A DNA stretch of 40,884 nt from Bacteroidia bacterium (GTDB lineage: Bacteria > Bacteroidota > Bacteroidia > Flavobacteriales_E > Vicingaceae). A model generated the notes under the pieces. It ran no database searches. It was not told the origin of the DNA and saw nothing but the letters and a program-made list of their open reading frames with translations. Shown one piece after another: positions 1-40,884 of this stretch. The stretch covers positions 1 to 40,884 of the forward strand of contig JAUHYR010000014.1 of assembly GCA_030426475.1 (NCBI GenBank), in the 5' to 3' direction. A program made the translations under genes and the position numbers. Each line of letters starts with the position of its first letter. Position 1 is the first letter of the stretch.

Positions 1-518
1 GTATTTTTGCAATCGTACCAAGCCACAAACTTCTTTACCATATTAACTCCCATTGGAAAGAATTTATCCCATTGAGTACAAGTAGCAGCATCAATTTCTG
101 CAGTTGATGTATTTAATGGTCCAGGCCAATAGTTGTCACCATTAGCTCTAAATGTTGATGCGGCTAATTTTAACTGGCCATTAACATCTTGTCCTCCGAG
201 CCATAAACCCGATGAGTAAATAGCTGTTGACCCAGATGCTTTAGGAACAACATAATCTGCAGTTCCGGTTGCTCTATCTTGAAACATAGTTCCACCGTTT
301 TCAACTCTGGCATCAACATTATTAAAATTTAACCTAATAATTGCCGTAGCAGGACTACATCCGGCAGCAATAACAGGACCTCCACTATTTCCTCCCGGAG
401 CTTCACTGTTAGCATTTTTATTATACCAACCAAATGAATTAATGGTTGAAAAAGCTAGAACAGAAGCCATTATTAACTTAGTTCTTCTCATATTTTGAAT
501 ATTTTTAATTGCTTTCAT
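1..518 (-). CDS. Large exported protein, N-terminal part only (runs off left edge)
   Basis: Open frame from an ATG at 518 down to base 1 with no stop, so only about 172 N-terminal residues are visible. A signal peptide is seen (hydrophobic stretch LIMASVLAFSTINSFG). It is followed by a segment with NNVDARVENGG, then SGLWLGGQDVNGQLKLAAS and a GDNYWPGPL motif. I recall this N-terminal pattern from very large Bacteroidota surface proteins that usually end in a T9SS sorting domain, but that end lies outside the window. An AAAGGAG Shine-Dalgarno-like sequence sits at 526-532, seven bases before the ATG. That is strong for this phylum and supports the start. The gene begins 27 bp after the TonB receptor stop, so the two are probably co-transcribed and may work as receptor and surface partner (inference). 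Exact function unknown. Confidence 0.75.
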   Translation of the reverse strand, partial: MKAIKNIQNMRRTKLIMASVLAFSTINSFGWYNKNANSEAPGGNSGGPVIAAGCSPATAIIRLNFNNVDARVENGGTMFQDRATGTADYVVPKASGSTAIYSSGLWLGGQDVNGQLKLAASTFRANGDNYWPGPLNTSTAEIDAATCTQWDKFFPMGVNMVKKFVAWYDCKN

Positions 519-545
519 AACTAATCTCCTTTAATGAATTAAACA

Positions 546-3500
546 TTAAAAATTTAACATTACTCCAAGTCTAATTCTTCTTGGAAGAGCATACATTGTT
601 GGTTCAGCCATTTTAATTGTATAATAGTCTTTATAAGACTGGATATCAAGCTGTGAGTTTATCTGAGATTGATAAGTAGCTTCTTGCAAGAAACCGTCAT
701 CATCCGGATCCCCAGTTGCTGAGTAGACATTAATAATATTTTGACTATTTAATACATTTAATACTTGTAAATAGACATTAAGAGCAGCTGATTTTCTTTC
801 TTCACCTTCTTTTTCTTTACCAAAATAAACTTCAAAATCTCTATCTAAACGAGCATCCATAGTAAATGTCCATGGTAAATTAGAACCATTTACACTTCCT
901 TCTACTGAATTAGAAGTACGAGAAAATAATCTTGTACCAATAACCCTATCTTTTTTGGTATATGGTGTTCCGGAACCTGCTCTTGAAGTAATATTTAAGC
1001 CTGTATTTTCAAGAATATCTTTTCCAAATAATTTTGGTCCATTGTAATTTTTTCCAGATGCATATCTATAATCACCCACCACTTGTATAGCATGTCTCTG
1101 GTCAATATCAAGTGGAAAGATTGCTCTTAAATTAGGATCTCCTGAGTTAATTAAATTAAGAGCCGATAAGTCCCCTGAACCGGTTCCGCTAGCAAATTGC
1201 AAGGTATAACTAGCCTTTAACCATATGTTTTTAATTCTTCTTAAATCATAAGCTACCGTAGTTCCTTTAATAGTACCAAAGTCTTTATTTCCAAAAGTTC
1301 TATAAGTTACCGGATAAGCACCAACTATTTGGGTTACCTGAACCTGATTTCTCATCTCTCTATAGAATGCGGCAATTTTTAATGATGAGTTACTATTTAA
1401 CTTTTGTTGAAAACCTAACTCATAGTCAATGGTAGTTTGTGGCTTAAGGTTCGGGTTATTGTGAACTACATTTCTACTTGTAATATATTGATAATCAATT
1501 ACATTTAATCTATTTCTTGATGGTGGTCTTTGAGTTAAAATGTCATAGTGTGCAAAGAAAAGGGCTTCATCTGAAATAGGGAACGAGAAAGCAATTCTAG
1601 GCATTACATTAATTTGTGGTTTATAATCTTCGAAAGCCTCAGAAGACAAGTCTGTTTGAGTGCTTTTTTTAGTTGGGTCTAACAACCATGGAGTAATACC
1701 CTTAGCAGTTTCTAAAGTGCTAGGTCCAGTTAATTCTTGCCCTTGAGCATTATACCAAGTATCGCCATTTCTATAGCCAACAATATTGTCTGTACCAGGG
1801 TTATCCACATCACCAACATAAACAACATAATCACCTCCAATGTTTGAAGGGTGTTCGAAATCAACCTCTCCGGCAGTTTTTGTAGGAAATAGTGAATAAC
1901 GGTCTTTTAATACCGGCTGATTAGCATCATATCTATCTACCCTTAAACCTACGTTAAAAATTAAATCATCGAATGAGAATTTATCCTGAATATAAGCAGC
2001 AGTGTATATTGGTTGAAATGCCGGAACATTTCTAGAGAAAACCCCATTTTCATCTGTTTTATTAAAATAATCATCTATAGTTGGATTCCCTTTAATCTTA
2101 TTTCCGGCATAGTCAAACCCAGCATAATCTACTGCGCCATTATTCAGCAACTCATCTGCACTAAAATCAGCAACTTCCCATAAATCTTTCCCATAAGAGT
2201 CAAAATCAATCCAATCGGTACCATCAACAGCAAGCCCTAACTTTTCCCTGATATTCTTTGAAAACTCAGATTGAGATGATTCATCATATAGCCTTTCAAA
2301 ATCATAATAGAAATTATTGCCATTTGCATATATAATGGTGTATTGACTTTCATCTAATTGTTCAATATGACTATTTACAATATTTCTTCCAACAGTCCAA
2401 AGCCCTACTGGCGCTAAGCTATAAAATTTATCATTTCGTTGTTCATACTCAAAACCAATTTGAACAGCATGGTTTTTTATATCTGCAGAACCAGAAGCAG
2501 TTACTCTAAATTGAGAGTTATTGTCTTTATAGTAGTTGTTTCTAATATATCCTGCAGGAGACCACATATCATATATATTAAAAGGGAATCCACCATTTAA
2601 TATACCGCCACCTTGTTGAACATCTATAGCAGTTTCATAATTACCCGGTATAATTAAATTTCCGTTTTCATCTTTATATAGGTCGTAATATACCTTATTA
2701 TAATTAGATAAATATGGATTATTTATGCTATCATATTCATACATATAACTTAATTGATTAAATCCATTATGAAACCACCCACTTCTAATTGAACCATCAG
2801 GTAATTGATAATTACTTCTGTATTCATAAGAATTTTCAAAGTCTGAGTAAAACTTTCCCACATACCCATAAGCAGCATAATCATCTTTAAACCTTGAGCT
2901 TTGGACAGTAGTTTTACTGTTTGTATAATCTACTTGAAATGACACATATGCATTTTTAATCGTAGAAGCATCTTCTTCACCACCAGTTGAATTAGCAAAC
3001 CTTTGAGTAAACCTACCATAAACTCGCCAATCTTGGTCAATCTGTTGGGGATTGTTCTCATAATTCATTAATGAGAAAGCACCTCCAGAGCCAGTATTGG
3101 AAGAAGTAGTTCTTACATATTGGTTACCATTGTTATATAGGTAAGTCCCTCCAAATGTTAAATTAATGTTCTCAGTTGTTTTAACATCAATTTTTGCTTG
3201 TAAGTTAATACCTTTACTTTGAACATTTTGTCGTGCTTTTACCTTTTCAAAATCATCTGTGTGTAGGAATTCTGCGTTTCTAAATGTACCTGAACCTAAA
3301 CCAGATGGTCTTAGAGGTGTTTCGGTGATATCTGCTAAAACACTATCTCTGATTTTCCAGTCCCCTATAGCTGAAGGTCTAGGGTCAAGTTGATAAAATA
3401 ATTCACCTGATAGAAAGAAACCTAATAATGGGTCAGTTTTTTTACCTGCTGTATCTTTTTTCATTAAGAGGGGCCCTGCAACATTAAATCCTAATAAATT

Positions 3501-4274
3501 ATATCCATAAGCATCAAGACCATAAGATTTACCTTTAATAGGAACTCCTGAGGATAATAACTCAATACCTCCAAAATATTCTCTAGAAGGTCCTCTTGTA
3601 GTAATACTTACAACACCACCCGTTGCATCACCATAGTTGGCAGGAACACCACCAGTAACAACTTTAACTTCCGATATAGCTGATTGTGGTAACCTTGAAC
3701 TACCTCTAACCTTAACTCCATCAATAAATGTATTAGAAGCATCTCCTCTTGATCCTCTAATATTTAAACTACCGCTACCATCATCCTGAGTAAATACTCC
3801 ACCAACGGTTGCTGCAACTGAAGCAGCAGACCTCCCCGGCATTTTTGCAATTTCATCTCTCGTTAATGTTCCACCAGAAGATGTTTGATCTTTACTAATT
3901 AAAGGAACTTCATATTCTACTACTTCAAATGCCTCTAAGTCAACTCCACCTTCACTAAGATTTACGTCTAGGAAAGTAGCTTTATCAGCATTGATAATGA
4001 CACCATTATATTGTTTGTTATCATAACCTATATAGGAAGCTTGAACAACATAAGTTCCTGGAGTAATGGGTTTAATAGAATACTTTCCGTCAAAATCAGT
4101 TGTTGCAAAAGCTACCTGATTACCATTCAACAATACTACTACGTTGGCAAAGGGTAAGGCTTCTCCGCTTTTAGCGTCTTTTACCTTCCCTCTTAATTCT
4201 CCTTGTCCTACTTGAGCTGATGCAGAAAAAGCAATAGCTCCTACAATAAATGATGTAATAATTCGTTTTATCAT
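546..4274 (-). CDS. TonB-dependent outer membrane receptor with CarboxypepD_reg-like domain
   Basis: About 1242 residues from the chosen ATG at 4274. An in-frame ATG at 4319 exists, but the signal peptide (MIKRIITSFIVGAIAFSASA) begins at the second Met, so I use that one. After the signal peptide comes a carboxypeptidase-regulatory-like beta-sandwich (GELRGKVKDAKSGEALPFAN, then DGKYSIKPITPGTYVV). A plug domain follows (LNIRGSRGDASNTFIDGVKV, GGVPANYGDATGGVVSI), then a long beta-barrel ending in an aromatic C-terminus (GVMLNF), typical of outer membrane proteins. It should move an unknown substrate across the outer membrane using TonB energy. No SusD gene follows. Instead an exported protein gene starts 27 bp downstream, so this is not a classical SusC/SusD pair. 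A LytTR-type repeat lies about 155 bp upstream of the start. Substrate cannot be read from sequence. Confidence 0.9.
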   Translation of the reverse strand: MIKRIITSFIVGAIAFSASAQVGQGELRGKVKDAKSGEALPFANVVVLLNGNQVAFATTDFDGKYSIKPITPGTYVVQASYIGYDNKQYNGVIINADKATFLDVNLSEGGVDLEAFEVVEYEVPLISKDQTSSGGTLTRDEIAKMPGRSAASVAATVGGVFTQDDGSGSLNIRGSRGDASNTFIDGVKVRGSSRLPQSAISEVKVVTGGVPANYGDATGGVVSITTRGPSREYFGGIELLSSGVPIKGKSYGLDAYGYNLLGFNVAGPLLMKKDTAGKKTDPLLGFFLSGELFYQLDPRPSAIGDWKIRDSVLADITETPLRPSGLGSGTFRNAEFLHTDDFEKVKARQNVQSKGINLQAKIDVKTTENINLTFGGTYLYNNGNQYVRTTSSNTGSGGAFSLMNYENNPQQIDQDWRVYGRFTQRFANSTGGEEDASTIKNAYVSFQVDYTNSKTTVQSSRFKDDYAAYGYVGKFYSDFENSYEYRSNYQLPDGSIRSGWFHNGFNQLSYMYEYDSINNPYLSNYNKVYYDLYKDENGNLIIPGNYETAIDVQQGGGILNGGFPFNIYDMWSPAGYIRNNYYKDNNSQFRVTASGSADIKNHAVQIGFEYEQRNDKFYSLAPVGLWTVGRNIVNSHIEQLDESQYTIIYANGNNFYYDFERLYDESSQSEFSKNIREKLGLAVDGTDWIDFDSYGKDLWEVADFSADELLNNGAVDYAGFDYAGNKIKGNPTIDDYFNKTDENGVFSRNVPAFQPIYTAAYIQDKFSFDDLIFNVGLRVDRYDANQPVLKDRYSLFPTKTAGEVDFEHPSNIGGDYVVYVGDVDNPGTDNIVGYRNGDTWYNAQGQELTGPSTLETAKGITPWLLDPTKKSTQTDLSSEAFEDYKPQINVMPRIAFSFPISDEALFFAHYDILTQRPPSRNRLNVIDYQYITSRNVVHNNPNLKPQTTIDYELGFQQKLNSNSSLKIAAFYREMRNQVQVTQIVGAYPVTYRTFGNKDFGTIKGTTVAYDLRRIKNIWLKASYTLQFASGTGSGDLSALNLINSGDPNLRAIFPLDIDQRHAIQVVGDYRYASGKNYNGPKLFGKDILENTGLNITSRAGSGTPYTKKDRVIGTRLFSRTSNSVEGSVNGSNLPWTFTMDARLDRDFEVYFGKEKEGEERKSAALNVYLQVLNVLNSQNIINVYSATGDPDDDGFLQEATYQSQINSQLDIQSYKDYYTIKMAEPTMYALPRRIRLGVMLNF

Positions 4275-4428
4275 AATACCGAAAGATTTGTTAGTATGTG
4301 CGATTTTTAGCAAGGGCATAAAGGTATAAAATTATAGTTCTTATTTGCAAAATTTATTTTGGCTTATTCTTGCCACTTTAACTACCCTAAAATTACAGGG
4401 AAAGAAATGTTAAAAAAAGTGAAATCTA

Positions 4429-4458
4429 ATTAACGGTCGGTTTTTGTTAACTAACGGT
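4429..4458 (-). promoter_or_regulatory. Candidate LytTR-family binding site (two 9-bp direct repeats)
   Basis: On the minus strand ACCGTTAGT (4450-4458) is followed, after exactly 12 bp, by ACCGTTAAT (4429-4437). Both fit the published LytTR/AgrA 9-mer consensus [TA][AC][CA]GTTN[AG][TG] at every position, and LytTR sites are normally two such repeats spaced 12-13 bp apart. The site lies between the terminator of the acidic lipoprotein gene and the TonB receptor start at 4274, so it can only plausibly serve the receptor. Two LytTR regulators are encoded at 7893-9518. That one of them binds here is inference. Confidence 0.6.
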
Positions 4459-4481
4459 TTTTGAGACAAATTATAAGAAAT

Positions 4482-4513
4482 AAAAAAAGGTGCTAAATTT
4501 TAGCACCTTTTTT
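4482..4513 (-). terminator. Rho-independent terminator, possibly bidirectional
   Basis: A 9-bp perfect stem (GGTGCTAAA at 4489-4497 with TTTAGCACC at 4499-4507) is flanked by A7 on the left and T6 on the right. On the minus strand this gives stem then a U-tract, 18 bp after the stop of the acidic lipoprotein gene. The flanking tracts let it work in both directions, but no plus-strand gene reads into it. Confidence 0.85.
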
Positions 4514-4530
4514 AAATATATTATACAAAA

Positions 4531-4857
4531 TTATTTATTTCTAGAGTCATTATCATCATCGTCTTCTTTTTCATCACCACCAATCACAGACCCTGGACCA
4601 TTATCTTCACCTTTAATGATTTTTTTTCCGTTGTTATCTCCCGATGAGTCATTATCATCGTCCTCTTCTTTTTCATCACCACCAATTACTGAACCCGGAC
4701 CGTTATCACCTTCATTAAGAATGTTTGATGTCCTATTATATTCAGCCTCAGAGGTAGATGAACTACCCTTATCACATTTAGGAGCTATAAGTTCTTGTTT
4801 GGTACAAGAGCTTATTAAGATGATTAAAAACGCTGATATGTATGTTATAAACTTCAT
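4531..4857 (-). CDS. Small acidic lipoprotein with a duplicated module
   Basis: 108 residues. The N-terminus is a lipoprotein signal peptide with lipobox LISSC, lipidated Cys at residue 18. The mature part is strongly acidic (by my count 25 Asp/Glu against 11 Lys/Arg). It carries two copies of a module reading DNGPGSVIGGDEKE followed by a run of Asp and NDS. The last copy ends the protein. No known catalytic motif. It resembles the many short acidic lipoproteins of Bacteroidota for which no function is known. It has a consensus promoter just upstream and a clear terminator downstream, so it is a single-gene unit sitting between the sensor kinase gene and the LytTR-type repeat. Acidic repeats could bind cations or basic partners (inference only). 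Confidence 0.75.
   Translation of the reverse strand: MKFITYISAFLIILISSCTKQELIAPKCDKGSSSTSEAEYNRTSNILNEGDNGPGSVIGGDEKEEDDDNDSSGDNNGKKIIKGEDNGPGSVIGGDEKEDDDDNDSRNK
4544..4710 (-). repeat. Internal duplication in the acidic lipoprotein gene
   Basis: Two copies of about 65 bp, at 4544-4611 and 4646-4710, encode the same peptide module (DNGPGSVIGGDEKE plus acidic tail). They are separated by a short stretch encoding SGDNNGKKIIKG. The copies differ mainly at third codon positions, which suggests an old duplication kept by selection on the protein rather than a recent slippage event. Confidence 0.7.
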
Positions 4858-4868
4858 AGTTTAGTTAA

Positions 4869-4899
4869 CAAATGTACTTGTTTTTTATGAAATTACAAA
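4869..4899 (-). promoter_or_regulatory. Bacteroidota-type promoter for the acidic lipoprotein
   Basis: On the minus strand TTTG (4896-4899), exactly 19 bp, then TACATTTG (4869-4876). This matches the Bacteroidota housekeeping consensus TTTG-N19-TAnnTTTG fully. The ATG at 4857 follows 11 bp after the -7 element, so the predicted 5' leader is only a few bases. Confidence 0.75.
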
Positions 4900-4907
4900 C
4901 TTTTTTG

Positions 4908-7877
4908 TTAGAATTGTTTATAAGCAACAATAATTTCCACTTTAGTCCCTAAAACTTTATCACCCTCTTTAATTTCTTGAGGACCAATTATTTCTAAAGG
5001 TTTGTTGGTCATTTCAGCAATTAATTTTAGCCTATTTTTTGTAATGTTCATGCCTTTTGATACGTGATCTGAACTTTTTTGTTGCTTATTTTTCATGCTT
5101 TCTTCAATACCAATACCGTCATCAATTATTTCAAATTTTATAAGCTCATTATTAATCATACTAACTCTGATTGCAATGTTTCCTTTTTCATTTTTTGGTA
5201 AAATTCCATGCCATATTGAATTTTCTACAAATGGTTGAAGTAACATTGCCGGAATTTTTATTTGCTCAGATACAATAGACTTGTCAATATCTATTGTATA
5301 ATCAAACTTATCGGTAAATCTCATTTTTTCTAATTTGAGATATAAAGATAATCGGTCTATTTCTTCTTCAAGAGTAACGGTATTTGATTCACTACTGTCT
5401 AGATTTTTACGAATTAGTTTTGCAAAACTTGATAAATATAAGTTGGCAGATTTTCTATCTTGAGTATTGATATAATACTGTATAGAGTTGAGTGAATTAA
5501 AAATAAAATGTCTATTCATGCTTGAATTGAGTGTTTGCTGTTCTAAAGCAAGCATTTTAGATCTGTAATATAGTTGCTGGGTATGCTCTTTTTGCCTGCG
5601 AGCTTTTTTTCTGAATGAATAGATGCTGAATAAAATGGATAGACAAAAAATTGCAGAAATAGAAATAAACCACCAGGTTAAATAATAGGGTGTTAAAATT
5701 GTGAAAGGAAATTTAGCTTCAGAGAATGTTCTAAAATCATTTACCGAAGAAATAACTTTAAAAGTGTACTTTCCATGAGGTAGATTTGAGTAGGTGGCTG
5801 TATTTATGTCGGTAACGGGAAGCCATCCTTCATCGAGTCCCTCTAACATAAATTTATACTGAACCTTATCAGGTCCTGAATGATAAATACCAATAAAATC
5901 AAAAGACAAATAGTTTTGCTTGAAGTTAAGTTTTAAATTCATGGGTAATCCCAAGCTATCTTGTTGAAAGTTTGACCATGAGTTATCTTCTAAAAAAAGC
6001 CTCACATTTCTGATTGATAATATAGGAGCTGATAGATTACTCTTAAACTTTGTATTTGAAAATTTTACTAATCCTTTACTCGTTCCGGCCCAGAGATTAT
6101 TTTCTACATCTATATATACGGCATTTTGATTACACTCTAAGCTCGGAAGTCCATCTTGTTTAGTGAAATGCATAGCCTCAGTAAGGTTGTTTATATAAAG
6201 CTCAGATAAACTAAGTTGGAAAACACCATTATTGGTTCCAATCCACAGACTGTTGTCAGACGTATCAAATTTTAGAAACACAATTTGTTTTGACCTGAGG
6301 TCATTTGAAAATTTAATTTCACTAAACTTATCATCCTTGAATAAAAACAATCCCTGATCTGTTCCAACCCATAAGTTTTTACTATGGTCTTTTTCGATAC
6401 AAAACGCTTTGGTGAATGGTGTATTTTTTTTAATAAATTCTTTGGTGGATTTATCTAGACAATATACTCCGTTTGAGGTGGCAAACCAAAACGTATTTTT
6501 ATAATTAATGATACTTCTAACACTTTCGCCAATAGAATTTTTTCCGCTAGGAAAGTTAATGATGCTGTCATTTTCAGTTATGATTGATACTCCCTCTAAT
6601 GTTCCTAACCAAATATCTCCATTGGTGTCTTCATTAATTGTCCACACTTTTTTTGATAGTAGTCCTTTATCCGTTGAAATAGTTTTGATTTTATTTTCAT
6701 GAAATATTGAAACTCCGTCAGAGGTTGCAATCCAAACTCTATTTCTAGAGTCATTATAAATATACCACACAGTATTGTTTGATAGTCCGTTCGATGTAGT
6801 GTAGTTTATTACGCTTTCATTTTCATTACTTTTTTGAACTACTCCGTTGCCATAAGTTCCTATCCAATAGTTTTTTTTATTATCTTGAGTGATACTCATG
6901 ACAATGTCAGAAGGCAGTAGGTCTTTCTGAGAAAAATAGGTTATTCTATCAGATGTAAATTTTAAAATACCGCTTCCATCAGTTCCAAACCAAATATTTC
7001 CCTCTCTATCTTCAAAAATGACTTTTACATTATCATTCACCATTCCATCGTTAATGGTATATGTTGAAATATTGTTGTTAGATATTTTGGAAACACCACT
7101 TTTTGATGCTACCCAAATTTGGTTTTTAGAATCAGAAATTAACCATCTTACTTGCTCGTTGCACAATCCATCTTCGGTAGATAAATTTTTAACAAAATCA
7201 TTACCTACTTGGTATATGCCATTCCCAAATGTTGATAATATAAACTCATTATTCTGTTCAGTAATTTTTGAGAAATTTTGATTAGGTAGATTGTTAAATA
7301 CTCGTATAAATGTGGAATCACTTTTAAGTTTAAATACTCCGTTTTTAGTTATGAAATATAAATCATTGTTTTTAGAGCTATATATGTCTCGTACATGTAA
7401 ATTGGTTATTCCATGTTTTTGATTGTAATATATAAAGCTGTTGTCTTTAAATTGGCATACACCTTCTTCCGTGCCTACCCATAATGAATTATTGTGCTCA
7501 GCAATGGAAATAATAAAGTTGTTTGATAGCTGATTAGGTAGTGGAAAGTTGGTAAAACCTTTTCCGTTGAATTTACTTAAGTATCCTATCGTTCCAATCC
7601 AAATGTTTCCTTGCTTGTCTTTAAAAAGAGAGGTTATTTGATTATCGGGCAATCCGTTTTCTGTAAAAAAATTCTGAAAACTTTTACCGTCAAATCTACT
7701 GAGCCCACTTCTTGTGCCAATCCATAGATATCCTAAATTTCCTTGAGTTATGGCCGTTACCTGAGATTGTGCTAGTCCGTCTTCAACATTGTAATTTATA
7801 AAATTATACTGTTGTGCTTCGGAGAAACAGACAGATAAAAGAAAACTATATAGAAACAAATACTTTAGCCAATTCAT
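4908..7877 (-). CDS. Reg_prop sensor histidine kinase of the LytS (His_kinase) type
   Basis: 989 residues. N-terminal signal peptide (KYLFLYSFLLSVCFSEAQ), then about 13 Reg_prop motifs of the LWIGT..GLSRF type (for example NLGYLWIGTRSGLSRFDG, REGNIWFGTDGSGILKF), enough for two seven-bladed periplasmic propellers. A Y_Y_Y domain follows (KFMLEGLDEGW, LPHGKYTFKV). One membrane helix is at about 743-763, then a short coiled coil. The kinase part has the phospho-acceptor motif HFIFNSLNSIQ with His790, an N-box Asn near 886 (FVENSIWHG) and DDGIGI at 919-924. The residue before the His is Arg rather than the more usual Pro. It is not a hybrid HTCS: there is no receiver or AraC domain. It starts 15 bp after the stop of the LytTR regulator gene, so kinase and regulators are one operon. 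Ligand unknown. Confidence 0.9.
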   Translation of the reverse strand: MNWLKYLFLYSFLLSVCFSEAQQYNFINYNVEDGLAQSQVTAITQGNLGYLWIGTRSGLSRFDGKSFQNFFTENGLPDNQITSLFKDKQGNIWIGTIGYLSKFNGKGFTNFPLPNQLSNNFIISIAEHNNSLWVGTEEGVCQFKDNSFIYYNQKHGITNLHVRDIYSSKNNDLYFITKNGVFKLKSDSTFIRVFNNLPNQNFSKITEQNNEFILSTFGNGIYQVGNDFVKNLSTEDGLCNEQVRWLISDSKNQIWVASKSGVSKISNNNISTYTINDGMVNDNVKVIFEDREGNIWFGTDGSGILKFTSDRITYFSQKDLLPSDIVMSITQDNKKNYWIGTYGNGVVQKSNENESVINYTTSNGLSNNTVWYIYNDSRNRVWIATSDGVSIFHENKIKTISTDKGLLSKKVWTINEDTNGDIWLGTLEGVSIITENDSIINFPSGKNSIGESVRSIINYKNTFWFATSNGVYCLDKSTKEFIKKNTPFTKAFCIEKDHSKNLWVGTDQGLFLFKDDKFSEIKFSNDLRSKQIVFLKFDTSDNSLWIGTNNGVFQLSLSELYINNLTEAMHFTKQDGLPSLECNQNAVYIDVENNLWAGTSKGLVKFSNTKFKSNLSAPILSIRNVRLFLEDNSWSNFQQDSLGLPMNLKLNFKQNYLSFDFIGIYHSGPDKVQYKFMLEGLDEGWLPVTDINTATYSNLPHGKYTFKVISSVNDFRTFSEAKFPFTILTPYYLTWWFISISAIFCLSILFSIYSFRKKARRQKEHTQQLYYRSKMLALEQQTLNSSMNRHFIFNSLNSIQYYINTQDRKSANLYLSSFAKLIRKNLDSSESNTVTLEEEIDRLSLYLKLEKMRFTDKFDYTIDIDKSIVSEQIKIPAMLLQPFVENSIWHGILPKNEKGNIAIRVSMINNELIKFEIIDDGIGIEESMKNKQQKSSDHVSKGMNITKNRLKLIAEMTNKPLEIIGPQEIKEGDKVLGTKVEIIVAYKQF

Positions 7878-7892
7878 TATGGCAAATGTAGC

Positions 7893-8645
7893 TTAAAGTA
7901 CATTGATATGCTCTAAAAAATCACTTAGCTTTCTTCTTGAAACAGGAATTTTACTCCCATCAGACATAATGGCAATATTGCCATCGTTTCTGGAAAACTC
8001 TGAAAGGTGAGATGAAAAATTTATAATATGAGACTTATGAACACGCATAAATTTAGATTGGTCAAGAATTTCCTCAAATGATTTTATGTTTTTACTACTC
8101 ATCAGCTTTCTGTTATTAGTTAAGTACACTTTTGTATAACTTTCATCGGCCTCTAAGTGAATAATGTCTTCGGGTTTTATAATAATGTACCCGCTACTTG
8201 AAGGAATTCCTATGGTTTGGTTTTTTCCGGAAACTGTTTCATGAATTAATGCTTTAATTTCATTAACGGAGGGAGTTGAAGTGTTACTTTCTTTACTTTT
8301 TGCAATACGTTGAATAGTCTCTGTTACAGCATCAATATCAATTGGTTTCTCTAAATAGTTAAAGGCGTTTGCCTTAAATGCTTGAAGAGCGTACTCATTA
8401 TGTGCTGTGGTAAATACCACTGAAAAGTTTCGGTTTTCAATACTATCTAAAAATGCAAACCCGTCTTCCTTTGGCATTTTTATATCTAAAAATACAATGT
8501 CAGGGTTAAAATCAATTACTTTTTGTCGAGCTTCTTGCGCTGATTCAGCAGTTTCAATAGCATCAATTTCAGTGCAATAGTCTTCTAAAATCATTTTTAA
8601 ATTTTCACGACAGTTAAATTCATCATCAACAATAAGTGCTCTCAT
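7893..8645 (-). CDS. LytTR-family response regulator, adjacent to the kinase gene
   Basis: 250 residues. Receiver domain at about 1-115 with acidic pair Asp7/Asp8, phospho-acceptor Asp54 (VFLDIKMP), Thr80 and Lys100 (LEKP). LytTR DNA-binding domain at about 145-245 (IIHLEADESYTKVYL, FMRVHKSHIINF, IPVSRRKL). It is expected to accept phosphate from the LytS-type kinase encoded 15 bp downstream and to bind paired 9-bp repeats. A second regulator of the same type lies upstream with a 78-bp gap, in which I see no clear promoter or terminator. Candidate target: the repeat at 4429-4458. Confidence 0.93.
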   Translation of the reverse strand: MRALIVDDEFNCRENLKMILEDYCTEIDAIETAESAQEARQKVIDFNPDIVFLDIKMPKEDGFAFLDSIENRNFSVVFTTAHNEYALQAFKANAFNYLEKPIDIDAVTETIQRIAKSKESNTSTPSVNEIKALIHETVSGKNQTIGIPSSSGYIIIKPEDIIHLEADESYTKVYLTNNRKLMSSKNIKSFEEILDQSKFMRVHKSHIINFSSHLSEFSRNDGNIAIMSDGSKIPVSRRKLSDFLEHINVL

Positions 8646-8723
8646 AGTAGTAAATTTTGAACCAATTTAACTAAATCTATTTTGGGTATCAATAAATTTA
8701 TATTGAGCGTACTCTTTTTTTGA

Positions 8724-9518
8724 TTAAGCGTTTTTTTGGATGAAGAATTCCTTAATTTTTGTACTAAATTCACTGGTTCTTCGGTGAGATACCGGAAGAG
8801 TAATATCGTCAGTTAAACTAACTGAAGGGTTTTCAGAGGTTTTATAACTGTTAATGCAGGTTAAATTAACGATATAAGACTTGTGAATTCTAAAAAAGGA
8901 TTTTGGAAGAATTTCTTCATAAGTTTTGAGTGTTCTTGTATCTAAAAACTTTTCTCTATTTTTAAAATGGATGTTGGTATAGTTTCCTTGTGCCTCTAGA
9001 TAAAGTATTTTATCTAACTCCACTACTTTAATTCCCTTTTGATGAGAGATGACTATTTTTTCAATATTACTTTTATTGTTTATTTGCTTCTGCAACAAGT
9101 CAATAGAATTAGTGTATTCTTTCTGATTTTCTTTAGAACCAAAAATTTGTTCATAGGCTTTACTTGCCTTTTCTACAGCGCTAATTAGTTCGTCAATATC
9201 AACTGGTTTTAATAAATAATGTATGGCCGAAGCATTAAATGCTCTTATGGCAAATTCTTTAAAAGCGGTAACAAATACCACTAAAAAATCTTTTTTTTCT
9301 ATTGACTCTAGTAATTCAAGACCTTCAATTCCTGAAGGCATTCTAATATCTAAGAATACAATGTTTGGATGTAGTGTTGATATTAATTCTTTTGCCTTTT
9401 TAGTATTATCGGCAGTTTCTAAAACGTTTATATTTGGGCAATAATCTGATAAAAGAATCTTAAGGTTTTCTCTGGCAGGTAGTTCGTCATCAACTATAAT
9501 TGCTGTGTATTGCTTCAT
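8724..9518 (-). CDS. LytTR-family response regulator, second copy
   Basis: 264 residues. Receiver at about 1-118 with Asp10/Asp11, phospho-acceptor Asp57 (VFLDIRMP), Thr84 and Lys104 (LLKP). A linker of about 35 residues with some coiled-coil character follows, then LytTR at about 155-258 (ILYLEAQGNYTNIHF, FFRIHKSYIVNL, LPVSHRR). It is clearly a paralogue of the regulator at 7893-8645, but all key residues are intact in both, so neither looks dead. The start codon overlaps the stop of the basic exported protein gene by one base (TAATG), which indicates translational coupling. Confidence 0.93.
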   Translation of the reverse strand: MKQYTAIIVDDELPARENLKILLSDYCPNINVLETADNTKKAKELISTLHPNIVFLDIRMPSGIEGLELLESIEKKDFLVVFVTAFKEFAIRAFNASAIHYLLKPVDIDELISAVEKASKAYEQIFGSKENQKEYTNSIDLLQKQINNKSNIEKIVISHQKGIKVVELDKILYLEAQGNYTNIHFKNREKFLDTRTLKTYEEILPKSFFRIHKSYIVNLTCINSYKTSENPSVSLTDDITLPVSHRRTSEFSTKIKEFFIQKNA

Positions 9519-9796
9519 TATTTTCTTTTCCTTCTAAAAATGCCTTTTTTCTCTCTATGCATTTTTTTAGTCCTTCTTAAGTTTTTTTTCATTCGTTTCC
9601 TAGTTTTTTTATCCTGAATTCTTTGATGTCTTTGAATTCCTTCTTCATGGCCTTTTTTTGCAGCTTCTTCCTTTGCTTTTTCCTGTTTTTCAAGTTGCTT
9701 TTTCCTTTTTTCAGCATTTTGCTGGGAAAAAGTGGGATTCATAAAACTAAATAGAATAATAGGTAAAACCGCTAACAATAATTTCTTTAAGTTCAT
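9518..9796 (-). CDS. Small, very basic exported protein
   Basis: 92 residues: signal peptide (LLLAVLPIILFSFMNPTFSQ), then about 68 residues of which I count 30 Lys/Arg and 9 Asp/Glu. The mature part is expected to be largely helical (EKRKKQLEKQEKAKEE) and ends in GIFRRKRK. I recall similar short Lys/Arg-rich exported proteins in other Bacteroidota, all uncharacterised. The stop overlaps the start of the response regulator gene, so it heads the regulator-kinase operon. A role as a partner, ligand or cell-wall/LPS-binding component of the sensing system is inference. It could also simply bind anionic envelope polymers. Confidence 0.75.
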   Translation of the reverse strand: MNLKKLLLAVLPIILFSFMNPTFSQQNAEKRKKQLEKQEKAKEEAAKKGHEEGIQRHQRIQDKKTRKRMKKNLRRTKKMHREKKGIFRRKRK

Positions 9797-9810
9797 GTTT
9801 CAATTATAAG

Positions 9811-9818
9811 TATTTTTG
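9811..9818 (+). promoter_or_regulatory. Possible -7 element for the Rieske-fold lipoprotein gene
   Basis: TATTTTTG matches TAnnTTTG and ends 17 bp before the ATG at 9836. No TTTG is found 19 bp upstream, so the -33 half is missing. It sits in a 39-bp divergent spacer shared with the basic protein gene. Confidence 0.35.
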
Positions 9819-9835
9819 TAGTGTAAATAAAAATC

Positions 9836-10261
9836 ATGCGTAATTTATTTTTAGGGCATATATTTTTTCTCCTTTTATTTTTCGGTTGTAAAAAGAACAA
9901 TCAGAACCCCAATCCAATTCCCTACGTTCCCGTTAATATTACACTGTATGCTTCTAACCCTGATTTTCAACCTTTAAATGCTATAGGAAATTACATTTAC
10001 ATGAACGGTGGTTCAAGAGGAATAATTGTTTATCGAAAAAGTTTAGAAGAATTTGTTGCATTGGATAGACATTCAACTTATGAATCAGAAAAATCTTGTG
10101 CTATTGTTACCGTAGAAGCAAATAATGTAACTGCCATAGATGATTGTTCGGGTTCAAGATTTTTAATTAGTGATGGTTCAGTAGTTGAGGGACCTGCTGT
10201 TTATCCTTTAGTATCTTACCCAACTTCATTTGACGGAAATGTTTTGAGAATTACAAATTAG
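9836..10261 (+). CDS. Lipoprotein with a degenerate Rieske-like fold
   Basis: 141 residues. Lipoprotein signal peptide with FFGC lipobox. Then PNPIPYVPVNITLYASNP and a beta-rich domain with MNGGSRGIIVYRKS, CSGSRFLISDG and GPAVYPL. These match the pattern of a Bacteroidota lipoprotein family related to Rieske [2Fe-2S] domains. In true Rieske proteins the iron ligands are C-x-H and C-x-x-H. Here the first box (DRHSTYES) has no Cys and the second box reads DDCSGSRF where CPCHGSxF is expected, so both ligand pairs are lost. It should not bind a cluster. Probably a structural or binding lipoprotein on the periplasmic or outer surface. Function unknown. Confidence 0.75.
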   Translation: MRNLFLGHIFFLLLFFGCKKNNQNPNPIPYVPVNITLYASNPDFQPLNAIGNYIYMNGGSRGIIVYRKSLEEFVALDRHSTYESEKSCAIVTVEANNVTAIDDCSGSRFLISDGSVVEGPAVYPLVSYPTSFDGNVLRITN

Positions 10262-10347
10262 AAACAACCTTTTATTGAATAAATCGTCTTTGTCAATAGA
10301 AATCCTATAAATAGCTACTTTTTTCCAAATAAAATTTAATATTTGAT

Positions 10348-10355
10348 TAGCTTTG
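10348..10355 (+). promoter_or_regulatory. Possible -7 element just before the T9SS adhesin gene
   Basis: TAGCTTTG fits TAnnTTTG and ends 6 bp before the ATG at 10362, which would place transcription start at or next to the ATG. No TTTG 19 bp upstream. The same octamer is at 39339-39346 in nearly the same position before another ATG. Confidence 0.35.
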
Positions 10356-10361
10356 ACTTTC

Positions 10362-12731
10362 ATGAATAAATTACTTGTTATTCTTTTTGTTTTGCTTTTA
10401 TCAACTATTGGTAAAGCACAGCTAGTTGTAAACACTCCAACAACGGCAACAAATGCAGTGCAGAATGTTTTGTTGGGACCCGGAGTTACAGCTACGAACA
10501 TCACTTTTGTTGGAACAAATAAACAAATAGGAATTTTTAACGGAACAGCTTCAAATATTGGTTTGGCAAACGGTATCGTTATAGCATCAGGTGATGTTAC
10601 ACTTGCTGTGGGACCAAACAATAATGTTGGACAAGGTTCTTCTGAGGTTTATAATAATGGAGATGTTGATTTAACTTCTATTTCAGGGCAAACTATGCAT
10701 GATGCAGCCGTTTTGGAATTTGACTTTATTCCTACTGGAGATTCCATAGAATTTAGATATGTTTTTGCTTCAGAAGAATATAACGAATATGTATGTTCAA
10801 GTTTTAATGATGCTTTTGGATTTTTCTTAAGTGGTCCAGGAATTACAGGACCATTTTCAAGTCCGGGAGCATTTCCGGGTGGCTCACAAAATATTGCATT
10901 AATTCCGGGAACAACTACATACGTGACAATAAATACTGTTAATAATGGTACTTCCGGAACATTTGGAACTCCTGGAGGATGTCCTTCCGGAGGCTTAGGA
11001 AATTCAATATATTTTGTCGATAATGATAACCCTCCGGGAAACACAGTCCAATTTGATGGTTTTACAGTAGTTTTAACTGCTAAAGCTGCAGTACAGTGTG
11101 GTCAAAACCATCATATTAAGCTTGCTGTGGCTGATGCATTTGATGATGCCTATGATTCAGGAGTTTTTATTGAAGCCGGTAGCTTTAAATCAAATCAGGT
11201 AAAGCTAAATTCCAATATTGATATTTCAAACGGAGATTCGGTTCTTTATGAGGGCTGTGGCGTTGCAAACCTAGTTTTTTCAAAATCAGATACTTTGGGT
11301 ACACAAACAGTTAAATTTTCTATATCCGGAACTGCGACAAACGGAGTAGATTATCCTTTTGTACCGGATAGTATTGTTTTTCAACCGGGACAGGATACTG
11401 CTGTAGTTTCTATTTCAGGTCTTGTTGATGGAACAGCAGAAGGGCTTGAAAAAGTTACTATCATATTTATTCAATTGATTTGTGGAAAGGCGGATACCCA
11501 AATGGTAACATTTTATATAGCCGATTTTGATTCACTCGTTATGATACCAAATGATACTACAATTCTATGTCCTGGAGATTCAGTGCCAATATGGTTTGAT
11601 ATATCCGGACCACCTTATACTATTCAGTGGCAACAGGGGGGGGGGACCGTTGATACCATAGTTGTTAAGCCTTTTGCATCAACATATTATTTAGCTACTA
11701 TCACGGATACTTGCGGTGTATATATAAAAACAGATTCCGTTTTAGTTACAATTCCAAATTATCTTTTAGAGTTAAATATGCCAAATGATACCATAAAGGT
11801 ATGTCCTCAGGAAAACTTCACACTTTTTGCCGATGTTGGTAATTCTTCCTCTCCACCTTTTACTTATTTGTGGAGCAACGCTTCTAATAGTTCAAGCATA
11901 AGTGTATCACCTGCTGCAACTACTAACTATACGGTTACAGTTACTGATTTTTGTGGTAATACCATAACCGATAGTGTTAAAATTACAGTAATCCCTAATA
12001 CACCTATTGATATCATTACATCCAATGATACTGCTGTATGTCTGGACCAACCAATTACATTATCAGTTATAGCAAATGGCGGTGTCTTACCTTACACTTA
12101 TAGTTGGAGTAATGGTGGAAGCTCTAACTCTATAACGGTTAATCCTAAAAAGAGTGAAAAATATACGGTTACCGTCACTGATTTGTGTGGGTTTTATAAT
12201 TCGGAGACTATTAATGTTTCTATCTCAACTATTACATCTGACTTTTCATTTGAATACTTGGGTGGATTTTTAGTGCAATTTTATGATGAATCTAAAAGTG
12301 GTGCAGTTAAATGGAATTGGAATTTCAATAATGAAGGGACTAGTATATTAAAGGATCCAAAGTTTGAGTTTATAAATTATTCAGATAAATATGTTACTTT
12401 ATTAGTAGAAAATGCTTACGGATGTGTTGACAGCGTTACAAAATTAATAGTGCCCCCAATGGGTGTTTATTTACCTAATACCTTTACTCCTGGCAGAGAT
12501 TTAATTAATGATAAGTTTTATATAACAGGTTATGGTATTAAAGAGCTAACCTATTCAATTTTTGATAGATGGGGAGAGCTTATTTTTGAGGCGGAGGATA
12601 TAAGTATTGGATGGGATGGTACCTATAAAGGGGAAAAATGCCAAGCCGGTGTTTATGTTTGTAAAGTTTGGGCAAAAGGATATAATAATGAGTATTACGA
12701 AAAACTTCATAAAGTAACAATTCTAAAATAA
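10362..12731 (+). CDS. T9SS type B surface protein with choice-of-anchor L domain
   Basis: 789 residues from the ATG at 10362 (an upstream in-frame TTG at 10353 would precede the signal peptide, so I reject it). Signal peptide at 1-20 (LLVILFVLLLSTIGKAQ). Choice-of-anchor L domain at about 21-270 (GLANGIVIASGDV, LEFDFIPTGDSIEFRYVFAS, EEYNEYVCSSFNDAFGFFLS). Calx-beta-like segment near 290-390 (SGTATNGVDYPFVPDSIVF). Three Ig/SprB-like modules (PYTYSWSNGGSS, KYTVTVTDLCG), a PKD-like part, and from about 700 a gliding-motility-type C-terminal domain (YLPNTFTPGRDLINDKF, IFDRWGELIFE), the type B sorting signal. It should be exported by T9SS and anchored or released at the cell surface, probably as an adhesin. 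The coding sequence contains a G10 tract at codons 425-428. Confidence 0.88.
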   Translation: MNKLLVILFVLLLSTIGKAQLVVNTPTTATNAVQNVLLGPGVTATNITFVGTNKQIGIFNGTASNIGLANGIVIASGDVTLAVGPNNNVGQGSSEVYNNGDVDLTSISGQTMHDAAVLEFDFIPTGDSIEFRYVFASEEYNEYVCSSFNDAFGFFLSGPGITGPFSSPGAFPGGSQNIALIPGTTTYVTINTVNNGTSGTFGTPGGCPSGGLGNSIYFVDNDNPPGNTVQFDGFTVVLTAKAAVQCGQNHHIKLAVADAFDDAYDSGVFIEAGSFKSNQVKLNSNIDISNGDSVLYEGCGVANLVFSKSDTLGTQTVKFSISGTATNGVDYPFVPDSIVFQPGQDTAVVSISGLVDGTAEGLEKVTIIFIQLICGKADTQMVTFYIADFDSLVMIPNDTTILCPGDSVPIWFDISGPPYTIQWQQGGGTVDTIVVKPFASTYYLATITDTCGVYIKTDSVLVTIPNYLLELNMPNDTIKVCPQENFTLFADVGNSSSPPFTYLWSNASNSSSISVSPAATTNYTVTVTDFCGNTITDSVKITVIPNTPIDIITSNDTAVCLDQPITLSVIANGGVLPYTYSWSNGGSSNSITVNPKKSEKYTVTVTDLCGFYNSETINVSISTITSDFSFEYLGGFLVQFYDESKSGAVKWNWNFNNEGTSILKDPKFEFINYSDKYVTLLVENAYGCVDSVTKLIVPPMGVYLPNTFTPGRDLINDKFYITGYGIKELTYSIFDRWGELIFEAEDISIGWDGTYKGEKCQAGVYVCKVWAKGYNNEYYEKLHKVTILK
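11636..11645 (+). repeat. G10 homopolymer inside the T9SS adhesin gene
   Basis: Ten consecutive G, read as the third base of a CAG codon plus three GGG codons. It is the longest G or C run I found in this AT-rich window. With nine G the frame ends at TAG after about eight codons; with eleven G it ends at TGA after about six. Either change would cut the protein near residue 430, removing the Ig-like modules and the type B sorting domain. It may mediate phase variation by slippage, but an assembly error in the run length cannot be excluded. Confidence 0.8.
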
Positions 12732-12805
12732 GCTTCATTATTTTCTTTTATTATTTCTTATAACAATCATGCTGTTATCCTCAAGAATATTCTTATTTTT
12801 GGAGA

Positions 12806-13873
12806 ATGGAATTTACTGCTGCACAAATAGCAGATGTAGTCAAAGGTGAAGTTGTAGGCGATTCTAATGCCATCATAAATGATGTATGTAAAATAGAAGA
12901 AGGCAAACCTAATGCCATTACCTTTATGGCTAATCAGAAGTATGAAGAATATTTATACAACACATCAGCCTCAGTAGTTATTGTAAACAAAGATTTTAAC
13001 CCTGAAAAAGAACTTAGTCCTTCTCTTACATTAATTAAAGTGGAAAATGCTTACATGGCACTTTCTCAGTTGTTGCAAGCATATGATAATCAGACTAAGA
13101 AAGAACCGGGAATTGAAAAATTAGCATATATACATGAGTCTGCTAAAATTGGTGTAGGAGCCTATATTGCAAGTCATGTTTATATAGACAAATCTGCAAT
13201 AATTGGTGAGAATGTTACTATATTTTCCGGAGCTTATATTGGTGAAGGAGTTGAAGTAGGTAGTAATACTACTATACAATCTGGAGTTAGAATTTATAGA
13301 AATTGTAAGATTGGAAAAAATTGTATTATTCATGCTAATTCAGTGATTGGTGCAGATGGTTTTGGTTTTACTCCAAACTCAGAAAATAACTATCAAAAAG
13401 TACCTCAAATTGGAAATGTAATTGTTGAAGATAACGTAGAAATCGGAGCTTTAACTTCTGTAGATAGAGCAACGATGGGTTCTACAATAATTAGAAAAGG
13501 AGTAAAGCTTGACAATCTAATTCAAATAGCACATAATGTAGAAATTGGGGAAAATACAGTAATTGCAGCTCAAACCGGGATTGCGGGTTCAACAAAAGTT
13601 GGAAAAGACTGTATGATTGGAGGTCAAGTGGGCATAGTCGGACATTTAAAAATAGGTGACAGAGTTAAAATAGCGGCACAATCAGGCGTAGGTTCAAACG
13701 TTCTTGATGATGAAATAGTACAAGGCTCTCCTGCTTTTGGCATAGGAGACTATAAGCGTTCATACGTTGGGTTCAGAAAACTTCCTCAATTGATGGAAAG
13801 AATAGATGAGCTAGAAAAAGAAATACAATTATTAAAACAACTTTCAAGCAATGGGGAAACAGAAAACCATTAA
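12806..13873 (+). CDS. lpxD: UDP-3-O-acylglucosamine N-acyltransferase
   Basis: 355 residues, usual length for LpxD. It adds the N-linked hydroxyacyl chain from ACP to UDP-3-O-acyl-glucosamine in lipid A synthesis, in the cytoplasm. The N-terminal uridine-binding domain is at about 1-100. Left-handed beta-helix hexapeptide repeats follow ([20 protein letters not shown]). The catalytic His is expected at 243 in [13 protein letters not shown], and a C-terminal helix is seen ([18 protein letters not shown]). It opens the lipid A operon, and its end overlaps lpxC/fabZ by 23 bp. A TATTTTTG octamer at 12794-12801 lies too close to the ATG to be a normal -7 element. Confidence 0.96.
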
Positions 13874-15272
13874 GCAGGAAATAAGAGTAGAAGGTGTGGG
13901 GCTCCATACCGGGAAAAAATGCTCAGTAACTATTAAACCTGCACCTGAAAACCATGGGTATAAATTTAAAAGGATTGATTTAGAAAATCATCCAATTATT
14001 CATGCAGATGTGGATAACGTAGTAGATACCAGAAGGGGTACAACTATAGAAGAAAAAGGAGTTAGAGTTCATACAACTGAACATGTTTTAGCGGCTTTGT
14101 ACGGAATGGAAGTTGACAATGCGTTAATAGAAATTGATGGAGAAGAGGTTCCTATTTTGGATGGTAGTGCTTGGCCATTTGTTCAGGAAATAGATAGAGT
14201 GGGCTTGCAAGCGCAAAAGGCAGACAGAGATTATTTTGAACTTACTGAAAATTTAACCTATGAGTGTGAAGAAGGAAAAATCGAAATGTTGGCTGTTCCT
14301 CAGGAAACCTTTAGGTTAACAGTAATGGTAGATTATGAATCACCTGTATTAGGAACTCAGCATGCTGCTATGTACTCACCTGCGGAGTTTAAAGATGAAA
14401 TAGCCTCTTGCAGAACATTTGTTTTTTTAAGAGAAATTGAAGAGTTAGCAAAAAACAACCTTATAAAAGGAGGAGACATTGATAATGCTATTGTTTTGGT
14501 TGATCAAGAAATTAGTCAGGAAAAAATAAATGAAATATGTGATTTGTTAGATAAGCCTCATTACAAAGTAGAAGGGATGGGAGCCTTAAACAACACCAAA
14601 CTTCGTTTTCAAAATGAACCTGCACGCCATAAACTATTAGATATTGTAGGTGATTTAGCCTTAATTGGAAAACCCATTAAAGCACATATTTTGGCAGGCA
14701 GACCCGGACATAAGGGAAATGTAGAATTTGCAAAAAAAATAAAGCAGGTAATAAAATCTGAAAAATCAAAAACACCAATATTTGATACCAATAAGCCATC
14801 TCTTTATACAATGGAAGAGATTAAAAAGCTATTGCCACATAGATATCCATTTTTATTAATTGATAAGGTTTTGGATGTTCAAGAAAACTTTGTGGTAGGA
14901 GCTAAAAATGTAACTTTTAATGAAGAGTTTTTTCAAGGTCATTTTCCTACAGAGCCGGTTATGCCGGGAGTTTTAATTGTAGAGGCTATGGCTCAAACCG
15001 GTGGAATTTTGGTGCTAAGCCAAGTTCCTGATCCTGAAAACTACATGACTTATTTTATGAAAATAGATAAAGTAAAGTTCAAACAAAAAGTAGTTCCTGG
15101 TGATACTTTAGTTTTTAAATTGGAACTAATTACTCCAATAAGAAGAGGTATATGTCACATGAAGGCAACTGCTTATGTTGGAGATAAGGTAGTTACTGAG
15201 GGAGAATTAATGGCACAAATCGTAAAACAACCAAAGAATGAATCAACACAAGTTGTCGAACATACATCCTAA
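13851..15272 (+). CDS. lpxC/fabZ: Bifunctional UDP-3-O-acyl-GlcNAc deacetylase / 3-hydroxyacyl-ACP dehydratase
   Basis: 473 residues, a fusion typical of Bacteroidota. The LpxC part is at about 1-305: zinc ligands His78 ([12 protein letters not shown]), His260 and Asp264 ([11 protein letters not shown]), general base His287 (GRPGHKGN). It removes the acetyl group in the committed step of lipid A synthesis. The FabZ part is at about 318-460: catalytic His364 and Glu378 ([19 protein letters not shown]). It dehydrates 3-hydroxyacyl-ACP in fatty acid synthesis. Both active sites are complete. Fusing the two enzymes that compete for the hydroxyacyl-ACP pool presumably helps balance lipid A against phospholipid (inference). 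It overlaps lpxD upstream by 23 bp and lpxA downstream by 35 bp. Confidence 0.97.
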
Positions 15273-16047
15273 GGCAAAAATTGCTGAGAATGTAACTATT
15301 GATGCTTTTGCAACAATAGGAGAAGATGTAGAAATTGGAGAAGGAACATGGATTGGTCCAAATGCTTGTGTAATGGATGGTGCAAGATTGGGAAAAAATT
15401 GTAGGATTTTTCCAGGAGCTGTTATTTCTGCAATTCCACAAGACTTAAAATTTCAAGGAGAATACTCAACTGTTGAAGTGGGAGATAATACCTCAATAAG
15501 AGAATTTTGTACTATTCACAAAGGAACTATAGATAAAAAGAGGACCGTAATTGGTAAAAATTGCTTACTAATGGCTTATGTGCATGTTGCGCATGATTGC
15601 ATTTTAGGAGATAATGTAATTCTTGCAAACAGTGTTCAAATAGCCGGTCATGTGACTATTGACGATTTTGCAATTTTAGAAGGCTTGTCTGCCGTACAAC
15701 AGTTTATTCATATTGGTGCTCATGCTTTTGTCGCAGGATATACACCGGTAAGAAAAAATGTTCCACCTTACGTTAAAGCAGCAAGAGACCCAATTAGTTA
15801 TGTGGGCGTAAATTCTGTTGGCCTTAGAAGAAGAGGTTTCGACCATGACTTGGTTTTACAAATAGAGGATATATACAGAACACTTTATTTAAAAGGGTAT
15901 AATGTATCTAATGCGGTAGAAATTATTGAAAAGGAAGCTCCTTCATCAAAAGAAAAAGACTACATCTTACAATTTATAAAAAACTCCGACAAAGGAATTA
16001 TCAGGGGGCCATTAATGTCTGATAAAAAACTTGATATCGCTCAGTAA
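15238..16047 (+). CDS. lpxA: UDP-N-acetylglucosamine O-acyltransferase
   Basis: 269 residues, normal length. First step of lipid A synthesis: transfer of 3-hydroxyacyl from ACP to UDP-GlcNAc. Hexapeptide repeats run along the N-terminal two thirds (AENVTIDAFATIGEDVEIG). The catalytic motif AYVHVAHDC has the expected base at His119 with His116 beside it. The C-terminal helical domain has GLRRRGFDHD. The ATG at 15238 lies inside the end of lpxC/fabZ, and the 3' end overlaps the ABC ATPase gene by 17 bp, so the operon is translationally coupled. Confidence 0.97.
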   Translation: MNQHKLSNIHPKAKIAENVTIDAFATIGEDVEIGEGTWIGPNACVMDGARLGKNCRIFPGAVISAIPQDLKFQGEYSTVEVGDNTSIREFCTIHKGTIDKKRTVIGKNCLLMAYVHVAHDCILGDNVILANSVQIAGHVTIDDFAILEGLSAVQQFIHIGAHAFVAGYTPVRKNVPPYVKAARDPISYVGVNSVGLRRRGFDHDLVLQIEDIYRTLYLKGYNVSNAVEIIEKEAPSSKEKDYILQFIKNSDKGIIRGPLMSDKKLDIAQ

Positions 16048-16636
16048 CATAGGTAAATCTTACCAAGGTAAATGGATATTTAAATCCGTTAATTTTGAAT
16101 TTAAATTTCCTGGGGTATATGCTATTACAGGAAGAAATGGTGCGGGTAAATCATCCCTTTTAAAAATCATTTCAGGATTAGGGCTTCAAAATCAAGGTGA
16201 GGTTTTATATAATGAAGTTTCAAAAGATTCTTTAAGTGAATATATTTCGGTTGCTTCGCCTTACTTGGAACTAATACAAGATTTTACGGTTTCAGAAATT
16301 TTTGAATTTCATTTTAAATTCAAAAAGCAAGTTAACTCAGTCACTATAAAAGAGATATTAAAAGAAATTGGTTTAAATGAACATGTCCACAAATACTTCA
16401 AGAACCTTTCTTCAGGGATGAAGCAAAAGTTAAAATTGGCAATGGCATTTTATTCTGACACAAAAATTCTTTTATTAGATGAGCCTTGCTCAAACTTAGA
16501 TGCTGAAACTATTCAATGGTATCAGTCAAAAATAGAGGAGTTTAAAGATAGCCGATTAATTATTATATGTTCGAATAACAAACAAGATGAACTGATAGCT
16601 ATTCAAGGCTTATTGAATATCCATGATTTCAAATAA
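16031..16636 (+). CDS. Orphan ABC-type ATPase lacking Q-loop Gln and H-loop His
   Basis: 201 residues, a single nucleotide-binding domain. Starts at TTG inside the 3' end of lpxA; the resulting MISLSNIGKSYQ start fits the family. Walker A GRNGAGKSS at 34-42, signature LSSGM at 126-130, Walker B ILLLDEP at 146-152 and D-loop SNLDAE. Where the Q-loop Gln is expected the sequence is SVASPYLEL, and where the switch His is expected it is IIICSNNKQDE, so both sensing residues are replaced. No permease is encoded nearby. I recall similar ATPases beside lpxA/efp in other Bacteroidota. It may pair with a distant membrane subunit or act in a non-transport role in envelope assembly (inference). Confidence 0.88.
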   Translation: MISLSNIGKSYQGKWIFKSVNFEFKFPGVYAITGRNGAGKSSLLKIISGLGLQNQGEVLYNEVSKDSLSEYISVASPYLELIQDFTVSEIFEFHFKFKKQVNSVTIKEILKEIGLNEHVHKYFKNLSSGMKQKLKLAMAFYSDTKILLLDEPCSNLDAETIQWYQSKIEEFKDSRLIIICSNNKQDELIAIQGLLNIHDFK

Positions 16637-16668
16637 ATAACTACTTTCGTATTCATAAAAACTAAACA

Positions 16669-17235
16669 ATGGCAACAACAGCAGATATTAGAAATGGTTT
16701 GTGTATTAATTTTAATGGCAAACAAGTTCAAGTCGTAGAATTTCAGCATGTTAAACCAGGTAAAGGTGCTGCATTCGTACGAACCAAACTAAAAGATTTA
16801 AAAACCGGAAGGATTTTAGAAAACACCTTTAATTCAGGGGTGAAGATTGATATCATTAGAATTGAAAATAGAGAGTATCAATTTCTATATAAAGAAGGAA
16901 CTATTTACCATTTAATGCACACTGATACCTTTGAACAAACATTTGTAGAAGAGCATTTAATTAATTCACCACAATTCTTAAAAGAAGGAGATATTGTTGA
17001 GGTGCTTTTTAACGCAGACTTGGGAGAAATGCTAAGTGTTGAATTAAAGCCATACACTATTTTAGAAATTACTTATACTGAACCTGGAATAAAAGGAGAT
17101 ACGGCAACAAATACCCTTAAAGCAGCCACTGTTGAAACGGGCGCAGAAATCAGAGTACCGCTTTTTATTAATAATGGCGATAAGGTTAAGATTGATACCA
17201 GAACCGGAGATTACTCAGAAAGAGTAAAAGCGTAA
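16669..17235 (+). CDS. efp: Translation elongation factor P
   Basis: 188 residues, normal for EF-P. Three beta-barrel domains. The KOW-like N-terminal domain carries the tip loop HVKPGKGAAF, with Lys32 as the residue that is modified in many bacteria. The central and C-terminal OB domains are present (EGDIVEVLF; GDKVKIDTRTGDYSERV signature). It relieves ribosome stalling at proline stretches. It lies 32 bp after the ABC ATPase gene and 2 bp before the second lpxD-like gene. This lpx-efp-lpxD-like order is common in Bacteroidota. TACTTTCG at 16642-16649 is only a partial promoter match. Confidence 0.97.
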   Translation: MATTADIRNGLCINFNGKQVQVVEFQHVKPGKGAAFVRTKLKDLKTGRILENTFNSGVKIDIIRIENREYQFLYKEGTIYHLMHTDTFEQTFVEEHLINSPQFLKEGDIVEVLFNADLGEMLSVELKPYTILEITYTEPGIKGDTATNTLKAATVETGAEIRVPLFINNGDKVKIDTRTGDYSERVKA

Positions 17236-17237
17236 GT

Positions 17238-18167
17238 ATGAAATTTCAACAACCACAAACACTTGCTTCAATAGCTAAATTGATAGGTGTTGAATATGTT
17301 GGCAACCCTTCCCATGAAATATTAGGAATAAATGAAATTCATCGAATTGAAAAAGGAGATATAGTTTTTGTTGATCATCCTAAATATTATGAAAAGTCAC
17401 TAAACTGTGATGCCACAACAATTATAATTAACCAAAAGGTAGAAACGCCTGAAGGGAAAGCTTTATTAATATCAAAAGAACCTTTTTCTGATTTTGTTAA
17501 AATTTTAAAACATTTTAATCCTTTTCAGTTAGCTAAAGATAATATTGGTGAAAACGTGAGCATTGGTGAGGATACAGTGGTTCATCCTTCTGCTTATATA
17601 GGTAATAATGTTGTAATAGGAGACAACTGTTTCATTCATCCGAACGTCTGTATATATGATAATACGTTCATTGGAAATAATGTAACTATACAAGCTAATA
17701 CTGTTGTTGGGTCTTCGGGTTTTTACTACAAGAAGAGAGAGGGTTTTCATGAACGTCTTTACTCTGCGGGTAAGGTAATAATTGAAGATAATGTGGAATT
17801 AGGAGCTTGCTGTACTATTGATAAAGGAGTGACAGCCGAAACTAAAATAGGAAAAGGTACAGTTTTCGATAATCATGTGCATATTGGGCATGATACGTTA
17901 ATTGGAAAAATGTGCTTATTTGCTGCGCATGTAGGTATAGCCGGTTGTGTAACTATTGAAGACAATGTAATACTTTGGGGACAAGTTGGTATAGCCAGTA
18001 ATGTGACCATTGGAAAAGGAGCTGTTTTATTTGCTCAATCGGGAGTTAGTAAATCTTTGGCTGGGGGGGTAGTTTACTTTGGAAGTCCTGCAGAAGAAGC
18101 AAAAAAGAAAATGAAAGAATTAGCAATGATTAGAAAATTGCCCGAAATAATAGAAAAATTGAAGTAG
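17238..18167 (+). CDS. Second LpxD-like acyltransferase
   Basis: 309 residues. Same architecture as LpxD: an N-terminal domain (SIAKLIGVEYVGNP, ILGINEIHRIEKGDIVFVD) and hexapeptide repeats (IGENVSIGEDTVVHPSAYIG). His218 in DNHVHIGHDT lines up with the LpxD catalytic His. It lacks the long C-terminal helix with coiled-coil seen in the first LpxD. It may N-acylate a different sugar nucleotide or provide a second chain specificity, but that cannot be decided from sequence. It follows efp by 2 bp. A G7 run at 18063-18069 lies in its 3' part. Confidence 0.88.
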   Translation: MKFQQPQTLASIAKLIGVEYVGNPSHEILGINEIHRIEKGDIVFVDHPKYYEKSLNCDATTIIINQKVETPEGKALLISKEPFSDFVKILKHFNPFQLAKDNIGENVSIGEDTVVHPSAYIGNNVVIGDNCFIHPNVCIYDNTFIGNNVTIQANTVVGSSGFYYKKREGFHERLYSAGKVIIEDNVELGACCTIDKGVTAETKIGKGTVFDNHVHIGHDTLIGKMCLFAAHVGIAGCVTIEDNVILWGQVGIASNVTIGKGAVLFAQSGVSKSLAGGVVYFGSPAEEAKKKMKELAMIRKLPEIIEKLK

Positions 18168-19406
18168 TTGGAAAGCGAAAATTTGTCATATAGCAGTAAA
18201 ATAAAATCTAGAAGCCAGATTAATAAGCTTAAGCTTACATTATTGTTAGATGTGACAAATGCTATCAATAATAACCTATCCAAAAACCAGCTCTTTGATA
18301 CCTATCGTGATATTCTTGTCCACCAATTAAAAATAGGTAAGATTCAGCTTTACACATTTGATAAAGAATGGAAACTTATAATTAGTGAAGGAGTAGATGA
18401 CTCTGTTAGTATAAACCCCTCTCAAGATTTAGAAAGTATTAAAGATATCTTGGTTCTTAACAATCACAGGAATACTGTTTTACATCATTTTGGTGTAGTT
18501 GTTCCTATTTTTCATAAAACAAAACCTCTGGCTTACTTACTGTTAAATGACTTTGACGGAGAAAAAATTGAAGTAAGTCCGATCATTCGTCACTTATCAT
18601 TTATAAAAACCTTAACAAATATTGTTATGGTGGCTATTGAAAATAAAAAACTATATAAAGAGGCGATTGAAAAAGCTGCTATAAAAAGAGAGTTGGAGTT
18701 GGCATCTGAAATGCAGCACCATTTGTTCCCTTCTGTATTTCCAAATAATGAAAATATTGAAATAGATGCTTTTTATCAACCTCACCATGAAGTGGGAGGA
18801 GATTATTATGATGTCATTCAGTTAGCAAATGATGAGGTGTTGTTTTGTATGGCAGATGTTTCAGGAAAAGGAGTATCCGCAGCGTTACTAATGTCTAACT
18901 TGCAAGCTAGCTTAAGGGTGCTGGCTCATACTACAAATTCTTTATTTGAGTTGGCAAACATTATTAATCAAAAAATTCTTGAGAGTGCAAATAAAGAAAA
19001 GTACATTACTATGTTTTTGGCAAAATATAACTTTTCTTCAAGGAGGTTAAATTACATTAATGCTGGTCATATTCCTCCCATTTTATATGAACATGGTAAA
19101 ACTAAAGAACTGACTTCAGGAACAACAATTTTAGGAATGTTTGATAAGTTACCATTTGTAAAAGAAGGTAATATTTCAATTAATAAAAACTCTGTTCTTC
19201 TTTGCTATACGGATGGAGTAGAAGAGACTGAAAATGAATTAGGAGAAGCGTTTGGAGTTGAAAGAGTTAAAAATATTTTAGTGCGGCATTCCGGAGATGA
19301 AATAAAAAAATTGCTAAATGCAATTATGAATAATATCGAAAGTTTTAAGGTAAAAGAAAAGCCTTATTCTGATGATATAACACTAATGGGGATTAGATTT
19401 AAGTAA
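18168..19406 (+). CDS. GAF-PP2C (SpoIIE/RsbU-type) serine phosphatase
   Basis: 412 residues, TTG start directly after the stop of the lpxD-like gene (no gap). A GAF-like sensory domain is at about 22-160. A helix (EAIEKAAIKRELELASEMQ) leads into the phosphatase domain at about 185-412. Metal-binding acids: Asp212 (VGGDYYDV), Asp230 (MADVSGKG), LLCYTDGVEE, and Asp402/Asp403 at the end (DDITLMGIR). Proteins of this type dephosphorylate anti-anti-sigma or similar partners. No STAS or anti-sigma gene is seen here, so the substrate is elsewhere or different. The last 24 bp overlap the convergent ligase gene. Confidence 0.9.
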   Translation: MESENLSYSSKIKSRSQINKLKLTLLLDVTNAINNNLSKNQLFDTYRDILVHQLKIGKIQLYTFDKEWKLIISEGVDDSVSINPSQDLESIKDILVLNNHRNTVLHHFGVVVPIFHKTKPLAYLLLNDFDGEKIEVSPIIRHLSFIKTLTNIVMVAIENKKLYKEAIEKAAIKRELELASEMQHHLFPSVFPNNENIEIDAFYQPHHEVGGDYYDVIQLANDEVLFCMADVSGKGVSAALLMSNLQASLRVLAHTTNSLFELANIINQKILESANKEKYITMFLAKYNFSSRRLNYINAGHIPPILYEHGKTKELTSGTTILGMFDKLPFVKEGNISINKNSVLLCYTDGVEETENELGEAFGVERVKNILVRHSGDEIKKLLNAIMNNIESFKVKEKPYSDDITLMGIRFK

Positions 19407-20825
19407 ATCATCTTTCATATATACATCCACTGCTACAATAATTGCAGCAAATCCCCACACTAAAACAGACGCCTTATCAGTATCTAAATAATTGTTTAAT
19501 ATACCATGTGTAAAATAGGTAAACAGGCACAACAGCATTACTAATACTAAGTTTTTTGTTTCTCCTTTTGGTAATTCATGGTACAATAAAGAGCCTTTAT
19601 AAAAAATGCATATTACAATTGCCAACATAGAAAGCATGCCTAACACCCCTGATTCCGCTAAAGGCCCAATATATTCACTATGAGCATTTCCTAAATCACC
19701 GGCATTTGTACTTATTATGGTTTTATTTTTTGAAAGTTGAAAGGGAGCATATAAAAAAGCATAAGTTCCCGGACCCCATCCAAAAACAGGTCTTTCGTTA
19801 AACATTTTATGTGCGGATTCCCAACGATTAATCCTTTCTAGGTTTGAAGCGTCAGAAGAAATATTAGAAATAGATTGAACATGCTCGGCTAAATCTCCTG
19901 AAGAATCTTGTCTGTTTTTTTCAATTTTCATCATTAGAGAAGGCCATGATAAGTAAAAAATTAATCCTCCTATTATTCCTAAAAAAGCCAAAAACTTAAA
20001 AGAAACTCTAAATCTATATATTAGGAATAATACAAATGCTCCTGCTAAACTAACCCAGGCAGCACGTGTATAAGAAAAAATAATGCCTAAAGTATAAAAT
20101 ACAATTAGCGATACAATTAATGTTTTTACACCAAGCTTATATTCTTTTATATTAAGCAGAAAAAAGAGAGTTGGGAAAAGAAGTGCCAAAATTGCACCAT
20201 AAGATGTATGGTCTTTGAAAAATGGTTGCATTACAAAGTGTGCTGCATTTTGATCAAGTAATTGACCGGATAAATTATACAATGCATATCCAATTACGAT
20301 AGTCATTGGAAGAAGGTAACTCCATAAAAATATTTTTATTCTTCTAAGGTTTTGAAGTAATTGAGTGGCTAAAAAGTAAAAGCAAACTACAAACCATAAT
20401 CTGGCAAGGACATATTTAAGGGATACAATGGGTAATTCACTGGTAAGAGATGTAATAAACATCCACACTAAATTGAATATAATAGCTAAACTTATGGGGT
20501 GAAAAATAATTCTATTATCAAATCTTTTATCGTAAATAACCTTTAAAAAGAAAAGAACCATTACCCCAAACATTAGTGGTTCGGTTGGAAGATACATTCC
20601 TATTCCTCCCAAATCAAAATTTTCAATATTTATGGATAGAGGAGTAAAAAAAACAATAAAGTACATTAACTTATCTAGGCTAAAAAAAGTAAGATAAAGT
20701 AAGCCCAAAGCAAAAGGAATGAGAGCAAACCAATACTGCTCCATAGCAATAAATATGCTGTTAAGAATAATAAAAAGAAAACTCAGTAGATAGAGCCAGT
20801 ATTTATTTAATACATTACTCAACAA
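19383..20825 (-). CDS. O-antigen ligase / polymerase family membrane protein (Wzy_C)
   Basis: 480 residues with about 12 hydrophobic helices and one larger periplasmic loop (about residues 310-390) containing FGWGPGTYAF and GNAHSEYIGPLAESG, the conserved loop of the WaaL/Wzy family. It either joins polysaccharide to lipid A core or polymerises repeat units in the periplasm; sequence alone does not separate the two. The start is TTG at 20825, overlapping the Wzz-like gene upstream by 11 bp; the first internal Met is in the second helix region and would cut the first helix. Its 3' end overlaps the phosphatase gene on the other strand. Confidence 0.88.
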   Translation of the reverse strand: MLSNVLNKYWLYLLSFLFIILNSIFIAMEQYWFALIPFALGLLYLTFFSLDKLMYFIVFFTPLSINIENFDLGGIGMYLPTEPLMFGVMVLFFLKVIYDKRFDNRIIFHPISLAIIFNLVWMFITSLTSELPIVSLKYVLARLWFVVCFYFLATQLLQNLRRIKIFLWSYLLPMTIVIGYALYNLSGQLLDQNAAHFVMQPFFKDHTSYGAILALLFPTLFFLLNIKEYKLGVKTLIVSLIVFYTLGIIFSYTRAAWVSLAGAFVLFLIYRFRVSFKFLAFLGIIGGLIFYLSWPSLMMKIEKNRQDSSGDLAEHVQSISNISSDASNLERINRWESAHKMFNERPVFGWGPGTYAFLYAPFQLSKNKTIISTNAGDLGNAHSEYIGPLAESGVLGMLSMLAIVICIFYKGSLLYHELPKGETKNLVLVMLLCLFTYFTHGILNNYLDTDKASVLVWGFAAIIVAVDVYMKDDLLKSNPH

Positions 20826-21774
20826 TTTGATTTCTTAAGTTTTTTATAATTATCATTAGTAAGTAAGCAAAAAATACAGAAGATAAAACAGATATTATAA
20901 CAATAACCCATCTAACAGGATAGGATTTTTTGTCAGCAATTTGTGGACTGATTATTTCATTGGTGTAAGTGAGCTCTTTTGTAACGTCACTCTTTGCTTT
21001 TTCGTAGTTAACTAATTGCTTATTATATTCGTTATAGGCATTTGCAAGTAGTATTGAAAGTGCGCTAAACTCATTTCCTTTTTCTTTGAAGTTATTAAAT
21101 AACTCTGCAATTTTTTCAGTTTTAGCCCCTTCACCTTTTCTAATAGATTCTAAATACTGTTCTGTTACCACTTCTGCTTGTCTACCAAACTCAAAAACAC
21201 CATAATTTGCACTTATTTTTTTAATAGCTTTTTCTAAAGAGTCGATTTGAACCTTTTTATCATCGACTAAGTTTTTATAAATTGCTAAAACTTCTTTTGA
21301 TTTTTCTCTTTGGAGCTGTCTTGCTTTTAAATTTACTTGTTGGGTAAATTCTAGAACAATATCTCTTGCAATTTTTTGGTTTTTATCTAATACTGTTATT
21401 TCAACAGATTCAAAAGATGTCTTTCTTATCGAAACATTATCTCTTAACTCTTTAATCAATTTGGTTTTTGCACCAATTTGTGATGAATCAATATTATAGT
21501 GATTAAACAAATTAAATTTTTCAATTACTGAATTCCAAACTTCGCTAGACTCGTAAAGTTGCAGTAATTGTTCTGTAGGTGTTTCAGAACTATAAGAAAT
21601 TAAGTTTGAGGGATATAAAACAGATTTTGATTGGAATTTTGGAGTGATAAAGAGCGAGCTTGAAAAAACAGAAGATAAAACAGCAGCAATGATAGCAACT
21701 ATAAACAAAAGCTTATAATTCGAAAAGAATAATTGAAACAAGTTGGTATATGAAAACTCTTTATTCACTTTCAA
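20815..21774 (-). CDS. Wzz-like polysaccharide chain-length protein, second of pair
   Basis: 319 residues. One membrane helix near 18-38 (LLFIVAIIAAVLSSVF), a long periplasmic part with coiled-coil character (ARQLQREKSKEVLAIY), and a second helix near the C-terminus after the Wzz-type Pro-Val-Arg-Trp motif (SYPVRWVIVIISVL). There is no cytoplasmic tyrosine kinase domain. Starts at TTG (21774), 14 bp inside the end of the preceding paralogue. It should work with its neighbour and the Wzy_C protein to set polysaccharide chain length. Confidence 0.85.
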   Translation of the reverse strand: MKVNKEFSYTNLFQLFFSNYKLLFIVAIIAAVLSSVFSSSLFITPKFQSKSVLYPSNLISYSSETPTEQLLQLYESSEVWNSVIEKFNLFNHYNIDSSQIGAKTKLIKELRDNVSIRKTSFESVEITVLDKNQKIARDIVLEFTQQVNLKARQLQREKSKEVLAIYKNLVDDKKVQIDSLEKAIKKISANYGVFEFGRQAEVVTEQYLESIRKGEGAKTEKIAELFNNFKEKGNEFSALSILLANAYNEYNKQLVNYEKAKSDVTKELTYTNEIISPQIADKKSYPVRWVIVIISVLSSVFFAYLLMIIIKNLRNQIVE

Positions 21775-22783
21775 TTTTGATGTCCCTGAAACTTTCTTTA
21801 ATTAATAAAATAAAGAAGGTTAACATAAAGGTAGATAATGTAGAAACAGCGACTATTAGCCATCTAATGGGGTAACTTTTCTTTTCAGCAGGTGAAGCCC
21901 AATTGACCACAAATTTATGTTCGAGATGTTTTTCAGCATCTATTTTGGCTTCGTTATATTTTGATTTCACATGGCTTAATTGCTTTCTGAGATAATCTAA
22001 ATAGTCCCTAATTCCAACATATGCTCCACCATACGTTTCTAAAATATTTAACTTTTCTTGTAATAGTTTAACACCTTGAGTATTATTTTTTGAGAGAGCT
22101 ATAGCTAGCTGTTGATTAAATACTTCAGCTTGGGATTCATAATCGTTTATCCCCATTTTCCTCAACTTTGTTAATGAGTCTTCTAACTCTTGAATTTCAG
22201 CTTGTAAATTCAAATACTGTTCTTCAACAATTTTATAGGCAGGGTAGGCGACCTGATACCTCATTCTGTTTTTTACGCTATCTAAATGATTAGCTATAAA
22301 GTTTGCCATTAAGGCAGCAGTATCAGGACTTTCATCCAAAACATTTATTTCGACTGACATAAACTCCGTACGCTTAAAAGTTACATTTCCTTCATACTGT
22401 TTATGAAGTTTAGTCATTTTAAACTTATCATCTGACTCAATATCGTAATGCTGCAAAAGGTTGAATTTGGTAATAACCCTATCTCTAATCTCATCAGAAT
22501 GTAAAATTTGTAATAATTGTTCTGCCTGTTCTTCTTCACCAAACTCAAGTACATCAGCCTTAATGTTATTTTCAGAAATTAATGCCTTTGAAATAGAGTT
22601 TATACTGGCGGGAAATAGAATTACTTTTGATTCATATTTATTGGGAATAATTAAAGATACTATTGCGGATACAATAGCACCAATTAAACTAATAATGATT
22701 AATGGTTTTCTCCATTTATATAAAAAAACTAATAATCCTCCTGAATTAAAATCATAGGCCTTATTGCCTGCGTTATTTGCCAT
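21761..22783 (-). CDS. Wzz-like polysaccharide chain-length protein, first of pair
   Basis: 340 residues, ATG start. Membrane helices near 30-48 (PLIIISLIGAIVSAIVSLII) and 305-330 (SYPIRWLIVAVSTLSTF) with a long coiled-coil periplasmic part between (LQAEIQELEDSLTKLRKM). Related to the next gene throughout (HYDIES, then TEFMSVEINVLDE matching TSFESVEITVLDK). No kinase domain. First gene of a three-gene minus-strand unit. A partial palindrome, TTAACT/AGTTAA, lies at 22820-22838 upstream. Confidence 0.85.
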   Translation of the reverse strand: MANNAGNKAYDFNSGGLLVFLYKWRKPLIIISLIGAIVSAIVSLIIPNKYESKVILFPASINSISKALISENNIKADVLEFGEEEQAEQLLQILHSDEIRDRVITKFNLLQHYDIESDDKFKMTKLHKQYEGNVTFKRTEFMSVEINVLDESPDTAALMANFIANHLDSVKNRMRYQVAYPAYKIVEEQYLNLQAEIQELEDSLTKLRKMGINDYESQAEVFNQQLAIALSKNNTQGVKLLQEKLNILETYGGAYVGIRDYLDYLRKQLSHVKSKYNEAKIDAEKHLEHKFVVNWASPAEKKSYPIRWLIVAVSTLSTFMLTFFILLIKESFRDIKIESE

Positions 22784-22861
22784 GGTTTTTGTAATAAATA
22801 GTGGGTAAAAGTAGGAAAATTAACTCAATTGAAGTTAAAATATTGTTTCGCTACAAAAGCC

Positions 22862-23581
22862 TTAATTAGCGGTACATATAAAATATTGTTGTTTTTTATG
22901 TTTTAAAGGGTTAAATAGCTCTAAATCACACCCATTTAGTATGTTTATTTTATATCCAATCTCACCTAAAATGGAAAAACAGTGAGTTCTATTTTCATTA
23001 TCCCAAAGTTCAAGATAAATAACCGGTTTTGATTTTTTTAATGTTTCAATAGCACCCTGAAGTACAAATTGTTCGTAATTTTCAACATCCATTTTTATGG
23101 CAACTACATTAGCAAACTTAAAACTATCAAGAGTTTTAAGTTCAACTTTGTACTCAGTTCCTTCATTAAAATCATTTATAGTTGAATGTTTTACGTGACT
23201 TAGTCCTTGCATTTTAACATTTGAGACAATAGGTAAAACCATTTCAACTGTGCCTTCTTTTTCCCCTAGTGCACATAAATGAAAGCTAATATTTTTAAAT
23301 TTATTACAATGCTTTTTCAGAATAGTATAATTACTTTCAATCGGCTCAAATGCATGTATATTACAATTAGGTTTAGATTTAGCTAAATGATATGCTGTGA
23401 GACCAATATTTGCACCAATATCTAGTATTATTCCTTGACTAGGAATTAGCTTGATAAAATGAAAAAAGCCTTTTTCTTTTTTATCTGTCTTAAAAAAAAG
23501 AGTTTTAAATTTTGCAAATAGAAAAAGATATCGGTGATAACCAAATAGTTTTTGTAGCAGGTATTTGATAAAGTTTTTCAA
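22862..23581 (-). CDS. FkbM-family methyltransferase
   Basis: 239 residues. The SAM-binding motif LDIGANIGLTAYHLA is seen, then IHAFEPIESNY and IKMDVENYEQFVLQGA, all typical of the FkbM family, which often O-methylates sugars in surface glycans. A TTG start at 23581 gives a protein beginning MKNFIKYLLQK; no good ATG lies nearby. It is divergent from the glycosyltransferase gene with only 35 bp between starts, so any promoters overlap. Likely decorates the polysaccharide assembled by neighbouring genes (inference). Confidence 0.87.
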   Translation of the reverse strand: MKNFIKYLLQKLFGYHRYLFLFAKFKTLFFKTDKKEKGFFHFIKLIPSQGIILDIGANIGLTAYHLAKSKPNCNIHAFEPIESNYTILKKHCNKFKNISFHLCALGEKEGTVEMVLPIVSNVKMQGLSHVKHSTINDFNEGTEYKVELKTLDSFKFANVVAIKMDVENYEQFVLQGAIETLKKSKPVIYLELWDNENRTHCFSILGEIGYKINILNGCDLELFNPLKHKKQQYFICTAN

Positions 23582-23616
23582 TATTTGCGTAAATGTAATT
23601 ATTTAAAGAAATATAC

Positions 23617-24726
23617 TTGAGAATTGCTATAAATACCAGATTACTAGTTAAGGATAAGCTTGAGGGAATAGGAAGGTTTACATTTGAAATTTTGAAAAGA
23701 ATTTCAGTAAATCATCCGGAGCACGAGTTTGTTTTTCTGTTTGATAGAAAGCCTGATGAAGATTTTAAGTTTTCTTCTAATGTTACACTACAAAAAGTTT
23801 CACCACCTACCCGCCACTCATTGCTTATAAAGTGGTGGTTTGATTTGTCATTACCCAAAGTATTAAAAAGGATAAACCCTGATGTTTTTGTGTCTCCTGA
23901 CGGTTTTTTACCCAAAACAAACCTCTGTCCGTTAATACCTGTTTTTCATGATTTAAATTTTGAACATTACCCTAACTTTTTGCCCTACTCCATAGCTAAA
24001 TTGTATCAAAAAAGGTTTCCAGTTTATGCAAAAAAGAGTAGTAAAATTATTACGGTATCTAACTTCTCAAAACAAGACATTGTAAAAACATACAATATTG
24101 AAGAAAGTAAAATAGATGTTGTTTATAATGCGGTCAGTCCAAACTTTAGCACTCTTCCTGAGGAAGAAAAGATTGAGACCCGAAAGAAATATAGTGGAGG
24201 AAAAGAATATTTTATCTATGTGGGGTCCTTACATGAACGGAAAAACATACACGGCTTGTTAAAGGCTTTTTCTTTATTTAAGGAAAAGTCAGGTTCTGAT
24301 ATGAAGTTACTTTTAGTAGGTGAAAAAATGTGGGCTACCGCTCCCATTTCTGAAAATTTGCAAAAGGATGTTGTTTTTTTGGGTCGTTTAAGTGATAATA
24401 ATTTAGGAAAAGTGTTGGCTTCAGCTTATGCACTAACTTATTTTTCATTTTATGAGGGTTTTGGAATTCCTTTAATTGAGGCAATGAACTGTGGTGTTCC
24501 TGTATTGTGTTCAAATACTACTTCTTTACCGGAAGTTGGTGCAGATGCTTGTTTGTTGGCTAACCCTAAAAGTACTGAGGAAATGTCGAGTTTGATGTCT
24601 CAAATAGTTGAAGATAAATATTTGCGAAGTAGTCTGATAGAAAAGGGATTTAGAAGAGCAAAAGATTTTAGCTGGGATGAAAGTGCTGAAAATTTCATGA
24701 AAATTATTGAATCAGTTAAAAGTTAA
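23617..24726 (+). CDS. Glycosyltransferase family 4
   Basis: 369 residues, GT-B fold. The N-terminal half has [10 protein letters not shown] and [10 protein letters not shown]. The C-terminal half has [20 protein letters not shown] and the EX7E motif at Glu280-Glu288 ([18 protein letters not shown]), then [12 protein letters not shown]. It is a retaining transferase that adds a sugar from a nucleotide sugar to a polysaccharide intermediate on the cytoplasmic side. TTG start ([10 protein letters not shown]), matching the usual first strand of the family. rnhB follows after 2 bp. Confidence 0.92.
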
Positions 24727-24728
24727 TA

Positions 24729-25331
24729 TTGGGGCTATTAAAAAAATATTATGCTAAAAAGATTGAGGCCGGTTGTGATGAAGCCGGCAGAGGCTGTTTG
24801 GCCGGACCTGTGGTTGCGGCAGCAGTTATATTGCCGGATGACTTTGAAAATGATTTGTTGAATGATTCTAAAAAGTTGAGCGAAAAGAATAGAAATATTC
24901 TAAGAACTATAATTGAAGAAAATGCATTGTACTGGCAAGTTGCTTTTGTTGAACCGCAAGAAATTGATGAGATAAATATTTTAAATGCTTCTTTTTTGGC
25001 CATGCATAAAGCCCTTGATAAGCTTTCTAAAAAGCCCGAATACATTTTAATTGACGGAAATCGTTTTAAGCCGTACAAAAAAATACCTCATAAATGTATT
25101 ATCAAAGGTGATGGGAAATATTATAGCATAGCGGCTGCTTCTATTTTAGCTAAGACTTATCGTGATGAATTTATGGAAAAGGCACATGAAGAATTTCCAT
25201 ATTATAATTGGAAAAAAAATAAAGGTTATCCTACACAAGAACATAGAGCAGCAATAAAACAATATGGTGATTGTATTTACCACAGAAAGAGTTTTAAATT
25301 GCTAGAGCATCAATTGGAATTGTTTAGCTAG
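24729..25331 (+). CDS. rnhB: Ribonuclease HII
   Basis: 200 residues, normal length. Cleaves RNA in RNA-DNA hybrids and starts removal of misincorporated ribonucleotides. Catalytic acids Asp17 and Glu18 in GCDEAGRG, Asp109 (YILIDGNRF) and Asp146 ([11 protein letters not shown]). [10 protein letters not shown] is also typical. Starts at TTG two bases after the glycosyltransferase stop; no upstream alternative fits. Its stop overlaps the stop of the patatin gene on the other strand (CTAG shared). Confidence 0.96.
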
Positions 25332-26320
25332 GCTGGTAATTTACTGTGCTTATCGTCTTTGTTTCTCCATTCAAAATATTTCAGGGTATTTTCTTTCCCA
25401 CTCTTAATTAAAGCTTCAATTTTTTCTCTTGACAATTCAAACTGAGTAGTTTTAACATCAAGCGTATCAATAAAAATAGTTCTATTCCAATCGTTACTTT
25501 TTAGGTGAGCCTTATTAGCAGTTTCCATTAAAAAATTAATTAATGCACTTGAATAGGACTTTACATTAGTCACTTTTACCGGTTCACTAGCCCAATTGTG
25601 TTTGGCATATTCAATAACGGCAGTAGAGTCAAGTCTAAACCCTAAGGTTTCGTAATTAAACACATAATCTGAATTATCACTGTATTCTACTTGTTCTCCA
25701 TTTAAAGGGTTTGATAAGTATTTTTTATAGTCAAAAATATTTATTGGATAATTCCATGAAACACCACCGTCCACATAGATATCATTTTTATATTTTATAG
25801 ATTGGAAATAAAGTGGAATACTCATACTGGTTCTCACTGCATCTGCAATTTTTACATCGGGAGTAGTTTCATGTGAAAAAATTTGCACTTTTTGTTGAGA
25901 TAAATTAGTAGCCACTACATACAAATCTTTAAATTTTTTAGTAGGTTTTAAATTTTGCATTTCAGCAAAAGTAATTTCGGGATTACCTGTTTTTAAAAGG
26001 ATATATTTTTTTAACCAAAGTTTAAACTTATCACCTTTATACCAGCCAAAATAATTTAATAGTCTTCTAATATCTCTAACGATAAAAAAACTATCGTCCT
26101 CAAAATCTTTAAAGTTAGTTTCTGCAATTATTTTTGATACTTCTTGATGTGTGTAACCTATTGAAAGTAATGCAGCATTAATGGCTCCGGCAGAGGTTCC
26201 GGCAATTCTTTCAACATTATTTAAAATAGACATATCATTTAATACTTCAAGAGCTCCGCCATAAGCTATGCCTTTTACTCCACCACCTTCAAATACTAAA
26301 TTCTTAAAGTTATATTGCAT
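25328..26320 (-). CDS. Patatin-like phospholipase
   Basis: 330 residues. Oxyanion motif GGGVKG near the start, nucleophile elbow GTSAG with Ser43, and catalytic Asp184 in DGG ([12 protein letters not shown]). No signal peptide or membrane segment, so a cytoplasmic or translocated lipase/acyl hydrolase. It lies 19 bp after the esterase gene and is probably co-transcribed with it. Confidence 0.92.
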
Positions 26321-26339
26321 AAGATTGAATTTTAGACAA

Positions 26340-27302
26340 TTATAGTTTAATTAATCCAAAATCTAAAGCAATTTGATAGGTAGAGTGCCATCCAATGTCT
26401 TTGGTAAAGGGTAATAATTCTCCTCCTTCGTCTTCTGCTTCACCGGGTTTTATACATAAAGAATGTCTTATTCCGTCTATCTTGTAATAAGTAATACTTG
26501 AAATACTATCGGTATTATAAAATAATTGCTTTTGAATGGCTTTGTGTTTGTTATAGGTGCTATCAACTTTTGAAGGAATAGTATCTGTATTTAGTAAATA
26601 ACTCCATTGTTTTATAAGTTGGTTAGCATTTTCAATATTTACTACATCATCTTGTATTCCATGAATGATAATCATTTTGGGATATTTTCCTTTGTATTCC
26701 GGATTTTGTGATTTAACTAATTCTCCCCAATGTTTAGCTGAGTTATTATTTGGGTTGCTCATAGCTTTTAGTGCATTCAAAGCATTTGACGCAGCATGAT
26801 ACGGCCCACCGGCAACTATTGCTCCGGTATTAATTAATTTAGGGTAGCAAGCCATTACGGAAACGCTCATAGAAGCACCCGCAGATAACCCGGTAATAAA
26901 GATTTTTGAAGTATCTACATTATGTTTAGCTTGCATGTATAAAATCATTTCTTTTATAGACGCTACTTCTCCTTTATCTTTTAAGTAGTTATTTCTAAAA
27001 AACCAGTTAAAACATCTTGATAAGTTATTTGCTCTTTTTTGTTCTGGATATACTACGTAAAAATCATGTAGCTTGGCTAGCTTATTCCAGCCTGTTTGTT
27101 GGGCAGCTGTTTCAGCATCTTGTGAACATCCGTGTAAGACTAAAACCAATGGTTTTTTGTTCTTTTTTTCATTGGGTTTGAAATAATACATATTCAAGTT
27201 TCCTGGATTTTCCCCAAACTCCATAATTTGTCTTAAACCACTTTGACTTTTCAGGTATGTGGTTAAATAAACAAATAATATTATCAGAAACCTATATTTC
27301 AT
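26340..27302 (-). CDS. PHB depolymerase-like (Esterase_phd) secreted esterase
   Basis: 320 residues. N-terminal signal peptide (FLIILFVYLTTYLKSQ), then an alpha/beta hydrolase fold: PLVLVLHGCSQDAETAAQQT, nucleophile Ser140 in FITGLSAGASMS, IIHGIQDDVV giving the likely acidic residue and DGIRHSLC the likely His. This family includes poly-3-hydroxybutyrate depolymerases and feruloyl or acetylxylan esterases, so the substrate is uncertain. No T9SS tail, so periplasmic or exported another way. The start lies 7 bp from the terminator of icd. Confidence 0.88.
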   Translation of the reverse strand: MKYRFLIILFVYLTTYLKSQSGLRQIMEFGENPGNLNMYYFKPNEKKNKKPLVLVLHGCSQDAETAAQQTGWNKLAKLHDFYVVYPEQKRANNLSRCFNWFFRNNYLKDKGEVASIKEMILYMQAKHNVDTSKIFITGLSAGASMSVSVMACYPKLINTGAIVAGGPYHAASNALNALKAMSNPNNNSAKHWGELVKSQNPEYKGKYPKMIIIHGIQDDVVNIENANQLIKQWSYLLNTDTIPSKVDSTYNKHKAIQKQLFYNTDSISSITYYKIDGIRHSLCIKPGEAEDEGGELLPFTKDIGWHSTYQIALDFGLIKL

Positions 27303-27308
27303 TTAAAC

Positions 27309-27332
27309 AAAAAAGGCCACAAAAATGTGGCC
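27309..27332 (-). terminator. Rho-independent terminator of icd
   Basis: A 7-bp perfect stem GGCCACA/TGTGGCC (27315-27321 and 27326-27332) with a 4-base loop, followed on the minus strand by six U (27309-27314). It is 21 bp past the icd stop and immediately upstream of the esterase start, so the esterase needs its own promoter or read-through. Confidence 0.88.
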
Positions 27333-27353
27333 AAGTCTAATCTATTAAGTTTA

Positions 27354-28580
27354 TTAATTCAATTTAGCTTTTAATCCACTATCTAATGCAGCTAAAAATT
27401 CTTCAGTAGTTACATAGTGTGAAGAGTTTAACTCTTTTCCATGAATACAAAGTGCTAAGTCTTTAGTCATTGTTCCACTTTCTACTGTTTCAACACAAAC
27501 ATTTTCCAATGTTTCACAAAACTTAATTAGCGCATCATTGCCGTCCAATTTTCCTCTGTGAGCTAAACCTCTTGTCCAAGCAAAAATTGAAGCGATTGGA
27601 TTAGTGGAAGTTGCTTTTCCTTGTTGGTGTTGTCTGTAGTGTCTGGTAACTGTTCCGTGTGCAGCTTCTGCTTCTAAAGTTTTTCCGTCAGGAGTTACTA
27701 AAACAGATGTCATTAAACCCAATGAGCCAAATCCTTGAGCAACTGTATCGGACTGAACGTCTCCATCATAGTTTTTACAAGCCCAAACAAATGCTCCGTT
27801 CCATTTAAGAGCAGAGGCAACCATGTCATCAATTAATCTATGTTCGTAAACAATTCCCAGCTCATCAAACTTCGCTTTAAATTCATTTTGATATACTTCT
27901 TCAAAAATGTCTTTAAATCTTCCGTCATAAGCTTTTAAAATAGTGTTTTTAGTGGAAAGATATAAAGGCCACTTTTTGGTAATAGCTTGATTAAAGCAAG
28001 AACGAGCAAATCCATAAATCGATTCATCAGTATTGTACATACTCATTGCAACTCCTCCTTCTCCTTTAAATTCATAAACTTCCCAAGTTTTTGTTTCACC
28101 ACTTTCTGAAGTGAATGACATGGTAAGCTTTCCTTTTCCTTTAATTACTGTATCGGTAGCTTTGTATTGGTCTCCAAAAGCATGACGGCCAATACAAATT
28201 GGTTTAGTCCAGTTAGGAACTAATCTTGGAACGTTTTTGCAAATAATAGGCTCTCTGAAAACAGTTCCGCCTACAATGTTTCTAATAGTTCCGTTTGGAG
28301 ATCTCCACATTTTTTTAAGCTTGAATTCTTCTACTCTTTGTTCATCTGGAGTAATAGTAGCACACTTAATTCCAACATGGTGTTGTTTTATAGCTTCTGC
28401 CGCATCAATTGTAATTTGATCATCAGTAGCATCTCTGCTTTCCATACCTAAATCAAAATACTTGATGTCTAGTTCTAAATAGGGAAGTATTAATTTATCT
28501 TTAATAAACTTCCATATAATTCTTGTCATTTCATCGCCATCCATTTCAACAACAGGGTTGGCTACTTTTATTTTCTCCAT
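27354..28580 (-). CDS. icd: NADP-dependent isocitrate dehydrogenase, eukaryote-like dimeric type
   Basis: 408 residues, the length and sequence of the IDH1-like subfamily rather than the E. coli type. Typical segments: [71 protein letters not shown] and [14 protein letters not shown]. It decarboxylates isocitrate to 2-oxoglutarate in the TCA cycle with NADPH production. It has its own promoter upstream and a terminator downstream, so it is a single-gene unit. Confidence 0.97.
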
Positions 28581-28622
28581 TAACTTAGTTTTATTTATCG
28601 GTTACACATTTGTTTCGGTTTG

Positions 28623-28653
28623 CAAAAATATTGGTTTAAAGCAGTTTGTCAAG
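28623..28653 (-). promoter_or_regulatory. Promoter of icd
   Basis: On the minus strand a TTG (28650-28652), exactly 19 bp, then TATTTTTG (28623-28630), close to TTTG-N19-TAnnTTTG. The start codon at 28580 follows after 42 bp. It separates icd from the upstream M16 peptidase gene. Confidence 0.65.
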
Positions 28654-28665
28654 TTTAAAATAAAT

Positions 28666-31584
28666 TTAGTTACCTAAAACATCATCAATTTTTAACTCTT
28701 TTACTTCTCCCATTCTTGCCAACTCTTTTTTGTTTACGTTTTTCTTATTCCCTATTACTAAGAAAGTATAGTTTTTGCCTTTGATGTTTTCTTCAAAAAA
28801 CTTAGCTAAATCATCTACAGATATTTTTTTGATGGCCTCATAATTATCTTTTTTGTAATCATAATCAAAGCCTAAGTCGTAGGCTCTTTCTCTGCTCCAG
28901 TAAATTCTTGACCTACTTGTTCTGTTTGTTTCAATTTGCTTTAATGCTGCAAGTTTAGATGATTCAAAGGATTTTTCTGCTTTAGGCATATTGTTCATTA
29001 GCTCAAGCATTGCGTCAACAGCATTATTTAATTTGTCTGCTTGTGTTCCAACGTAAGCTGTTAGGTAATATGATTTTTCTTTTTTACTAGGAGTTCGATA
29101 AGCAGCATAAGCTGAGTAAGCCAAGGCTTTTGTTTCTCTTATTTCTTGGAAAACTATTGAAGATAAACCTGAACCAAAATATTCGTTAAACATCATAGCG
29201 TATGGCATAATGCTCGGGTTAAATTTATCTCCTTTGGCAACCATTAAAATTTCAGTTTGTACCATATCGTAGTCAACAAAAAGAACTTCATTTTTATTAA
29301 TATCCAATTCTTCTCTTTTCACTTTTTCAGGGTAAGCTAAAAGTGTTTCAGGGGTGATGTGTTCTTTTTCTAAAACAGAAATTACTTCGTCTGACTTGTG
29401 AGGACCATAGTAGTATACCTTATGGTTATACTTAGTTAATGATTTAATAATTTCGGTTAGTTTTTCCGCATTTAGGTCAGTTAACTCTGAGTTAGAAAGT
29501 TTAGTTAAAACCGGAGAATTTTCACCATAAACTGCATACTGATAAAGACCGGTGTATAAAATACTAAATTTATTTTTTTTCTGGTCAGCTCTATTTTTTA
29601 GTTCATCATTAATCAGTTCCTTTAAAGCACCTTCATTAGGTTGTGCGTTGTTAATTAAATGCTCGAATAATTTTACTCCATCTTCAAACGATTCTTTTAA
29701 TCCACCTAAATAAACGTACACTTGATCGTTGGAAGAGTAAACATCAAAATATAACCCCAGTTTAAATAATTCTTTCTGTATGTCTTCTGGGCTATATTTA
29801 TCTGTTCCTAAATATTGTAAATAATCTACTGCCAATCCAATCTCTTTCATATTGTCAGTTCCCATATCAAGAATATATTCCAACATAAATAAATCATTAG
29901 TGGTATTGGCCACATGACTGTATGGAATATTTCCTTTTATAGATTTCTCTTCAATTTCTTTTTTGTAATCTACAAATATTGGCTCTAGTCTTTGAGAAGG
30001 AATAGAATCAAGCATTTTTTTGAAAGTGGAGGCTGTATCTCTATTAATATCTAAAGGAGTGATTTTAGGTTTTACAACTTTGCTAACGGTTTCGTCTTTT
30101 CCGTTTCGTTTGTTAATTACAATATAGTTTTCATTAAAATTCTTGTTACAAAAATCTATTAATCCTTGCTTAGTTACTTTTTCAAGTTTTTCATAACGGT
30201 TAACATAATCTGCCCATTTTTTTTCCATGATAAATGCATCAAAAAGTGCTGCAGCTCTTTGCCAGTTACTTTCTGAATTTCTAATATCACTTAATTTCAT
30301 GTCTTTTATGACGGCATCAATTAGCCAATCATCAAATTTTCCTTGTTTTACGCTATATATTTGATCCAATAAAAGAGTTTTCGTCTCTTCAAGTGTTTGA
30401 CCTGCCTTAGGATTTCCTGACATTTCGAAAATAGTATAGTCTTTTCTTGTTTCAATACTGGCACTGGCACTAATCAACTTTTGTTTCTGAATTAAGTTTA
30501 AGTCCATCAATCCTGCCTGGCCATTAGAAAGAACTCCCGATAAAATTTCTAAATAAGGAACTTCTTCAGAGCCGGTTCCGGGAAAACGGTATCCAATGGT
30601 TGTCCACTCAGACATAGGTCCATACACATCCACAATTTCGGGTTGTGTGATGGGGTCTTCTTTTTCGTAAGTAAATTTTGGTATTTCTTTGGACTCCATG
30701 CCGCCAAAATATTTTTCGACCCATTCAATTGTTTTTTCAGGGTCTATATCTCCGGCAAGGCAAATAGCCATATTGTTAGGAACATAGTAAGTGTTAAAAT
30801 ATTCATGGATTTTTTCCATTGACGGATTTTTCAAATGTTCACTAGTCCCAATGGTTGTTTGAGTTCCGTAAGGATGTTTTTTAAACATAGTTCTATCAAA
30901 CGCATGATATACTTTCCAATAATCGTTGTCTTGCCCTCTGTTAAATTCTTCGTAAACGGTTTCTAATTCAGTATGAAAAATTCGAAGTACCAATTCACTA
31001 AATCTTTCACCTTCTAAAATCAAAAACTTTTCTAGCTCATTTGAAGGAATATCATTGATATAAACTGTTTGTTCAACAGAAGTAAACGCATTGGTGTTTT
31101 GCCCACCCAGTGCTGATACAATTTTATCAAACTCGTTAGGCGCAACTAGTTTTGCAGCCAAATACGATAAGCTATCTATTTTAGAATAAATTTTAATTCT
31201 CTCCAGAGAGTCTTTTGTGGCTCTATGTTGTTCGTATAAGTCAGAAATTTGTTGTAAATAAACTTTTTCTTTTTCCCAGTCTAGTGAACCAAGTTTTGAT
31301 GTTCCTTTAAATAGCATGTGCTCTAAATAATGGGCTAATCCCGTTGCATCTGAAGGGTCGTTTTTGCTTCCTGCTTTAACAGCTATTGCGGTTTGAATTC
31401 TTGGCTCATCTTTATTGATACTCATGTAAACTTTTAATCCGTTTTTTAGAGTATAAATTTTTACATCTAACGGATCGTTTGCAACTGTTTCAAAATTGTA
31501 AGAAGATTTTGATTCTTCTTTTTTGTCTGAACAAGCACTTAATATTGTAATTAGTGCAAGAAAATATAGAATGGTTTTTTTCAT
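28666..31584 (-). CDS. M16-family zinc metallopeptidase, lipoprotein
   Basis: 972 residues. Lipoprotein signal peptide with LSAC lipobox (Cys18). Two M16 halves: the first has the inverted zinc motif HYLEH at 85-89 and distal Glu in the ETVYEEFNRG region; the second half has the GSGLSSIVFQEIRE and LAYSAYAAYR pattern without a metal site, as usual for the family. It degrades small proteins or peptides at the envelope. It starts 7 bp after the dnaX stop, so it is co-transcribed with dnaX. Confidence 0.93.
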   Translation of the reverse strand: MKKTILYFLALITILSACSDKKEESKSSYNFETVANDPLDVKIYTLKNGLKVYMSINKDEPRIQTAIAVKAGSKNDPSDATGLAHYLEHMLFKGTSKLGSLDWEKEKVYLQQISDLYEQHRATKDSLERIKIYSKIDSLSYLAAKLVAPNEFDKIVSALGGQNTNAFTSVEQTVYINDIPSNELEKFLILEGERFSELVLRIFHTELETVYEEFNRGQDNDYWKVYHAFDRTMFKKHPYGTQTTIGTSEHLKNPSMEKIHEYFNTYYVPNNMAICLAGDIDPEKTIEWVEKYFGGMESKEIPKFTYEKEDPITQPEIVDVYGPMSEWTTIGYRFPGTGSEEVPYLEILSGVLSNGQAGLMDLNLIQKQKLISASASIETRKDYTIFEMSGNPKAGQTLEETKTLLLDQIYSVKQGKFDDWLIDAVIKDMKLSDIRNSESNWQRAAALFDAFIMEKKWADYVNRYEKLEKVTKQGLIDFCNKNFNENYIVINKRNGKDETVSKVVKPKITPLDINRDTASTFKKMLDSIPSQRLEPIFVDYKKEIEEKSIKGNIPYSHVANTTNDLFMLEYILDMGTDNMKEIGLAVDYLQYLGTDKYSPEDIQKELFKLGLYFDVYSSNDQVYVYLGGLKESFEDGVKLFEHLINNAQPNEGALKELINDELKNRADQKKNKFSILYTGLYQYAVYGENSPVLTKLSNSELTDLNAEKLTEIIKSLTKYNHKVYYYGPHKSDEVISVLEKEHITPETLLAYPEKVKREELDINKNEVLFVDYDMVQTEILMVAKGDKFNPSIMPYAMMFNEYFGSGLSSIVFQEIRETKALAYSAYAAYRTPSKKEKSYYLTAYVGTQADKLNNAVDAMLELMNNMPKAEKSFESSKLAALKQIETNRTSRSRIYWSRERAYDLGFDYDYKKDNYEAIKKISVDDLAKFFEENIKGKNYTFLVIGNKKNVNKKELARMGEVKELKIDDVLGN

Positions 31585-31591
31585 GGTAAGT

Positions 31592-33283
31592 TTAGTAGTT
31601 AATTTCTAAATCAAATTTATCTTTTAATAACTGTAAATGAGGGTTTTTCTCAATTAATTTTTGAAATTTTTCTTCAGGTGTATATGCCTTTTTATCTTGT
31701 GGTTCATCTGTAATTTCAAAATGAAGTTGAATGGTTCCATTATTTAGCTCACTTCTTAAAAATCCTAATATGTCTGATTTCTCACTTGTTAGTTCTTCTT
31801 CCTGAGCTTTGTTATTTATTTTAATGAGAATATTTGTTTTATCAATTATTGGAGGATGTGTTACAAGCGTAGTATGTAGAGAGAGCTTTCCTTCTTGGTC
31901 TATTTTATGAAGTAAATCATGCCACTTTGATAAAATATCTTCTGCACTAATTTCATTATTACCATATTTAACTTCAGCCGGTTCCTGAACTTTTTTGGTT
32001 TCTGAGTGATGACTTAGATTGATACTAATTGTTCCAACTTTGTTAGGAGAAAAACTTTTTTTAGGAGTAATCGTTTCAGGCTTTGGAGCTGAAGTATTAA
32101 TTTTAGGTTGCTCCTCTTTTTGAACCAATGGCTTTGGCTCAGTTTTAACTTCTTCCTTTTTAATTGGTATTCCTTCAACAGAAGGAGGAGGGATTATTTT
32201 AAAGTTTTTTTTTTCGGCTCCGTTGGAGAATTTAATGGAGCAAAGTTGCATAAGTGCGAGCTCTATAGTTAGTCGTTTGTTTTTTGAACTTGCATAGGAC
32301 GTGTCGGCTTTTTGGCATATTTCTAATGCATTCATTAATTGCTCAGAAGTAAATTCTTTGGCTTGCTGAATGTATTGATCTTTTGCATTTTCTGTTACTT
32401 CAAGTAAGTTGACGGTGTTGTTATCAGTACATACCAAAAGGTTTCTAATATGTTCAGCTAACCCGTTTATAAAGTGATGACCGTCAAATCCTCTTTTTAA
32501 AATATCATTGAAAAGTAGGAGAGAAGTGTATATGTTAGACTCAATAATACATTGAGTAACTTTAAAGTAATAAGTATAATCTAAAATATTTAGGTTTTCT
32601 ACTGCCGATTCATAAGTAATATTTCCGCTAGTGAAACTTGCCAATTGGTCAAACATTGAAAGTGCATCACGCATTCCGCCATCTGCTTTTTGTGCAATTA
32701 AAAATAATGCATTTTTGTCAACGGTAATTCCTTCTTTTTCGGCAATTATCTGAAGGTGTTCTACAATATCCTGAATATTTATTCTATTAAAATCAAAAAT
32801 CTGGCAACGAGATAAAATAGTTGGTAATATTTTATGCTTTTCAGTTGTTGCAAGAATAAAAATGGCATGTTTTGGAGGCTCTTCTAATGTTTTAAGAAAA
32901 GCGTTAAACGCAGCCGTTGAAAGCATGTGAACCTCATCAATAATATATACTTTATATCTTCCGGTTTGAGGAGGTATTCGTACTTGTTCAATTAAATTTC
33001 GAATGTCATCAACTTTATTATTCGAAGCAGCATCTAGCTCAAATACATTAAAAGAAAATTCTTCCAATGAGTTTTCATCATAGGATTCGTCATTTATAAC
33101 TTTTGCTAGAATTCTGGCACAGGTTGTTTTCCCAACTCCTCTTGGCCCACAAAATAAATAGGCTTGAGCTATTTTTTCATTTTGTATAGCATTTCGTAGT
33201 GTAGAAACGATTGACTTTTGACCGACAACTAAATCAAAGGTGGTTGGTCTATATTTACGTGCTGATACAAGAAATTCACTCAT
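31592..33283 (-). CDS. dnaX: DNA polymerase III subunit gamma/tau
   Basis: 563 residues from the ATG at 33283 (an upstream TTG at 33292 would add three residues, but MSEFLVSARKYRP is the usual start). AAA+ clamp-loader ATPase: Walker A GPRGVGKTT, DExx YIIDEVHML, sensor 1 ATTEKHKILPTILSRC, SRC motif, sensor 2 GGMRDALS. The zinc-binding Cys cluster of E. coli-type DnaX is absent (AKVINDESYDENSLEEFSF instead), as I recall for other Flavobacteriales. The domain III end is at LTIELALMQLCS. Then comes an A10 run and a Pro/Lys-rich linker, and a tau-like C-terminal region of about 130 residues. Both shifted frames at the A10 end at once, predicting a short product. Confidence 0.95.
   Translation of the reverse strand: MSEFLVSARKYRPTTFDLVVGQKSIVSTLRNAIQNEKIAQAYLFCGPRGVGKTTCARILAKVINDESYDENSLEEFSFNVFELDAASNNKVDDIRNLIEQVRIPPQTGRYKVYIIDEVHMLSTAAFNAFLKTLEEPPKHAIFILATTEKHKILPTILSRCQIFDFNRINIQDIVEHLQIIAEKEGITVDKNALFLIAQKADGGMRDALSMFDQLASFTSGNITYESAVENLNILDYTYYFKVTQCIIESNIYTSLLLFNDILKRGFDGHHFINGLAEHIRNLLVCTDNNTVNLLEVTENAKDQYIQQAKEFTSEQLMNALEICQKADTSYASSKNKRLTIELALMQLCSIKFSNGAEKKNFKIIPPPSVEGIPIKKEEVKTEPKPLVQKEEQPKINTSAPKPETITPKKSFSPNKVGTISINLSHHSETKKVQEPAEVKYGNNEISAEDILSKWHDLLHKIDQEGKLSLHTTLVTHPPIIDKTNILIKINNKAQEEELTSEKSDILGFLRSELNNGTIQLHFEITDEPQDKKAYTPEEKFQKLIEKNPHLQLLKDKFDLEINY
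32205..32214 (-). promoter_or_regulatory. A10 slippery tract in dnaX (candidate frameshift or slippage site)
   Basis: On the coding strand the codons read GCC GAA AAA AAA AAC TTT AAA, ten A in a row, at residue 357-360. With one A more the frame reads AAA CTT TAA and stops, giving about 361 residues; with one A fewer it reads ACT TTA AAA TAA, giving about 362. A GGAG lies three bases before the GAA codon (32218-32221). A 6-bp hairpin TCCTTC-TGTT-GAAGGA is at 32171-32186, 18 bases after the A run, which is far for a ribosomal frameshift stimulator. It is the longest A/T run I found; several A8 or T8 runs also exist. Confidence 0.7.
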
Positions 33284-33343
33284 GGTGAGCAAATATAGTT
33301 AAATGTCATACGCTAAAAGTTGAATGTTGAAAGATTTTTAATA

Positions 33344-34306
33344 CTAATTTTCCCGGTGGATAAATGACTTAAAAAGTGTAATTATTTCTTCTTTTTTTTC
33401 AGCGTTACAGTCAATAGAGTTAATAGTTTCAAATGATTTATCTAAATATGATTTCATCATCTTTTCTGTTTCCTCTTTTACTCCAATTTTTAACATTTCT
33501 GCTAAAACTTTACTAACTTTTTCATCATCAGATAATGTTTGATTTGATAAAACAGAGGTGTATTTATTTTCAAACTCTGGAGACTTTTCTTTTGCAGTGA
33601 GGTAAAGAAAAGTTTTCTTTTTAGCTAAGATATCACCACCCTGTTTTTTACCAAATTTTTCAGGATTACCAAATGCATCTAAATAATCGTCTTGTATTTG
33701 AAATGCGATACCTATTTGAACTCCTGCCTGATACAAGTAACTAGCTTTATTAATTTCCATATTGCCACAAAGAGCACCAATTTTAAGACTGGCGCCAATT
33801 AAAACAGCTGTTTTTAGTTTTATCATTTCAAGATATTCAGCAACAGTAACATCGTTTCTGTTTTCAAAATCCATATCCATTTGTTGACCTTCACAAACTT
33901 CTATTGCAGTTTTGTTAAAACATTTTAAAACAGATGGTAATATTTCTGATGAACAATCTGAAATTAACTCAATAGCTTTTGCAAACATTACGTCTCCTGT
34001 TAAGATTGCCTGGTTTTCATTCCATTTTTTATGGATGCTTTGTTTTCCTCTCCTTACATCAGCATTATCCATTATGTCATCATGTAAAAGTGTGAAGTTG
34101 TGAAAAACTTCAATTCCAAGTGCTTGCGATAAAGCATTTAAGTGATTGCCACTATTCAACTCTGAGGCTAAAAGAACTAACAACGGTCTTATTCTTTTTC
34201 CTCCAATATCAAAAAAATAAGTTGCAGGCTGGTAAAGTGTTTTAGGGTTTTTGGATGAAAAAAGATTACCCAGCTCTTTATTTATAAGTGAAATGTATTT
34301 TTCCAT
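33344..34306 (-). CDS. Trans-polyprenyl diphosphate synthase
   Basis: 320 residues. First Asp-rich motif HDDIMD (Asp76, Asp77, Asp80), second QIQDDYLD (Asp206, Asp207, Asp210), GGKRIRPLL for IPP binding, and a GQQMDMDF segment. It condenses IPP with allylic diphosphates; length suggests a farnesyl/geranylgeranyl or longer product, which I cannot decide. It lies 6 bp after the epimerase gene and about 60 bp before dnaX, in the same run. Confidence 0.92.
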   Translation of the reverse strand: MEKYISLINKELGNLFSSKNPKTLYQPATYFFDIGGKRIRPLLVLLASELNSGNHLNALSQALGIEVFHNFTLLHDDIMDNADVRRGKQSIHKKWNENQAILTGDVMFAKAIELISDCSSEILPSVLKCFNKTAIEVCEGQQMDMDFENRNDVTVAEYLEMIKLKTAVLIGASLKIGALCGNMEINKASYLYQAGVQIGIAFQIQDDYLDAFGNPEKFGKKQGGDILAKKKTFLYLTAKEKSPEFENKYTSVLSNQTLSDDEKVSKVLAEMLKIGVKEETEKMMKSYLDKSFETINSIDCNAEKKEEIITLFKSFIHREN

Positions 34307-34312
34307 TTATAC

Positions 34313-35233
34313 TTATTGTTTGATGATGCTACTTAAACCATCATCAAGCGAAATTAGTTCGCGATTTAGTAATTTTTTCATTTTGCTAATGTCCGGATGT
34401 CTTCGGGTCATGTCACCTTCTTTTAACGGAGGGAGATGTACAATTTTGGAAGATGAATTTGTTAGCTCAATAATTTTTTTTGCAAGCTCTAGAATTGTAA
34501 CTTCTATATTATTACCAATATTTATAGTGCCATTAATAAACTCGTTAGATAGAAGTGCATTAACCGTTGCTTCAATATTATCATCAATATAACAAAATGT
34601 TCGTGTTTGGCTTCCGTCACCATTTATAGTAATATCATCACCTTTTATAGCAGCATCTATAAATTTTGAAATTACAAAATCGCTACTTTGTTTGATACCG
34701 TAAGTATTAAAAAATCGGAAAATGGTATAGTCTAAATCAAACTCTTGTTTAAATGATTTTAAATATGCTTCTCCCACATTTTTAACAATAGCATAAGGTA
34801 AACGAGAATTCAGAGGAGTGGTATCTTCATTTTGTGGGAATTCAACAGGTTCGCCATAAACTTCAGAAGAAGATGCGTAAAAAACTCTTTTTACACCTGT
34901 GTTTTTTGAAAGGTTCAATACATTTTTAATACCGTCAATATCTTTCAAAACTTTAACAGGATTTTTTAATGTTCTCTCTACACCAACCATTGCAGCATAG
35001 TGGAAAACATAATCAAAGGGGAACGCATGAAAAACACTGGTTATTTCGGATTCGGTATTTACATTACATTTTATGAATTTTATATTATCCTTTTTACTGG
35101 TAGGTATTTTTTCTTTTTTTCCGGTTGATAGGTTATCTACAATCACAATTAAAGTGTGATCTAACTGTGATAGTTTTTCGGCTAATGAACTACCTATAAA
35201 ACCTGCACCGCCTGTAACAAGAATACGTTGCAT
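34313..35233 (-). CDS. NAD-dependent epimerase/dehydratase (nucleotide sugar)
   Basis: 306 residues, extended SDR fold. Cofactor motif TGGAGFIGSS at 7-16, active-site YASSSEVYG near 119-127, catalytic Tyr147 and Lys151 (LPYAIVKN). C-terminal substrate region with RTFCYIDDNIEA and INIGNNIEVTI. Could be a UDP-glucose 4-epimerase-like or related enzyme; no subfamily call is safe. It follows rfbA by 1 bp, so it likely acts in the same nucleotide-sugar supply for surface glycans, although rfbB, rfbC and rfbD are not in the window. Confidence 0.88.
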   Translation of the reverse strand: MQRILVTGGAGFIGSSLAEKLSQLDHTLIVIVDNLSTGKKEKIPTSKKDNIKFIKCNVNTESEITSVFHAFPFDYVFHYAAMVGVERTLKNPVKVLKDIDGIKNVLNLSKNTGVKRVFYASSSEVYGEPVEFPQNEDTTPLNSRLPYAIVKNVGEAYLKSFKQEFDLDYTIFRFFNTYGIKQSSDFVISKFIDAAIKGDDITINGDGSQTRTFCYIDDNIEATVNALLSNEFINGTINIGNNIEVTILELAKKIIELTNSSSKIVHLPPLKEGDMTRRHPDISKMKKLLNRELISLDDGLSSIIKQ

Positions 35234-35234
35234 A

Positions 35235-36101
35235 TTATACTTCTCTTAAAATTTGAAGTAGGTAATCTCCATAACCGCTTTTTAGAAGTGGTTGTGCAAG
35301 TTTTTCTAATTGCTCTGAATTGATGTAGCCCATTCTATAGGCAATTTCTTCAATACAGCCTATTTTCATTCCTTGCCTTTCCTCAATAACTTGTACGTAT
35401 TGACTTGCCTGCATAAGAGAAGCAAAAGTTCCTGTGTCAAGCCAAGCGGTTCCTCTATCTAGAATTCCAACTTTTAATTTTCCTTGTTCAAGGTATGCCT
35501 TATTTACATCAGTAATTTCATATTCACCTCTAGCGCTTGGTTTTAAATTTTCAGCAATTTCAATTACGGAGTTGTCATAAAAGTATAATCCCGGAACAGC
35601 AAAATTTGATTTAGGGTTTTTAGGTTTTTCCTCAATAGAAAGGGCGACTTTATTTTTATCAAATTCAACTACACCATACCTTTCAGGGTCTGATACATGG
35701 TATGCAAATACTACACCACCATTAGGATTGTTGTTTTCTTGAAGCATTTCAGATAAACCCGTTCCATGAAAAATATTATCTCCTAAAATTAGAGCAACTT
35801 TGTCATTTCCGATAAATTCTTTACCAATAACAAATGCCTGGGCTAAACCATTAGGTACTTCTTGAATTGCATAGGTAAAATTACATCCAATTTGACTTCC
35901 GTCTCCAAGTAATTTTTTAAAAGAAGGGTTATCATGAGGAGTTGTGATAATAAGTATTTCATTTATTCCTGCACTTAAAAGAGTTGATAGCGGATAATAA
36001 ATCATGGGTTTGTCATAAACCGGCATCATTTGCTTACTCATGGCATAAGTTATAGGGTGTAACCTAGTTCCTGAACCACCTGCTAAAATTATTCCTTTCA
36101 T
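35235..36101 (-). CDS. rfbA: Glucose-1-phosphate thymidylyltransferase
   Basis: 288 residues, normal for RmlA/RfbA. Nucleotide-binding start [16 protein letters not shown], then [37 protein letters not shown]-like [12 protein letters not shown] and [11 protein letters not shown]. Makes dTDP-glucose from dTTP and glucose-1-phosphate, the entry to dTDP-sugars for O-antigen. Start overlaps the end of the MMPL gene by 4 bp (ATGA). Confidence 0.96.
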
Positions 36102-38581
36102 TCTTTTGGGGTTGTTTTTATTTCTTCTTTAGCACTATCTTCAGCACCGTTTTCATTATTCCCGTTATTTATTTGAAGAAAATCTAAATCAATATCTTCT
36201 TCTTCATCTACCAGCTCAATCAAAGGCTCTTTTTTAAATGCTCTCGATAAAATTCTTTTTTCTAGTGTTAGTAAAAGTGAAGGTAATAAAACTAAATTGG
36301 ATAGCATAGCAAAAAGTAGAGTAGTAGAAACTAAAAATCCAAGAGCTATTGTTCCGCCAAATTTTGATGCTGTAAATACTCCAAAGCCAAAAAAGAGAAT
36401 CACAGAAGTATATATCATGCTCATTCCTGTTTCTTTTAAGGCGAGAAGCACAGAGGTTCTTATATCCCAAGGTCTGATTTTTAGTTCTTGTCGGTATTTT
36501 GCTAAATAATGAATAGTATCATCTACAGAAATTCCGAAAGCAATACTAAATACTAAAATAGTGGATGGCTTAATGGCAACTCCTAAAATCCCCATTAAGC
36601 CACCGGTAATAACCAATGGGAGTAGGTTGGGGACAAGCGATATTAATATCATCCTCAAACTGGAAAAAAGTAATGCCATAATAATTGCAATTAATGTGAT
36701 GGCAATGAGCAAACTAATAAATAAGTTTTTTACTAGATAAGAAGTTCCTTTTAAAAATACAGTGCTACTTCCTGTAACAATAACGTTATAATCTTCAGGG
36801 GGAAAGATGGCATCAATTTCTTTATTCAACTCATTCATCAGAGCTTCCATTTCTTCCGTTCCAATATCTGCAATTTGTGCACTTACTCTGGCTGTTTGGT
36901 TTAATGAATCAACAAAGGCTTTAAGTAATCCTTTATTATCTCCCGCATTTTTAAGGTAAGGAGCAAGAAAGCTTTTTTCTTGTTCATTTAACAAAGCATA
37001 TTTTTGAGGGTTACCATTATAATAAGCTTGCCGAGTAAATTTTAGTCCATCAACAATTGATACAGCTTTTGAAATTCTATCGTGCTCATGCAATACAGTT
37101 TGAAGTTCATCTATCTTTTGAAGGTTTGATAACTGCATTACTCCACCTTTTTTCTTAGTGTCAATAAGAATTTCCAGTGGCAATACTCCTTGAAATTTTA
37201 CTTCAAAGAATTCTTTTAAATCAATTGTAATAGGGTCATCTTTTGGTAGGTCGTCTACTAAATTTCCGGTGGTTTTTATAGTAGTTATTCCCCATATACT
37301 TATTCCAAAAACAATAATTGCTATGCTGTAAACAATGGTTCTTCTTTTTGACACAACCCTTACCAGTGAATCTACAATTATCCCCATCCACTTATTTTCA
37401 AGGTGTTTGGTGTGTTTTACTTTGGGTTCTGATAAAAAACTAAATATGATGGGAATTAATGTGATAGACAGTAAAAAGATAGACATTACTGAAAGTGAAG
37501 CAACTACTCCAAATTCAACTAAGCCTTGACTTTGTGTAAAGATGAAGGTTGCAAAACCCAGTGAAGTTGTAAAATTCGTTAAAAATGTAGCATTTCCTAT
37601 TCTTTCAATAACTCTTTGTAAGGACTTTATTTGATTTCCATGTTTTGAAAATTCTCTATGGTATTTATTCAGCAAGAAAACAGAATTTGGTATGCCAATA
37701 ACAATAACTAATGGAGGGATAAGGGCAGTAAGAATAGTAATGTCGTAACCGCAAATTCCTACGATACCATTTGACCAGATAACGCCTATTCCAACAACAA
37801 TTAAGGAAAAGAAGGTGGCTTTAATTGACCTGAAAAAGATAAATAGTATTATGGTAGTAATTAGTGCAGAAAGTATAATGAAGAGTTTTATTTCCGCTGA
37901 AACTTCTGTTGTGTTATTGTATCGTATATAAGGTAATCCTGAATAGTGTAGTTTTATATTTGTTTCTTCTTCAAATTTTTTTGTTTGTGACAAAATAGCT
38001 TCCATTAACTCATGCCTTGCCTCAGAATCTATAATTTCTTTGTCTAGAGTTAAGGCAAGGAGTGTGGTTGTGTCTTTTGTATAAATAAAGTCCTGATAAA
38101 AAGGTAAGCTAAATACAATTTGTAATAGACTGTCTAATTCTTCTTGTGAAGTTGGATTTTTTTGAAAAATGTTTTCAAGGATAAATTTCTTTTCGTCAGG
38201 AGCTTTAACAAGGTTATATACCGATGCTATGGAAACACTTTCAGTTACTCCAAAAACAGTATCTCGTTCCTTTCCTTTAAGTTTTTCAACTCTAATTTTT
38301 TTTAATGAATTGGTTAAATCATACCACTTATTAAATGCTTCTAATTTAAATAGCCTAGAGTCTTCAACGCCAATAACCAAAAGGCTTCCATCTTCACCAA
38401 ATTGTTTTTGGTATTCTTTGTATTCTATTACGCTGGAATCGGTTTTTGGTAAAAGTGGAGTCATTTTGTAGCTTAACTCTACTTTTCTCCCCATAAACCC
38501 CATAAAAATTGTAATAGCAAGTATTGTGATAATAATAATTATCCTATTACGTAAAATTGCACTTGCAAACTTTGCCCACAT
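36098..38581 (-). CDS. MMPL/RND-superfamily transporter
   Basis: 827 residues. Two repeated halves, each with one helix, a large periplasmic loop and a five- to six-helix sterol-sensing-like bundle ([18 protein letters not shown] near the start; [20 protein letters not shown] in the first half; [18 protein letters not shown] in the second). The Asp pair in SVDDTIHY is typical of the proton relay. The C-terminus is a cytoplasmic acidic tail ([11 protein letters not shown]). Family members export lipids or hydrophobic molecules. First gene of the run leading to rfbA, epimerase, prenyl synthase, dnaX and M16 peptidase. Confidence 0.92.
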
Positions 38582-38666
38582 TTCTTCTAAAAATAAACTA
38601 CAAATATCTAAAATTATACCGAAAAGCTTGTTTTAAATTTCTACTTAAGCAGCCTTTATCATGATT

Positions 38667-38700
38667 GAAAAATAACTATTCTTTAATTTTGATAGTTATT
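38667..38700 (-). terminator. Weak AT-rich hairpin at the end of the hydrolase gene
   Basis: AATAACTAT (38671-38679) can pair with ATAGTTATT (38692-38700) around a 12-base loop that contains the stop codon, with five U after it on the minus strand. The stem has a single C-G pair, so termination would be weak. Confidence 0.35.
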
Positions 38701-39333
38701 AATTTTTAATTCAAGCTTTTTTAGTGGTTCGGGAAAGATATTATGGTTTCCCTCAAAGGTTAAAAGTTCAATATCAAATGAGTTTTCTTTAGCCCACTGA
38801 CAGTGAGTTTTCATATCATTTTCAGATAAATATTCATCTCTGTTACCAATTAATAAAGTCGTTGTAACATTTTTTTGTTTAAATGAGTTTAGTTTTAAGT
38901 CAGGAGGAAATACACTTGCCCAAAGTATGAGATGGTGAAAATTTCGATTAGTTGTTGACAGCCATCTTGCTGCTGTTGCTGCTCCTTGTGAAAAGCCTAG
39001 GAGGACTACTTTTCCTTTAAAATGATTGGGAACATACTTATTATAAACTGCATCTAAATAGTTGTGGTTGTCTTCAATATCTACTTCTCTTTCATGTTTG
39101 GTCATCCATGTTGCTCCAACTCTTCCATTATTTCCATTGATATAATATTTTGACAGAGCTTCTGGAACAATTAGTAAATTACTGTTTTTATCTAACGAAT
39201 GAAATTTTTTAATAAAATGTTCAGAGAGCTGACCATAACCATGTAAAATTATCCAGATAGTACTTGGATTATTAATATTGCCCTCAATAGAAATAAAGGC
39301 AGTTTTGTTTACAGTCATTTTTTGCTTATTCAT
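38683..39333 (-). CDS. Small serine hydrolase, phospholipase/carboxylesterase-like
   Basis: 216 residues from ATG at 39333; a second ATG at 39318 (residue 6) is also possible. Alpha/beta hydrolase with oxyanion region LHGYGQLSEHF, nucleophile Ser115 in GFSQGAA, Asp166 in IGNRDEY and His197 in EGNHNIF, a complete triad. No signal peptide, so cytoplasmic. Resembles the carboxylesterase / acyl-thioesterase type; substrate unknown. A -7-like octamer sits 5 bp before the first ATG. Confidence 0.87.
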   Translation of the reverse strand: MNKQKMTVNKTAFISIEGNINNPSTIWIILHGYGQLSEHFIKKFHSLDKNSNLLIVPEALSKYYINGNNGRVGATWMTKHEREVDIEDNHNYLDAVYNKYVPNHFKGKVVLLGFSQGAATAARWLSTTNRNFHHLILWASVFPPDLKLNSFKQKNVTTTLLIGNRDEYLSENDMKTHCQWAKENSFDIELLTFEGNHNIFPEPLKKLELKINNYQN

Positions 39334-39338
39334 TAAAC

Positions 39339-39346
39339 CAAAGCTA
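39339..39346 (-). promoter_or_regulatory. Possible -7 element of the hydrolase gene
   Basis: On the minus strand TAGCTTTG fits TAnnTTTG and ends 5 bp before the ATG at 39333. No TTTG lies 19 bp upstream, where the terminator hairpin is. If used, the mRNA would be leaderless or start from the ATG at 39318. Confidence 0.35.
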
Positions 39347-39348
39347 AT

Positions 39349-39377
39349 AAAAAAGGCGATACATTTAATGCATCGCC
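39349..39377 (-). terminator. Rho-independent terminator of the Omp28-like gene
   Basis: On the minus strand GGCGATGCAT pairs with ATGTATCGCC around a three-base loop with one mismatch (39355-39377), followed by six U (39349-39354). It is 24 bp after the stop of the T9SS type A protein gene. Confidence 0.85.
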
Positions 39378-39401
39378 TTTAACTAAAATGAAAAGTTTAT
39401 T

Positions 39402-40884
39402 TTATTTAGTAACCATTAATTTTCTAGAGAAGGATTTGTCTCCGGCAATTAAGTTTACCATATAAATTCCGTTTGGTAATTCAGATGTATTAACTGTATA
39501 ATAGTTAATGCCATTAACTGAACCGATGTTTTCAGAAATTACTTCTTTACCCATCATATCTCTAACAACAATAGATGCGTTTTTAGCACCATTGATTTGA
39601 TACTTAACAGTAGCATTGTTATTTGCAGGATTAGGATATAAAGAAGCAATACCTTCATTATCTTGGTCAATATCAGCCATACCTTGAGCTAAAGATATAT
39701 CTTTCCAACCTGATTGAAGTATTTTTTTGTCACCATTATCTTGAACAAAAACAACTACTTCTAAATCACTCATTTGTTCAACATTGCTTGAAGAAAGGTT
39801 TTGAACTTTATTTACAGTGATAGGCACACCTTTAGTTAATGATGAAATGGCATTACCATTTTCATTAGGAATCATATCCATCATTACATGATGAAACTCA
39901 GTTTCACCATTAGTTGCTATATTACCAGTAGTTTTCTTCTCATTAATAACTACGTGATATTTATAGTTTCCAGAAGCATAATTAATATGAGGTGTAATAG
40001 TAGCAGCAATAGTAGCAGTTGTACCATTGTATGTTGCACTTGTAATATCAATTGTCATAAATGACGGTTGAGATTGATATGAATTAAATACACCAGTGGT
40101 TAAAGATGCTGCATTTTGATCCCATTGCCCATCAATTTCCATTCTTGGAATAGAATTAATACCATAATACCCTCTTCTGTTTACAGATTCAGTTGTATAA
40201 TATGGGTCTCCTGCTCCAGGGAAATTTTGTTGGTATTTAATAATAGTGTAATTATTAATTATAGGAACTACATTATTATCCATATTTTGATTACCGGCAA
40301 CACAAGGACCACAAGTTGAAGAAGTATATACTTCCATACAAGTTACTCTTGTTACAACTGTATCAACCACATCTACAGTAAATGTGATTTTATCGTTTGA
40401 TGTATTTTGGTCAGGATTTCCATTAATGTTTGATGCCCAAGCTTCAATAGTATAGGTTCCTGAGGTTGCGGGATTCCATTGAGTTGGGTGAGTAAAGCTA
40501 GCTGTTCCACCAGAAGTAATATTAACAGGCGCATGAGCAGCAGTAACAGCAGTTCCTCCATTAATGGTGTAATTCATATCAAAACTAGTAACAGTTACTG
40601 TTCCATTATTTTGGACAGTACCAGTAATACTAAAAGGAGCAGCTCCAATTGCTAAATATGCAGGAACTGATTCAGCTGTAGCTGCCATATCATAAGCTGG
40701 TTGAGTTCCTTGAATAAACTCATAATATGAGTTATCAGCTGGGCTAGGGTTAGCAACATTATTATAAGTATAAGAAGGGGCACCAGTTATATCAGTAGCT
40801 GTGGTTGAGTTGATTTGAACACCAACAGTAACACCGCCACTTGTACCACTTGATCTTTGTTCTACAACATAGATTTTATTGGTT
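39402..40884 (-). CDS. Omp28-like thioredoxin-fold protein with T9SS type A sorting domain (5' end missing)
   Basis: The frame is open from the right edge: reading upstream of the Met at 40688 gives in-frame sequence (FIQGTQPAYD, NKIYVVEQRSSG further up) without a stop, so the true start is outside the window and about 493 codons are visible. A beta-sandwich part with PFSITGTVQNNGTV comes first. A thioredoxin-like domain follows with YTSSTCGPCVAGN (CxxC) and GINSIPRMEIDGQW, as in Omp28-related outer membrane proteins. The end is a type A sorting domain (SLYPNPANNNATVKY, LPNGIYMVNLIAGDKSFSRK). It should cross the outer membrane by T9SS and be surface-attached. The CGPC site could act on disulfides or be structural. 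Confidence 0.88.
   Translation of the reverse strand, partial: TNKIYVVEQRSSGTSGGVTVGVQINSTTATDITGAPSYTYNNVANPSPADNSYYEFIQGTQPAYDMAATAESVPAYLAIGAAPFSITGTVQNNGTVTVTSFDMNYTINGGTAVTAAHAPVNITSGGTASFTHPTQWNPATSGTYTIEAWASNINGNPDQNTSNDKITFTVDVVDTVVTRVTCMEVYTSSTCGPCVAGNQNMDNNVVPIINNYTIIKYQQNFPGAGDPYYTTESVNRRGYYGINSIPRMEIDGQWDQNAASLTTGVFNSYQSQPSFMTIDITSATYNGTTATIAATITPHINYASGNYKYHVVINEKKTTGNIATNGETEFHHVMMDMIPNENGNAISSLTKGVPITVNKVQNLSSSNVEQMSDLEVVVFVQDNGDKKILQSGWKDISLAQGMADIDQDNEGIASLYPNPANNNATVKYQINGAKNASIVVRDMMGKEVISENIGSVNGINYYTVNTSELPNGIYMVNLIAGDKSFSRKLMVTK

Follow-up and report, generated by a model that had tools for sequence, protein, structure and literature searches.

A conserved candidate LytTR operator points to control of a TonB receptor operon by an adjacent propeller-kinase system in the Vicingaceae

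The repeats of LytTR regulators are separated by 11-13 bp (PMC4847170), lie mostly 12 bp apart and close upstream of the -35 element, are autoregulatory (PMC6193735), and in the case of AgrA are centred near -60 (PMC4227749). Three described systems offer the closest comparisons with the locus presented here. In HdrRM/BrsRM of Streptococcus mutans (PMC6193735), 12-bp-spaced direct repeats sit just upstream of the promoter and the same repeat type autoregulates the regulators' own operon, the first as here and the second as we propose below for relatives, but these regulators pair with membrane proteins rather than kinases and their targets are bacteriocin and competence genes, whereas our locus joins a propeller kinase to a TonB receptor gene with a -7 box of the Bacteroidota type. 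AgrA, at agr P2/P3 of Staphylococcus aureus (PMC4227749), is likewise a LytTR response regulator with direct repeats near -60 of the promoters that it activates; our locus, however, comes from another phylum, has another half-site and a -7 box without a TTTG -33 element, and its relatives have no recognisable second half-site. In the YpdA/YpdB system of Escherichia coli (PMC4847170), a LytS/LytTR-type pair acts on a direct repeat in the target promoter at yhjX, again as here, but the half-sites are GGCATTTCAT, there is no propeller sensor and the target is not a TonB receptor. In the literature that we searched, neither a target nor an operator is described for a propeller LytS-type kinase paired with LytTR regulators.

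The window, by which we mean the whole 40,884-nucleotide stretch of DNA analysed here, from a Bacteroidia bacterium of the family Vicingaceae, contains such a pairing upstream of a receptor gene:

3..518, minus strand: exported partner gene, its 3' end beyond the window, separated from the receptor by a 27-bp gap
546..4274, minus strand: TonB-dependent receptor (CarboxypepD_reg and Plug in Pfam), ATG at 4274, the proposed target gene
4531..4857, minus strand: small acidic lipoprotein, LIPO, with GGDEKEDDDD repeats
4908..7877, minus strand: propeller (Reg_prop/Y_Y_Y) LytS-type histidine kinase, from Pfam and orthologs
7893..8645, minus strand: RR1, receiver plus LytTR regulator (Pfam)
8724..9518, minus strand: RR2, receiver plus LytTR regulator (Pfam)

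A His_kinase (PF06580) sensor thus adjoins receiver-LytTR regulators, as in LytS/LytTR-type two-component systems, and relatives keep the operon order; the minus-strand order upstream of LIPO is KRP (a small basic protein), RR2, RR1 and kinase. The receptor start and the two regulator genes lie where the initial annotation had put them. Propeller kinases of this LytS type are numerous in the family. The exported partner gene is probably co-transcribed with the receptor, and of 58 loci compared over the class, 51 have a homolog of it beside the receptor (L006-L034, L233-L261). The receptor itself has no sequence match in the PDB, and no NCBIfam model scores above its cut-off. KRP (9518-9796; basic, lysine/arginine-rich, exported) and P9836 (9836-10261; no Pfam family) form a divergent pair conserved through the family, which adjoins either the receptor or the LytTR operon, depending on the genome.

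Between LIPO and the receptor, the minus strand reads ACCGTTAGT (4458-4450), 12 nucleotides, then ACCGTTAAT (4437-4429), an exact direct pair of 9-mers with a period of 21 bp (9-N12-9), which falls within the 11-13 bp separation and the 9-11 nt length of LytTR operators:

4450..4458, minus strand: distal half-site ACCGTTAGT, found in this genome only, at about -75 to -67 relative to the inferred P2 start
4429..4437, minus strand: proximal half-site ACCGTTAAT, about -54 to -46, conserved putative operator

Both 9-mers fit the broad consensus WMMGTTNRK, so the initial annotation was exact in reporting two consensus-matching 9-mers 12 bp apart. Its further claim, that such a pair is unlikely to arise by chance in one intergenic region, needs to be divided. 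When the window is shuffled 100 times, the expectation for the exact pair is 0.00, and a near-exact pair occurs in one of the 46 family genomes, namely this one. For degenerate consensus pairs the rate on one strand is about 2e-4 in a region of 200 bp, and for a given intergenic region the claim therefore holds. Across the 2.87-Mb genome, however, a search for the 9-N12-9 pattern finds 4 degenerate pairs against 7 in the reversed control; since consensus pairs are not enriched, fit to the consensus is by itself weak evidence and identifies nothing genome-wide, and we dropped the consensus-pair scan as support. Exact ACCGTT-N15-ACCGTT pairs likewise show no excess family-wide (about 70 against about 76 in the reversed control, a hand sum). 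An excess is confined to the genera g4, g5 and g14 (about 56 against about 25), where many matches are intergenic and ahead of genes for exported proteins or LytTR proteins.

As a separate observation, in g4 genomes (L156, L157, L161, L179) several genes of one genome are preceded by nearly the same pair, of the ACCGTTCATTGGTCAAAATCGACCGTT type, the genes encoding secreted proteins and one standalone LytTR protein; this suggests a second LytTR regulon, of exported proteins.

The case for an operator comes from its distribution. A receptor ortholog is present in 44 of 46 family genomes. Most genera have the arrangement P9836 <- -> KRP -> receptor, with neither kinase nor LytTR gene between. In the genome studied here, RR2-RR1-kinase-lipoprotein stands between KRP and receptor; in g5 and g14, KRP-RR2-RR1-kinase lies elsewhere in the genome and an acidic lipoprotein gene homologous to LIPO stands directly before the receptor. 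A CCGTT[ACT][AG] element occurs upstream of the receptor in 16/16 lipoprotein-positive family genomes but in only 1/27 lipoprotein-negative ones, the single exception (G014) having it at the KRP stop codon. Fisher's test gives p 6e-11 for this contrast, a value that ignores relatedness and treats relatives, which are non-independent samples, as independent; counted by lineage, about three carry the element, and joint loss has occurred at least twice.

The kinase follows nearly the same pattern. A full-length ortholog is found in 15 of the 16 genomes positive for lipoprotein and element. Among the first 14 g5/g14 genomes it is present in 12 and absent from G004 and G064, which are also without the lipoprotein gene and without any CCGTT within 400 bp upstream of the receptor. 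Three further g14 genomes served as a blind test: G027 and G067 were as predicted, and G034 was not, having the element and the lipoprotein but no kinase found at E<=1e-100 (the assembly is 89% complete, in 260 contigs). In the g5/g14 alignment the ACCGTT element is a conserved island between variable flanks. The comparison with relatives therefore divides the pair: the proximal repeat is kept together with the lipoprotein, and the distal repeat is not conserved, the relatives' receptor promoters showing one clear half-site and no recognisable second one. Receptor promoters of other families show no clear element even where the kinase is present, so the proposed receptor wiring is a trait at the level of the family.

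A promoter box follows the proximal half-site at a fixed distance. The -7 box mapped in Flavobacterium psychrophilum is TAnnTTTG, at -12 to -5 (PMC9723704), and a related box lies downstream of the repeats:

4388..4395, minus strand: P2 -7 box TAATTTTA, 42 bp from the proximal half-site

Counted from the first base of the proximal half-site, TAnnTTTA starts at exactly 42 bp in 15/16 lipoprotein-positive receptor promoters, this genome included, where shuffling expects 0.08 such matches; for this genome alone p=0.004. G034 has CATTTTTA at the position of the box, and G004 and G064 have no TAnnTTTA box at the corresponding place. Identity between this genome and its relatives is 0.89 in the operator, 0.28 in the 29-bp spacer and 0.76 in the box. 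We saw, reading by eye, no TTTG at the -33 position of P2. If the box is assumed to lie at -12 to -5, the 42-bp spacing places the half-sites at -75/-67 and -54/-46, with a centre near -60; the -7 box and the start site of P2 are thus inferred assignments.

A chance match of a loose consensus in AT-rich intergenic DNA, which the genome-wide count of 4 against 7 and the absence of the distal copy from relatives might suggest, is hardly credible against an element present in 16/16 versus 1/27 genomes, at a fixed 42-bp spacing and in a conserved island; conservation largely refutes it.

The receptor also has a second, downstream promoter, P1:

4347..4351, minus strand: P1 -33-type element TTTGC, its TTTG block conserved in the g5/g14 alignment
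4317..4326, minus strand: P1 -7 box TACCTTTATG

Counterparts of P1 are conserved in g5 and g14, including G004 and G064, which are without the LytTR site. We considered P1 as the promoter regulated by the site, an idea weakened by distances to the P1 -7 box of 82-85 bp in relatives and of 110 and 131 bp here. Because the distance from operator to P1 varies, whereas that from operator to the P2 box is constant in all, regulation of P1 is less favoured.

The tie between element and lipoprotein gene admits a different explanation, in which the ACCGTT block belongs to an RNA or terminator hairpin of that upstream gene and co-occurs with it for this reason. Hairpins of the family make this worth weighing: AACCGTTAAC is found in unrelated terminator-like hairpins of family genomes, and G022 has a local inverted repeat around the element. 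The alignment, however, yields no consensus structure (alifold energy 0), and a terminator-like hairpin in this genome lies upstream of the element:

4491..4513 (approximate), minus strand: terminator-like hairpin AAAGGTGCTAAAATTTAGCACCTTT, 3' of LIPO, between LIPO and the receptor unit, read from the sequence

A hairpin would also leave unexplained both the fixed distance to the -7 box and the core shared with the regulator operon, and we regard it as very unlikely.

That core recurs, with the same architecture, in the regulators' own operon. The g5/g14 gap behind RR2 contains two or three TACC[GA]TTTAAT repeats, and in 15/15 g5/g14 genomes a TAnnTTT[AG] box stands 40-42 bp beyond the last of them. 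The shared core and the shared box distance mean that one architecture marks both the receptor promoter and the RR1-kinase promoter. Over the gaps behind RR2 in 20 genomes of at least 6 families, self-match at a lag of 21 averages 10.7/14, against 6.7-7.9 at other lags (14-29). The corresponding gap in this genome holds a degenerate counterpart of the relatives' arrays (p=0.014 for the lag-21 repeat):

8671..8731, minus strand: weak 21-bp repeat ACGCTTAAT/ACGCTCAAT (8731, 8710) at the RR2-RR1 junction, lag-21 matches 10-11/14
8679-8671, minus strand, within that feature: possible -7 box

The array unit in g5 and g14, TACCGTTTAAT, stands as 2-3 direct repeats with a 21-bp period, and arrays of this kind keep their position behind RR2 across at least 6 families (L138-L149, L214-L232). 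We regard these arrays as putative autoregulatory LytTR operators. The receptor sites are not the best hits of a matrix derived from these arrays, only the ACCGTT core being common to both; the two regulators may prefer different sequences, or the flanks may not matter.

A LytTR operator need not answer to the neighbouring regulators. Kinase-lacking g4 genomes carry ACCGTT pairs before other genes, for which reason the regulator has to be assigned by co-occurrence and not by motif, and within this family ACCGTT has the look of a word common to LytTR regulators in general. The site could accordingly be read by C9 or C15, the two LytTR regulators that make up, with the two of this cluster, the four LytTR proteins of the whole genome, or in relatives by standalone LytTR proteins, before whose genes, as before those of exported proteins, ACCGTT-N15-ACCGTT pairs also stand in genomes without the kinase; the retention of the site in G034, where the kinase went undetected, points the same way. 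Yet G004 and G064 lose the site together with kinase and lipoprotein, the response-regulator operon shares the ACCGTT core and the 40-42 bp geometry, and this genome yielded no standalone LytTR protein. Another regulator is, in our judgement, improbable, although it is the alternative that we take most seriously.

We therefore return to the adjacent system, and consider it quite likely that the repeat pair is the LytTR operator of an activated promoter, P2, of the receptor operon, read by the adjacent kinase, RR1 and RR2. The propeller kinase would phosphorylate a LytTR regulator of the RR1/RR2 system; the phosphorylated regulator would bind both half-sites, which are spaced 21 bp and span about -75 to -46, and would recruit RNA polymerase to the P2 -7 box without a TTTG -33 element. 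P2 would then be an activator-dependent promoter for the TonB receptor together with its exported partner. The receptor would also be transcribed from P1, and in relatives the system would autoregulate through ACCGTT-type 21-bp repeats before RR1-kinase. Binding, phosphorylation, activation, the direction of regulation and the choice of RR1 or RR2 are all deduced from sequence. The initial annotation had predicted that the kinase controls the receptor and its partner; conservation of the proximal repeat, co-occurrence with the kinase, the fixed 42 bp and the shared ACCGTT all favour that prediction, while the distal repeat and the 9-mer consensus on which it drew do not.

The remaining member of the cluster is the lipoprotein. 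LIPO is Asp/Gly/Glu-rich, with a lipobox and GGDDxEDDDD-like stretches, and the copy in the window belongs to no Pfam or NCBIfam family. Among 20 genomes of other families, 18 encode an acidic lipoprotein immediately 3' of their propeller-kinase ortholog (L214-L232). From this genomic association, the acidic lipoprotein is a conserved, uncharacterised partner of the propeller kinase. There is no ACCGTT upstream of the lipoprotein gene in g5 and g14. We suggest tentatively, as a possibility of real but limited weight, that the kinase, the two LytTR regulators and the acidic lipoprotein constitute an envelope-sensing module of the Bacteroidia that is wired to the receptor through P2 and was lost jointly and repeatedly. 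On such a reading the lipoprotein would belong to the same circuit, as a signalling component or a surface one; the kinase-lipoprotein pair would have been kept across many families and wired, in this family, to a near-universal receptor and its partner; and the receptor wiring would have been lost together with the module several times.

The kind of regulation proposed here is already known; what would be new is a LytTR regulon with an unusually strict conserved architecture. The conserved candidate operator, with its fixed promoter geometry, would tie a propeller-kinase/LytTR system both to the operon that encodes it and to a single receptor operon, and the combination of ACCGTT, 40-42 bp and TAnnTTTR may provide a prediction rule for LytTR regulons of Bacteroidota. 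It gives a sensor system of undescribed function a definite target that can be put to the test, and it implicates an uncharacterised acidic lipoprotein as a possible component of the circuit.
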